NCBI GenBank assembly: GCA_015039365.1
Contig: WION01000010.1
Coordinates: 620,001-684,000 of the forward strand
Direction of reading: 5' to 3'
From: Amanita rubescens
Taxonomy: Eukaryota > Basidiomycota > Agaricomycetes > Agaricales > Amanitaceae
DNA length: 64,000 nt
The notes beneath the pieces are model-generated. The model saw nothing but the letters and a program-made list of their open reading frames with translations. It ran no database searches and was not told the DNA's origin. The position numbers were made by a program, and so were the translations under genes. Below are positions 1-64,000 of this stretch, one piece after another. Within the stretch, counting starts at the first letter, position 1. The number at the start of each line of letters is the position of its first letter.

Positions 1-3000
1 AGTCTCCCAGCATCTAAGCTGCTCACTGTCGATCGCCTGCTCGATATTATGCGAGTTGACAAGAAGAATAGCGGTTCAGACAAGAAAATCGTCATTTTGT
101 CCAAGATTGGCGGAACTTATGAGCAAAAGGCCACCATTGTTCCGGACCATCAGATTACCAAGGTACTCTCGGCTGCGGTGAAGGTTGTTTCCGGCATACC
201 CTACAACCACCCTGTCAAGATGGCCACGCCTGGATCGAAGAGCATCTCCAACCGCGCGCTCGTCCTTGCTGCGCTAGGGAAGGGAACTTGTCGGCTCAAG
301 AATCTGCTGCACTCTGATGATACCCAAGTTATGATGCAAGCCATTGAAGATTTCAAGGTATGCGTGCGTACACTGAATGCGGAAAACTCTCTGACCTTTG
401 TTAGGGCTCCAGCTTTGCCTGGGAGGACAACGGGGAAACTTTGGTCGTAAAGGGAGGCGAGGGCTCCCTTACGGTCCCGCCCAAAGGAAAAGAGATATAC
501 CTTGGGAATGCTGGTACAGCTGCGCGTTTCCTCACAACTGTTGGTGCCTTGATCAAAAGTCCACCCAATGGTAGCGTAACCCCCACCATAGTCACTGGAA
601 ACGCTCGGATGAAGCAGCGCCCTATCGGCGCTTTGGTTACCGCGCTCAAAGAGAACGGTAGCGATATTACTTACCTCGAGTCAGAGGGCTGTCTGCCGCT
701 GTCAATTGCGCCTACGGGGTTACGCGGGGGCAAGATACAACTCGCGGCTAGCGTGTCAAGCCAATATGTTTCGTCTATTATGCTATGTGCTCCGTACGCT
801 CAGGAACCAGTGTCACTCGAGCTTGTTGGCGGACAGGTTATTTCCCAACCTTACATCGACATGACCATTGCCATGATGAAAGTTTTTGGTATTCATGTCA
901 CCCGACGAGTTTGCACCACAACCAGCAACCTCCTAGACGTCTATGACATACCCCAGGGCGCCTATAGCAATCCATCTGAGTACAACATTGAATCTGACGC
1001 CAGCAGTGCTACGTATCCTCTAGCCATTGCCGCCATCACCGGTACAACATGCACCATCGCCAACATTGGCTCTGCATCTCTTCAAGGCGACGCCAAATTC
1101 GCAAAGGAAGTGCTCGAGAAGATGGGATGTACCGTTGAGCAGACAGCCGACGAGACGACTGTGACTGGTCCTCCCATAGGCCAACTCAAGGGGATTGACG
1201 TGGATATGGAGGTGATGACGGATGCCTTCTTGACCGCTACTGCCTTGGCGGCTGTAGCGACCGGAAAGACGAGAATTACGGGTATTGCGAACCAACGAGT
1301 GAAAGAGTGTAACCGTATTCAAGCTATGATGGATCAACTTGGTACGTCCAGACTGGCCTGGCCGAAACTGGAGCTAACTAGGCACTTATACAGCCAAGTT
1401 TGGCGTCTCGACGAACGAACTGGAGGATGGGCTGGAAATCTTCGGAATGCCCGTCGAGTCATTAAAGCGTGGTGCCAGCATACACTGCTATGATGATCAC
1501 CGCGTCGCAATGGCTTTCAGCGTTCTTGGCGCCATTATTGAGAACACCACCATCGAGGAGAAGCGATGCGTTGAGAAGACTTGGCCCAATTGGTGGGATG
1601 ACCTGAAAAACAAGGTGTGCACTGAGGTACCAGTTTTTGTTTCCTCAGGTTCTTACAGATTTTCATAGATTGGTCTGCAAGTCGAGGGTGTTGATCTTTC
1701 AAGTGTGTCTTCAACGGCTACGACGAGCAACATCCAGATAGATGGTCGCGAAAATCACTCTGCTTCGATATTTCTCATCGGTATGCGAGGCTCGGGAAAA
1801 ACCTTCGTCGGTGAACTCGCCGCGTCACTGCTTTATTGGACGTGTTTAGATGCGGACATGTATTTTGAGACCAAGTACAAACAAGGAGTCCGGGAATATG
1901 TCAAAGAACACGGATGGGCGGCATTCCGTGAAGCCGAAGTTGCTGTTCTCAAGGAATTAATGCGCGATAACGCATCAAAACATGTCATCAGCCTCGGTGG
2001 AGGCATTGTCGAGATCGAAGAAGCCAGGCAGATGCTCAAAGAGTGGGATGGGCCTGTCGTACATGTCGTACGAGACGTGGATGAAGTTATCAAATATCTG
2101 TCAACAGAGAGCTCTCGTCCAGCCTATGGCGAGCCTGTCATCGACGTCTACCGCCGACGTGAACCTTGGTTCGCAGAATGCTCTACCCACGAGTTTGTAA
2201 ACTGGGTTCAGCGGTCGGCATCGAACTCAGCTTTGAGGGGTGCAAGAAATGAAGTCTTCCGTTTCTTCGCGCACATTACCGGTCAGAGACCCAGCCTTGC
2301 ACCAAACATGTTCTCTGGTCGTCGAACATACTTCCTCTCGTTGACCTACCCTGATTTAACATGCGCTCTTCCTCAGATGGAGCAGTTGACAGAGGGCGCC
2401 GATGCTATTGAACTTCGCGTTGACCTTTTAAGGCCAGCAGATGCTACGGAACCTGTCGGGAAATACATACCAACCGCTGCTTATGTGGCAAGGCAAATCG
2501 CTGCTCTGCGTCGGGTTACCTCACTGCCCATCGTGTACACCGTACGCACGGTATCACAGGGCGGTGCCTTCCCGGATGCAGCAACGGATGAGGCATTCAA
2601 GTTATTGACTCTGGCACTGCGTATGGGTGTCGGATACATTGATATCGAGATTACTTTGCCGGAGCTCTACGTGAAAAGCCTCATTTCACAGAAGCGCTAC
2701 AGCCATGTCATCGCGTCTTGGCACGACTGGAGTGGAAAAATGAACTGGGATGGTCCCGTTGTAAGGGAAAAGTATGAGATCGCGCACAAGATTGGTGACA
2801 TTATCAAGATTATTGGCAAGGCCAACACGATTCAGGACAACTTCGTTCTCCACGACTTTGTTACGAAATATCTTGATAAGCCCAATGCAAAACCCATCAT
2901 TGCTATCAACATGGGTCAGGATGGACAAATGTCGCGTATCCTGAATCACACGTTCACGCCCACGACGCACCCGAGCTTACCTGCTAAAGCTGCTCCTGGC

Positions 3001-3921
3001 CAGCTCTCGTTCAAGCAGATTCAGATAGCGTTGAATTTACTTGGCATACTCCCACCCCTCAGATTCTTCCTCTTTGGCAATCCCATCCTACATTCCATGT
3101 CCCCCGTCCTGCACAACAAGATGTTTGAAATCCTTGGTTTGCCCCACAACTATGAGATCTTCCAGACCGAGTCTCTCAATGACGAACTCAAGGCTTTGAT
3201 TAATTCACCAGATTTTGGCGGCGCTTCCGTGACGATTCCGTACAAGATCGAAATCATTCCACTGCTCTCAGAGTTGACGCCAGCCGCCAAGGCCATGGGT
3301 GCCATCAACACCATCATCCCCGTGCCAACAGAATCGGGCCGTAAACTGATCGGTGACAACACTGACTGGCTCGGAATTCGTGAATCCATCGTATCCTTCC
3401 TCCCTACAGATCCAATCCAAGCGGGGCTCATCATTGGTGCAGGGGGTACCGCACGTGCAGCCATCTACGCTTTACACAACTTGGGCGCGAAGCACATATA
3501 CCTCTTCAACCGTACGAAAGCTAATGCGCTTGAACTGGCCCGGTCCATGTCCTATGCAGGGGTCACCGTTCTGGACGCTGTTTCTGAGTGGCCTGCAGGA
3601 CTACCACCGCCAAACGTCATTGTGGGAACGGTCCCTGCGCAAGCTACAACCCTCACCGAGGGAGAGCGCGGCCTTTTGTTGACCTCGAAGCTGTACGAAT
3701 ACAAAGACGGACCTGCCGTTGTCGTCGATATGGCTTACAAACCTGCTGAAACACCATTGCTAAAGTTGGCCAAGGCAACGGGTGCCAACTGGGCGATGGT
3801 GCCGGGTGTTGAAGTCCTGTTAGAGCAAGGGTTTGTTCAATTCGAATTGTGGACAGGTAGGAAGAGCCCGAGATCGTTGGCGAGTGGGCTGGTGAGGGAG
3901 ACTTATTATGCTAGTGCCTAG
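1..3921 (+). CDS. ARO1: AROM pentafunctional shikimate-pathway protein, 3' part
   Basis: The last four of the five fused enzymes that turn DAHP into EPSP in the cytosol. Exons are 1-357, 405-1341, 1394-1614 and 1669-3921; the three introns (47, 52, 54 nt) restore one frame of 1255 residues. In order: EPSP synthase (about nt 200-1600, with substrate loop [15 protein letters not shown]), shikimate kinase (P-loop GMRGSGKT near nt 1780), type I 3-dehydroquinate dehydratase (about nt 2310-3030, with Schiff-base lysine in [11 protein letters not shown]) and shikimate dehydrogenase (about 3060-3918, with NADP motif GAGGTARAA). The N-terminal dehydroquinate synthase lies outside the window; full AROM is about 1600 residues. 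No frameshift or missing catalytic motif was seen, so the gene looks functional. The exon ends are inferred from splice motifs plus conserved protein sequence. Confidence 0.97.
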
Positions 3922-4510
3922 GTACTACGTGGAAAACTAGAATGGCTCGATCTAACTTGTAGTTATATATGTGTAGACAAATACAAAAGACTCGTATATC
4001 AATGGCTCTTTGGTTTGTACGCTGCACGCGATATATTTGATCATAAGCATATGTATTGTTCGAATAAGCATAATAAACATACGGTATCTCGGACAATCCC
4101 TCTTTGTGAACGATCGTACCCCGACGAAGTTAACGATGCGCACGAAAAAAAGTGTTGAAAATTGTTATGCGCCGGCGGATATGTATTGTAGTGACGGGTA
4201 TCCTAGTCGAATTAGGAAAAAAAAGAAACAAAACAACACGAGGACACAAGGATATGGAAAGGGTTTGGTCAATAATCAACCAAGAAATTACGAATGCCTA
4301 TAAGCGGAAAGTCATCATAAATGGTCATAAGAGTTGAATATACGAGCCACAAAGAGCACACAAAAAGATTCCACAGAATACATTACCATTCCACCCCCTT
4401 GCCTCTCTCGAGTCCCAACAAAGTCCAGATCCGTAAATATTCACTGGTTTTGTGGTACGTACGAGGTTCCACAATTAAGTATTTCCCAGAACCAACGAGG
4501 TCTGCCGAGG
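3922..4510. other. Convergent intergenic region
   Basis: About 590 nt between the stop codons of ARO1 and the RAX1-like gene, so it should hold both 3' UTRs. It is AT-rich, with A-runs near 4146 and 4220. I see no supported gene, RNA or repeat in it. Confidence 0.6.
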
Positions 4511-5845
4511 CTATAACCTGTGGCCTGGAACCGCCCAGAATAACAGGGTAAGGGCTGTTGAGAACGCCGCCACCAATATACTGACCCAGATAGCACGACC
4601 CAATAAAAGTTTACGAACGTATGGTTCGCGTACTGTAAGGGTTCGGAAGGGCGTTGTCTCGGACTGGCCAAGGAAGACGAGAATTGGGTCTAGTTCATAT
4701 TGATGCGAGATGAGGAACAAGATGGCAAGCGTAAAGGGAATGTATAACTGGAACCAATAAAAAATTTCAATAAGAGCATTACGTTTCAGGCAAATTTGCT
4801 TACAAGGAATCGCTTTGACTTGGGATGTACATCCAGAAAAACGAGGGAGAATGCAGCAGCTAGTCCAATCCACAAAATAATGAGGCCAGCTATGAGCCGA
4901 ACAAGAGCCGAAATGGGCGTCAAATTTCCAAATGCCTTTGAGCGCAAGAATCTGGGAAAGGCGTCTTGCTCCATTGCCTTGAAACAATACTCCTTTTGAG
5001 CGTGAAACATGTCAGGTACCTGAGCCAACACGTTTAGTTCAGTCTGACTCTTTGGCTCTGCAGCGCTATTCAAGGGGAAACTATGGATGCGAAGGGAAGG
5101 AGGGAGGTATATTTCGTGGTTCTCCTGAGAATTCACGGTATTGCCAGAAGGGGAGAGGTATCGATAGAATATGCGTTCTGCGGACGCAATAAGATCCATA
5201 CGGGTGATGGCGGAGGAGCGAGGAATGATCGTGGGTGCACGGGAGGCGCGTCTAGTAAATAATGTAGGTGTTCTGCGGGAAAAAGAGAAGGGAGTTGAGT
5301 TGCGTGGTTGCTGTGAACTGTCTTCCTGAGGCGATGCAGGAGTAGCGCGCGGATTATGGTGTTCTGGTGGGCGAGGACTTGTCGATCTTGCCCCTTCGCT
5401 TGCTCCAATGGCGGCTAGATGCTTCTTTTCACTTTCCGTAAGCATTTCCCCCGTGCTCGCTGTACTACGCTTTGTCTCGGGATTTATGCCAACGACGGTA
5501 CCATATATCGAGCCTCTTCGACGGGCGTATTCCCAGTACTGCGGCCAGTCTTCTTTGATGGTGCGACCGGACTTGCGGACGTCTTTAAAGTAGGCACGAC
5601 AGAGGTTCTCGTGTTGCTGAACATCTAGCCAGAAATCAAGGATATCTTCCGCGCCTTCACGTTGGAGAAACAGACTGAAAGATCGGTGAGTAGAATTCAA
5701 AGCTGGCGAGGAGGTGTACGCACTAAAACATGAAAAGATCCACGGGAGGTCTTGTTCGCCTGGAAAGGACTTCTGTAAATGAGGGCAGCCTATTCTTGCG
5801 GCTATTCGCCCATTCCTCTTGCTGTCTTTGGTCGTCCGTCGCCAT
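4511..5845 (-). CDS. RAX1: RAX1-like RGS-domain membrane protein
   Basis: Exons (minus strand) are 5845-5724, 5674-4804 and 4747-4511, giving 409 residues. The ATG at 5845 is the first in-frame start and leads into LPSFTEVLSRRTRPPVDLF, a typical RGS-like beginning; joining exons 1 and 2 gives FMFYLFLQREGAEDILDFW, which confirms the junction. An RGS-like fold covers about residues 15-120, a Ser/Pro/Arg-rich linker about 130-230, and three hydrophobic segments the C-terminal quarter (around LVRLIAGLIILWIGLAAAF, YIPFTLAILFLIS and ILVAAFSTALTLLFWAV). Yeast Rax1 has this architecture and marks bud sites; in filamentous fungi it is tied to polarity. The role here is inferred from architecture. The gene is divergent from the NDUFA2 gene with only 177 nt between start codons. 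Confidence 0.85.
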
Positions 5846-6022
5846 TGTGATTGAGTTCAACAAGGAGCCTGGCCGTCAGAGACGACTCAGACGACGGGGG
5901 GTTGAGCAGAGCGTGGGTGTGAGTTGTTGACAAGGAAATTGTGGGTAATTGATTACGTCAGCAGAGCAAGAAGTCGGAACGGGGCGGTTACTAGTTGAAC
6001 AACAATAAGGGTCAGATTAAAT
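5846..6022. promoter_or_regulatory. Shared divergent promoter of RAX1-like and NDUFA2 genes
   Basis: The 177 nt between two ATGs on opposite strands must carry both 5' UTRs and core promoters. No clear TATA box was seen. Called from gene arrangement only. Confidence 0.5.
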
Positions 6023-6409
6023 ATGTCGTTCGCAAGAGCTTTTTCACCAGCTCTGCGCGAGATTCGCATTTTGTGCTCGCAGTCAGGTACAGCCTCTGCT
6101 GGCACAAGGTTCGTAATTCTTCTCTCTTCTCCTACCCTGCTTACTCCGTTGCTTTGTAGACAATTCATCCTTGCCCACTATCCTCTCATCAAACAACACA
6201 ACCCCGACCTCCCTGTCTTGATACGTGAAGCAACTGGTACACCTGCTCGAGCCTTTGCCAGATTCGGTGCGTCCTGCACGAGGACTGTCTGTTCTTCTTG
6301 CCTCATGTCCGTTATTCCGACAGAACGTGGCGTCGAGAAACACGTGGAACTCGACGACCTCTCTACGCCCGAAGTAGAAGCAAAAATTGCTCGTTTACTT
6401 CATCCATGA
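6023..6409 (+). CDS. NDUFA2: NADH:ubiquinone oxidoreductase B8/NDUFA2 subunit
   Basis: Accessory subunit of mitochondrial complex I with the thioredoxin-like L51/S25/CI-B8 fold. Exons are 6023-6108, 6160-6266 and 6324-6409; phases agree and give 92 residues, the usual family length. Diagnostic blocks are SFARAFSPALREIRILCSQS, the HNPDLPVLIREATGTPARAF block, and RGVEKHVELDDLSTPEVEAK after the second intron. The start is the only in-frame ATG before the conserved region. No targeting peptide is expected for this subunit. Exon ends are inferred, but each falls inside conserved residues. Confidence 0.95.
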   Translation: MSFARAFSPALREIRILCSQSGTASAGTRFVILLSSPTLLTPLLCRQFILAHYPLIKQHNPDLPVLIREATGTPARAFARFGASCTRTVCSSCLMSVIPTERGVEKHVELDDLSTPEVEAKIARLLHP

Positions 6410-6771
6410 CGCTGAGGACATAGATACACATCATCGTGCATGTGAGCGCCGCAATGTAGATTATGACCAATGTCAGTCCTATCTGTTACTTTAAGGGGAA
6501 AACGGATATTTGGGTTCCATGTGAAGAGGTCGAACGCGACAAGTTTACGCGTCATGCATCGGCGCCCAACCTGACCCACGCGCCGTCCAGCCAAATTCAT
6601 TTCAGACGGGCTGTGGCATCCTGCGGGTACTGCCTATGAAACTTCACTCACCGATGCTTCCCGCCAGGCCGCTAAGTACTGACCGGTACTGACCCCGAGA
6701 CTACTAAGTATGAACTTGAAATTTTAGCATTATTATGCACGGCTGATCATATCGGCAAATACCGAACGTGC
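6410..6771. other. Intergenic region, nothing recognised
   Basis: About 360 nt between the NDUFA2 stop and the EFM3 start. I see no gene, repeat or RNA here; it should contain the EFM3 promoter. Confidence 0.5.
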
Positions 6772-8147
6772 ATGACTCCAATCGACATCGCGCTTTTCAA
6801 AATCCTTAGGGGCTACTCATCGCTTGCTCCTCCAAAGTCACTATGCGTTCCATCCCATTATTCGTTTACAGATATCCACGATTTTTTCCTATCTATCCTT
6901 CTATTAAGTCCTCATCTGCATCAATATCCCCCATCTAGGCAATATCAGAAACCATTCTGGAAGTGGGCAATCCAGATCATGGAAGACCTTCTGACCGAGG
7001 TCTGTGAAAATGCAGCTAGAGTAAAACTTGTTTTAATCGTCGGACAGGATGAAGAAATTGATTCTCGCTTCTATGACCATTACCTGTCAGTCAGTCACTA
7101 ATGTGATTTGCAAGCAACTCATAGCCATACATACAGAACTACCACACAAGAACCGCATGACCAATTCCTTTCATTTGCCAATGTACCGCCTTCCGAGTCA
7201 TATATCACATATTACGGAACACCGTCCAAGAACTCGGATGACGGCGTAGACATCGAAAGCGTGCTACGGCTAACTCTATTCGAATCTCGCACGACCATAG
7301 AAGGTGGCACGACAGGGTTACGTACATGGAAGGCAAGTTTTATACTGGCTGACCACCTGCTAAGCAATCCGGGTAAGTATTAGGCTCTTCGCCAATTTAA
7401 GACGGGGCACCTGATTTATAACAAGAACTAGTCCAGGCTAAGAGCGTACTCGAGCTTGGTTCTGGTGTCGGATTCTTAGGCATAGTAGTTGCCGCAATAC
7501 AGCACCGTGACATGCTGCCTGGGTCATCCCTATTTTTGACAGATGTGGATGAGCAGGTCCTTTCACGCTGCCGCAGAAACGTGTCACTTGCTTGCAGTTA
7601 GGTGCACGCACTACCACAAAGCTCTAAGACTGATTTCAGGCGCATAAGACCTCTCCAGTTTACATTCCTGCGTGCAATATAGGATAGTCGATTGGGCAAT
7701 GTCCTTGGAAAAGCCTCTCTCCATTACTTGTCAAACATTCTTGGCAGAGAGTAATGCGGATATTGTTATCGGTGCTGACGTCGTATGCTCTATACTAACG
7801 TTGAGTTTTTCATGCTAATGCTCGCAACGAGGTGTTCGATCCATCACTTGTTCCATCCCTTGTTGGCATGCTCAAACTATGCCTTATCACTGAAGCCGTA
7901 AAGAATCCAAAGATGGCACTTATCGCTCTCACCGTAAGGAACGTCGACACACTGGCCCTCTTCATAAGTAGCGTGAAAGGTAAGCATGCCGAGAACCTGA
8001 GACCCATAACTGATTTAATATGCCGTGATAGATGTCGACCTTGCGATTGACGAGATGGAGTTACATTATCAGCACGTACCTTTTGTCGAAACAGTTGTCG
8101 TGGACGGGGATGATCCTGTCAAGGTTTTTCGCATTACACCTAAGTGA
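6772..8147 (+). CDS. EFM3: EF2 lysine methyltransferase (FAM86/EEF2KMT/Efm3 family)
   Basis: Seven-beta-strand SAM-dependent methyltransferase that in yeast and human modifies a lysine of elongation factor 2. Model exons: 6772-6999, 7048-7085, 7137-7372, 7432-7596, 7688-7782, 7832-7979 and 8032-8147; phases close to an intact 341 residues. Evidence: an N-terminal FAM86 block (HLHQYPPSRQYQKPFWKWAI), the family signature GGTTGLRTWKASF, SAM motif I (VLELGSGVGFLG), IVIGADVVFDPSLV, and the C-terminal VKVFRITPK. The fourth intron (7597-7687) is the least certain: this model makes the loop between the acidic SAM-binding strand and DWAMSLEKP unusually short, so a small exon could be missing there. 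The other junctions fall in conserved sequence. Confidence 0.85.
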
Positions 8148-8217
8148 TGTACGTTGGGTAGCCAACACATCGAGCCACAGGAGAATTGTGTATTACGAGG
8201 GACCCGAACATAGTACA

Positions 8218-8289
8218 GCCCGTTTAGCTCAGTGGTAGAGCGTGCCACTCGTAATGGTAAGGTCGGTCGTTCAATCCGGCCAACGGGCA
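8218..8289 (+). tRNA. tRNA-Thr (anticodon CGT)
   Basis: A complete cloverleaf can be folded by eye. Acceptor strands GCCCGTT and AACGGGC pair fully, with discriminator A at 8289. The D arm is GCTC-AGTGGTA-GAGC. The anticodon stem TGCCA/TGGTA closes loop CTCGTAA, so positions 34-36 are CGT (reads ACG, threonine). The T stem GGTCG/CGGCC closes TTCAATC. Boxes A and B are intact and there is no intron. It sits 70 nt downstream of the EFM3 stop codon. Confidence 0.95.
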
Positions 8290-8512
8290 TTTTGTTCCGA
8301 CATCTAATTTTTCCGATGGCCTCCGAGTTTCATTCACTATGCTTCCGGCCTCCGCGTATGAAAAATTTTCAACTCGCAGAGAAAATTGACCAAGCCTCGG
8401 GGGCGGCGAACAATTGAATGCTAGCACCACTCAATTCAGTGTTCGGACATTCGGACGTAGCCCTGTGGGCGCTAAAAGCAATGGAGCAGGCCTGATTCAT
8501 GGTTCGTCCCCG

Positions 8513-9915
8513 ATGACCCCCATCCATGACTCTGTTCGACCCAGCAAACCGCCGCCTGTCTCTATATCGCGCGAACAGGCCGCCAATATCATCCACCACC
8601 ACTTTCCTGAGCATCACAACTCGGATGTTCGACTTGAACCCATCTTGGGAGCTTATCACCGGTACGCAGACTGATTAGATCTGGTTATCTATGCCTGTTC
8701 ACCCAACGGCTCAGCCACCCAAAGTCAGGGGTGTATTTGATAGACGTTTTGCCATCTACCACCACCCAGCGCATCGTGTGCTTTCTTACGTTGTCGACGC
8801 CCGAGGAGAAGACCGATGACTTAGACGGTGATGGCGCATATCAGGAAAGTCGAGGGGAGGGAGACCACTTGAACACACTTGCAAGGGCAAACTCGCTTTC
8901 GACCGTCTATTCTCTCGGAAAACTCATACAAGATGGTACGGATGTGCCCATTCCAAAGAATACCCTAGACACTTCTCTTCGCATCGTTCCTTATCACTAC
9001 CTGGTTTCCTCGCCATTGCCCATACCGCAAGATCGGGTCTTACTCTCCCTGTCTGAAGCCCGTCGACAGAATCTACTTTCTTCCACGGAGGATGCGCGGT
9101 TTGATCTACGGATAGGTCAATACCTAGGTCAACTGCATGTCAACGTCCAGAACGACTGGTTTGGAATTCCCCAGTCGCCGGGGCAGGTAAACGATCCCGC
9201 TCTTGCACCCAACGGTATGAAGTTACCGTCGTTCCTTACTATGGCTTCACCCCCGCCGGGAGGAGACGGAGCCTACAGCTGGCAAGAAACGTTCGTTGCT
9301 CTCTTCGAAGATATCTTGAGCAGGGTTGAAGAACGTCTCGAGAAGGGGAAAGCTCTTGCGTCCGACGGGCACATTATTAATGGAGATGGGATAAGCAAGC
9401 TGAGGCTGGAAGACAAAGGCGAGAAACGCGTACTCCCGTCCCAAGATATTCATCGGTACCTCGCGCGCGCGATAAGCTTTTACTTGTTCGAAGACGTGGA
9501 GGTTCCGTCCCTCGTTACTCTTACAGGGTCTGCAGACGACGTGTTCGTCACTCTCTGTACGTCTTCTCAAACACCGACGGATCTGGATGGGCTGCCGCCG
9601 CGGATACCACCACTTCCGGAGCCTGAGATTGCGTGCATCTTGCCGAGTCTTGCACACGCACTGTGGGGAGACCCATTGATCGAGGCGATGTTCACCCCTC
9701 CTGGTCCGAGCGAGGCGGTATTAGAAGGGTATGCAGGAGCCGGGGGAGGACCGTTGATTTTGTTTCCGCGTCAAAAGACCAAAAGGTTGTGGTATACACT
9801 TTTCTCGACGCTATTGATGTTGGCAGAGGGAATGTCATTAGATGAAGATGAGAATGATGCTTGGGAGACGGTTGAAAAATGCACAGATGCATTGAAAGAT
9901 GCACCATGTTATTAG
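8513..9915 (+). CDS. APH-fold-like protein lacking kinase catalytic motifs
   Basis: Exons 8513-8661 and 8715-9915 give 449 residues; the 53-nt intron joins GAYHR to HPKSGVYLIDVL in frame. ATG 8513 is the first in-frame ATG. Parts resemble aminoglycoside-phosphotransferase-like proteins: a DLRIGQYLGQLHVNVQNDWF segment matching the iG-lLa-LH helix followed by a W-G-P loop, and a C-terminal CILPSLAHALWGDPLIEAMF that lines up with the DWE-AlwGDPl region. However, the HGD-x4-N catalytic loop and the Asp of the metal motif are not visible, so it may be a pseudoenzyme. The fold assignment is by eye and moderate. The gene follows tRNA-Thr and converges with the HMG-box gene, 73 nt between stops. Confidence 0.7.
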
Positions 9916-9988
9916 GGTATAAATTAGGCCAATGTTTTGTTTTTTAAATTGGATTTAGTTACAAAGCTGAGAAACGGAGAAAGAACGA

Positions 9989-10937
9989 TTAAGCTTTGAC
10001 AGAAGCCTTGCGTGCAAGCCATTCAACCCTGTCACGCGTATAACTATCGATATATTTCTAATGACGTCAATCAGCGAACGCAGAACCAGTAGGTAACCAA
10101 ATGCATACTTGTTTTTCATCTTGCGGCATCGATCTCCAAATCTCCCCAGCACGACGCGCCCTCTCGGGTGTGGCGATGGATTTCATGTCATCATTCTGTT
10201 GGAGCTGTACATAGAATCTGCAAGAACACTGTTGTCAGTGGGCAAGCTACGTTAAATGTACTGCACACACCGAATGTATGGAGTTTTTGGTTTACCGGAC
10301 ATCTTGAAGGAAATCGATGGCTTGCCGGCTGCCTTTCTAGCTCCATTAATCGTCTTCGCCATCTCAGGGCTTATGCTTTCAACCCATGCTGCTCTCTTCT
10401 TACGATATTCCTCGAGCTCTTGACTATAACCTTCTGCATATGTCTATGGACATGCTCAACGTTCGTATTCGGACGTGCGAGATAAAAGCGTACCGCTCTC
10501 GCAGCGTCCGAGAGTGTTTTCCACTCGGCAGCACATGCTTTTATCAGAGCTACTGTTTCCGCTCCTGAAGAAGCCTTGGGATGTTTTCCAACATATTCCT
10601 TCACGAATCTCACATATGCGTGGTGGGGTTTTTGAGGTGGTTTCATATCTTCGGTAATGACAACTACAAGTCGTGTGAGTATACTTTGTGTGTCTTGGAT
10701 GGAGAAAGGCTTACTCTTCTTTGGTTTGTCCTTACTCTTCTTTGGTTTGTCCACCTTTTCAGGCCTCCCGCGTTTAGGCTTTTTCTCAGTGGTAATTTCC
10801 TGTTCTAGACCCGCCGTCTTGGGTTTGGCATCCGCGACGCGTGAAGAAGTAATGAACGAGCGCGTCACTGGATTTGAGCATGCGATGGTGAAGACAGGCC
10901 TAGCGAGACGAACGTTGGCAGCAAAGAGTAAGAACAT
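9989..10937 (-). CDS. Mitochondrial two-HMG-box DNA-binding protein (TFAM/Abf2-like)
   Basis: Exons (minus strand) are 10937-10715, 10648-10475, 10433-10271, 10217-10109 and 10057-9989, giving 245 residues, close to TFAM (246) and longer than yeast Abf2 (183). Residues 1-35 are rich in Arg/Ser/Thr and hydrophobics without acidic residues, as in a mitochondrial presequence. A Lys/Pro-rich linker follows. HMG box 1 runs from MKPPQKPHHAYVRFVKEYV to YSQELEEYRKKRAAWVESI; box 2 runs from KPKTPYIRFYVQLQQ to YIDSYTRDRVEWLARKA. Such proteins package mtDNA and, in animals, support transcription. The donor of intron 2 (GTCCGA at 10474) is weak, but it is the choice that keeps the box-1 frame. The start is 51 nt from the MED8 start on the other strand. 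Confidence 0.85.
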
Positions 10938-10988
10938 GGTAGTCTAATAATGAGACAGGTTTGTTGCGACGTGTTTGGAATCCTAGAC
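10938..10988. promoter_or_regulatory. Very short head-to-head promoter (HMG-box gene / MED8)
   Basis: Only 51 nt separate the ATG of the HMG-box gene (minus) from the preferred MED8 ATG (plus). An upstream in-frame MED8 ATG at 10950 would shrink this to 12 nt. The core promoters or 5' UTRs must therefore overlap coding DNA or each other. Confidence 0.5.
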
Positions 10989-11792
10989 ATGATGGAACCC
11001 ACGCTCAACTTTCCGTCCGTCTTGTCCTCGCTGCCCGTTTCGCAGCTCGAATCTCTCAAATTCAAGGCAAACCAGATAATCGAGTCCATACAAAATCTCC
11101 AGCAGACCCTTGATGTTGCTGCGCACTACGGCGCAATGCCTCAATGGCCTGACATCTTGTCAAAATACAACATTTTGCTGTCGCAAACCCACAGTTTCTC
11201 GACGTCCCTCGTATCCCCACTTCCTTCAGCCAACGTCAACGGCGCCCACGCTAGGCGAACTGGAAGCCAGATGAACCCGTATGAGAAAATTGCACTGCAT
11301 CCAAATGATGCTCTATCTGATGTTCAGCTGGACACGGAAGTCATTCCCTTGCTGCGGAATCAGCAAACGACAGACGTTTTGCGTATGGAACACGAGACCG
11401 TGCGACGCCTCGCCGAACACATGACGACGCGTGGGTCGATCGGCGTCCTTGGACCTGCGCCAACTGCAAACCAACGAAGCGCCTTTGCAACTTCAGCACC
11501 CAAAAAGCCCGAATACGAGGACGTGTTGCGTGAATGCGAGGAAATACGCTCTGCGCATGATAAGCGTGCTGAGCGAGCGGTGAGAGCGGTGCTTCTGCTT
11601 CGGGATAAATTCGACTGGAAGCCACGGGTGGAGGTGGAAGTGGAAGAGCCTGAAGAGCTGACGTGGGATCCGCGGGTTGGCCGGCAAGGGGATATTGGGA
11701 TGGAGAACGGGGTTGAAGGGAACGGTGAAGGCAGCAGCGACGAGGAAGTGGAAGGCGCGCTCGTCGATGGCATAACGCCTGATCCGCCTTAA
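10989..11792 (+). CDS. MED8: Mediator complex subunit 8
   Basis: Head-module subunit of the RNA polymerase II Mediator. A single exon. It begins with an amphipathic helix block (LPVSQLESLKFKANQIIESI) and continues through HYGAMPQWPDILSKYNILLS, both typical of fungal Med8, then a helix-rich middle and an acidic, low-complexity C-terminus. From ATG 10989 the protein has 267 residues; an in-frame ATG at 10950 would give 280. I prefer 10989, where family similarity starts and because 10950 lies 12 nt from the divergent neighbour. No intron is needed. Confidence 0.85.
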   Translation: MMEPTLNFPSVLSSLPVSQLESLKFKANQIIESIQNLQQTLDVAAHYGAMPQWPDILSKYNILLSQTHSFSTSLVSPLPSANVNGAHARRTGSQMNPYEKIALHPNDALSDVQLDTEVIPLLRNQQTTDVLRMEHETVRRLAEHMTTRGSIGVLGPAPTANQRSAFATSAPKKPEYEDVLRECEEIRSAHDKRAERAVRAVLLLRDKFDWKPRVEVEVEEPEELTWDPRVGRQGDIGMENGVEGNGEGSSDEEVEGALVDGITPDPP

Positions 11793-11887
11793 CGCATATA
11801 TGTACATCCTTGATCGAAACTCCGCCTCCCATTCGCATATATATACCCTGTCTTTCTCCCGCTCTCTTCGTCCTTCCTTCCCTCATC

Positions 11888-14055
11888 ATGCGTCCTTTTC
11901 TTCTCTCGATCATTCCTTCCGTCTTCGCGATTCACTCCTACCACAAACCCAACGCTTCTACTAGTACTCAGACTCTCGCTCGTCTGCAGTATCACGCTCC
12001 CCGTGCTATAATAGATACATGTATTGCCTTGAACGCAAACACTTCTCTCAAGACTGCCGACAACGCGCCTTCCCTCGCATCTGCCCTCTCCGATACCTGT
12101 CTTTGTCTTAAGGTATGCGCGCTCGATTCTCGTATTCCATGCTAATGCATGCTCTAGGACCTTGATCTTTATCTCAGATCCAATAATGACATTCAAACGC
12201 TCGTTAAAGAACTCGGAATAAATACCGTCATAGATCTCTTACTAGATATCATCAATTCCCCGGATTCACGACAATGCTCAGCCCCGCCGCCCCACGCTCG
12301 GCGTACCTGTACCACAGATGATCCTTGTCATTGGTCTTGCGAGGATAATTTCACCAGAGAAGGCGATGTATGCGTCTGTTCTCCCCCGAAGACGATGTGC
12401 AACGGCGTTTGCAGCGAGGTCAGTTTTGGTACCAGCTTGAATATGCAGCTGATATAAACTCGAACTTCCTCTTCTACGCCTATTGAATGTATGCTCATAC
12501 ATTTTTTCATAATTTGCCTCTAATTCTACACGAACGCTGACAGACTTGCGCCATCGTTCCTTCTTCTCTTCCTCGTGTGAAGAGGAAGGAGCGTATTACC
12601 ACCCTGGCTCAAGCGAATGCGACCTGCAAGGCTAGTGAAACTGTATGTGGCATACCAGGACGCGAAGGCACCCTCGACTTTGAATGCAGTCAATATCGAC
12701 AACAGCCTAGATAGTTGTCAGTCACACATTCTCTCTATCTTTCATGAGCACTGAGCGGCAGATCTAGGCGGAGGCTGTATGTCCGCCCACCCGTTTGCGG
12801 GCGAGCCGCAGCCCTTCGGTAAGGATTGTAGCCAGCTCTCCAACGCACTGGAGGTTCAGTGTACCAACCGCTCGTGTGTCGTACACCGTTGCAAAGAAGG
12901 TTTCGAGCCCAGCGAAACTCAACGCGCCTGTATCCGCAGCAGGATGAAGAAGATCCGAAAGCGCCAAGAGCCCTTCACAACGAGCGGCGTCGTCTACGCC
13001 GATTCAAGGCTCCGTGGTCAACTTGTCACCATTTTCAATCTCGCCCTCAAATTGAAACAGGATTATGTTTTACTATCCTCTTCGGATGTCGACATTGTTT
13101 ACAAGCACCGCTTCGCTAAGGACTCTGTCTATCTGCTCCTGCAAAGTCTTGCAAACGTCTTGACTTCTCCCGATGTTGCTTCTCTGGTCATCAACACAAA
13201 TGCCCTCCTTGAATCCACATTCGCATTGGATAAAAGATTCAAAAGCTGTGAATGCGTTGACGACCTTGGTCTACATAATCTCGTTGCCGATACAGACTCC
13301 CTTCTTGCCGCAACAATTGATTTGAATCGGTGGCTAGCCAGTAATTCTCTTGGAACAGTCGTCACGCCTGGTGCGACGAATAATTCGAGCTCGGAACATG
13401 CGACCGTAAATGAGACTGCCAACTTGCCCATCGTACTCGACCTGTCGGGTCTCTTGGACCAGTTGGGACTAGGCTCGATCAAAAGCGATCTTACGATTGG
13501 CGGGCTGGACTCTGGTACCAATGCGCTTGTTAACTCATTGCTCGACAGTCTGGGGATTGGCCCAAGTAGGTGCCGAGAAGCGGTCGTCTGATCTGGATAC
13601 CAACTTGGATGCTTTGCTAGACTTGACGCTTCGTCTGGTTCTCGACACGAATGACATTATAAAGAACTCCGAAAACCTGACGATTGAAGTCCTACGAGAA
13701 TCGGTTGGGTATGTCGTCCAGGCAACTGTAGCTCTATTCGAAGCATTCGGGAATGGGCAGACTGCGAGCCACGAAGTTTCGAGCTTGACCAACTCAAGTG
13801 AAACGGCGATGCGCCTGCTTGAATCTTGTCAACAAGGCGACCAGTTGGCCCCGATTATTCTCTACCTGGATCAAATGATGGGCGTCTTGTCAGCCATGAA
13901 TGCATCTTCCCTGTCAAGTGACGTCTTGGACCCGTCCTCAGCTCAACAACTTGGTGAACAAAGGGCTTGAAATAGATTCTGCTGCCTCGGGCCTCGGACT
14001 CGATACCAACTTTGGCTTTTCGCTATATTCCATGTTAGCTGCATTGGGTCTCTAA
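11888..14055 (+). CDS. Secreted CPL1/PriA-like cysteine-rich protein, with one apparent frameshift
   Basis: A cell-surface or secreted protein of the basidiomycete CPL1-like family; the biochemical function is not established. It starts with a signal peptide (MRPFLLSIIPSVFAIHS). Exons: 11888-12112, 12158-12418, 12544-12716, 12768-13565, then 13621 to the stop at 14055, probably with another intron ending near 13941. Cysteine blocks DPCHWSCEDNFT, CSPPKTMCNGVC, CGIPGREGTLDFEC, DSCGGCM and CVVHRCKEGF match the domain. Between LDFEC and the expected VNIDNSLDSCGGC there is one extra base (near 12688) that no splice choice removes, so the copy is frameshifted or carries a sequence error. The C-terminal half is helical and rich in Leu/Ser/Asp; introns there are less certain. 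It converges with the desaturase gene. Confidence 0.8.
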
Positions 14056-14195
14056 CACAACCTATTCGCTTCCAATTGCATCTTCCACTCGCATCGGCGT
14101 TACCTCGTTACCGTTATGTTGTATTACACGCTGTCAATAAATTTGATCAGTTTTGGCCATACATTATTGTCGAGAGAGTCGATTAGATCTACAAT

Positions 14196-15696
14196 CTAGG
14201 CATTTCTCGTTCTCTGAGCAACGTACAACCGTTGCGAGGGAGGAACACTCTCTAGACTACGAACGATTTCTATTCCACCTTCTAGAATGCCGACCCTCAT
14301 CATTGATAGCAACTGGAAACGGGCGGGGCCAATAAGTTAAAATTGCATATGAAAACGATAACTGACGTTATGTGCAGCATTAGAATGGGCATAGACGCCA
14401 CCAAAAAATGGCGCAGTCATATCTTTCCCGGTATTTTTTAACAAGATTTCCTTTCCGCCAGGGTGCTTGTCCACGAATTGGGCAATGTCATGGATAAATC
14501 CGGAAACAAGGATAAGAACACGAGTTTTTGACTCTGCCTGAACTTTACTGCCGAGCTCACAACATTAGTCCGAGACGCTCAGAATTACCGGACATACAAG
14601 TTTCCCAACTAACCGTTGGCAATACATCGACCGATTCTGGCCATTTCAATGAATCTTGTAGCTTGTGGAGTTTTTTCAACTGCATGGACAGTGCTCCCTT
14701 TTTGATCTCATTGCTTGGAAACACGCGAAGGTTCGTCGCGAGCCCCAGCATTCCGCACAAAGCAATGAACCACTTTGTCGGGTCATATTGGTACCACAAG
14801 AATGCGTTACGATAGTCCATCGGAAACTGATGGTGAAAGTTGTGATAACCCTCTCCCATGGTCAGGATCGCGGACAAGACATGGTCGCGAGGTGAAAGGG
14901 CGTCGTCGTAAGGGGCACTCCCGAGCCAATGTGCAATAGAGTTGATGCAGAATACACTCTTAAAGGGAAAAGAGTCCATGATGGATCTCGTCAGTTACCC
15001 TTCACTCCCTTTGCAAAAATAAGTGATACTGACGTGATGTGCCATCGTAAGCCGGAAACACGCGGAGAAGCACAAGCCACCCGGCCAGTCATTCCAAAGG
15101 AGAGCAGGTATTACGGTAGGCAGGACGTAGCCGAACAAGGCCGCGAGCGGAAAGTAGTGTCGATGTTGGAATTGGATGAGTTCGTCTGCGTGAAGATCGG
15201 AGATATCGGCGGGACCTGATCTCAAATCAGATTTAAAAAGTACCCAGCCGATGTGCGTCCATAATATGCCGCGATTAGAGTCGTAGGGGTCTCGATCCGT
15301 GTCGGTGTGTCGATGGTGCGAACGGTGAGACCGTGCCCACCAGTAACAAGATCCTTGTACGGCGCTCGACCCTCCGGAAAGGAGGAAGACTTGAAGTGGA
15401 AATGTGGCATTGTAGGATCGGTGCGACCACAGCCTGTGGTAGCCTTAAAACATACCTCCGGTTACAATTCATAGCAAAGCGGGGAAGATTACGGCATACC
15501 AGCTGTAATCCCTGGACATCCGTCAGTCCTGAAAGCAGAACATGGGCAAGAAACACTTACCCAACATGGTAAAGATATAATATGCAGCAGAAAAGAGAAT
15601 CGTCTCGCGACGAACTGAAGCATGCAATATGCCATACAGTGCGATCGCCGGCGTGATTGTCAACACGGCAACATTGAACCAGCGCACACCTTTCAT
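14196..15696 (-). CDS. OLE1: Delta-9 (stearoyl-CoA) fatty acid desaturase with cytochrome b5 domain
   Basis: ER di-iron enzyme that introduces the delta-9 double bond into acyl-CoA. Exons (minus strand): 15696-15561, 15511-15500, 15443-15034, 14958-14598, 14542-14367 and 14312-14196; phases close to 403 residues. The three histidine boxes are present: HRLWSH, HRSHH and HNFHH, plus NSIAHWLG. Hydrophobic segments flank them. The C-terminus carries a fused cytochrome b5 domain with heme motif HPGG (FVDKHPGGKEILL), as in yeast Ole1. Exon 2 is only 12 nt and supplies the GITAG turn before box 1. ATG 15696 is the only in-frame ATG after an upstream stop; the usual N-terminal extension is missing, so a further 5' exon may exist between 15700 and 16000. 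Confidence 0.9.
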
Positions 15697-16649
15697 CGCA
15701 GGAAATCCTTTGCAGGACGATGGTTTTCATTGCGCTGGCAAGTGACGTTGGTAGAGGTCTAGGCAACGAAGCTCCTTTTTTTATTTAAGCACGGCCAGCG
15801 TGTTAGACTGGGAACATTGGGAATTGCCACTTCCGCACTTCCCTTTTGACTTTTAAATTGCCTTCGAGTCCGAACAAAATAGAGGAGAACTATCAGCACG
15901 TATTTTTGTGCGGGATTCGATCCGAGTCGCCGCGTTGTCCTAAAAAAATATTCCAGATAATCTTTCACATTCAGGGATGTCAACCGTGACCCATGTGGCG
16001 GCTATAGCGGGCTACTTACACGTGTATCCATCAAAGGGGATCCTCAATTTGATTGCTGTCCAGGTGCCAAGACCTGATATGGAGTATTCGCTGGATGAAT
16101 GATTATTCGATACAACGGAAGTATCCCGTTTGTATTTGGAATCATGGGTGAAGAGCATTCTCAGGCTGGATTCGAGTCGGAAGCAGACTTCGGGAGAAGC
16201 CAGCCTGTTTATGAGATACCGAGCTCTTTGGTTATAGTCTTGCGACTAAAATTTTCCCGGTGCATTCTTCGAACGAATATGCCGGGTGCTGAAACCTTCT
16301 GAATCTAAGGATGCTTATGGGGGTATAATGGCGGAAGAGAGAAAACCCCTTCTGTCAGTATCGATTCTTTCCTGACTGACTGATGGTCTTCTTAGCTTTA
16401 TTCCTTCAAATACAAGGACTGCATACCTCCATCCAACAACCAACGAGTGAGATAAGGGCCGATTTGCGTCAACCCCTCTCGCACGATCGTGAATAGCCGA
16501 GAAGGGACTCGAAGGGAGTGGGAACAGTGTTACTTTCTGGTTGACTACGGCATATGGTCGCAGTCATTACTAGCGCGGATGATAGAACTGGACTCTCTAC
16601 TGGGCCCAAACTTGGTCGTCGAATCTGGGAGTCAGCTGCCCTGTATTAC
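15697..16649. other. Desaturase upstream region, no supported gene
   Basis: About 950 nt. It should hold the desaturase promoter and possibly a missed 5' exon: on the minus strand around 15780-15980 there is an open stretch ending in SLTRWPCLNKKRSFVA that I could not join to the gene. From 16000 to 16650 I recognise nothing. Confidence 0.4.
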
Positions 16650-17378
16650 CTGGTCGCCGCTCCGAAGGTTGTGTTTGATGTCATCGGCGGTCATATACTC
16701 CGCGTGACAACCAAAGTTATATAAAAATTACAAGTTTATATACCGCGAAGTATGAGGTGTCCGTCTAAGACATTCTGTCATATATCACAAGAGAATTATG
16801 GGCCATAGTCAGGTGGAGCATCGTAACGGAAGTTTCTGGCTTCCGAAGAGGGTGCGCTGGGAACTTCAGCAATGGAATCTTGATGAATGATTGGGCGCGA
16901 TGGTGACGCTACTGTCAAGATGCTTGGACCAGGCTTGTGAACAGGTACTAACGTTCCCGTAGGAATAGCGGTGGACGGAGAGTGGGGACTATTTGATGCA
17001 ATGCTGTCGCTTGCCGCGAAGCGAGGCTGCATGTAAACACGACCCGGGGGAAGTAATGATTCCGCTTCGAAAGGTACAACGATGGGCTCCCTTGGGCCGA
17101 AGATAGTAGCTGCTTACATGAGTCCATGTCATTCTAAGCCGAACAAACTGACTTACATCTTCCAGTGGATCTCATTTCTGCTTTCCACCGTCGCGATCGA
17201 GCCAGCAATATTATTATGACCGCCGTAAGAATGATGATAACTCCGCCAAGGACTCCCCCGACAATTACTTACGCCCAGCGTGGTGGAACTCAGAGAGGTG
17301 CTTTGTGGCGAAGAAGATTCCAATGACGATGCAGAAGTCGGACTTGTGACGACAAAATAGTCCAGATACATCGACAAA
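16650..17378. repeat. Segmental duplication, copy 1 (partner 18900-19592)
   Basis: This stretch repeats the 3' half and 3' flank of the membrane-protein gene at 19006-20004, in the same orientation about 2.2 kb away. The match runs from near CGCTCCGAAGG (16660 and 18912) to GTCCAGATACATCGAC (17362 and 19574) and stops abruptly at its upstream end. Copies differ by substitutions, a 9-nt deletion near 17175 and a 4-nt insertion near 17264. Confidence 0.85.
16796..17377 (-). pseudogene. Truncated, frameshifted copy of the PPDY membrane-protein gene
   Basis: It keeps the juxtamembrane part (YLDYFVVTSPTSASSLESS) and the cytosolic tail ending RNFRYDAPPDYGP, matching the gene at 19006-20004, but lacks the whole extracellular region: similarity ends at 17377. 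Inside the membrane-segment code the copy carries a 4-nt tandem duplication (TTAC TTAC on the plus strand near 17264), which shifts the frame and on the coding strand creates a perfect donor, GTAAGT. It could only be expressed if that donor is used. Most likely a duplication remnant. Confidence 0.8.
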
Positions 17379-17463
17379 TTGCATCGTCGAGTCGTGCTGT
17401 GTATAAGTTACTGAAGCGAAATTACGTGGAATGTTGAGGCCCATGCCTCAATCTCAACAGTTT

Positions 17464-18316
17464 TCAGGCTGGCTGAACAGTTATGTCTTCCCGCCAGCGG
17501 GCCAATCTCACCGCACGCTCATTCTGCATCCGTTCTTTCTCCTCCTCCTCTTCTTGCAAGTATCTTCTAAGCTCTTCCATCCATACCGGATCGCCATCGA
17601 ACGTCAACATCATGAGTTCGTCTAGGGTTGTAGCATCGGCGTCCTCCGCATCCTCATCGACATCTTCGAGAGCCAGGAGATCTACGGAAGCCGCCGGCCC
17701 TCCCCCGTCTCCAGAGAGCAGGTATTCTCGATAACTATCGATGCGGTACAAGTCCTCGAGATCCATGATAAGGGGAGGGTTCATTCGTTTAAACTGATTC
17801 AATAGCAATCAAAAAAAAAAAAAAAAGCCAATGATCAAACGGAGGGCTCACTGATCTCTTCGAGGTCATAGTGAACCGCCTAGGAAAGACATGAAGGAAT
17901 GAATCTTTATCGGTTGACCAGTTTCCGAAATCAAGCGGTTCTCCAAAAGCACCGGGTGTGGGGTGTCGGGATGACAAAGGTGGGAGCGGGAGAAGTGCTG
18001 CTTTGGTGGTGTCGGTGGGAAGAGCTCCGCCGGTACCTGTAAAGGAAAGTACAGGGTAGATCTCAAGCACCCAAGACCTACCCGGCAAGAGGTACACGTC
18101 ACGGATGAATACGAAGTGCTGAGGGCTTGACCCAGTGGAAGCGGGTGGGAGACTCGTTCCAACGGCGGTCGCTTGGTTGTCAACATATCCATCTACTTGA
18201 ATCCTTTCTTGAATCCTGACAAGAAGGTACTCGCCGACGATGAAGCGGGAAGCCCCGCGATCCAGCGAAACAGAGGGTCCCAGATGGTATGCTGATTGCG
18301 TAGATTGGCTCGGCAT
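17464..18316 (-). CDS. Hypothetical protein
   Basis: Not recognised. Exons (minus strand) 18316-17852 and 17793-17464 give 264 residues; the 58-nt intron contains a run of about 17 T. ATG 18316 (MPSQSTQSAYHLG) is the first in-frame ATG. The first half is mixed beta-like sequence with YLLVRIQERIQVDGYVDN and FVFIRDVYLLPGRSWVLEI; the second half is acidic (DLLALEDVDEDAEDADATT) and ends in a Glu/Arg-rich helix with an EEEEEK run. No signal peptide or membrane segment. It lies between the two copies of the duplicated membrane-protein gene but is not itself duplicated. The long joint frame supports a real gene. Confidence 0.7.
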
Positions 18317-18899
18317 GTGACGTCGGATAACGCGTGACTTCAAGTTCCCGCCACACGTGGCAGCTTTGTATACTGCTGGATGCAGGAGACTGTGAATGAG
18401 TCGATCTGCGATCTTCTGGCTGACCGTGCACAGAATGGGTCAAGGTTTAACGCATATTCAACTATGATGGACATTGTCTGTAGGACCAGCGGTAAGTGTC
18501 TGTTGATTCGCTTCACTTTTCCAAAAATTGGCGTATGCTCAGTCCGATTTCATGTCTTTGAACAAAGAATTTACAATCAACATGATGAAGGTGTTTCACA
18601 CCATTAATCAATTCCCGTCTTTCCTACGGTGGTAAGCGCGATATGACATCCAATCCATGCCGAGTCTGATCATCACGTAGCATTGACTCGCGCTTCGCCA
18701 ACATGTCGAATGACATCAAGCGTGCAATACGCCTAGACCCCCTGATCAAAGAGTGGCTAGAACAAGAAGCCAAGCACGGGAAGGATTGGCCTAACAAACC
18801 TAGTGTCGACGCTCTGTCAGTGGGAAACTTCACGTTGTATATTTATTAAGTACTCGCAAAGAGTTCTGCCATGCTTCGTATCATAAGAGATGATATAGT
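18317..18899. other. Intergenic, possible small ORF
   Basis: About 580 nt without a recognised gene. One plus-strand ORF of about 48 codons starts at ATG 18703 and reads NDIKRAIRLDPLIKEWLEQE before stopping near 18849. It looks protein-like but has no match that I recognise; it may be a gene fragment. Confidence 0.3.
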
Positions 18900-19592
18900 T
18901 TCCCCATCACCGCTCCGAAGGCTGTAGTCAACGAGCATCTATACTCCAACCAAAGTTATACGAAAATTACAAGTTAATATACCCTAAACAAAGATCACAA
19001 GATAATTACGGGCCATAGTCAGGTGGAGCATCGTAACGGAAGTTTCTGGCTTCCGGAGAGGGTGCGCTGGGAACTTCAGCAATGGAATCTTCTCGATGCA
19101 TGATTGGGTGTGATGGTGATGCCACTGTCGAGATGCTTGGACCAGGCTTGTGAACAGGTACTAACGTTCTCGTAGGAATGGCGATGGACGGAGAGTGGGG
19201 ACTATTTGATGCAATGCTGTCGCTTGCCGCAAAGCGAGGCTGAATGTAAACACGACCCGGGGGGAGTAATGATTCCGCTTCGAAAGGCACAACGGTGGGC
19301 TCCCTTGGGCCGAAAATAGTAGCTGCTTACATGAGTCCATGTCATTCTAAGTTGAACAAACTGACTTACATCTTCCAGTGGTTCCCATTTCTGCACTTTC
19401 TGCTTTCCGCCGTCGCGATCGAGCCAGCAATATTATTATGACCGCCGTAAGAATGATGATAACGCCGCCAAGGACTCCCCCGACAATTACGCCCAGCGTG
19501 GTGGAACTCGGAGAGGTGCTCTGCGGCGAAGATTGCAATGACGGCGCAGAAGTCGGACTTGTGACGACAAAATAGTCCAGATACATCGACGC
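18900..19592. repeat. Segmental duplication, copy 2 (partner 16650-17378)
   Basis: The same-orientation partner of copy 1, covering the 3' part and 3' flank of the intact membrane-protein gene at 19006-20004. Because the gene continues intact beyond the upstream breakpoint, this is the likely source copy. Confidence 0.8.
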
Positions 19593-20004
19593 GCCATTCA
19601 AATAGTTGCTAGCGACGAGCGTGTGTTGCCCGTTTTCAAGTGGTGGAGAGAAATACCATCGTTGCAAATAGAGGTCCGTACTCTGTGGTGGGATTGCGGA
19701 ATATTCTGTCCTATCAACGCTGTCGTCGAGAGAGAAAATTGTGATTGGTGCTCCTCCTGGGTTAGACGCAACGGCTATCGTGCCATAAACGCCTACGCCG
19801 GTCCCTATGAAATTGTTAATGGCACCAATCCCAAGCCAACGATTTGAGTGCGCGTCTCATACCATTGAATACCAAGGTCACGCTTGCGCCCGCATTTCCG
19901 GTAAAGTGGATCGTATCGTTATACTCGTTGTCGCTTCCGGTTGTATGCCAATCACCTATTGGTTCGTAGACGAGCCTTGGATCTGAGTCGTCAATTTTCT
20001 CCAT
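19006..20004 (-). CDS. Single-pass membrane protein with cytosolic C-terminal PPDY motif
   Basis: Exons (minus strand) 20004-19863, 19804-19370 and 19322-19006 give 297 residues. The first about 165 residues look like an extracellular beta-sandwich seen in many Agaricomycete membrane proteins: DDSDPRLVYEPIGDWHTTGS, then GTGVGVYGTIAVASNPGGAP and SLDDSVDRTEYSAIPPQ. A Ser/Thr/Pro stalk follows, then a membrane helix (VIVGGVLGGVIIILTAVIII) with a basic stop (LLARSRRRK), then a Pro/Ser-rich cytosolic tail ending in APPDYGP. PPxY motifs bind WW domains such as those of Rsp5/Nedd4 ligases; that role is inference. No classical signal peptide is visible at the chosen ATG, so an upstream exon may be missing. 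The ligand is unknown. Confidence 0.8.
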
Positions 20005-20477
20005 ATGCTAGGAGGAGGATGTGGGATATTAGGAACCCATAAGAATGAGGAATTATAAGCTTATTACTCGCGATCATTTCCGCTGCCCAATATGAATTAC
20101 TTAGCTGACCTTACTACGAGGGTCAAGGGTCGTTCATTTAATTCTATGATGAAAGACAACGTACGTTCCTGGATGAACGCCAGAGCACCGAACATTTTCC
20201 TCTTAACCGGATCCACATCCGAGTCGTTGTATTATCACAGAATATTGCTAGGGGCGCCGGCGCCGTGAATGTCATATCAGTAGCAAGTCATGCGGTGCCC
20301 TGCTGTGCCACCTTCTCGTATAGCCCCACATACACCGCCGGGAGATCCTTACTGAATGGGGTGGGCGCGGTTGAACCTGGGGTGGAATGATGGTCTCCAA
20401 GTCCGTGTATTCGCGTGACGCTACGTCACAATGTGACGTCTTTCCGTAAACGAGACCAATTCGCCACTAGAACCAAC
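20005..20477. promoter_or_regulatory. Divergent upstream region of membrane protein and GLE1
   Basis: About 470 nt between two divergent start codons. It should contain both promoters. Palindromic GGCGCCGGCGCC lies near 20252 and near-palindromic GTGACGCTACGTCACAATGTGACGTC at 20415-20440 includes two ACGTCA/TGACGT-type sites resembling CRE/ATF targets. No gene seen. Confidence 0.4.
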
Positions 20478-22446
20478 ATGCGGTTCAGCGCGCCAAGGTC
20501 GCCATCTCCATCACCAGAAAGAGGGTAAGTTAACTCACAATCATAAAGTCTTTCCTAAACATTGCACCAATTTAGAAGATTTTCAGGTCGATCGTCTTAC
20601 GGACTCTACCCAGAGTCAGAGTCAGAGTCGGATGGGAGGTCGTCAGAGTTCGATTTTTCCGATTCAGAATCCGTGAGCTCAGAGTTAGGAGACCGCTATG
20701 TACGTCTCTCCGACCTGAAAATCACGCGACCAGAACAGTCAGTTGAATAGTCAGCCTCTCTCGTCGTCCTGATTTCTCATTCTTAGTAGGAAATCTTCAC
20801 GTTGCTCACGAACTGCCTCTGAGATGCGGTACATAGAGGATACCATTGCAGCAATACGTCTTAGGACACGCCACCGGGATCCATACGAGGAGTGGGAGCA
20901 ACATACGCGTAAAGATGCCTTTGTACGTCCTTGAATCGGCACTATTGCTTTTAAGTTTGCTAACAAACTATGTTCCATGCCAGCGCACAGCGAAAAGATC
21001 GTTAACAGAATCGCAAAACCGGTGTCAAAATGAATTGGCCAAGGCGCGCGCTGTTGATCTTGAGCGGCTGTCTGATCTCCATGCGCAACAAATGGCTGAG
21101 GTACAGGGTTATTTGAATGCGTTGGGACAACAGCAGCAGAAGGAAGAACAAAGACTGCGGGATGGTTGGAAGGCTCGCGATCACTTGCTCCAGCAGCGGA
21201 TAGAGTCGGTTATTAAGGTAGAGGAGGAAAAGGCAATCAAGAAGATTGAAGAAGAACGAAGATTGAAGCAAGAGGCGGAGGTGAAGCGACGTCTCGAGGA
21301 AGAGACTAAGCGAATGGAGGAGGAGAAAAGGCAAAAGGAGGAGGAAGAGGCACGTAAACAAAAAGAGGAGAAGCAGAGGAAGGAAGCAGAGGAGAAACAC
21401 CGGTTAGAAAGCCAGAAAGCAGAACAAGAGCAAAGGCAGAAACTAGGGCTCTCGATTGCTGATGAAGACTGGTCCCATTCTCGTCAGTTGCTCCACGTAA
21501 GTAAAGACGCTCATGCAGGTAACATAGTCTCATGCCCCTCTTGCAAGATAGCGATTGAAGCATGACGTCATGAAGAAAGTCAAGGCAGACAAGGAGCTCA
21601 AGAAACAGTGGGGCGAGTTACGCCGGCAAATAACACCCAAGATTGGCCAGCTCACTAATGACGACAAATCGATCTCACTCATCGTATGTTTTCATTATAA
21701 TGTCTCTACATCCTGCAAACTACATTGGAATTCAGAGTGAACAACTGACAAGTATATGCAAACTACCCTTGACGTCCCCTCGCAATAGACTTCTCCATAT
21801 TGCAATCTTGTCATCATTAGCCAAGGCTATCTTGAAGCAAGCTGAAACTGAAGTCACCGCTGAACCCCGGACCGCCGATCCCCTCGCCAAAGTAACGGTC
21901 CGTCTGCTTTCCGTTATTCAAGAGTTTGGAGAGATTCTTCACGCACGGCTGGTACAACGTGTGGGTGGCTTGGCCATTCCCCTTGTTGTGCCAGCAACCG
22001 ACTTTGATGGGCGACCGTGGACGAATGAGCAAGAGTTGCGAAAAGTGATGGGGTACCGGAGGGGTGCAACGGGTGAAGGTCTTGAAACGACATCGGAATA
22101 CTGCACACGGATTTCTGGGATAATGCGTGTGTACTTCCATGTGCTTAAGCTTCGCCCGAGTAAGGGCCCTCTCCATAGGATGTTCCAGGCACCGAGATAC
22201 TGGATATGGTTTGCGAGAATGTTGGGTGGACAGTATCGACCGCTTCTTGGAACTCCGGGGTCGGCCTTTTTGATTCACAGTGAGTCCGGACTGCATATGT
22301 ACTGATATGAAGCTAACGAGGCAACAGCCGGACTAGACGTTATGGGCGCCTATGCGAAAGATATCTGGGGCATACAGTGGATCAAGATGTTGGCCCTCAT
22401 CTATCAAGGAGTTACCGAGGGTCTTCCTACAGGGATCCAACGATGA
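20478..22446 (+). CDS. GLE1: mRNA export factor GLE1
   Basis: Nuclear-pore-associated activator of the DEAD-box ATPase Dbp5, with inositol hexakisphosphate, in mRNA export. Exons 20478-20524, 20576-20737, 20787-20922, 20984-21496, 21552-21683, 21736-22279 and 22328-22446 give 550 residues with all phases consistent. The N-terminus is Ser/Glu-rich, the middle is a long charged coiled coil (KKIEEERRLKQEAEVKRRLE), and the C-terminal GLE1 domain shows the RRQITPKIGQLTND, LSSLAKAILKQAETEVTAE, LVQRVGGLAIPLVVP, RISGIMRVYFHVL and WGIQWIKMLALIYQGVTEG blocks. Each junction falls in conserved sequence. No defect was seen. Confidence 0.95.
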
Positions 22447-22759
22447 GAAGCTACTGATTGGTGGCCAGAGCCCCGAGGGCAGATCAGCTCGTATGAGGGT
22501 ACTTCTCGTAGTGGAAAGAGTCATGAAGGCTACGATGGCAACTATGACTGTCAAACTTGAACCTCCTAGGTTATTTTCATAGAACACGCTGGTGACTGGT
22601 ACACTTGCAATTCATTCGTTCTACATCTCTATGACTACATTTGACTTTAATGACTATCATGGCAGGGTTATAGCAGTGGGTTTAGGGGCGTATTCATCGC
22701 GACACACATATATACGTAGATACCAATGCAATTTATTGGATTGTTTGATAGTAGTAGTG

Positions 22760-24513
22760 TTACAAGTCTTGCAAAAATTTGCTAACCACGCTCCACCATT
22801 TCTCCGGCTGATCAATCATGGGGAGATGCCCCGCCCGCTCTATTTCAGCGTATTGAATGGCACCTCTACGGACATTTGCCCATCTTTCCGCCAAGCCTCT
22901 GAGACCTTGACCAACTTTACCCCCTCCATCTAGCGCACCCGCGAGGAGCAAAACCTTCGGTGCATCTGGGGTATTAAAGGCAGAGCCGAGAATCCCCTTT
23001 TCAAGGTCGGACTCGGATAGCAAATCGTACTCTGCTAGCGCCTGTGCACCGGCGGCGAACCCCCGCGGAGGGGTACGTTTGATAAGGTTGGACACCCACT
23101 CTGCACGTTCCGGACGAGGTGTGTCGGATGGCGATGGTAAAGTCAGAGGAGATCCAGCGGGGAACCACCGCGGGATGGTGACAGTCGCAAGACGAGACAT
23201 GCCAAGGTGCGTGGCAAATTCTTCATCCAACGCCATGGACGAAAAAGAAGAGTCGTCCAAAGAGATGTTGGTGCCGTATGCCAAGCTAGTGCGTTCCTCC
23301 CATGCCGTTTTGTTGCCTGCTGGCGTGCGTGGCGAGGTATCGCAAGCGATGATGGATTTGGTTGTTGGTAGCGGAGATGGGAGAGACGAAGAAGGGAAAA
23401 AGGCGGGGAGTGCAGAAAATGCGAGGGCAGCTGCGCCTCCTTGGGAAACGCCGATGATAGAATGGATAGGGGAGCCAATCTCAAGAATGTGGATGAGGTG
23501 AGCAATGTCATAAGCCAGGGAGGGTATAGTGGTTTGGCGTGCGGACGTGGAGGCGGGAGGTAGAGTGGATTGACCGTGTCCGCGTTGAGAGTGGGCTAGT
23601 ACGTTGTACCCACTTTGTAGAAAGTACGGAACGACATAGTTCCACATGGTCAGGTCGGTCAGCAGCGAGTTGGCCAAAAACGATCCATGGAGCGGTAGGT
23701 GATACGACGATGGTCGTTGCATGAATTTGGTGCGAGTCGGGCATGGCTATAAGGTAGCTGCACAAGTTGCGGTATCAGCAAGGGTAATAGAAACATAAAA
23801 TGGAGCTGATTGCCTCTTTGCGTTCGACTCCCCACTGAAACGGGTTCGTCTGAGAGTCCCGCTACGTCGGTCGAGATGAGAAAACGAGAGACCATGTTGT
23901 AGGTCGCCACCACGGTCGAGGCCTCGACGAACAGATCTTGAACACGATCCGTCTGCGCGGTCTCATCTTCATTGGGATTCATCTTGGCGACGTGTTCCCT
24001 CAATTCATGCATGAGATCATCCGTAATCGCTTTGGGGACATGTACGTCCCTCGTGCTGGAATCTGCGAATCGCAGCGCGGCCGTTTGGAAAACGGTCAAC
24101 ACCCCCTTTACGGACGGCAATGGAACCGATGTGTCTCTGATGGTATAAAGTTGCGCAGTGGTCAGCCCTTCTGCCCGACCCACGATTTCATGCGCGATCC
24201 ATTCGAATGCGGCACCATTAATAGCCGCAACGCGTAGGATCTACGCCACGGCAGAGTCGATAATCTATCTGTCAACAAGTATTGCACACACCATTAATTC
24301 CCTGACGTCTCCTGGAAGTGCCCCCTTGTTTCTGACCGCGCCTAAGAGCCCGTTCCAACCCTCGGCGACGGAAGGTACGTGTAGCAAAACGACGTCGAGT
24401 GGAGTCAATCCTCTTTCGCCTCTTCGACGGCGTATGGCATCTGCGACTGATGACTGGCCTGGTAGAGGGTGCCTTCCTGGGACGAGACGAGAAGATTTTC
24501 CTGTCAAACTCAT
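22760..24513 (-). CDS. Carboxymuconolactone decarboxylase / enol-lactonase-like fusion, one apparent frameshift
   Basis: The N-terminal part is a carboxymuconolactone-decarboxylase/AhpD-like domain: exon 24513-24292 ends LPGDVRELM, a 51-nt intron follows, and exon 2 starts ILRVAAINGAAFEWIAHE, the family core; it ends FLISTDVAGLSDEPV near 23840. After another intron comes an alpha/beta hydrolase with NSLLTDLTMWNYVVPYF, nucleophile elbow GVSQGG and C-terminal AGHLPMIDQPEKW, as in 3-oxoadipate enol-lactonases. The order matches bacterial PcaL fusions of beta-ketoadipate metabolism; the fungal substrate is not known. Between SPTAPWIVF and ANSLLTDL there is one extra base (about 23675), so this copy is frameshifted or misread. 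It converges with GLE1 and diverges from a membrane-protein gene 125 nt away. Confidence 0.75.
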
Positions 24514-24637
24514 TTGTGATCCATACGGTCCAAGCGGTACAGTATAAATGTCGGAACAAAGTTTCTCCCGCATCCCGGCCACGTGATATCGTGGCACACA
24601 TAAATGGAGTGGCACGGCATGGACGTGGCAAGGCGCA

Positions 24638-25590
24638 ATGTCGTATCTGCTCTTTTCAAAAGTCTTGGGCACATTTTCAGATTCGCTCACGTTCATTTCA
24701 AAAACCAAGGTTCATTCAAGATGGTTCCCCTACGCTCTTGCACCCACGTTACATGCTGCCCGTATATCTGCTGTCTATCAGCATAACGCGCGCAAAGCCG
24801 GGTACGAAAAGAAATTGTCCTGGCCGACGTATCTGGCTGGTTATCTTATCATGGTGAGCCTCTGCGCCTCATACTGTCACCGTGCTGAGCGTCTACGTTT
24901 AGTGTTGGGGTGGCTCCGTCCTTTCACACCTCTTTCTGGGTCTGCCATCACCCACATTTTACTCCATCCACCTCTACATTAATTACATCGCCCCTCATCT
25001 CCTCTTCACACTCATCTTCACTCTCTACCCCGACCTGCTCAATCCGCGCCTCCTCGACACCTTCCTATTCCCACTGGACGCTCTCCTCCGAACCAACACG
25101 ATAACAGCCACGATCGGCCTCCTCTCCAACTCTGGTGTGAATCCCGTCTACGCAAGCTCACCATTGGCACATATGTTACTGGGCGCGATAGCCTCGGCTG
25201 GAGGTGGGTTGAGCGCTGCAACACTCAAGACTTGGACGCCGGAATGGAGTTTGGGTACCCCTCCGGTGTTGAAGGAGGGCGCAGGTATTTGGGGAACTGT
25301 GGATGTGTGGGGAGGAGCGTTGGTCGGTAAGTCATCTTTATTTCTCCTTGTATACACATCGCTGATTACGTTTAATAGCCCTTGTTTATGGTATTGTAAC
25401 ATCGCACCATGCCTACTCAGGTTTCGCCGACACGCTCGGGTTCGCACCAGGCACGATAGTGTTCAGTCCATTAGGCGCAAAGGCGTTGGGTGCTGTACTT
25501 TTGACTGTCCTATTTGGATTGCGCGTTTTCTTTCTTCATTGGATTGGCCAGGGCACAAAAAGTGGACCGAAGAAAGTAAAAACACGATAA
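24638..25590 (+). CDS. Polytopic membrane protein, TRIC-like
   Basis: Exons 24638-24853, 24903-25326 and 25379-25590 give 283 residues with intact phases. About six or seven hydrophobic segments are visible, including TYLAGYLIMCWGGSVLSHLF, IAPHLLFTLIFTLYP and LGAVLLTVLFGLRVFFLHWI, and a basic C-terminus (KSGPKKVKTR). The pattern CWGGSVLSHLFLG followed by a lipid-facing Tyr/Pro segment and a late GxxHHAY region recalls TRIC-type intracellular cation channels, but I cannot verify this by eye. Clear alternatives are a conserved fungal membrane protein of unknown role. No signal peptide beyond the first hydrophobic segment. Confidence 0.75.
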
Positions 25591-25649
25591 GTAACTGTGT
25601 ATATTTACATCTAGACGTTGGAATACCCGATGGAATTTATGGAATGTAT

Positions 25650-25888
25650 GTATTATATTTTATCCTTGGCAGGCATTAAAGAGAGCCTCTCCACTTGTCC
25701 CTAATATTTGGTTGAAATTTGTAAACTTAATCAGCACCCACACATTCAATAACCGGAAGGGTGACGCACAGTTGAAAAAGTCGTTTATAGGAATCACATC
25801 TAGCGTGCCGAGTGGGAGTGAAGTAACAATCGGCTGACCGCTCAATATTGACCAGCACTACTGTACAGCTCAAAGACAACTTAAGATT
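25650..25888 (-). pseudogene. 3'-terminal fragment of histidine acid phosphatase gene
   Basis: About 240 nt closely matching the last exons of the phosphatase pseudogene at 29853-31440, same orientation, about 4.2 kb away. On the minus strand it reads SGQPIVTSLPLGTLDVIPIN and ends QILGTSGEALFNACQG. The acceptor before the last exon is lost (TTTACAAAT where the partner has GTGTACAGAT). It is a truncated duplicate and not a gene. Confidence 0.85.
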
Positions 25889-26861
25889 GTAGCCATGGGT
25901 AGGAGAGGGACTTCTTCGTCAGTGCCTCAGTCATGGCAGACGAAGCCTCGGACCGAAGTTATTTTTGACAAGGCTTATTATAGAACTCCTCTTAAAATAC
26001 CAAAGTATACGCTCCAACTCTCGTCATCTCCATATCAGTATATTCTCCTATGGAACACGTCTTTCACAGGCGCTCTACTCCCCTCGCCGTCAACATTGGC
26101 ACTTTCTTCCAACAAGCTTCCCAGAATCGCTATCAGCCTATCAGTGTAGGATTAAGAAGCCGCCGAAAGCGAATGTCGTTTTTTGCTGGCACGAAAACAT
26201 GCTCCTGAAAACCAAGTTCGTCACTTCCCATGGGAACGTCATGCACACCGTGCTGCGCCGGTGTCCCATGACTATCTGCTTGTCACAGTGGTATCTGAGC
26301 GAAATTTTGGGGGACGAACACTCGATCTACTCGGTGCACAAGGAATGCCAGCACGGCTGCGCATGTGACAAAAAGGGGGGAATTGGGGCATCTCTACTTC
26401 TGACTGAGCCCTGGCGCATGTGAAGAAAAGAATCACGTCAGGCGATAATAAGGGGTACTATTTGTCGATGCCGACATGCACGGCGTTTTCGATGATTCTC
26501 TCAGACTGCAAGCAACGAAGATGGGGCTTACAAACTTGGATTATGGATTCCAAAATATAACTTTTCACCACAAACAATCTCAGGCTTATCCGCTTGCCTC
26601 TATTATCGCTTGCCAAAGTCCGCGAGTGCTTCTAAGAATTTGACACCGCCAACGGAGATTCATCTTTACAGCCAGTACAATCATCTCGACTTCTTGCTGT
26701 ACTTGCATAGCGTATATGGCGGTGGTGCGTCTTTGAAGGCTTGCACTGTTGCTTATCGCCCGTGCTTATTAGTATATTGGACAGAGTCTGTTGAGAGTTA
26801 CTGCAGAGTCATGTACGACACTCACCTTGTCAACTAGGCTGAGGATCTTTTACCGCAGTTC
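25889..26861. other. Intergenic, no confident gene
   Basis: About 970 nt between the phosphatase fragment and the FAD oxidase. Open, protein-like stretches occur on the plus strand at 26180-26370 (HDYLLVTVVSERNFGGRTLD), but I could not assign or join them. The missing first exon(s) of the FAD oxidase probably lie in 26540-26860. Confidence 0.35.
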
Positions 26862-29179
26862 ATACAAGAAATAGAGACATATAATCTCACGAATGGGTCA
26901 ATCCGTATCTATGCTCGTGGTATGTATTGGCTTTCTCCCAAAGACATATAATCACCATCGTCACTGACAGGAACACCGGGGTATGACACTTCGGTATATC
27001 ACCACTTCGCGAACGGTATAAAGGAAGTCACACCCTACGTCTTGGAACCAGGTTCTGAGCGTGACTTAAACGTGCTTGTAAGCGATTTTGGATTCTCGTA
27101 CTCATGGATCTATTTAACCTTTTTCAGATGTACCTTCTTGCATTGAGGAAAATTGCATTCGCAGTACGTAGCCCCCTTTTATTCATCACATCTCAACTAT
27201 CCATCTGACGAGTCCCACAGGTCAAGAGCGGGGGTCATATCTCAATTCCGAAGATTTATCCTCCCATCGGGGTCCTCATTTCTATGAAACAATTTAACCA
27301 AATCGCATATAATAAGGACACAAAGACTCTCGATGTTGGGGCGGGTCTCACCTGGAGCGACATCTACAAATTTCTCGATACTCCGGAGTATCGTAAGCTG
27401 GGTGTAGTTGGTGGAGACCCTTTGGTCGGAGTCTCGGGATGGCTCTTGGGTGGCGGTTATTCCCTCCTGACTAATAAGCATGGATTGGGCATGGACAACG
27501 TTGTCGGGTTTCAGGTCCTTCTGCCGAGTGCCACGACCCAGCTCCAAGTTCTGCCAAGCGATGGGACCGTCTGCAACGTCAGCCCTGGAGAGAATCCCGA
27601 CCTTTTTAAGGCACTTAAGGTATGACCCTCCTACCACTATAATATGACCTTGCTTATCATATTTTTCTTGACTTTTAAGGGAGGAGGGCATAACTTCGGG
27701 ATCGTCACACGTTTCACTCTGCAGACTTACATGGGTGATGCAAGGGTCAATTTCCGTGTCGCTTTAGTTGACTGAGGACTCTCACTGATTGATAGTTAAT
27801 TTAGCGTGAACCTCTCTTTTCCCAACAATTCGATGAAAGTATGAGCAGCCACATTAAGGCCGCTCTAGTCATGTTCATCCAGAGTGGAGCACCGCCAGAG
27901 GCAGTAGCTCTCGCAGCATTTCGACATGATTTTCAGAACTCCGAATTAAAGGTATGGACTTGAGTTAAATTTTCCTAGTTTGAACATTTGTTTATCTGCA
28001 ATAGTCATATATAGGAGTTACGTGCTGGTATTATGGTGACTTAAACGTTCAAGGGGGCAGAGACTTGGTTCCGTTTTTCTTCGGTGATGAAGGCCGCCAA
28101 TCCATGTCTCTTCCCGATATCTACGAAGCATTCGCTCTTAGACACTTACCGGTTTCGCTGGAGACACTACAAAGGTCCGATAGGTACAAGGTTCCCCAAT
28201 TCTTGAGTGGACAGAATACATGCCTTATCATATTCGCGTACAGAGATTCCGAATTCGTTGTCTTCGATCCTACAGATGAAATACAGAGGTGCGTTCTCCC
28301 AATCTTCCATCTTCCGGATAAACAAAATAAGTGCTGAATGGCTTGACTCATAGAGATGTGTTCAAGGATGGGGACATAATTGAGAGGTATATATAATCTC
28401 CCGGCTTAGCAGCAGGAGTGCTTATTATCTTTGGTTTATAGAAAAATCTTGGCATCACTGACAAACGAAATCGATCGGTACATTTTCACAATCCTGTGTT
28501 GGTGAGCGGGTGCTCATTGCCTTGAATCACAGAAATTCGTTCATGCTGTTCAAGGCCGGAAAAAAGACATTGGTAATGGAGCGGTGCGTTACCATAACCT
28601 TCGAGGTTAACATTATCGGGATATCTTCCCAGTGATCCCGCCATCCGAGGGAGAATGGCGTCTATCATGGTGACAGATTTCACCCTTAAGCTCATAGACG
28701 AGGCAGAGATACAAGCAAAGGTAGGGCAAACCATCTAATTTTCAAAAGTTTTCGCGTTTGAAATCAACTCATCTCAATAGAAATTGGCGGATATGATGCC
28801 GGGCCACAATGGGAGACGAGTCAGCTTCGAAATATGGCCATTCCATAAGGATTCCTTCAATGGTATTACCCCGGGGGACTCTGCCTGGCCACATGAAGAA
28901 GGGAAGGTTTCTGGCCCTTTGATTGGATGGTTTGAATGGTCAGGGAAGAAAAACGATGACTTTTGGCTCACAGAAATTAAGAAGGCTTTGGAGAAGTTAC
29001 ACGAGGTCGCTCTGGAGGAGGGATGCACCACCAATGGCCTTCCGATCTACCTCAACATCACACTCGAAAATACTTCGGCCAAAGACATTTATGGCGTCAA
29101 TTATGACGAATTAAAAGTCATTCGAGACAAGTATGATCCGAAGAATGTAATGGGGCTGGCGGCAGGCTTTATAATTTGA
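26862..29179 (+). CDS. FAD-linked (BBE-like) oxidoreductase, exon model partial
   Basis: A probably secreted oxidase of the berberine-bridge/FAD_binding_4 family. Firm exons: up to 26919, 26971-27077, 27128-27163, 27221-27619, from 27680, and the last one 28781-29179. The FAD domain shows FAVKSGGH (His usually bound to FAD), ISMKQFNQIAYNKDTKTLDV, GVVGGDPLVGVSGWLLGGGY, NVVGFQVLLP and GGGHNFGIVTRFTL. The C-terminus has the BBE signature (NYDELKVIRDKYDPKNVMGL). Exons between 27745 and 28740 (TLKLIDEAEIQAK and neighbours) could not be joined with certainty, and the start and signal peptide were not found. It lies between the phosphatase 3' fragment and the phosphatase pseudogene. It may be functional, but this cannot be shown. 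Confidence 0.75.
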
Positions 29180-29852
29180 CACTCTGCTCTGACTATAGTC
29201 TTAGATAGATGTTCGTGCTGCGGTTCAAACACCGCTGCTTTCTCCGTGCACAAGCAAAGCAATTATCATCCTGAGACCTACTACGACATTCCTGAGCCTG
29301 AGGTAATCATTCTTCTTCTTAAGGCCAACATTTTCCGGCGACGATGTCACTGACATACTACATTCGAAGCCGATAGAAAAGCAAAAAACAAATGAAGGTA
29401 TGCCACCACAGAGTGCGACCGGCATCCTCTTCGCTGTATATATGCTTTGCCTAAGGTCGATCTAAGCAGTACTTGAGCATCTGCATGTGCTATTGCCGCA
29501 GACCTCTGTATACGACTCCCGCTTGAATAATTACCTCAATTCTTTCATACTTACTATCCGAATAACGAGCGAATACGATTCCAAGGATATTGATGAACAC
29601 CCAACGCATAGTAAGCATTAGACAGTTGTCAATGGTGTTTTCAATTAAGAAGGATAACGCGTCGTAAGAGCCACCTCGCCGTGTCTACTCGCCAAGGGAC
29701 GTAGTGCATAAATAGGAATTATGATGGTTGACATCACAAAGGAGGGGAGGATCGGATTAAAGTACCTGGTTGAAGTAATGTCAAAGCCTGCCTTGATACA
29801 TGATGCACGTTGCGGGCTTTGCGGCACTCGTGTCGCCTACGTGAATTATGTT
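29180..29852. other. Convergent intergenic region
   Basis: About 670 nt between the FAD oxidase stop and the 3' end of the phosphatase pseudogene. No gene, RNA or repeat recognised. Confidence 0.4.
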
Positions 29853-30096
29853 TTATCCTTGGCAGGCATTAAACAGCGCATCTCCACTTGTTCCTAATAT
29901 TTGGTTAATATCTGTACACTTAATCAGCACCCATGCAGTCAATAACCGGGAGGGTAACGCACAGTTGAAAAAGTCATTTATGGGAATCATGTCTAGTTTG
30001 CCGAGTGGAAGCGAAGTAACAATCGGTTGACCACTCCATAGAACACGAATATAATATTGGCCAGCGCTACTGTACAGTTCAAAGACAACCTCAGAG
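29848..30096. repeat. Direct repeat, source copy (partner 25650-25888)
   Basis: The terminal exons of the phosphatase locus; the same about 240-nt block occurs at 25650-25888. The two blocks flank the FAD oxidase like direct repeats, but the match to phosphatase exons explains them. Confidence 0.8.
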
Positions 30097-31440
30097 CCCC
30101 TGTCTCAAAAATCAGCAAAGCGTACAAGCCAGGTAGAATCAAGCCTTACATTCCCGGCCACACCATCTCTGCGATTTGCAGCATCCCGAGAAGAGGGGCG
30201 ATCGAACCATCATGCGCAATGTTGTGAACGTACACGAGCTCGCTTGAGCCATTCATCTTGTTCTCTAGTCGGCTCTGCAGTTCTCGCACCCAGGCACCAT
30301 AATGTAGAGCGGAATATGCGGTAGATTCGGGCGCATCGCGGAACATGTATGAGTATTCCCAATTGCCGATCCGGTATACAGTATCTGCCTGCTCGCGGGT
30401 AACACACAAACTCGTGTCATTCAGCGCTACATGGAAGCTTCTTGCCGTGACACTCTTTAGCGCTCAGGTTATCGTAATAGCTGTGAGCGAAAATCAATCA
30501 TCATCTCTTTCAAGATATGCGGAACGTACTGATCAAAACTGGTATGCCACCCTGCATTGTCCGGATTTTGAATTCCTGACACATTGTCCAACGCAGCGTA
30601 TAATTTTTGTGCTTCCGCAAGGTGATTAGTCCAGTTGACAGCATTAGGTCCACCAGCCGAGGTGTAGCTGTTAATCAGCGAGTCTGCGACTGGACACGGG
30701 ATACGAAGGCTCGAAGTGAATCGATCGACGATGGCTGGGTGTAGACAATATGCGAACAAGGGAAAGAGAATTTGTCGTATGGAAATAAACCACGTAGGAG
30801 AGTCGTAGCCACTTGTGAAGTTATGACGTTGTTCGTCACCCCTGGGACAAGTCATGTTAACTGATATTAAAACGAACAGTGGATTGCTACGCACGAATCC
30901 GGACTTTGGAAGGCTCAAACGATGAATCAATTCCGAGACGAGAAAAGTACACCTCACGGAGGTCTTGTCCATGTACGAATGCATCATCGAGTCCTTCAAC
31001 AGTTAGTTGCGGGAACTGACACGTGCTCCCGCTGAACCCGGGTCCGACGCTGGTAGTCCAAGGATTTTGAGCATCGGTATAGGCTTGTATCTCTGCACCT
31101 GAAATGACGTCTTCGTTGGGGATGATGGCCCCGAATACGGGACCTGAATGGTCGCAACTCCATCCAATGTCTTCGACAAAGAATGTATTGGACGAGTATG
31201 GAGTACGTTTGTGATGACGTTGAATAACTTCAACGTATTCCAAGGTATAATTGTCTGGTGGTGTTCTGGTTCCGTTCGAGTGCAACGCTCGTTAGTACAT
31301 AACTGTATACTCACATGTATTCCAATTGCCTTACGTGAGGCATGTTGCACCAATTATATTTGGCATATTCATTGTCGGACGAGTTGTATATTCCTGGTGC
31401 ACCAAATCCATCCAAAGCAAACGTCCAGTTGTTGATCGGA
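29853..31440 (-). pseudogene. Histidine acid phosphatase (branch 2), decayed
   Basis: The catalytic N-terminal motif is QRHHKRTPYSSNTFF near 31200 and the proton-donor motif is AHDGSIAPLLG near 30200; the C-terminus ends QILGTSGDALFNACQG at 29855. These are phytase-like secreted phosphatases with a broad or unknown substrate. Three single extra bases break conserved blocks: near 30713 (before EPSY in IDSLEPSYPCP), near 30697 (before CPVADSL) and near 30422 (between PCSA and NDTSLCVT). Upstream of the first recognised exon (INNWTFALDGFGAPGIYNSS) an in-frame stop occurs before any ATG, and no signal peptide was found. Introns with good GT-AG ends remain, for example after GWHTSFD. Either a young pseudogene or a gene spoiled by insertion errors. 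Confidence 0.8.
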
Positions 31441-31554
31441 GAGTTGTATGGCGGGATAGTGGATTATGGACATGACTGACGTAATTCATGACGGTCTAGA
31501 CCTTTTCTAGAACGCCTCGTCTTATCGCTCTTCATATCTTTCCAACCCACTACC

Positions 31555-32127
31555 ATGACTGTTAGCAAGAAATCCCGCCCAACTTATATCCTCCTCACTA
31601 TCGAGGAACAGTTCTCACTTTCCTTCGCTCTCTTCAATCTCAACTTGGGCTCTCTCGCCCGAGATATACGCCTGTTATCCGTCACCTCCGGGGCACAGGG
31701 CAAACCTGGCTTCCATGCGGGACGAGCATCCGCAGGTACAGTCGCGTCTACTGCTTGATATATGCGCGTCTACACCAATATATGCGTAGACGTTATGTTC
31801 CTTCAACTTGCCCGCCTCATCCTACCCATGTCTGAATGCATTCGGCGCGTTGACACAGTCGTGGAACGGCTCGATAGAGAACTAGAGACGTTCCATCACG
31901 CATTTGACATGATACAACAACGTTTCGATAGACTTCACGGGATGATGGATAGACTTCTGGATGTAATGAATATGATGACATCGCGAAATGCACCGAGTCC
32001 GGAGGAGAAAAGAGATACATCCGAGACTTCTGTCAAAGTGTGTGCCTGCGGTCGACCGATTCAGAGTGGAAGTGGTTGCCAGAACGCCGACGATTCTGAT
32101 GCGAAAAAGGTACCCATGAGAATATAG
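31555..32127 (+). CDS. Small hypothetical protein with helical region
   Basis: Not recognised. Exons 31555-31735 and 31859-32127 join in phase 1 across a 123-nt intron to 149 residues. The N-terminus contains TYILLTIEEQFSLSFALFNL. The second exon reads RLDRELETFHHAFDMIQQRF then MMDRLLDVMNMM, a likely amphipathic helix or coiled coil, followed by a polar tail with CACGRP. No signal peptide. Its start is about 115 nt from the 5' limit of the phosphatase pseudogene on the other strand. Confidence 0.55.
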
Positions 32128-32827
32128 CCTCGAGTCGTCCACTGAACCTATACCGTCTAGACCGACCCTGAGGATCCGGAATCTCAGCACCACCCGTAAC
32201 GCATAACATGCAACATGTATGATTATCTTTCAGTCATGTGAGTTGCTGACGCCAACGAATTAACCCCAAGAGACCACCAAAGAAAAAAAATGAAGGGACA
32301 AGTCAGCACTTGTAACATGTATACGGTATATACGCGCAATCGGCTGCAATGCACTATATTGATGATTTTCCAGCGCAACACATTCTTTTTTGGCACTCCC
32401 AGCACCTATATCCTGTCTCATCACTATTCTGTAGAACACCTCCCTTTGTTGTACAATAACTTTCTCTCCGTCCCACCGCGGGCAAAATGCAACGTGCGCG
32501 TTTTAAGTTTAGGCTCTGCGCTATCAACGCTGCACTCCTCGTAAGTATATCTGGGATGCTCCCGATATATTTTGTACAGCTCTGCTGGCAACTACCCAAC
32601 GAAGATACGGTGACGTATCTGCTTCTATTTGCAATTAGACCAACCCCCCAAAAGCCTATTTACCCCGAAGAGCACCTATAATCCTCTCCCGATATAGCTC
32701 ATCGTTGAATATCAAGAATCCGGTATCTACATTGCGCAGGAGAACATCTTTTATAGACTACACGTCCGTGTTGAATGTTAAACATTGATAGCACGTCGAT
32801 GCCCGTAGTGGAACACCCAGTAACTAA
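32128..32827. other. Intergenic, one possible two-exon mini-gene
   Basis: About 700 nt. ATG 32487 opens QRARFKFRLCAINAALL, which could splice at GTAAGT (32540) to an ACC after TTAG near 32639 and read about 67 residues (second part rich in Arg/Ser). There is no similarity to support it. Otherwise nothing recognised. Confidence 0.3.
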
Positions 32828-34205
32828 TTACAACCAAATGGCATGGCTTCCACCTAGCATTCGTTGCTCCCTCACATCCTTCGAGTCATCTCCCTCTTGG
32901 TCTGGAGACAAAGGATCAGGCCAAGCAGCCACTTCTTTGAAACCCCCGGTGCCCCACCCATCCCATTCCAGGACACGTACACCACCTCCATTGTCAATTA
33001 CCGAATCGTCATCGTCAGTAAGTAATATCCAAACAGCCTCACGCCCAAGTCCAACCTGGGCGGCGGCGAACGGAGCCTGAGCAACCGAATCGACATGACC
33101 TGCCCCAAATAAAACGGGGTCCGTGTCATTAGCCACAACGGCAGATTTGGGCAAAAGATCGATCGCGTGGGCTTTCCCCCCTGACGTGGGTGTTTCGTAC
33201 CTCTCCACGCCTTGCGTATGGAAGAAGCCGTCCTCGTCAAGAGCAAAGACGCTGATCCATCCGCGAGTCTGGGTAATCGAACCGCGGGTTGTGGTGAAAA
33301 GTACGTTGGTCGATGGCGAAACGAGCAGAGTATCGCCACGAAAAGTAGAGGATCTGGTATCACGGAGAGATGGGGGGATGATGGAATGGGATGAGTGATA
33401 TGTTAGGTACGGTGCAGTGGGGGAGATGGCGTATGCGTCGACGTAGTTGGCTATCTGAGATTTAGACGGGAAAGTATGGGGAAGGCAAGGGAAACGTACA
33501 ATGTTCTGTAACGCAGTACAGTACACGCCCGTTTGGATGGATCTTAACATGACGTGGCCCGTCGTGCGCAGAGGAACCGCGTGGAGAAGGGACAGACGAG
33601 CGGTGTGTGAGACGTCCTGTGGCCCCATCGTGTGTGTAAACCTCGATAGAGTCGGTACCGAGAACGGGGACAAAAGCGAGGCTGGAAGCAGGTGAAAATT
33701 CGATGCCGTGCGATCCGTAACGCTAGGAATAATGCCCGATTGGAGTTGGGGAAAAGTACCAAGGAGATAGACATACCAGTGCTGCACGTGTTTTGTCAGC
33801 ACTGCGCAGCTGGTCTTCTGGAACGAATAGGAACTCCTGAATCTTATTTCTGAAAGCGCCGGTTGCGGGGTCGATAAGGTGCACCTCACCCGACGGGCCT
33901 CCGGTGGAGTAAACATGGGTGTAGGGAGATGGTATTGTGACGTAGGAGGAGGTGGCGGTGATGGGGACCGAGTTGACGGGTGATATGGAAGAGGCATTGC
34001 GATCTATGGCCCAAGAGTGGAGAGCAGGCGGATGTGCCCAGGTAGTCGTGTAGATTGTGCGCGTGTTGTGGCTGGCAGCGATATATTGGTGAGGGCCATG
34101 AGCGGGGACATGTTGAACGAGCCTGAGTGATTGATGTGCCGGGGAGAAGGCAAGCAGGAAGAGCGACAGCGAACGGAAGGAGCCAGCAAGCAAAAGACAA
34201 GCCAT
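32828..34205 (-). CDS. Carboxy-cis,cis-muconate cyclase (fungal beta-propeller type)
   Basis: Cytosolic seven-bladed beta-propeller of the fungal 3-carboxymuconate lactonising enzyme family, which closes 3-carboxy-cis,cis-muconate to a muconolactone in the beta-ketoadipate route. Exons (minus strand) 34205-33777, 33722-33500 and 33450-32828 give an intact 424 residues. Signature blocks: LLLAGSFRSLSLFLLAFSP (first propeller strand, easily mistaken for a signal peptide), VPAHGPHQYIAASHNTRTIY, HDGPRHVKIHPNGRVLYCVT, joined across intron 2 to EHSNYVDAY, and LFTTTRGSITQTRGWISVFA. The neighbouring intradiol dioxygenase locus starts divergently just upstream, and the decarboxylase/lactonase fusion lies 8 kb away, which fits an aromatic-catabolism role. 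The exact substrate is inferred. Confidence 0.88.
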
Positions 34206-34208
34206 GCT

Positions 34209-35397
34209 TGACCCTAACCCCAAATCAGGGCTTGGGTGTGCCACACCAACACCACGAAGAATCAAGGTCATTCCAAGCGGTAAATATCGAGATGGAAGTG
34301 ATGCTAGTAAGCCTTCATATATATTCGCACCGATAGACACAATTTACACATTTAATTTCAGTTACTGGATATTTCGTGATCACATGCCACAAACCGCTCC
34401 CCAAACGTGCTCGTCGACATCTGGCAGGCCAACGCCACAGGCCACTATGCTGGGCATCCGGGACCGGAAGCCGGGCACGAAGATTGCCCGCCTATAGCTG
34501 ATGATTTTCCTAAACCTTATCCCCGCAGTCGGCCTGAAGAGTACGAGGCACATGGCCAACAGATGAACATGGCCTGGCGCAGTTCATCAGTGCGCAGCTG
34601 TTTTTGACAGTCGTTTAAGTAGAAAAGTGACGCGCTCTTAGCGATATTCCCTACGCATGTTGATTAATTGAAAATTCTCCTTTGAGGATGATATTACGGA
34701 GATCTCCAGGGTGAGTTCCGAATATGCCGCGGGAATGGTTGGGGGTCTAAAACGGGCATTCAATTAATTAAATGGTTGAAGGTCCCTGTAGAGCCTCACG
34801 TTAGGAACAATATAATGCTGTGCATCACTTTCTACCTGAAAAGGAGGCTTCCGTGCAAAGTAATACCTTAAATGATGAAACAGAAATCAGGGCTCATGTC
34901 GGTAGCAATACAAGCACGACGTTGTATGATGTGTCCTTTCTTGGTTTGGACGCTCAAGGACTTGAAAAGAACAGAGATATACTAAAGAAGTTGCGTCAGG
35001 CGATAAGGGATGGAGAAAGAAGCGTAAGATGAATGTTAAAACGTCAAGCAGAAAGGATCTAAAAGGAAGTAACGCAACATCAGAAGAAACACTAGTATGT
35101 AAAACGAGCGTGGACGAACTGTCAACGGAAAAAGTAATTGGAGGGTCAGATGGGAATGGAAAAGTAAGGGAAATTGAAAGAAGAAAAAATGAATTGGAAG
35201 ATACGGGTGAGAACGAAGGCGAAAGAGAATTGAATGTATTTAGATCCATACATTTAAACGGTTTCTGTTTCGGCGCTCCAGCGACGACCACTTGTTGGGT
35301 TACGGTGGTGGGCAAATCAATGATCGGGGCGCCTTGCAATAATTGACCGGATTTTAGGGCATCAACTCGAGTGCGGTGCCTGATAACGAGATGTCCG
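34209..35397 (+). pseudogene. Truncated tandem copy of the intradiol dioxygenase locus
   Basis: A diverged duplicate of 35611-37015. The 5' flank (ACCCTAACC...CAGGGCTTGG at 34209) matches 35611; the exon at about 34365-34600 encodes NVLVDIWQANATGHYAGHP (one base shift relative to its own upstream part); 34676-34740 matches the exon-4 end (FFEDDITEEIS) plus donor; and 35352-35397 matches the last exon (GINSSAV). The signal peptide, the TEGPYYH iron-ligand exon and the PGYYTGRATHIH exon are missing. About 500 nt of unrelated sequence (34830-35340) sits inside the copy. Non-functional as a dioxygenase. Confidence 0.8.
34830..35340. other. Unexplained insert within the duplicated dioxygenase copy
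   Basis: A purine-rich plus strand with overlapping open frames on both strands (plus: two runs, 34820-35032 and 35029-35346, charged; minus: 34887-35606, hydrophobic). No similarity recognised, and no terminal repeats or target-site duplication could be made out by eye. Confidence 0.35.
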
Positions 35398-35711
35398 AAA
35401 TGTAAGCAACGATGGACAGCAGTTGGACTCGAGGATGGTGACCAATTGTCATTTGGCCAGATCCAATAATCACCCAAGGTCAGGGTGGTGCTTCTGTGAT
35501 CCGTGATTGGAAACGTACTAGACCGCACGTGTATGGTTGGCAGAGATATGGAGCAAACCTGACACTTGAAGAGAAGGGAGTTCCGGGGAAAAGAAGCACG
35601 AGACATGCTAACCCTAACCTTGGATCGGGGCTTGGTACAATAGCGGAAAAACTATCCTCCGCTTATCCTACAAATACCGTAGTCGCAGGTTTCGCTGTTT
35701 ATACCTCTCTG

Positions 35712-37015
35712 ATGCGTCCACTTGCCGTGCTAGCAACACTATGTGTTCTTGGGTTCGCCCACAGGACACCACGCACAGCGGAAGAAATCGAGGTTCAGAG
35801 AAGACTTCAATCTGCAGCATACTACGTTTGTGTTTCATCACGAGTGAGATCCGCCCACTAATAATTAGAATCAGTGCGCCCCTGCTATCGCTCAATTCAC
35901 AGCCAGCAGGAAGAGAGAGTTTGCGCAAAAGGTGATGACTGGCCGTCCTGAGCTGCCGGGCTACGACAAGCTCTTCAATGTATATGAAGACTCGGATGCA
36001 ACACAAGACACGCTCCTGAGTTGCAACGCGATTCCAAGGGAGGCGCGGGTGCAAAACAATTCCTGTGTGCTGACACCCGTCGTCACCGAGGGACCATACT
36101 ACCACAAGGAAGGCCATCCGATACGGCAGAACATAGCCGAATATCAAGATGGATTAATGCTAGTAAGTCGTTATATATATGCGCACTGATGGACACAATA
36201 TGTCTTACTCATCACTTCTCTATCTAAATTTAGCTACTGGACATCGGAGTCATTGATGTGAACACATGCAGACCGCTTCCCAATGTGCTCGTGGATATTT
36301 GGCAGGCTAACGCAACGGGGCACTACGCTGGACATCCAGTTCCAAAACAGGGGCTTGAAAACGAACTGCCTCTAACGGAAGGGAAACGCCGGGGTTTACG
36401 TAGCGCGTATCCTCGTACCAAACCTGAAGAGACGTTCTTGCGAGGAGCCTGGCCAACAAACGAACACGGCGTTTCGCAGTTCGTCTGTGCGTAGATAATT
36501 CTATTTGGCTTACCGTGGGAAAACTGACGCACTTGTTAGCAATTTTCCCAGGCTATTATACAGGCCGTGCGACCCACATTCACACAAAGGTTTTTACTGA
36601 ATGGGAAACCTTACCGGAAGGCACGTTCAGGTCGGACAAGCTGGCACACGTTGGTCAGTTCTTCTTTGAGGACGACATAACAGAGGAAATCTCCAAGGTG
36701 AGTTTCAATTCTCTGCGGGGATGGTTGTGTTGACAAGGCGCAGATGTATCCCTACGTTACGAACCCGATCAAGGACAAGTTTGGCCGCACGCGAAACTGG
36801 GAGGACTCTCTGAATATCTTCCAGGACAGTCATTCGCCAGAGGGCAGGTACAATCCAATATTCAAGCTTGAACTTTTGGGTGGTTTGGTCCGACAGGGTT
36901 TGATTGGGTATATTACGATGGTGGGTGAATCCAAATTGGCAGGCGTTGCAGTAATTGACCAATTCCTAGGGCATTAACTCAAGTGCGGTGTTTGATAACG
37001 AATGGACGATGTAGT
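35712..37015 (+). CDS. Secreted intradiol ring-cleavage dioxygenase-like protein
   Basis: A non-heme Fe(III) dioxygenase related to catechol/protocatechuate dioxygenases that opens catecholic rings between the hydroxyls. Exons 35712-35825, 35875-36162, 36234-36486, 36540-36697, 36744-36920 and 36971-37015 give 344 residues. A signal peptide (MRPLAVLATLCVLGFAH) marks the extracellular fungal subgroup. Iron-ligand regions are visible: Tyr in TEGPYYH, Tyr in PGYYTGR and His-x-His in RATHIHTKVF; VLVDIWQANATGHYAGH is the conserved core. The last small exon (GINSSAV) is supported by its conservation in the truncated copy upstream. A muconate cyclase gene lies nearby. Substrate unknown; some secreted members act on lignin-derived catechols. 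Confidence 0.9.
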
Positions 37016-37136
37016 TTTTGTTGTATGTACAGTAATTGTAAACGACGACCAATGTTAATGATTGGTCCACAAAATCACGTGCTTATTTACATAAATTTGG
37101 ATCCCGAGCCGGAAACCGCCTTCTCATCCTCTTCCG

Positions 37137-40009
37137 ATGCTCAATATCTCAAACAGAACCGCTGCGTCTGCAGCGCGTGCTGCCCACCGCGTCGTCCCTT
37201 CCAAGGGCATGGCGACAGTCTCCTCAAGAATTGGAGACAAGAATGTCTCCATGTCCTTGCTTGAACCCGACTCTTACATAAATTACCAGCGGATCGAAGA
37301 CAACCTTGCTATTGTCCGTGAGAGGTGCGCGCTTCAAGTGATCGGCCCAGACGCTTTCTCACAGGGAGATATACAGGTTGAAGCGACCGCTAACGCTCTC
37401 CGAAAAGATTGTATACGGTCACCTTGAGGACCCACACGGCCAGGATATCGAGCGCGGAGTCAGCTATCTGAAGCTTCGCCCGGACGTTCGTGTCTTGCAT
37501 TTCCTCCCTTTACCTCTTGGTCTCATCATAAACACAGCGTGTAGCTTGCCAGGATGCCACGGCTCAGGTTAGTTCCTGCTACGTCACAGTACTCGGAGCT
37601 AACGTCATACGCAGATGGCCATTCTCCAATTCATGTCTGCGGGCATGGATACCGCTGCGGTTCCTACCACCGTTCACTGCGACCATCTTATCGAGGCCCA
37701 AATTGGAGGTGTCAAGGATCTGAAGCGTGCAGAGGACATCAACAAGGAGGTTTACGACTTTTTGGCGACGGCTACTGCCAAATACGGTCTCGGATTCTGG
37801 AGACCAGGTTCTGGTATCATTCACCAGATCATTCTTGAAAACTATGCCTTCCCTGGTGGTCTCATGATCGGTACCGATTCGCATACTCCCAATGCTGGTG
37901 GTCTTGGCATGGTCGCTTGTGGTGTGGGTGGTGCGGATGCCGTGGACGTTATGGCTGATCTCCCCTGGGAGCTTAAGTGCCCCAAGGTTATCGGTGTCAA
38001 CTTGACTGGTAAACTCAATGGTTGGACAGCACCCAAAGGCGAGTAGTAAAATTTTTCAAGAGGCCGCCTATTCATACTTCTCTAGATGTCATCTTGAAGG
38101 TCGCTGGCATTTTAACTGTCAAGGGTGGAACTGGTGCTATCGTCGAATACACGGGCCCTGGTGTTGAATCGTTATCTTGCACCGGTATGGCTACCATCTG
38201 CAACATGGGTGCAGAAATTGGTGCTACCACCTCTGTCTTCCCCTTCAATCACCGTATGACCTCCTATCTCAATGCAACTAAACGTCCAGAGATTGCCGGT
38301 TACGCTAAGAGCTTTGCGCACAACCTCACTCCTGACCAGGGTGCGGAATACGACCGGTACATCGAAATTGTGAGGAGCAAATAAATATTTCGTTGTCTCT
38401 TGACCTAACGCGCTATTAGAATCTCTCTGAGCTCGAGCCTCATATTAACGGACCATTCACCCCGGATCTTGCAACGCCCATTTCCAAGTTTGCTGCTGCT
38501 GTTAAGGAAAACGGCTGGCCCGATGAACTCAAAGTCGGTCTCATAGGTTCTTGCACCAATTCATCGTACGAGGACTTGTCTCGTTCGGCTTCCATCGTCG
38601 AGCAGGCTGCTGAGCACGGTGCTGAACTGAAGAGCAAGTTCACGATCACACCCGGCTCTGAGCAAGTTCGCGCAACGATTGAACGCGACGGTTTTATTTC
38701 TACGTTTGAAAATGCTGGTGGTGTCGTTCTGGCCAACGCCTGTGGCCCCTGTATCGGTCAATGGGATAGAAAAGATGTCAAGAAGGGCGAGCCTAACTCG
38801 AGTATGTCTATTTTCGCCTCTTATTCGCTAACTAACATGTTTAGTCATCACGTCCTACAACCGCAATTTCACTGGTCGTAACGATGCCAACCCTGCAACT
38901 CATGCCTTTGTTGCATCTCCCGATATTGTCACCGCTATGGCGTATGGCGGTCGTCTTACCTTCAACCCGTTGACGGACACTCTTCCTGGTGCTGATGGCA
39001 AGCCATTCAAGTTCAATGTACCAACTGGTGATGAACTTCCCTCCCGCGGATACGACCCTGGCCAGAACACCTACCAATCTCCTCCCACCGACCGCGCTTC
39101 CGTTAACGTTGCTGTCAGCCCCAGCTCAGATCGTCTGCAACTCTTGAAGCCATTCGACCCTTGGAATGGTAAGACACCAAAGGATCTTCCTATCCTGATC
39201 AAGGCCAAGGGCAAGTGCAGTGAGTGCTCCCCCTCCGAGGTATCGTTTGGTTCTTGATGGTTTGCAGCAACGGATCACATCTCTGCTGGTGGACCCTGGT
39301 TGAAGTATCGTGGACACCTTGAAAACATTTCTAGTAAGTCATGACTAGCTATAGGCAGTCTACGTGAACTGTCTGACTGGAATATTGCAGAGAATTTGCT
39401 CATTGGTGCCATCAATGCCGAAAATGGACAAGCCAACAAGATCAAGAACCAACTCACTAGCGAATACGGCTCTGTTCCCGAAGTTGCTGGATACTACCGT
39501 GACCACGGCCTTAAGTGGGTTGTCATCGGTGACCATAACTATGGTGAAGGTTCATCTCGTGAGCACGCTGCTCTCGAGCCCCGATTCATGGGCGGTCTTG
39601 CAATCATCACCCGCTCCTTTGCCCGTATTCACGAGACCAACTTGAAAAAGCAAGGCATGCTCGCCCTTACTTTCGTCAACGCAGAAGACTACGATAAGGC
39701 CAGACCTGATGACCGCGTTGACATTGTCGGCTTGGAGAGCTTTGCACCCGGCAAGAACCTCACTCTGGTCCTCAAGCACAGTGATGGTTCTCAAGAGGTG
39801 AGCGCCGGTTGAACCATTGTGGTCAACATAATATTAAGGTTTCTTGCGCAGCAAATTCCTCTTGCCCATTCGTTCAACGAAGGCCAAATCGAATGGTTCA
39901 AGGCTGGTTCTGCTCTCAACCTGGTACGTTGGCTTTTGTTAACCCATCCACACTTGTTCACACTTGGGCTTCTTAGATGGCTGCAAGGGCAAAGGCTAAA
40001 AAGGCATAA
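37137..40009 (+). CDS. ACO1: Aconitate hydratase, mitochondrial
   Basis: A 4Fe-4S enzyme that isomerises citrate to isocitrate in the TCA cycle. Exons: 37137-37324, 37377-37485, 37538-37567, 37615-38038, 38086-38369, 38420-38801, 38845-39219, 39268-39333, 39391-39797, 39852-39923 and 39977-40009; total 789 residues, the family size. The N-terminus ([20 protein letters not shown]) is a mitochondrial presequence. Cluster cysteines are in [10 protein letters not shown] and [35 protein letters not shown] and [15 protein letters not shown] complete the active site. Exon 3 is only 30 nt. Intron 4 (38039-38085) starts with GC rather than GT (AAAG|GCGAGT), and this is the only junction that gives [11 protein letters not shown]. 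The gene looks functional. Confidence 0.96.
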
Positions 40010-40232
40010 GCATAGATAAGAAAAGATATGCGTCGCATGCCATTCTCGCTGATCCACTTTATATGCTTTGTTGTATAATACCTTCCTCAAAATTCGAAGA
40101 ATGTTATGATGTGATGTACTATTACATGACTTCTCGTGTATTGAAACAAAAGGCTCAACCCGATAGTTGTGACGTGATTCGCGTGACAGATTGATCCGTG
40201 ATAAGGATCACTTTGCCACTTGCCACCCGAGA

Positions 40233-41751
40233 ATGGGCCTCTTGATGTCGAAGACTGGGTCTGGGCAAGCACTTGAACCCTCGTCGAGTATAGTCAACAG
40301 TGCGCCCGGTCACGATGAAGTAGAAGCTCCAGGGGGGTATACCCCTCTCAAGTCTGGACCCGAACCAACTTACAGGTTCCGGCGACGATATCGACCTTCT
40401 AGTCTCGATTCCGTCGAAAACCTCGATTTTTATGCACCTGGAGGATTGCACCCAGTGTCGATTGGTGATGTTTTTGCAAACGGTCGCTACAAAGTCTTGC
40501 ACAAGTTAGGATTCGGAGGCTCATCTACTATCTGGCTTGCCCGCGACTCTGTATCTGGGATTCTGGTTGCGCTGAAGGTTCTTGCTGCATATATATCCAC
40601 TAAGCCAAAGGACGAGATTGAAGAGCTTGTCATTTCCCAAAAGCTGGACGCCTTGATCGCTTCCACTCACAATGCTGTCAGACACAATATCCAAACGATT
40701 AAGGATTCTTTCATCGTGGAAGGACCTAATGGAACGCACTTGTGCCTTGTCTCTGAACTTGCTGGACCGAGTGTACGTGCCATGTCGTCTTCTGGTGGAG
40801 GGAGAGTCGAAGGGAGTACGCGGCTCCGGGGTGATCTGGCTAGGCAGGTGGCAAAGCAAACCGCCACGGTGATGGAGCTTATGCATTCTGCAGGGCTTGT
40901 ACACGGAGGTTCGTTAACTCTGTTTCATAACAATGCTTTGTTCAAATTCCTCAGATCTAACGTCGTCAAACATCCTTTTTCGGGTCTCTGACGAGGTCTA
41001 CAAATGGTCAGACCACGAAATCTACTCAAAGTTTGGCGAGCCTGAGACAGCCAAGATTGTAACCATTAACCAGTCACCACCCGAACCGCACGCTCCGCGA
41101 GAAGTTGTCCTACCCATTGACACCACTCATCTCTCTTTCCCAGTGCTTCTCTTGGAAGAAAGCATCGTTGTGATCGACTTCGGCCAGTCCTTCGACACAA
41201 CACAACCCCCAACCGAATACGCACCAGCTACAGTAATATACTGTTACCCCCCCGAAACCCTCTTCGATAACAAATTCTCTTTTGCTTCCGACATTTGGGA
41301 GTTGGCATGCACAATTTTTGAGATTCGTGCGGGACACTCGCTCATCAACTCCTTTTTCGCAGATAGAGCCACGATTGTGCGGGATGCCGTTGAACTGTTT
41401 GGCAAGCTACCAGATCCTTGGTGGAACGCCTTCAAGGACCGCCATCTGTGGTTTGACGAAAACGGCCAGCCAAAGTCCCCAGATCTCGGGAGTTCCATCC
41501 GAGAGAAGGTGTTGGAAATCGGCGAGCGGGATGATCTACCGACAGGCGAGGAAGGGCCCATGATTGAGCCTGTTTGGACGCTGCTGGAGGCTGAGGAAGT
41601 GGATCTCCTCAGTGACCTATTGGAGAAGATGCTCAAGTACAATCCCGAGGAAAGGATTACCATACAAGAGGTGATACGTCATCCATGGTTTGAGTACACT
41701 TCCCGACAGTATGTAAGTAGCCCGTCGGACTCGGCCGCATCATCGGATTGA
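40233..41751 (+). CDS. SRPK-type serine/threonine protein kinase
   Basis: Exons 40233-40908 and 40955-41751 give 490 residues. ATG 40233 is the first in-frame ATG. SRPK features: the lead-in GGLHPVSIGDVFANGRYKVL, glycine loop LGFGGSSTIWLA, ATP lysine in LVALKVLA, catalytic loop GLVHGDLTSSNILF (the intron splits GD), DFG in VVIDFGQSF, and the YCYPPETLFDNKFSFASDIW segment. These kinases phosphorylate SR-type splicing factors; basidiomycetes carry many divergent copies of uncertain target, and this single-lobe, short-spacer form is one of them. All catalytic residues seen are present. Confidence 0.92.
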
Positions 41752-42302
41752 AGATAATTACACGAGAGACTTGTTATTTAATAACATTTAATCTATCTAA
41801 TGCAATATTAAAATCTCCTAAGTTTTGGTGCTTGTTTCATTTCATTTTTCGTTTTATTACAGATTTCCCACACTCTTTTCCCGCGCCTCGTCCAAGATAT
41901 GCAGGTTCCACCCATCCAACTGCGATCGTATCTGTTTTGTGAGTCCCTCTTCTATCACATATTTATCATGGTCATAGGCATACAAACTGCGCTCGGCAGT
42001 GAATACTGGCCTCGTTGGACAGAAGAAATTTATCTGTTGTCACGGTGTGCACATTCTCATTGTAATATGTCCAGTGGTCGAAGCTGATGAAAAAGGAAAA
42101 GAGGTAAGCTGTTCATTTCTCGCGAACTTGTCAATTATGTATTTAATAGACTGCGTTAATATTAATGTAATCAGCTGTGATGTCTATTACACGTAATTTC
42201 AGAGTTTGAATTTTACCCCAGTGTCATCAGGAATACTACCCACAGCATCGACTCCGGAATCGTCAAGACAAGTACTAGTGCAGGTATCCTTCCCCGGTGT
42301 TT
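41752..42302. other. Convergent intergenic region
   Basis: About 550 AT-rich nt between the kinase stop and the 3' end of the APH gene on the other strand. No supported gene. Confidence 0.5.
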
Positions 42303-43684
42303 CTAGGCTTCCCGGTCAAGGATGTCCCACTTCGTGGAATACACTAATTTGATCAGCTGGACGTCATATGGGAGTGCTCCGGCGAGTTGATTAATTAGGA
42401 TTTTAAAATGAAACATCTCCTCTGCCACCTTTTCGACCACATCATCAGTATCGTCGGGGCCTGGCCAACACACCTCGAAACCTTTATCCGCAAACGGGAG
42501 TGCGTGAGAACCACCAAAGTCCCAATCGAGGATCGCAAGTATACGGCGGGGAGAAGAATGACTAAATGTTCACTTATATGGTGGGATCAACTTTGAATAG
42601 AAAGCGGAACATACCTCACTATGACGTTCCGCCCATGCAGATCGCCGTGCCGCAACACGAACGGGTACTCGCAGTTGTATGGATGAGCTATGAAATCGTC
42701 CCTCTTGCTCTTTACGCGCTCGAATGCATCCTCGGGCGTCAAGTTGGAAAGCTGATCACTCATCTCCGCTCTGAATTCTGTTTCATGAGCCGAGAGCGTG
42801 TCCTTGTGCAGCATTTGATCCATGTAGTGGAAAACACGGTCGAAGACAGACTGGACGTATTCTTGTACAGAGTCGTACCTGTGTGAAATGTGAGCATGCA
42901 TTGCTGATGAATGAAGTTAGCCGTCGAAAAACTCACGGTCCGATGTTGTAAAGACCAAGACTATCGACAACCCCCTATACGGTATTCAGCTTCTGCGGAA
43001 TCACATAGTCCAGGTGAGGCTTACCCTACCACCAGTAACATCCACACCATCAACAAGAGGTGCGGAACCGTCTGGGCTGATTCCACCGATCACACTAAAG
43101 GCCGTTCTTGTTCTCATCGTATGCATTATCTCTGCGACTTGGCTGGCCATATCATATTTTTCTTCCTCTGGGAGTTCCATCCACACTTCGCTCAAAGTAT
43201 CTCCGTCGACATATTCCATGGCTATAAATTCGGATCCAAGGGTGCAGCTATAAGCGTAGATGGCCGGAGTGGGTATGTTGAGATCGGGGTGCCGCTGACA
43301 GTATAGCATACAGCCGACAGAAGTGGAGGTTTGTGATCGAGAGATGTCATTTGGATTGATTGGAAAGCGCAGGATAAAGGGAAGAGGCCGATCAGGTTCA
43401 CCTGTGTCGAGGTTGAGAATGTGTACATAGTTGTATCCGCCTTCGATAACATCAGTTCCTTGAACTCTAGAGACGAGCTTCGAGGACAGGATTTCGGCAG
43501 GAGTTGATAGAGAAGCGAAAAAACTCCTAGCTGATTTTGGGATGTTCGCTGGTAAAAGGGGGTTGGATGGGGGAGACGTAAGATGAACGTCTTCATCCAA
43601 TGACAATTCTTTGATCTGGAGGATGTCCTTCTTTGCATGGTTGACATGTTCGATGACTGTGTAATGAGCGGATGAGTTCGCCAT
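42303..43684 (-). CDS. Aminoglycoside-phosphotransferase-like (APH family) protein
   Basis: Exons (minus strand) 43684-43025, 42974-42937, 42878-42615 and 42561-42303 give 406 residues with consistent phases. It shows the APH/choline-kinase fold: YVHILNLDTG and LPFILRFP in the N-lobe, FIAMEYVDGDTLSEVW as the hinge, GLYNIGPYDSVQEYV, the catalytic HGDLHGRNVIV and the metal-binding LDWDFGGSHALPFADKGFEV. Fungal members usually phosphorylate unknown small molecules; antibiotic resistance is not implied. The start ATG 43684 lies in a region whose 5' end is duplicated just upstream (another ATG at 43808). Confidence 0.88.
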
Positions 43685-43815
43685 GAGCAACAGGAATGGT
43701 AAATGGGATGATAGGGGAGACGCGATCATCCAATGACAATTCTTTGATCTGGAGGATGTCGTCCTTTGCATGGTTCATGACTGTGTAATGAGCAGTTGAG
43801 TTCGCCATGAGCAAT
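43596..43815. repeat. Imperfect tandem duplication of the APH gene 5' end
   Basis: Two copies of about 90 nt, 43596-43690 and 43728-43815, about 130 nt apart. Each encodes, on the minus strand, MANS(S/T)AHYTV then NHAK(K/D)DILQIKELSLD. The upstream copy lacks the VIEHV segment and is not in frame with the rest of the gene. Confidence 0.85.
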
Positions 43816-43884
43816 ACATAGACACGCTCAAGGTCCATGATGTAGCGCCTGACCCTTGCCAATAATGCCGCAGGCACAAATGAG

Positions 43885-44190
43885 GGGGGCGTATTTTCTG
43901 ACAGAGAAGGGAAGGAAAAGAAACTGTTCCATAGCGTTGATTCGTTGGGGTGAATGAATGAGGGGGAATGGAAGAATGGGCAGCCGGCGGTACAAGAGTC
44001 GAATTTATTACGGGAAGGTCAGTTACATTTTTTTAAATAGGAAGTTGTATTGGTAGTATGTAAAGATGACACTGGCATGTAGGTAATCGAGAGCGAGAAA
44101 AAGACAACGCTATGTTCGAATCGGAGATATGCCTGTGGTGCCTCGTACTGATGTGACACTTTTTGAATGCAGTTCTTGAAGATAAGCATA
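43885..44190. other. APH gene upstream region, nothing recognised
   Basis: About 300 nt that should contain the APH promoter. No gene or repeat recognised. Confidence 0.4.
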
Positions 44191-44199
44191 ATTTGGGGG

Positions 44200-44420
44200 A
44201 GCAGGTTGCGTAGTGGCCTAGCGTTTGGTCACGCCTGTCTCGGTCTGCTGAGCCGGGCGGACGAGGTCATGAGTTCGATTCCCATCGGTGACACCGCGCT
44301 TGACGGGGAGGTTTCGGGTAGGATCCTGATTCTCTCGTATGCGATGAGGGGTGGGGTACAGGCTGATCACCTGTGCTTTTTCTCCCAAACCCTCATGATA
44401 CTCTTTCTTTCCATACCATT
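44200..44420 (+). mobile_element. Candidate tRNA-derived SINE
   Basis: A Pol III box A-like TGGCCTAGCGTTTGG lies at about 44214 and a box B-like GAGTTCGATTCCC at about 44270, spaced as in a tRNA, but no full cloverleaf closes. It is followed by about 130 nt of unrelated tail with pyrimidine-rich sequence (CTTTTTCTCCC, TACTCTTTCTTTCC). This layout, tRNA-like head plus body plus pyrimidine-rich end, is that of a SINE. Only one copy is visible in this window, so the repeat nature is inferred. Confidence 0.5.
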
Positions 44421-44577
44421 ACATTCCATCAAATCATTATTTTTCCGGCCCATGGGCGCATAACTTATTAATTACTATACATACCGTGAATACACTACAT
44501 ATACAAAGAAAGTACTATACTTTCCATTGATATTTGTTTGTCCTCGGAATTAACCAGCACTCTGCAAGCATGTCACA

Positions 44578-45883
44578 ATGAGTCCTCCGCACAAAATGTC
44601 CAACGAGGAAGAACTGAACCCCTATGAACTTTTGGATGTGAAAACAGAGGCTACAGACCAGGAAATCCGAACTGCTTATCGCCATCGGTCTTTGAAAGTT
44701 CACCCTGATCGGGTGAGTTTCGGAACTACAAGGGACATACGCTGCTAACCACGACACAGAACCGAAATAACCCCGACGCAGGTGCACGTTCAACATATAG
44801 TCTGCTACGATTATGCTAATATGATACCACTGAATAGCCAGAAAATTCCATGAACTGACTCAGGCATACGAACTACTACTCGACCCCCTGCGACGGCTCG
44901 CTCTCGATGCGAAGCTTCGACTGAAAAAAGCGCGAACAGAACGTTACAAGGCTTATGATTCAAAGCGCAAGAATCTCCTGGACGAACTCGAAGAACGAGA
45001 GAGAGAGTTCAAGAAAGCAAGGGTCGACAAACAGAAAGAGGAGGTCGCCCGGTGGCAAGAGGACGAGAGGATTAAGGAAGAGGGAAAGAAGCTGAGGGAG
45101 CAGAGGGAACAAGAGCTAAAACGAAGACAGGCGGAAGCGGAAGCGGCTGCGTCAGCAACGCAAGATGAGGAAGAGCCACCAGCGTTAGGTGAGTTAGACA
45201 GCGTCCTCTCTTAAATGGCTTACAAAGTTCGTAGATCCATTGGATACAACCGTTCGCGTCAAATTCATGATCAAAGTTCATCCAGAATTAACCGAGCCCT
45301 CCGCAATCGCTTCATTGCTATCTCAATTTGGCCCCAGTGACACTGATCTGATCGTAGTCTCTCTCAAAGGATCGAAAAAAGCCTCTGCAGGGACAGAAGA
45401 CAAGAAACCAAAGTATGGCACGGCTTTAGTCCCTTTCAAGCAGATTGGAGATGCCTTTGCCGCTGTCTGCGCGAGTGGTAAACCGGAGAGAGGGTTAAAT
45501 GGTATAGAAGTATCGTGGGTAGGGGGGAAGGAACCTCAAATTCTGGGATGGTTGAAGAAGATGGGTAAATTGGGTGAACCACCTGGAAGCAGTCGTCTAC
45601 AGGATGGAGATACCTCAGTTGCTAGCGATCGAAAGGCTACTTTTCCTCCGGAGCAAACACCGAAATCTACGCGAGGATCAGCGTCATCCCCCGCTTTTGT
45701 AAGTCATTCACGCTCTCCTGCCAGAGCCTTTTCTGACGCGAGTTTTCAAAGCCTCCGTCAAATGCTCTGCCCGCCACCAACTTACCTGGTTTAGACTACG
45801 AGTCTCTCACCTTGATGAGGATGCGGCAAGCTGAAAGAGAAAGATTGGAAAGGGAAATCAGACAACGAGAGGCTGAAGAATAG
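44578..45883 (+). CDS. J-domain protein with C-terminal RRM (DNAJC17/Cwf23-like)
   Basis: Exons 44578-44712, 44760-44781, 44838-45188, 45235-45698 and 45752-45883 give 367 residues; exon 2 is only 22 nt. The J domain is at residues 15-85 (PYELLDVKTEATDQEIRTAY, HPD in KVHPDR, FHELTQAYELLLDPLRRLAL). A charged coiled coil follows (ELEEREREFKKARVDKQKEE), then an RRM-like region (TVRVKFMIKVHPELT, GTALVPFKQIGDAFAAV), then a basic/acidic tail ending RQREAEE. DNAJC17 and Cwf23 associate with spliceosomes; the role here is inferred from this domain order. An in-frame ATG at 44596 is an alternative start. Confidence 0.9.
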
Positions 45884-47502
45884 AGTCCGACAGGATGCCG
45901 GAAGGCCGATGACTTGTTCTCGAAGCCCAGCAAGGATGTGTGGATCAGGAGGCATATACGAGAGGTTAGAGAGAGAGACGAGTATAGATGAAAGGGTCAT
46001 GTTGTCCTACGGGTACTGGTGCACATAATACACTACAGGCAGGAGGAGATTTCATGGAAAGTGCGTGATGGTGCATGAAAACCACTGCACGGTGGGTGTA
46101 AGGGTGAGGCATGGCCAAGCGCGATGATGGAGGGGTGTATGGAATGACCGTTGGGCAAGTGTGTCCGTTCTCAAATCAACAACTGCTTGTAGGCAAGCGT
46201 GGACGTGTCGGACTATGAAAAAATTTTGTCCTGGATACGGCAGTTGTGTTCTTACCGCCAGTGTGATTGATAATAGATGATGGTGAGAGTCCTCAATACA
46301 TAACCTTAAAAGTTCCGCTGCTTCAAAGCTCAAGCTCAAGGCTGGAGGCACGATTGAAACATTGTCATTAACGCAGGTCATCATGATACATCTGCTATCA
46401 TAATTCATATATTGTGCTGATGTCTTCTGATGGAGGCTGTCAACGGACTTCTCGCCAAGCAGTTCAATTACCAGAAAACACTCACTTTGGGACACTATAT
46501 TCCGAAGCCGAAGTTATTGTTATCTTCTGCACGTTAAGTGACAAAACGCGTCGAAATTCCAGCCGCCTAGCGCCCGCGAGGAAACTGACCAACTCCTGCC
46601 AGTGGGTTAACGGGGGAAGAACGACGTTTGAGCGCAGGTAACGCTGGAGACGTCAGAATTTTAATTTTTCAATTGTGTAGCAGTACGCGAGCCGTTCTGC
46701 GATAGAAATTCAAAAAAGCAAACCTACAACGATACAATATCGAAAATACCTTTCATAAAGATCGCCTGGTCACAGGAAAACCTAACCGATGCCGATGGGG
46801 ACGACAAGCACAACTTTGTAAAGTTTCATCTGCCCGGACCTGCCTCGACAAAAGACTTCGGATGAAAACTAACCTTGAGATGATTTGTCATAAACCAGAG
46901 GAACAACGGCCCAATCCTATAACGGTGAGACTTGAAATCCAATGCTAATCAAGTTGTTTTTAACGTGCGTTTGGTCGACCAAGAGGTCTAAGCCCAGGAC
47001 CCACGGCAAGGGAGCACGAGGAATTTCACCTTCCCCTGGGAAACTACCTACAAGTATCGTAAAGTATCGTAAGAAGAAACCAAAAGAAAAAAGAAGAGAA
47101 AAAGAGGAGAAATGTGGGTCAAGGGATTGTGAACAGTAAGTCTGGCCAGGACCCCCGTTCACAAGTCCCCGTCATCCCCGCTCGAACGGCGTGCCTGGCC
47201 AGGGTGCGTGTTCGAGCAAATTCCATTGCCGCGCCGCGATACCACGATCGAAGACCTGTAAAAGCTAGCGGTGTCATAAAATGAGATAGATTGGGCGGTC
47301 CGTTGAATCCACAAACCGATACCAGCCCTGAAGGTGTACTACTGCCGTTGTTGACCAAGTCATCCTGGTGCAATGCAATAAGATCTGTACAGTAATCAGC
47401 CGGGCGTCGACAAACGAAATGAAGACACAGGATTGAAGAAGTCACCGGGCCCAATGTCTCCCACACGATCCCTGCTCCTGGTTTCGATTTTTGAATTTAT
47501 TG
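45884..47502. other. Gene-poor region with one weak minus-strand ORF
   Basis: About 1.6 kb. A minus-strand open frame (46495-46052, about 147 codons) contains LSFEAAELLRLCIEDSHHHL and a good intron-like GTAAGA..CATAG (about 46255-46212), so a small gene is possible, but I do not recognise it. On the plus strand, 46942-47139 encodes a Lys/Arg-rich run only. No other feature seen. Confidence 0.35.
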
Positions 47503-47705
47503 CCCCGCCGTCGCCCGCGCAGATATGACGTTCGCCCCGAAAGGATATCTGTAAAGATTACCCGCAACAAACGTGGAACAAGACAAAAGGAAATGGAGAA
47601 GTGGTGCCCCGCCGTCACCGCCTAATTTTGACGTTCGCCCGGAAAGAAGATCTATAAAAGTTTAGGCGCACATAAACATGACAAGACGAGAGACAGAGAA
47701 GCGCA
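47503..47705. repeat. Two-copy direct repeat, unit about 104 nt
   Basis: CCCCGCCGTC starts at 47503 and again at 47607; each copy continues through GACGTTCGCCC, a TATCTGTAAAG/ATCTATAAAAG motif, AACGTGGAACAAGAC/AACATGACAAGAC and ends AGAGAAG-like. Copies have diverged clearly. The second copy leads straight into the 180-200 nt repeats downstream. Confidence 0.7.
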
Positions 47706-48262
47706 AACAAGATTTTTTTTTTCCTTTTAATTCTTTTTCTTTTTGTTTTACGGAATTTTGACCTTTTTTTGGGAAGGTTTTCGGGACTAGATATGGGTAT
47801 TGCGAGAATCGCCTAGTTCCCAAGAAAAAAGTGAAGATAAGAAGCAGAACGCAGAGAGGAAACAGAAAGAAGCGGAAAGAAGCGGAAAGAAGCGGAAAGA
47901 AGACTTTTTTTTTCCTTTTAATTCTTTTTATCTTTTTTTCTGTTTTACGGAATTTTTGACTTTTTTTTGGGGGCGTTTTTGGGACTAGATATGGGTATTA
48001 CGAGAATCGTCTCGCCTAGTTCCCAAGAAAAGAAGTGAAGATAAGAAGAAGAACGCAGAGAAGAAACGGAAAGAAGCAAAGAAAGCTTTTTTTTTCTTTT
48101 AATTCTTTTTCCTTTTTTTGTTTTTGTTTTACGGAATTTTGACCTTTTTAGGAGTTTTTCGGGACTAGATATGGGTATTACGAGAATCGTCTCGCCTAGT
48201 TCCCAAGAAAGAAGTGAAGATAAGAACCAAGAACGAGAGATAAAACAGAAATATACGCCAGC
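47706..48262. repeat. Three-copy tandem repeat, unit about 180-200 nt
   Basis: Each unit has a T-rich stretch (TTTTTTTTCC, TTTTAATTC), TTTTACGGAATTTT, then GGGACTAGATATGGGTATT (starting 47783, 47981 and 48161), CGAGAATCG, CGCCTAGTTCCCAAGAAA and a purine-rich GAAGATAAGAA..AAAGAAG tail. Strands alternate between pyrimidine-rich and purine-rich halves, so each unit could form a hairpin or triplex. A partial fourth copy (GGCATGGGTATG..AGGATCGTCGCC) follows near 48287. Confidence 0.85.
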
Positions 48263-49558
48263 GTATTTTTTGGGGGCGATTTTTCGGCATGGGTATGCTT
48301 GGGAGGATCGTCGCCCTGATTGTCATTTATGGCGACAAATCTGAAAAGGATTGTCAGAAAATATAATGCCAGAGAGAAGCCGACTTGACCTTTCTCGTCG
48401 CTTTTGAAGCTGCGTTATGGAGGATATTTTGTCTCAACCACGCAAGGGAGCGAGCAGCGACGAGTCTGGTCAGGATTCGCGCCCTCTGCTCCCCGCCACG
48501 CAGCACCGCAATAAGGTTTTCGGTGACGGCTTGACAGAAGCACATCACCTCCATCCTATGCGAGCTATAAGTTGTGGCAACAACGAGGTGAGGCCAATCT
48601 ATGACACGAGCGTCAGAAGAGGACACTGGGAATAACACTCGCCGACAGCGATCCTCTCTGAGGCACGGATCCAAATGGAGCGAGGTGCAGGGAAGGATAG
48701 GATCGTGGTAATTGCCGACTTGGCTCTGGGATTGCCAATTCCAAAGCTCTAGACGTCAGCGCCACCACGCGGACAAACGGGAAAACAGAACAATATCAAA
48801 TGACTTACGCACCGCCGGTCGCCAGTTGCCAGTGCCCGAGAGACAAGAAACAAGGCCAGGTCTGGGAGAATCGGACCAAGAACAGAGCAAGAGTCCCAGA
48901 AAGAGCGCCAAAGCAGTAAGTCGCCAAAAGTAAGTTCCCAGAGAGACCAGAAGACCCGCGAGCGATAGAGGTCGCCAGAAAGCCAGGACGCTACATGTTT
49001 CAGCGGAAACGCAAAACAAGCTAACTCACCATGGAAGAGGATGCAGTTATTATGCGAGGGCCTATCGTTGACACACCGTGTAACTAGAAACATAAATGAA
49101 AGAAAGAAAGGAGCGGATATGATGAATGTAAACTCAGCCGCTTGGACACCTCATCTGCCAGTTGCGGCGCCACTATGAATTGTAGGCCGACCTAAAAGAT
49201 TAGTTGAAGAGCTGGTGATGTCACAGAAGGAACGACACGTACTGCTGTCGCTCGTATGATCTGTCGCAGTCGCCCACGGGAAAAGCACGGGCTGAGCCTG
49301 CAGCCTATGTCATGCTCTACAACAGCGGTAGCCAATGGGTAGCCAACCACATCAGCCGCCTTCACCGCTAGATCATCTGGAAGTTGAAGATACGCCTTGC
49401 CAGGGTCATATCCGCTTCCGTCAAGCGATCCAGCCAGCCACTGGCACGCGGTGCGCGTTGTCACCCAGCGGCTTTCGGAGCCAAGCTCGCCAGGCCAGAC
49501 CCCTACGCCCTGGGTATTTCGGGGCGACTCCGTTAAAATTATTTGATTCGCGTTGAGG
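48263..49558. other. No confident gene
   Basis: About 1.3 kb. Open frames exist on both strands (for example minus 49093-48749 and minus 49590-49192), but none has family features. The stretch 48800-49000 is rich in short repeated words such as GTCGCCAGT, GAGAGAC and AGAGC. Confidence 0.35.
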
Positions 49559-50387
49559 CTAGAGCAGGTGTTGTCGTTTTCGGGATCCACTTCCGATAAT
49601 GATGATGTTCAACATTTCTTTTTCATCCCATTCATATTCGTCGACTAGTTCCATCTCCAATATGACCGTGACATCTAAGATGCGCGGCTTTTTGAGTACA
49701 GATTTCATGAACTAACAGTAATTAACGTACCTTTGTCGATGAAGGTGGCATTGATTAAGGTGTCATCGCCGTCGGATTCATGAAAAGACACTTTGTACGA
49801 TGTTAGCTTAATATTCGAGGATACTAATCATAACATTACCTTCGTCAGCGCGCATCAGGTCGTCCAAGAACGCTGTTTCGTCATCTCGCTGATCTTGATC
49901 AATTCCAGGCAGGTCGTCATCAAAAACAATATCTAAACATGCCCGCCATCAGCGTCAATGATATGCATATAACATCTGTGCATACCTTGGAGCGCCGCAA
50001 CCTGGAAAACGTTAGTTTCATCGAGACTGTTCTGCTTACCTTCCTCATCGCCTTGGACATTCTCGAATGTAACGTCTGGTTGTATGGAACACGTCAAGAC
50101 CGAAAACGTAACATAATCAGGAGGTCATACCTTCGCCTGCAGGCTCGAGGGCGTCCATCATCAACGGCCCCTAATTCCTCCTGCTCTTCAATCACGTCTT
50201 CCTCCTCCTCTTCTGCAATTTCGTCAGTCTCTACAATAGGTTGAAGACCCACCTCTTCAAAGCCGTCGACCCACCAGGGAGTCGGCTTGCGATACCATTT
50301 GGAGACTGGGGCAATAAGAGCAGCGGATATATCATGTGCGGGGGTACTTTTTACGCGGTTAAAAGGGTGGAAGATAATGGTGTTCAT
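49559..50387 (-). CDS. Acidic hypothetical protein, exon model partial
   Basis: Not recognised. The first exon (ATG at 50387) reads MNTIIFHPFNRVKSTPAHDI and KWYRKPTPWWVDGFEEVGLQ, then an acidic run with EEEEEDVIEEQEELG. Downstream exons on the same strand, each bounded by good GT-AG signals, read ALEPAGE, DVTFENVQGDEE, DIVFDDDLPGIDQDQRDDET, SFHESDGDDTLINATFIDK and DVTVILEMELVDEYEWDEKE, ending at the stop 49559-49561 (last exon 49674-49559). The first exon and the rest are one base out of phase around 50175, so either an intron or the start is misjudged, or a +1 error is present. The two Trp-rich and Asp/Glu-rich halves may be separate genes. Confidence 0.5.
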
Positions 50388-51314
50388 CGTGGAAACTTTG
50401 GTTTAAAGTAGGCTTAGGATATCGCAGATATCACAGCTGGGGGGGTAGCGGTTTAGGTGAAGAGCAGTAGTTGGGCTGGGTGACGACTATATATACATGG
50501 TGGCTGACCATTGCGATCGAGGCTGACACTGATTTTGCTCATTTTGCTGACATCATTACGCGTGCTTTCATTGGGTCGCCTGCCTGGATAACAGATAGAA
50601 GCAAAATGGATATGCAGTGAGCGCTGCCTGAGCCAGAACTTCAAGTTGGCGTCCATTATACATAGTAAGTAGCACTACAAGTGTGAATATAAATAGTATC
50701 AAAATGCCCAGTTTCGCACGGTGAATCTGATGTAGGGCCACTAGAAATCTGTGAGAATAAAGTCGTTCTGGCATTCATTAAGCGGTAAAGTCTTACGCGA
50801 ATCCACGACTACATGCGAACCTCGCGTTGACAACTTGAAGGCTCTGAATATCGGACTCGTCTCTGGCACCAGCCTTGCCTACTGTGCTACTGGTTTTCCA
50901 TATGTATGTTTCGCCCAACGTGGACACCACAGTCCTCAGTCTACCATCATCTCATATGACTTTTCTCTTTGCTTTCCTTTCCTCTGCTTCCCAACACGCC
51001 TGGGTACGACTACATACCTGCAACAAATTCACCCTTAGCCTCGTGTTAAACGAATCATTCAGTCAAGAAGCGCAGCACCTTCTTCCTCAAGTCTCCAGAA
51101 GGTGACGATGGTGATTTAGGATGGACGTGTCACTTGCGGAGCCCCGGCCACTTACCTTCGTATACACCCAGCATTATTGCGTCCTCTTCCCAATTCGCGG
51201 GGCTTTGCGTCCTCTCCCCGTTCCGTATCTATCACAGAGACGCGTACTACAACATAGAGCTATGTCGTATGAACACCGGCCAGCGGGGGCAAGTCAGTTG
51301 AAACGAAGCATCGC
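50388..51314. other. No confident gene
   Basis: About 930 nt upstream of the acidic gene. Several short overlapping frames, none convincing. Confidence 0.4.
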
Positions 51315-51712
51315 GCATGGGCGCCTGCCTGTATATTTATGCTCGTTATCGCGCTCAGTCGAGTATGTCGACATCTACGGGTCAGCAAAGAGGATTTGGA
51401 GCCAGATCTACACAGGATGCATCCGGTCCTGAATATCTCAGATGTCGCAATCGAAGCTTATCATCTTTCGTTGTGCGATTTCTTTCAGGACCGGCGCAGG
51501 CAAATATGACATTCATCCTGCGCGGGCGACACTGGTGCGGCTGCCACAGAAGATCGATAGGTTCGCGACAAGGAATGAGCTGCCCCTCATATTACTGGCA
51601 TGGACTGTGGGCGAAGTGGCGGCAGGGGTAACACTGGGGTTAATGGACCTCAAAGGTGCGGCGCTCGCAGCTTGGCTACTTGTCCTGACATCACATGGAC
51701 AGCATTCTTGAT
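51315..51712 (+). pseudogene. C-terminal relic of a NACHT-type NLR gene
   Basis: Plus-strand codons from 51333 read FMLVIALSRVCRHLRVSKED, then LEPDLHRMHPVLNISD and AIEAYHLSLCDFFQDRR, closely matching the C-terminal part of the NLR pseudogene at 60610-62308 (VCRRLRMNKEDLEPDLHKM, TIEAYHLSLRDFFQDR). One base later in frame (near 51490) it continues KYDIHPARATLVRLPQK and a hydrophobic C-terminus. No P-loop part exists nearby, so it is a 5'-truncated, frameshifted fragment. Confidence 0.85.
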
Positions 51713-52139
51713 TTGGATATTCGAATATTCAACCTGCAAAACGGAGAAAGCTTTCAAACGAGGAACTTGGAAGCCAAATGCGGATCCAGCTGTCACGTAT
51801 AGCTCCTTAAATTCCAGACCCATGTCCTCTCTATATCCATGTTACTGTTATTCGCAATGATGATCTGCAAGCGGACGTTTGTTGAATATTGAAAAGTGTG
51901 TTGTGTACAGTCTACAAACCTATATAACAACGTTCCGAGTCACGGAATTCAGAATAATGCAAAGAATACGACGACTCTTGGCAGGCACAGGCACCAGGCA
52001 CGACGTAGATCCTTGATGAGAGTCACGCGATAGGCATATGATCTTACCCCAATAAGAAATGTTCAACAGCATTTCATGTACTGTATTTGAAGCATTCAAA
52101 TGCAGTACCCTTTCCTCATCTTCAACGCGGCCCACTATG
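51713..52139. other. No confident gene
   Basis: About 430 nt between the NLR relic and the membrane-protein array. Nothing recognised. Confidence 0.4.
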
Positions 52140-52530
52140 GGCTCAAGTTCTCTCGTAGCAGGCCTCGCTGTCTCCTTGTCATTCTCGGTTCTAGTGACGA
52201 CTACAACGGTAATCCAGAAGAAACGCAAGCATATAGAACACGAAGCGTAGAATCATGCTCGATCCAGCTTGACTCGTAATTCGAGTAATCAAACCGACGG
52301 CGCAATGAACTAGGGATTTATTGCAGCGGATATTGAACCACCACCACCTGGATAAACCAGAGAACCGCATCATCCAGCCTGTCGGTAGAAACATGAACAT
52401 GTCTGTTCGACAATGAGATGATGTAGTTTCAACAGTAGGTTTAGCTCTCCCGAGCCATGATGCGGTTGCTCCGCTCCAAGTACCCACCATTAAGAAAGAC
52501 GCGATGCTTCCACCGTAATTTCCAACTATT
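52140..52530 (+). pseudogene. Degenerate member of the small TM/PPxY/His-rich family
   Basis: ATG 52138 opens GSSSLVAGLAVSLSFSVLVT, a membrane segment, followed by basic QKKRK. The reading then hits TAG where the neighbour at 53213-53674 has CAG (EAQDRAQ), and the PPxY exon reads IEPPPPG followed by a stop where the neighbour has VEPPPAY. The intron and 3' exon remain alignable up to about 52525 (GCTTCCACCGTAATTTCC in both). Point mutations, not indels, disabled it. Confidence 0.7.
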
Positions 52531-52560
52531 ATGAAAGTTAGTTGTCGAAGAAGATGTCGC

Positions 52561-53199
52561 ACATATAGTGACTGTTTAGCTCCGAATAGTCAAGATAATA
52601 TGCTGTATATCAGGTTTTTCTTTAATGAGTCATCTACCATTTGTCGACCATTTTTCAGATGTAGTCGTAGCGTATGACGGGATCGTATTGTATCAAACAC
52701 TTGAATTTCAAGACTCGACTCCTGGCTCTGGTCCATCTGTGACACGACTTTGATGAGAGAGAACTCAATGGGTACTCACCACAATGTATACAATGTTTTC
52801 AAGTTCTGGAGAACGCACAGTCACGTATGATATTCGATGATCTCTTCGGCCTTTGTTATAGTCAGCAAAGTATTTGTGTTTCGCGGTTGATTCAACTCCA
52901 GATTTGACGCAATTTCCCACTACGGTGGCATGTTCATTTCGTATTTACCAACTTTGGATCTGGTGATTGGCAGGCACGTCAGGGGCCGTTGGCTATGTTA
53001 TCCTTGCATTCCAGACGGCATCTAGGCCAAGTGGATACAAATACCAAGGTTTGATGTCGTTGACAGATTGTCAAGCACTGCGGATTCAATGAATATCCAT
53101 TGCGATAGTGGCGTTGCCTGTCTTGCCCCAACAAGATATCCCGAGGTACACCGCAATATATATTTGAACGCTCAAATGTCCATTGCAGAATCCTTCCCT
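52561..53199. other. Spacer in the membrane-protein array
   Basis: About 640 nt with no supported gene. If the gene at 53213 has upstream exons for an extracellular domain they would lie here, but I could not identify them. Confidence 0.35.
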
Positions 53200-53212
53200 C
53201 GTACATAGTAAG

Positions 53213-53674
53213 GCCCACCATGGTTTCGGGACCCTACCATAGCAAACATTGTTATCATCATTTCCTTCGTGCTATTTGCGGCTCTGTTGACATTCGCAGT
53301 TTTTTGGAAGACTCGCAAGCGTGCGGAAAAAGAAGCGCAGGATCGAGCACAATCCAGCTTTGCTCGTACTTCAAGTAAGCCCATCTTGTGTGGTCAAACT
53401 CTCAGCGTAATGAACTGAGGATTGATTGCAGCCGATGTTGAACCACCACCTGCGTACATCAAAGAATCTCATCATCCGACTGGTCAGTAGAACATAATGA
53501 TGCCTGTGCACAGTGAGCTAATATGGGTTGACCATAGGTATTGCTCTCCCGAGCTATGATAATCATTACACACACCATAGCCACGACTCTCATACGGGTG
53601 CTCCGCAATCCAACCACCAAACATCCGCACAACAAGTGCCCATCGTTAACCGAGTCACAATGCTTCCACCGTAA
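53213..53674 (+). CDS. Small TM protein with PPxY motif and His-rich tail (member D), 5' end unresolved
   Basis: Exons: about 53213-53374, 53432-53482 and 53538-53674, with the same phase-1/phase-1 introns as the three genes downstream. The membrane segment is IVIIISFVLFAALLTFAVFW, then basic KTRKRAEKE, then on the small middle exon EPPPAYIKESHHPTG with a PPAY motif. The last exon gives SYDNHYTHHSHDSHTG with five His in 14 residues, ending at TAA 53674. The only nearby ATG (53220) is one base out of phase with the membrane segment, so either a +1 shift is present or the true start is in an upstream exon. Function unknown. Confidence 0.65.
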
Positions 53675-54179
53675 TTTCCCTCGATATAATGTAAGTTGCT
53701 CGAATAAGATGGGATGCGTAGATAATAACCGACTGCCATTTCCGGTTTAGCTGGAAATATACTTTGGATTGGGTCCTCGGCCCTGCAGTTGTTCTATATG
53801 ACAAAGGATCAGTACTTGTATTGTATCACAATCATTACAACTTGAGATGAATGTCATCCATACTAGTAGGCCGTGCGCGTGACAGAAATAGTCCTGTCGA
53901 CGTTCAAGGTACATGATCATGCTGCGCAGACCATGGATGTATTGTAAAAGTCGCTTTTGCCTCGCGCACGTTCTCGGAAATGCTTTGTATGAATATGTAT
54001 CGAGGGTGTGGTGACGCTCAACCTCCCGATATTTCAGGCTGTCCAAGCGTTGACGACAGGATGAGTAAGCAGTCACTCGTCACTACTAGTCACCAGTCAC
54101 TCCAGATTGGCATGTCAACAGCGGTAAGTATAGTCATGCCTCTATCACAAAGTATCCCACTCTCCGAGCGCTATTCACA

Positions 54180-54634
54180 ATGAACAACCAGTCAAATCCT
54201 CCACAATTCTGGATCATAGGCTTTGTAATAGCCTCTATCGCCATCATACTTATCGTAAGGTTCGCCCGAGCCAAACGGCGGCGGCAATTGGTGGCCGTCA
54301 CCTTATCCAGGACTCCACGTCGGGTTGAATCTGGATTCAATCGAGACCGTAAGTGAACGTCATTCGTTCGTCAAAGTATGGTGCACTTGTACTAATGACA
54401 CTATGTTGCAGTGATCATTGATCAACCGCCACCGCCTGCGTATACACGGTCACCTCCACCTCCGATGTACCCAGCAGGTCAGTTTACAGCATCAAAGAGT
54501 TTCCAATGTGTGGAATTACCGCTACCTATTTTCCTGCAGAAACTCATACCCACACTCACCTCCATCATTACCACCACACAGACACGACTAATACCCCCCT
54601 TATGACCACCAATCATGCTACTTCGAATCTCTAA
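54180..54634 (+). CDS. Small TM protein with PPxY motif and His-rich tail (member A)
   Basis: Exons 54180-54348, 54412-54477 and 54540-54634 give 109 residues. Residues 1-9 are short and polar; the membrane segment is FWIIGFVIASIAIILIV followed by RFARAKRRR, which by the positive-inside rule puts the C-terminus in the cytosol. Exon 2 enters and leaves in phase 1 and encodes LIIDQPPPPAYTRSPPPPMY with a PPAY motif. Exon 3 encodes ETHTHTHLHHYHH, seven His in 13 residues, then a Thr/Asn-rich end. PPxY motifs recruit WW-domain proteins (Rsp5/Nedd4 class); His clusters can bind Zn, Ni or Cu. Both roles are inference. No named family is known to me. If intron 2 is retained, a different 40-residue tail is read (stop near 54603). 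Confidence 0.75.
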
Positions 54635-55326
54635 GGTTCCTTCATGCTATGCTTGATAATTTATTGCAAAACTCCTCTATACGCCTTTTCTAGAATACGA
54701 TTCACAGCGTAAAAGATCGCATTCTAGAGAGGCAAGCTCATCTCTTACAATACCTATTCGTTGCATCATTGCTGTTATTTTTCCGGACAGGTCGCATTAT
54801 GTTATACGTGTTTTCAAGGAAGAAATGGAAAATGATCTGTATATTACTATGTTTTCCGATACATGCAAACAGACAATAACCAACCGAGATGGAATGTCGT
54901 CACTTATTAGCCTCCGCACGCGGCGCCAAAAATAGCCGTGTCACGGTCGACGTCCAAGGTACCACAGAACATGATCATACTGTGCAGGCCATGGATGTAT
55001 TGTAAAAGTCGCTTTTGCCTCGTGAACCTCTTTTGACCTCGCTTAGCGTTGCCGAGGGTCATCAGGCCACTCTATATATTTGGCAAGCATGTCACCCAGC
55101 CACCTCGGTCCTCAAATGTTGTGCACCCATAACGCCAGGGGTCCCCAACCGTTGACGACAAGATCAGTGTATCTAGGACTGGGAATGATGCACGGCATAG
55201 TCACTCGGCACTGAAGTATTGACATTCAACAGCTTTTTTCGCAATATTTTAGCTTGACTGTAGACTGTAGTCACGCCTCTTCAGCAGAAAGTATCCCCAG
55301 TGCCCACTCCCCGAGCGTTATTCACA

Positions 55327-55765
55327 ATGGACAACGTTAACCAGTCATCAACATCGAATCCACCACAAAACCATCAGTCACTATTCTGGGTAGCCCTTGT
55401 CGTCATCTTTGTCTTCATCCCAATTTTCTTCCGGATCATGGGAGCCAAACGGCGGCGGCAATTTGTGGCCGTCACCTTTTCTAGGAGTCCACGTCAAGTT
55501 GAATCTGGACTCAATCGAGACTGTGAGTGAACGTCATTCATTCGTTGCACTTGTATTAATGACATTATGTTGCAGTGCCGCCTGCGTATACACAGTCACC
55601 TCCACCTCCAACTTTAGTGTACCCAGCAGGTCAGTATATAGCCCCGAAGAGCATTCAATGTGTGGGCTTACCACTACCCATTTTCCTGCAGAAACCCATA
55701 CTCACGTCCATCATCACTGCCACACCGGCACGACTAGTCATTTTATGACCGCTTCGCATCACTAA
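55327..55765 (+). CDS. Small TM protein with PPxY motif and His-rich tail (member B)
   Basis: Exons 55327-55522, 55576-55629 and 55692-55765 give 107 residues. ATG 55327 aligns with the starts of members A and C. The membrane segment is LFWVALVVIFVFIPIFFRIM followed by GAKRRR; then FVAVTFSRSPRQVESGLNRD, as in A. Exon 2 is shorter (54 nt, again phase 1/1) and keeps LPPAYTQSPPPP. Exon 3 gives ETHTHVHHHCHTG with six His and a Cys, ending ASHH. The three-exon layout, intron phases and His tail are conserved although sequence around them has diverged, which argues that all are used. Confidence 0.75.
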
Positions 55766-56619
55766 GGTTTCTTCATGTCACGCTTGCGAAAGCACCCATA
55801 CGCCTTTCCTAGAATACGATTTGCCACAGCGCATAATATCGAATTCTAGAGGTGTAAGCTCAGCTATTACGATACCCATTCGTTGCATCATTGCAGTCAT
55901 TGTAGCATATTTATTCCGACAGGTCGCATTATGTTATACGTGTTTTCAAGGAAGGTATATTACGTTTTCCGATACATATGTACGTCAAGGTGGAACAGAC
56001 AATTGAAGTACTGACAGTGACAGCCGTAGCTGGAAATATGCCTCCTGCAATTGTACTTTATGACAGAGGATCAAATACTTGTCTAGCTCTTGTACCACGA
56101 TCATTGCAACTTGATATAAATATCGTCCAAGGTACCGCAGAGGATGATTATGCTGCACACAGGCCATGGATACATTGTATAAAAAGTCCCTTTTGCTTCG
56201 CGAATCTAACGCACGTTCTCAGAAATGCTTTGTATGGATATGCATTTAGCAGCCAGGCACAAACCCTGCTGTGAGAATGCCGTCGGTAACTCGTTGAAAT
56301 GATTCGGCAGACCGCACCGCCTTTTGGCGGCATGTCACCACGCTACCTCAAATGTTGTGCACCCGTGTCGCCCCGTGACGCCAGGCTGTCCAAGCGCTGA
56401 CGACGAGATGAGTAAGGCTGCTTTGAAGCGGTGCACGGCACTACGAATCCTGGCAGTAAGCACTAAGGCAGGCACGTGAAACCGTAGCCTTGGGAAACAC
56501 TGGTCACTCCGCCGCATTGACGTCGACATGTTGACATATTCAACAGCCTTTTTTAGCAAAGTACTTTAGCTTAATTGGCAGTAAGCACGACGTACTATCC
56601 CCCCGCGCTAACTTTCACA

Positions 56620-57089
56620 ATGGATCCCAACTACCAGCCACCAAGCCCTCCACAATTCTGGATCATTGGCGTCGTTGTCGTCTCTATCCTTGGCGGCATC
56701 ACACTTTTCTTAGCGTTCGTCCGAGCCAGCCGGCGGCGGCAATTAGTGGCCGTCACTTTATCTGGGACTCCACGTCGGGTTGAATCTGGATTCAATCGAA
56801 ATCGTAAGTGAACGTCATTCGTTCGTCGTCTGCGGTTGTACTGAATAACACTCACTATGTTGCAGTGATTATCGATCAACCACCACCACCACCTGCATAT
56901 ACACGGTCACCTCCACCTCCAGTGTACCCAGCAGGTCAGTATAACAGTACTGAAGAGTTTTTTTTTTCAACGTGTGGACTTACCCACTTACCAACAGAAA
57001 CTCATACGCATACTCACCTCCATCACCACGCGAGCACAACTAATACTCTTCATATGACCAACACCAATTTCACCCCTTCAAATTTCTAA
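56620..57089 (+). CDS. Small TM protein with PPxY motif and His-rich tail (member C)
   Basis: Exons 56620-56803, 56866-56934 and 56998-57089 give 114 residues. The N-terminus is MDPNYQPPSPPQ; the membrane segment FWIIGVVVVSILGGITLFLA is followed by FVRASRRR. Exon 2 (69 nt, phase 1/1) encodes LIIDQPPPPPAYTRSPPPPV, with PPAY. Exon 3 gives ETHTHTHLHHHAST, six His, then Thr/Asn-rich sequence. Here intron 2 is 63 nt, without stop codons, because a T-run is one base longer than in A and B, so unspliced RNA would also reach the His tail in frame. Closest to member A. Confidence 0.75.
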
Positions 57090-57300
57090 GGACCATTTAT
57101 ATACGCTGGCGCCCTTTCTAGAAATACGATTCGCCACAGCACGAGCTCATCTCTTACGATACCTATTCGTTGCATCATTGCTGTCATTTTACATAAAATA
57201 ATATGTAGCATATATAACCCGACAGGTCCCATTGTGTTGTACGTGCTTTTTCAGGAGACGTTCCGATACATACGAGAGTTCACGTCAAGGGGGAACGAAC

Positions 57301-59028
57301 ACTATAGATAGCTCTTTCCACAGAAACTGAGTTATGTAACGTTTATGCGCCCACTGTCCTTGGGAGTGAATGAAACCATCAAACAATGTGTTTTGAGAAT
57401 TCGTGGGTGTACAACCCCACGTGTATGCCTGATGGGTATACATTTGCTTTCCCCACATTTCCCAAGCGGATAACAAATTATCTCTTTGAGAGATAGGGAG
57501 CTTTTGAACGACGTGAAGAGTAGTCCTTCACAACCTGGTCTAGACTGACTGCGCCACTGTAGGCGACGGAACCGGGGTGTGTCAATACCGAAATCGTTGA
57601 ATACATCCATGCCGCCCCTGGAAAAAAAATCTGATCGTCATAAGACCCTGATAGGCAACTAAAGTCGAACCGCAGGTAGGTCAGGCGCACAGGAGCCGCA
57701 GTGGTCACCGTCACCGGCGTGTCAGCGCCCTCTCTTTTTTTCGTTATGAAACTGCCGGATGATCTAGGAGGCGCGGGAAACGACGTTTGGATTGTTGATA
57801 AAACGTTAGCGTTTTATGATCAGTCGTAGCCCTTGCACGTAAAGCTTCTTCGAATGACGCGATACGTACAGTGCCGTCCGAGGCCACCGTGAGCAAGGTC
57901 ATCGTAAGAGCCGATGGTGACGGTGACGTGAGCAATGAGCGTTTTCCAAGTGGTAGACCACAGGCAGCAGTAGCGCCAACACGTGCATTGTTACCAGAGA
58001 AGGCTAGGCTAGGCCGCTGGCGATCCGGAGCACGACCGATAACCACCCCGAAAAGAAATCAAGGTGGGGCTTTCATAGAGGTCAAGCAAGAAAATTTGAG
58101 TTAACGTTGTAAATGCGAGCGTCAATCAGGCCAATTTTATCACAATTAACCATTTCATAGATGCCATGAGGCGAGGCCGATCACTTCGTTCATTGAAGCC
58201 ACCACAGCCCTTGGCCCACTGTAGAAGAACTGGATAAGGATGAAGCAAAAACGGGAAGATAGGCAATGACGACAACCGGAGGGCTAGAGTAGCGTTCGCT
58301 GGCTTTCTTCGGTCTTTTTTGTGCCTACGGACAAGGACGGAGAGGAGAAATTACAAGAAGCAGTAGTATCTTAGATACCTGGAGCTTCTCCGTGATGGTC
58401 GATGCTCAAGGTGAAGAACCTCTGATATCAAAAGGTTAAAGGGACGGTCATGAGCAGAGAAGGAACCGGATCGTCGCGTGGACGACCCTGTGGAGACTAG
58501 ACCAAAAGATGACATACCCCCATGCGTACAGTTGCTTGTTAACGTATAGATCTGGCACGAGGACACAGGCTCTCGTCCAAAGTCCGCCGTGACACAGCGC
58601 TGGCATAAAATTTAACGAGTAGCTCCGCCTCGAGGGCGATATGGAGAGCATCATAGCTAGTAGTAGAGAAAGATCTGCGTGATATTTAAGAGGGTTAGCA
58701 ATTGTGTGTGTCCTAATAGAATGCAAAGTAGACAACAAAGGAAGTCTTAATTAGATTAGACAAACGGATAGACGGATATGGCAGTGCTCCGGTCAGGGTT
58801 GTACACGGACGCTGTGTAGAACGGTTAGCAAGTCGGGGAGTCAAGTCAGGGCTTTCTTGATTTATCGAATCGGTTGTTACTGTTATAAGGCTAGTGGATG
58901 GAGAGAGGGGCTTGTCTCCAAGGCATTTTACTACTTAGCATTACGTTTCGATATTACGTTCCGCTTCCCGGTGGGTACAAAAGTACTCTTCCATTCTTCT
59001 TCAACTCTTCCTCGTCAATTCATCCCAA
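57301..59028. other. No confident gene
   Basis: About 1.7 kb. Minus-strand open frames at 57714-57478 (RLTYLRFDFSCLSGSYDDQI) and 58046-57744 (TVASDGTVRIASFEEALRA) look partly protein-like and may belong to one spliced gene, but I could not build it or name it. The sequence 58300-58700 holds nothing recognisable. The end should contain the F-box gene promoter. Confidence 0.35.
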
Positions 59029-60367
59029 ATGACTTTCTCAATCTCAATCCAAGACTTTCCTGAGGAACTCCTCGAGCATGTTATCGCTCTCTGTGTCGCT
59101 GCCTCTCCTATCCCGACACCTGCCTCTTCCCCTTCTTGGCACACTCGCACTTTTATGACTCGCCGGACTAGTCCCTCTGCTCGCTTGCAAGGCTTTTAAT
59201 CGCATCGGAACCCCACTTCTCTACCATAGCATCAACTTAACCAATCCTACCCAGGCCGAGCTCCTCTTACGCACCCTCCGGGGCAATCGCGATATCTCCC
59301 CCTTAATCCGCTGTCTCGTCCTCTCAACGATTACAATCCACTCTGCACAGGCTCTATCCCTATGCAGGAACCTTGTCCTGTTGGATTTCACGCTCGACGC
59401 TGGAAGTTCTAGTCAGCCATCGAGTCCCGGCCCCCAAGAACCTACACCAGATCCTGACGTAGCCGAATTATCCAATGCCTTTTCAAACTTATCTCAACTG
59501 CGGCACCTCGTGGTCCGCAAATCAGGCGCAGGAGTTTACCTTACAACGCCGAGGGTGAAGCATATCCTCTGTCATTTAGCAGAGAGCGTGCCGCAATGGA
59601 ACGAATTGGTGGGTAGTTACGATATAGCCTCTGACTCGACCCCTAATCATGCTGTGTGTTTCAGGAAACGACGAATTTCGCATTCAAGTTTGCTGATGAC
59701 TACTCCATTCAAGCGACCCACACCCTCCGGTACCCCCTCGGACGATTCTCCAGTCCGACTCGGTCCAATCGCTCGCATCACCCACGCCCTCTCAACCCGG
59801 CCCAAGTTACATTCCTTCGCAGCCCACCTGCCATCTACATGGAGCAACGCCATCCTTCGTGTCAGCACCAACAAGCAGCTGGAAAGGATAGTCCTCAGCG
59901 ATGGGCGGACTGATATATCCATCATTCCCGAAATCGCAGGCGCTGCCTTCTCTGCCCCCGCTACCGAACATCATCAACAGCATGGAGTTCTTGGGAGTGG
60001 CTTGTTCATGATGGAAGCTAGGAAGCACGCTAAGCTAATCGAGCTGATTAGAGCTGGAACGTACGTCGATCATCATTTCCCCTACTTCATGACTGGAACT
60101 GAATTCATCCTTTCGCATAGGCCTTTCATCCGTTCTCGGACACGTTCCATGGAAGGTACTGCATTGCAGAACTTGTCTGTATGCATCGGACCGGTGCCGC
60201 TCATCTCCACGAGGAGCACAGGCTCACTTGCTCCGGCTTCTACTTCCGCATCGGCACCGTCATCACCTTCTCTTACTACGCCAAGGCTTCCACGGAGGAG
60301 AATTTCCAGCGCTTCTTCATTGATCGCCATTCCCTCTCGTTCACAATCAATTCCGCGGGCACGGTGA
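59029..60367 (+). CDS. F-box-like protein, with two apparent +1 frameshifts
   Basis: ATG 59029 opens ISIQDFPEELLEHVIALCVA, the start of an F-box; one base later in frame (near 59159) it continues LVPLLACKAFNRIGTPLLYH, then LRTLRGNRDISPLIRCLVLS. An intron (GTGGGT..TTTCAG, about 59609-59663) joins QWNEL to ETTNFAFKFADDYS. A second +1 step (59700-59740) leads to GPIARITHALSTRPKLHSF, LPSTWSNAILRVSTNKQLER and FMMEARKHAKLIELIRAGT, all typical of an Agaricomycete F-box family. A further intron (about 60061-60119) precedes PFIRSRTRSMEG; the stop is at 60367. F-box proteins bring substrates to SCF ubiquitin ligases; the target is unknown. Real decay or insertion errors are both possible. Confidence 0.7.
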
Positions 60368-60609
60368 CCCGAGTTATTAACACCACCACCACCACCACTT
60401 CACTGCGCGTGCTCACGCCGACTTTTTTTCAAACACAAATGTATACGTTAAAAAGAGACCCGATAAGCGGGTGTTGCACCACTAGGTGCTTTGGAATCGT
60501 ACCATATTTGCCGCCGCACGATCTGGTTAACAGACTCGTAGTAGTCTATCCACCTCGTTGCTAATTGTAAATTGTTATATAGATATGTATACACTACATA
60601 ATGCACTAT

Positions 60610-62308
60610 TCAAATAATAACAGAAGATGGAGGTGAATTAATGAACCGGGCCATCACATAGATTATTCCCAGTGTCAACCCGAATGCCAACACGACTGCC
60701 ACTAGTAGGATAGGCCCATGATGCAACCTACGAACGTTCTGCGGCAGTCGTATTAGTGTCACCCGCAAAGGATGAATGTAATATTCCCTCGAACGTTTCC
60801 TGTCCTGAAAGAAATCGCGTAACGAAAGATGATAGGCCTCAATTGTGGTATCCGAAATATTCAAGATAGAGTGCATCTTATGTAGATCCGGCTCCAAATC
60901 CTCTTTGTTCATCCGTAGGCGCCGACAGACAAACGCGATATCAACTCGACCAAATGCGATAACGAGCACAAATACATCTCTCAACAGCCGTATGTTTGGC
61001 TGTTGCGAAAGGATTTGGATGTAAAGTTGGTCTAGTGGAGTATACGGTGAATTTGAACTGGCACGACGGCGCTTTAGAATGATATCAAGCTGCTTCCGGG
61101 GATTGCGATTGTGATTGTCGACAAACTTGATGATAGTCGATGGATATATAAATTGACCAGACGCTTCTGAGACCAGGCGGCCCATGATATCTGCCTCAGG
61201 CAAGGGATACAAGATTCTACGTTCCGTGAAAATGCGGGAGAGTTCAGTCTTTTAGGTATCTCCGAATGTCATCATTCGGTTTAAACGTTTCGTCTAATAT
61301 GACGAAACATGTGATACGTTTCATGATGTCCATGTTGAACGTTTCCTGAATGTGAGGTTCGGGTCTGCTGCAGATAAGGAAACGCAGAGGGATCTTCCGA
61401 GATTCCAATTCTTTCCGATGAGTGTTAGGAACGTTTTTTGGTCTTGTTCAGAGTCGCATTCGTCCAAGGCGTCAATAACTGACGAGGCCCTTCTCTGGAC
61501 GTAGGCCTGGGCTCATTGCGGAGGAGCAACTCGAAGATTTTCATGAAGAGTCGATTGAATTGTACAATGATGGATTTGGAATGGATTGAACGCTCTCCCT
61601 TTAGCGTAGATTCGAAGTATGGACGTGTTTTGGGAACGGATGTGGCTAAGTTGCCATGCGAGCGTTAGAAACAGTCGATTCCAAAACACCGCGGTCCGAT
61701 GTGCCCCTCTGAAAAAAGAAAGATGCTGCTAAATGTGTGTCCTGGCAGTGCTCGGCGATGGTTTGAGCAATGGCAGATTTTCCAGCTCCAGCAGGGCCGC
61801 TCAGCCAGAAGATACGCTGGGGTGGATCTGGGTCGTTGATCCAATCTGTAATTGTCTTCAAAACCCGTACCCGGGTTCCGGGATGGCACCGGGGTGGAGG
61901 AAAGCGAGCCCTTGAATCATAGGAAGCATCCTCATGAGATGTACTTTCGAAGTTTATCAAGTTCTAGCACATTTCTCAGGACGATAGAGAATGCGGTATA
62001 ACGCCATTACCTGTCTTTTCTGTATGTTGATGAAAACCCCCAGCGGAATATCATAAAAGCTGAGAATCGATGGAATTCGAATATAGTGGGCAGTTGGCGA
62101 AGACGCATTCTGTGGGCTGTCCAGGTTGTGGTGGAATTGGGATGATCACCTCCGAGGATTGCGCTTCAGGGCGGGAGGGGTCAGCCTGAGGATCCATGCA
62201 CTTGTAGAAGGTGTCACAGCTATGCAGCCGTGCCTTTAACAAATCGTGATAGGGTTCATTATATAAAAGCAAGTCACGTTGGCGACTTGAACAGCCTGCC
62301 AGTGCCAC
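60610..62308 (-). pseudogene. NACHT-type NLR, decayed, with C-terminal membrane segment
   Basis: The minus strand reads, in order: a degenerate N-terminus (from about 62308), SYDSRARFPPPRCHPGTRVR, Walker A GPAGAGKSAIAQTIAE (near 61780), AASFFFQRGTSDRGVLES, LFLTLAWQLSHI, FNRLFMKIFELLLRNEP, Walker B-like VIDALDECDSEQDQ, IPLRFLICSRPEPHIQETF, then ELSRIFTERRILYPLPEAD to a hydrophobic C-terminus (GPILLVAVVLAFGLTLGIIY). The pieces lie in successive frames: single extra bases occur near 61674, 61637, 61508, 61480, 61246 and a pair at 61415-61416. The last 200 residues (61212-60610) are one open frame. Such NLRs act in fungal self/non-self recognition and cell death; this copy cannot be translated as it stands. 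Confidence 0.8.
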
Positions 62309-62833
62309 ATTTACTAATACTAGGAAAGCTAAACCCTTTATGGTTTATGAATAATAACAATATAAAATCGACATACACGCGCAGAGGCTGCTGTGCCTGA
62401 CAATCAAGGTGTCATTGCTGTCACTATGGCCAGCGGCGGGTTGTAAAACATGCGCCCTTGACTCCACGCTTCCCGCTTCGTGATTCCTGGATCCCATTTC
62501 TCCACCTTTTCCAGGATAACAAAGACGTGGGCAACCGTTGACGATCCAATCAAGAATTTATGGTGTCCATATATAGAGTGAGCTTGCTCCCCAGATTAGA
62601 AGGGACAGGGGGCCTGTCTGTCCCATGGCGTCGTGTAACCTCGAAGGACATTCGTCGCATTATAGTGAGAATCCTGACGAGGTTTGTGGTGTGAAAAAAG
62701 AGTTGATAACAGGGCACCCTGAACTAGGGTTACAGACGGCCACGATCGTTACCCGAGAATATGGCATCTATGTGTTCTCAAGCACCAATGGACAGCAGCA
62801 TAGGAAACGGGGCATCTTTCTGCGACCTCTTCA
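62309..62833. other. Divergent region between the two NLR genes
   Basis: About 520 nt between the N-terminal ends of two NLR genes on opposite strands. It should hold both promoters. A plus-strand frame from 62625 (MASCNLEGHSSHYSENPDEV) overlaps the next gene out of phase and is not supported. Confidence 0.4.
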
Positions 62834-64000
62834 ATGGCCCATCTCGGCACTTCTCACTTACACGGCGCTGATCAGACTACTCTCGGCCAACCACAAGGAC
62901 ATCCTACGTATACATTCTTTCCCAATGCCCGAGACTTTAGCATCGTTGGCGCAATTTTCAATGATGTCCACCATGATCATCATGCAGAAGGGACAGGTAA
63001 TGTTGCTTATTGTCCCTCCTTGTCAGAGTCTCATCTCACGCGACTCTAGCCTTCGATGGCCTTAAATCGCATATTTCAGAGGCTGCAATGTACGACTCCT
63101 TAGCGCGTTATCCACCGCCCAAATGTCATCCCAAGACCCGCAAGAAGGTTTTAAAAATAATTTCAGACTGGATTGACGATTCATATCCCCGTCAACGTAT
63201 CATGTGGTTAAACGGCCCTGCGGGAGCTGGCAAGTCTGCTATTGCCCAAACCGTCGCTGAACGCTACAAGGACAGCCGACTAGCGGCGTCTTTCTTTTTT
63301 CCTTAGGAACAACCCAGATCGCGGTGTTGCCAGTCGTCTGTTTTTAACTCTCACATGGCAGTTGGCCACATCCATTTCCGAAACGCTCCCGTATGTTGAA
63401 TCCGCACTGAAGACAGAACGTTTACTCTATTCCAAATCCATCAACATCCAATTTGATCACCTAGTCGCGAAAATTTTCGAGAACCTCCTTCGTGATAATC
63501 CAGGACTACGACCAGAGAAGTCTCTCGTCATAATCGATGGTGTAGACGAATGTGCCACCGAACAAGACCAGAAACTTTTTCTGACGCTCATTGCAAATGC
63601 GTTGGCACGTACTAAGATCCCACTACGTTTCCTGATTTGCAGTAGACCAGAGCTGCATATCAAGGAGACGTTTGATATGAGGAACATGAAGAAGCTGACG
63701 CGCACAGTCGTATTGGACGAGAAGTTTGCACCGAATGATGACATTTGGAGATACTTGGAAGACGAACTTTTTCGCATTTTCTCGAAGCGTCACATATCAC
63801 TGCTCCCATCTGACTCAGATATTCAACATCTGGTCTCAAAAGCATCAGGTCAATTCATATATGCATCAACTGTCATCAAGTTCACCGACGATGATGACTG
63901 TAATCCCAGGAAACAACTCGATATCATATTCAAGCTTCGTCGAGTCAATTCGTCCTCGCCATATGGATCAACTCTACATTCAGATACTTTCTCAACAGCC
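62834..64000 (+). CDS. NACHT-type NLR, 5' part, runs off the window
   Basis: Exon 1 62834-62996 opens MAHLGTSHLHGADQ and carries the usual N-terminal signature FFPNARDFSIVGAIFNDVHH; the intron to 63049 joins in phase 1 to FDGLKSHISEAAMYDSLARY. Walker A GPAGAGKSAIAQTVAE is near 63220 and Walker B SLVIIDGVDECATEQDQ near 63530, followed by IPLRFLICSRPELHIKETF and SDSDIQHLVSKASGQFIYAS. At 63301-63304 the frame steps +1 (FFFP to RNNPDRGVASRLFLTLTWQL), removing a TAG; another +1 step, with loss of about three residues, is near 63964 (SSPY to DQLYIQILSQQ). It is 50-60 % similar by eye to the minus-strand NLR. May be a pseudogene or misread. Confidence 0.75.

Follow-up and report, generated by a model that had tools for sequence, protein, structure and literature searches.

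The membrane adaptors named in the accessible part of one source include Bsd2, Tre1/2, Ear1, Ssh4 and possibly Rcr1/2, of which Bsd2 and Tre1/2 have the metal transporter Smf1 as a target (PMC2810449). Rcr1 and Rcr2 are short transmembrane (TM) proteins that carry PPSY and VPEY, with VPEY binding Rsp5, and they have been likened to Commissureless and PRRG4, which are also short TM proteins and interact with Nedd4 through PPxY and LPxY; Commissureless regulates the receptor Robo (PMC5578492, in excerpt). The activity of Rcr1 in chitin deposition does not require Rsp5 (PMC5578492, in excerpt), so a PY motif need not explain all the function of its carrier. From the point of view of the ligase, PY motifs have to be densely packed locally, through membrane tethering or polymerisation, for Nedd4 to be activated efficiently, and multiple PY motifs have been described for adaptors (PMC5892558, in excerpt).

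The window analysed here, that is, the whole stretch of 64,000 nucleotides from Amanita rubescens, contains five tandem copies (A to E) of a small gene, and this family is best read as a lineage-restricted, tandemly duplicated and fast-evolving variant of the single-pass PY adaptors with a histidine-rich (His) tail. The Bsd2/Ndfip and Tre1-2 proteins are comparable as membrane PY adaptors of Rsp5/Nedd4; Bsd2/Ndfip have several TM segments and are not known to have a His tail, and no family of the Bsd2/Ndfip/Tre1-2 type is found among the Pfam matches of A–D. Yeast Rcr1 and Rcr2 are about twice as long as the proteins of A–D. The RCR family, to which these two yeast proteins belong, resembles the copies in consisting of short fungal membrane proteins that cross the membrane once and carry PY motifs in a cytosolic tail, but the His-rich tail of A–D is not among the RCR features described in the accessible part of PMC5578492. 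Commissureless and PRRG4 share the short TM protein with PY motifs and differ in being animal families, with no His tail described in that part of the same source (PMC5578492). An earlier, sequence-only reading of this DNA had known of no described family with this combination, a statement that does not find support as worded, in view of the single-pass PY precedents Rcr1/Rcr2, Commissureless and PRRG4 (PMC5578492, in excerpt) and of the closeness of copy D to the Pfam RCR profile. Relative to the described single-pass PY proteins only the His-rich tail is unusual; searches of open-licence paper listings did not turn up a PY adaptor combining it with a TM segment.

The gene cluster and its relatives

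Copies A, B and C have three exons each and encode 109, 107 and 114 amino acids, respectively; the two introns of each gene are of the GT-AG type, measure 53–63 bases and are both in phase 1 (Table 1). These spliced models agree with the plan first proposed for the three copies, namely three exons and 107–114 residues with a TM segment, RRR, PPAY and a His tail. The protein P0002 (F5887DRAFT_915819, Amanita rubescens, nr) is identical to the spliced model of B in 107/107 residues. The public model of C, P0001 (F5887DRAFT_1173076), keeps exons 1 and 2, its first 84 residues being those of copy C, and the last 93 of its remaining 102 residues are encoded about 0.9 kb downstream (57823–58101), replacing the His exon. 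For the nine residues before these final 93 no place on the window DNA was assigned. Judged from their sequence, A, B and C are real genes.

Table 1. Positions of the copies, their exons and upstream modules in the window, and of the WW+HECT loci in the genome (contig:positions).
Feature	Position	Strand	Description
Copy D	53220..53674	+	Older relative; exons 53230-53374 (TM frame), 53432-53482 (PPPAY), 53538-53674 (LPSY, His-rich)
Copy E	52137..52518 (about)	+	Degraded relative of D; exon resembling a TM exon, then PPPPG with stops, MLPP at the end
Copy A, gene	54180-54634	+	Spliced model, 109 aa
Copy A, exon 1	54180..54348	+	Short N-terminus, TM, AKRRRQ stop
Copy A, exon 2	54412..54477	+	PPPPAY and PPPPMY
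Copy A, exon 3	54540..54634	+	Tail ETHTHTHLHHYHH
Copy B, gene	55327-55765	+	Spliced model, 107 aa
Copy B, exon 1	55327..55522	+	Identical to nr protein P0002
Copy B, exon 2	55576..55629	+	PPAY, no second PY (PPPPTLVY)
Copy B, exon 3	55692..55765	+	Tail ETHTHVHHHCHTG
Copy C, gene	56620-57089	+	Spliced model, 114 aa
Copy C, exon 1	56620..56803	+	Same in nr protein P0001
Copy C, exon 2	56866..56934	+	PPPPPAY and PPPPVY
Copy C, exon 3	56998..57089	+	Tail ETHTHTHLHHHAS; absent from public model P0001
Upstream module of copy A, conserved	53911..53969	+	Repeat families D9, D14, D18
Upstream module, copy B repeat	54969-55027		Repeat families D9, D14, D18
Upstream module, pieces for copy C	56124-56155, 56210-56245		Repeat families D9, D14, D18
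WW+HECT locus	C1:1604099-1605945		Three WW matches beside HECT matches
WW+HECT locus	C237:38603-40401		Three WW matches beside HECT matches
WW+HECT locus	C439:689836-691636		Three WW matches beside HECT matches

When A and D were searched against the genome (75.7 Mb, 786 contigs) at the protein and DNA level, 6, 4 and 3 matches resulted, all within this cluster; the same searches missed copy E, and further decayed copies elsewhere could escape likewise. The coding pattern PPAYTxSPPP has three sites in the genome, which are A, B and C, and a control pattern has none.

Copy D is about 24–31% identical to A–C in pairwise alignments and has its His-rich end at the same place. Its introns are both in phase 1, as in A–C, when the exons of 145 and 51 bases are counted from the TM frame. 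The earlier attribution to D of the three-exon plan of A–C holds for the order of the exons, but not for the start codon: the ATG at 53220 does not share the frame of the TM exon, and two stops separate that exon from the in-frame ATG lying upstream (53176). Since the start is in frame in P0004, a relative that is 90–93% identical to D across the shared part, D is probably a broken gene in this strain, or else the assembly is in error at its start. Copy E was found by tblastn of D (E=5e-6 over 52155–52376, with in-frame stops inside), with a further weak match at 52438–52515 (E=0.74); the direct repeats D7, D10, D11 and D12 are common to E and D.

The protein searches covered 5.8 billion proteins within a limited range of lengths and needed shared 5-residue words, so that distant kin would be missed. 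Copy C gave one match out of 184 candidates, the A–D alignment gave five matches at E up to 10 among 7988 candidates scored, and D alone gave one match out of seven. Four credible proteins came from these searches: the window's own B and C, plus P0003 and P0004, both from short JGI contigs. Neither A nor D has a public protein among the matches to C, to the A–D alignment or to D within this database and its admitted lengths. P0005 (E=4.2 with the alignment) was discarded, its His/Pro similarity being put down to chance.

P0003 (144 amino acids on a 902-bp contig, JGI source) shares 70% identity with B, as the aligner measures it, and reads through the sequence of exons 1, 2 and 3 without intron residues. 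A prokaryote gene caller is usual for metagenomes, and because such a caller needs intron-free DNA, the contig is probably cDNA of a spliced transcript, as judged from the protein alone; the alternative is an intron-free retrocopy. Given this relative and the constraint described below, A, B and C are probably expressed.

A zinc-response-like motif of the yeast type occurs five times in the window, where 1.53 occurrences are expected, and 2 of 100 shuffles reached five. One site lies between D and A (53900–53910) and another about 0.5 kb above E, and no site in the window is upstream of B or C. The motif, neither common to the copies nor showing anything specific, was dropped as a metal-regulatory signal.

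Coding and selection signals

In three-way nucleotide alignments of the copies, each of the 14 gap runs that fall in exons has a length divisible by three (six in exon 1, four in exon 2 and four in exon 3), compared with 25 of 67 outside exons (introns and flanks; 1/6 in introns alone); the upstream 100 bases, which align poorly, give 7/9 by themselves, and gaps shared between copies make the runs not fully independent. Exon identity was dropped as coding evidence, intron 1 being 83–92% alike against 73–82% for exon 1.

Selection was assessed by simulating neutral evolution with transitions and transversions as observed, in 21 overlapping tests of 4000 runs each. For the segment comprising the PY motifs and the His tail, the pair A–C has nine synonymous changes and one nonsynonymous, with 3.3 synonymous expected (P=0.0005), and B–C gives a weak signal (five synonymous, two nonsynonymous, P=0.045). 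A–B has four synonymous and six nonsynonymous changes in this segment (P=0.41), which is no purifying signal. The His tail alone has three synonymous changes and no nonsynonymous one in A–C (P=0.013). The rest of the protein is near neutral, with synonymous to nonsynonymous changes of 18:32 in A–C (P=0.16), 17:46 in A–B (P=0.61) and 14:58 in B–C (P=0.91). By counting, dN/dS for A–B, A–C and B–C, respectively, is 0.45, 0.06 and 0.15 in the PY exon, 0.38, 0 and 0.08 in the His tail, and 0.86, 0.37 and 1.05 in the whole protein, values which are rough, as the segments have 9–22 codons, their borders follow A and the tail gaps were placed by the aligner. The dN/dS check proposed in the sequence-only reading for the PPAY and His segments thus did not refute that reading for A–C and B–C, with no signal either way for A–B. 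As far as these codon counts go, selection is visible on the PY and His segments, mainly through A–C.

The broken appearance of D (start) and E (stops), a near-neutral TM region and the scarcity of relatives in the protein searches, two only besides the window's own proteins, are what would be expected from non-functional or marginal young genes, left by a local duplication that is decaying in a single lineage. Such an origin is unlikely nonetheless, with every exon gap run preserving the frame, the PY and His segments purified between A and C, and the intron-free P0003 suggesting a spliced transcript.

As regards the tail, the family might consist of RCR-like Rsp5 adaptors in which the His residues have no metal role and form a soluble end of low complexity, changing in six-base (TH) steps. 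In agreement with this, tail length differs among the copies by six-base gaps, the remainder of the C-terminus drifts, and no metal-regulatory motif is common to the copies, one motif having been examined. On the other hand, the His codons stay His through synonymous changes between A and C, the last exons contain no called tandem repeat scoring 30 or more, and D, in spite of its low identity to A–C, has its His-rich end at the same place; a tail of this kind is considered possible, yet rather doubtful. Slippage as the sole source of the tails was rejected for the same lack of a called repeat in the last exons. The proline run in exon 2 of C is a called triplet repeat (56879–56893).

Protein anatomy and profile comparisons

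The hydropathy of the TM segment (19-residue mean) stays at 2.3–3.0 in A, B, C, P0003 and D despite drifting residues. The AlphaFold model of B has a single helix (16–39) and no further helix or strand, a low-confidence prediction with a mean pLDDT of 60.6 from a two-sequence alignment. There are no K/R residues before the TM segment and 4–6 within 15 residues after it. According to the positive-inside rule, the basic side of a TM segment is the cytosolic one, and from this charge pattern we infer that the N-terminus is outside or lumenal and the PY tail cytosolic.

Two PY motifs are found in A (PPAY, PPMY), C (PPAY, PPVY), P0003 (PPAY, PPVY) and D (PPAY, LPSY), and a single PPAY in B; all of them come after the basic stop, on the side that the charge marks as probably cytosolic, with the first PPxY about 29–37 residues behind the TM segment. 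The second PPxY of A, C and P0003 was absent from the sequence-only reading. Lysines are few: one in A, one in B, none in the whole 114-residue protein of C, two in P0003 (in the 114 residues used) and four in D.

It could be argued that these proteins are PY-carrying substrates and not adaptors, Rsp5 docking controlling their own turnover and the His tail being the working part, as a membrane-tethered metal buffer or chaperone. The tail, kept as it is between A and C and reaching 10 His in 16 residues in P0003, would fit such a task. Nevertheless, A, B and C with one lysine at most are poor candidates for ubiquitination on their own tails, and multiple PY motifs have been described for adaptors (PMC5892558, in excerpt); the substrate explanation is therefore regarded as unlikely.

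The adaptor reading leads to the RCR comparison. The order of TM helix, basic residues and tail PY motifs is present in A–D, and is taken as RCR-defining from the profile match and from the accessible part of PMC5578492, not from a solved member. The Pfam RCR profile (PF12273) matches D over residues 8–93, from the TM segment past LPSY, with E=3.7e-4 and 21.6 bits, below the curated cut-off of 27.8, this being the best of the eight matches listed for D. The scores are 12.6 bits (E 0.24) for A and 11.1 bits (E 0.68) for B; C has no RCR match, nor do P0003 and P0004. Without its last exon D scores 18.0 bits. Shuffling the TM segment of D kept the match in 5/5 cases (E 2e-5 to 1.4e-3), three with higher scores than natural D, and shuffling the tail kept it in 1/5 (E 0.011), so the match rests on the tail following any hydrophobic segment. 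One tail shuffle, a control, matched DUF6479 with E 1.8e-5 and 25.6 bits, against a cut-off of 25.4 for that family, and weak profile matches are thus poor evidence of kinship for such proteins. The Commissureless profile (PF15957) did not match any of copies A–D up to E=10; it matched two TM-shuffled controls of D (E 0.03–0.05). The family would work like RCR, with all of A–D lying below the 27.8 bits of RCR membership.

A candidate role in ligase docking

Searches with HECT and WW over the genome gave three loci, each with three WW matches followed by HECT pieces, although some loci may be alleles or broken and some HECT pieces span stops or introns. Three WW domains followed by HECT is the build of Rsp5.

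The reading favoured here, held at about even confidence, is that the family is an RCR-like single-pass membrane anchor that docks a WW-HECT ligase and in this way takes part in tagging membrane partners that are to be sorted or degraded. The TM segment would supply the membrane tethering of the PY tails, and the one or two PPxY motifs would dock an Rsp5/Nedd4-type WW-HECT ligase, much as in Rcr1/Rcr2 and Commissureless; the docked ligase would then help to tag membrane partners, leading to their sorting or degradation. The parts of this mechanism differ in strength. Docking of Rsp5 by the PY motifs is predicted from the motifs themselves and is quite probable, and the adaptor role, by analogy with the described proteins, may be given a half chance. 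The His tail as a metal or pH input is conjectural and rather less likely to be true than not: by binding metal, or by being protonated, it might serve as an input that brings the tails together in clusters. Because Nedd4 activation needs a dense local PY array (PMC5892558, in excerpt), metal-bridged clustering would be a simple switch. The full version, in which metal- or pH-gated adaptors have their twin-PY tails clustered by His bridging, which switches on Rsp5 towards a transporter while the lysine-poor tail spares the adaptor, is a speculative one, with slim prospects.

Membrane PY adaptors help to decide which transporters are removed by Rsp5/Nedd4 ligases, and a route for a metal signal into this decision would be of wide interest. 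Should the His tail be the sensor, a single small protein would link the level of a metal to ligase clustering at the membrane, and the three copies, with twin PY motifs, a single PY motif and differing His counts, make a natural test series. Even without the metal part, the cluster represents a candidate adaptor family of an ectomycorrhizal mushroom that is young and expanding in tandem, with its ligase-docking and His segments visibly under selection.

Upstream repeats and the public model of copy C

A short module is repeated before each of A, B and C, the three-exon copies of the cluster of tiny single-TM proteins. In the repeat search over the window, the A and B modules proved 92% identical over 59 bases, and the pieces before C match at 84–92%; the module is possibly a promoter element common to all three. 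Copy C's public model (P0001, nr F5887DRAFT_1173076) lacks the histidine-rich last exon, taking instead sequence about 0.9 kb downstream, and looks like a chimera.

Coordinates of features in the window
Feature	Position	Strand	Basis
Module before A	53911-53969		repeat search
Module before B	54969-55027		repeat search
Module before C, in pieces	56124-56245		repeat search
AROM (pentafunctional shikimate pathway) gene pieces	441-3921	+	
Different single-TM segment with RRR stop	19371-19511	-	tblastn with C, weak hit at E=0.022
STAND/NACHT-type NTPase gene piece	61646-61960	-	Pfam NPHP3_N, E=1.3e-11
Second ORF	60610-61212	-	Pfam search, no match

Neighboring genes and cluster flanks

The AROM pieces comprise EPSP synthase, shikimate kinase, dehydroquinase and shikimate dehydrogenase. 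Within the part matched by C in tblastn, the different single-TM segment carries neither a PPxY-type motif nor a His tail. Both the NPHP3_N-bearing ORF and the second ORF, which by eye ends in a TM-like segment, lie downstream of the cluster. Judged by eye only, the stretch at about 51500-51720 (+) of the window (YDIHPARATLVRLPQ) resembles the C-terminus of this second ORF (YYIHPLRVTLIRLPQ); from this likeness, a remnant of a related gene may flank the cluster on its opposite side.
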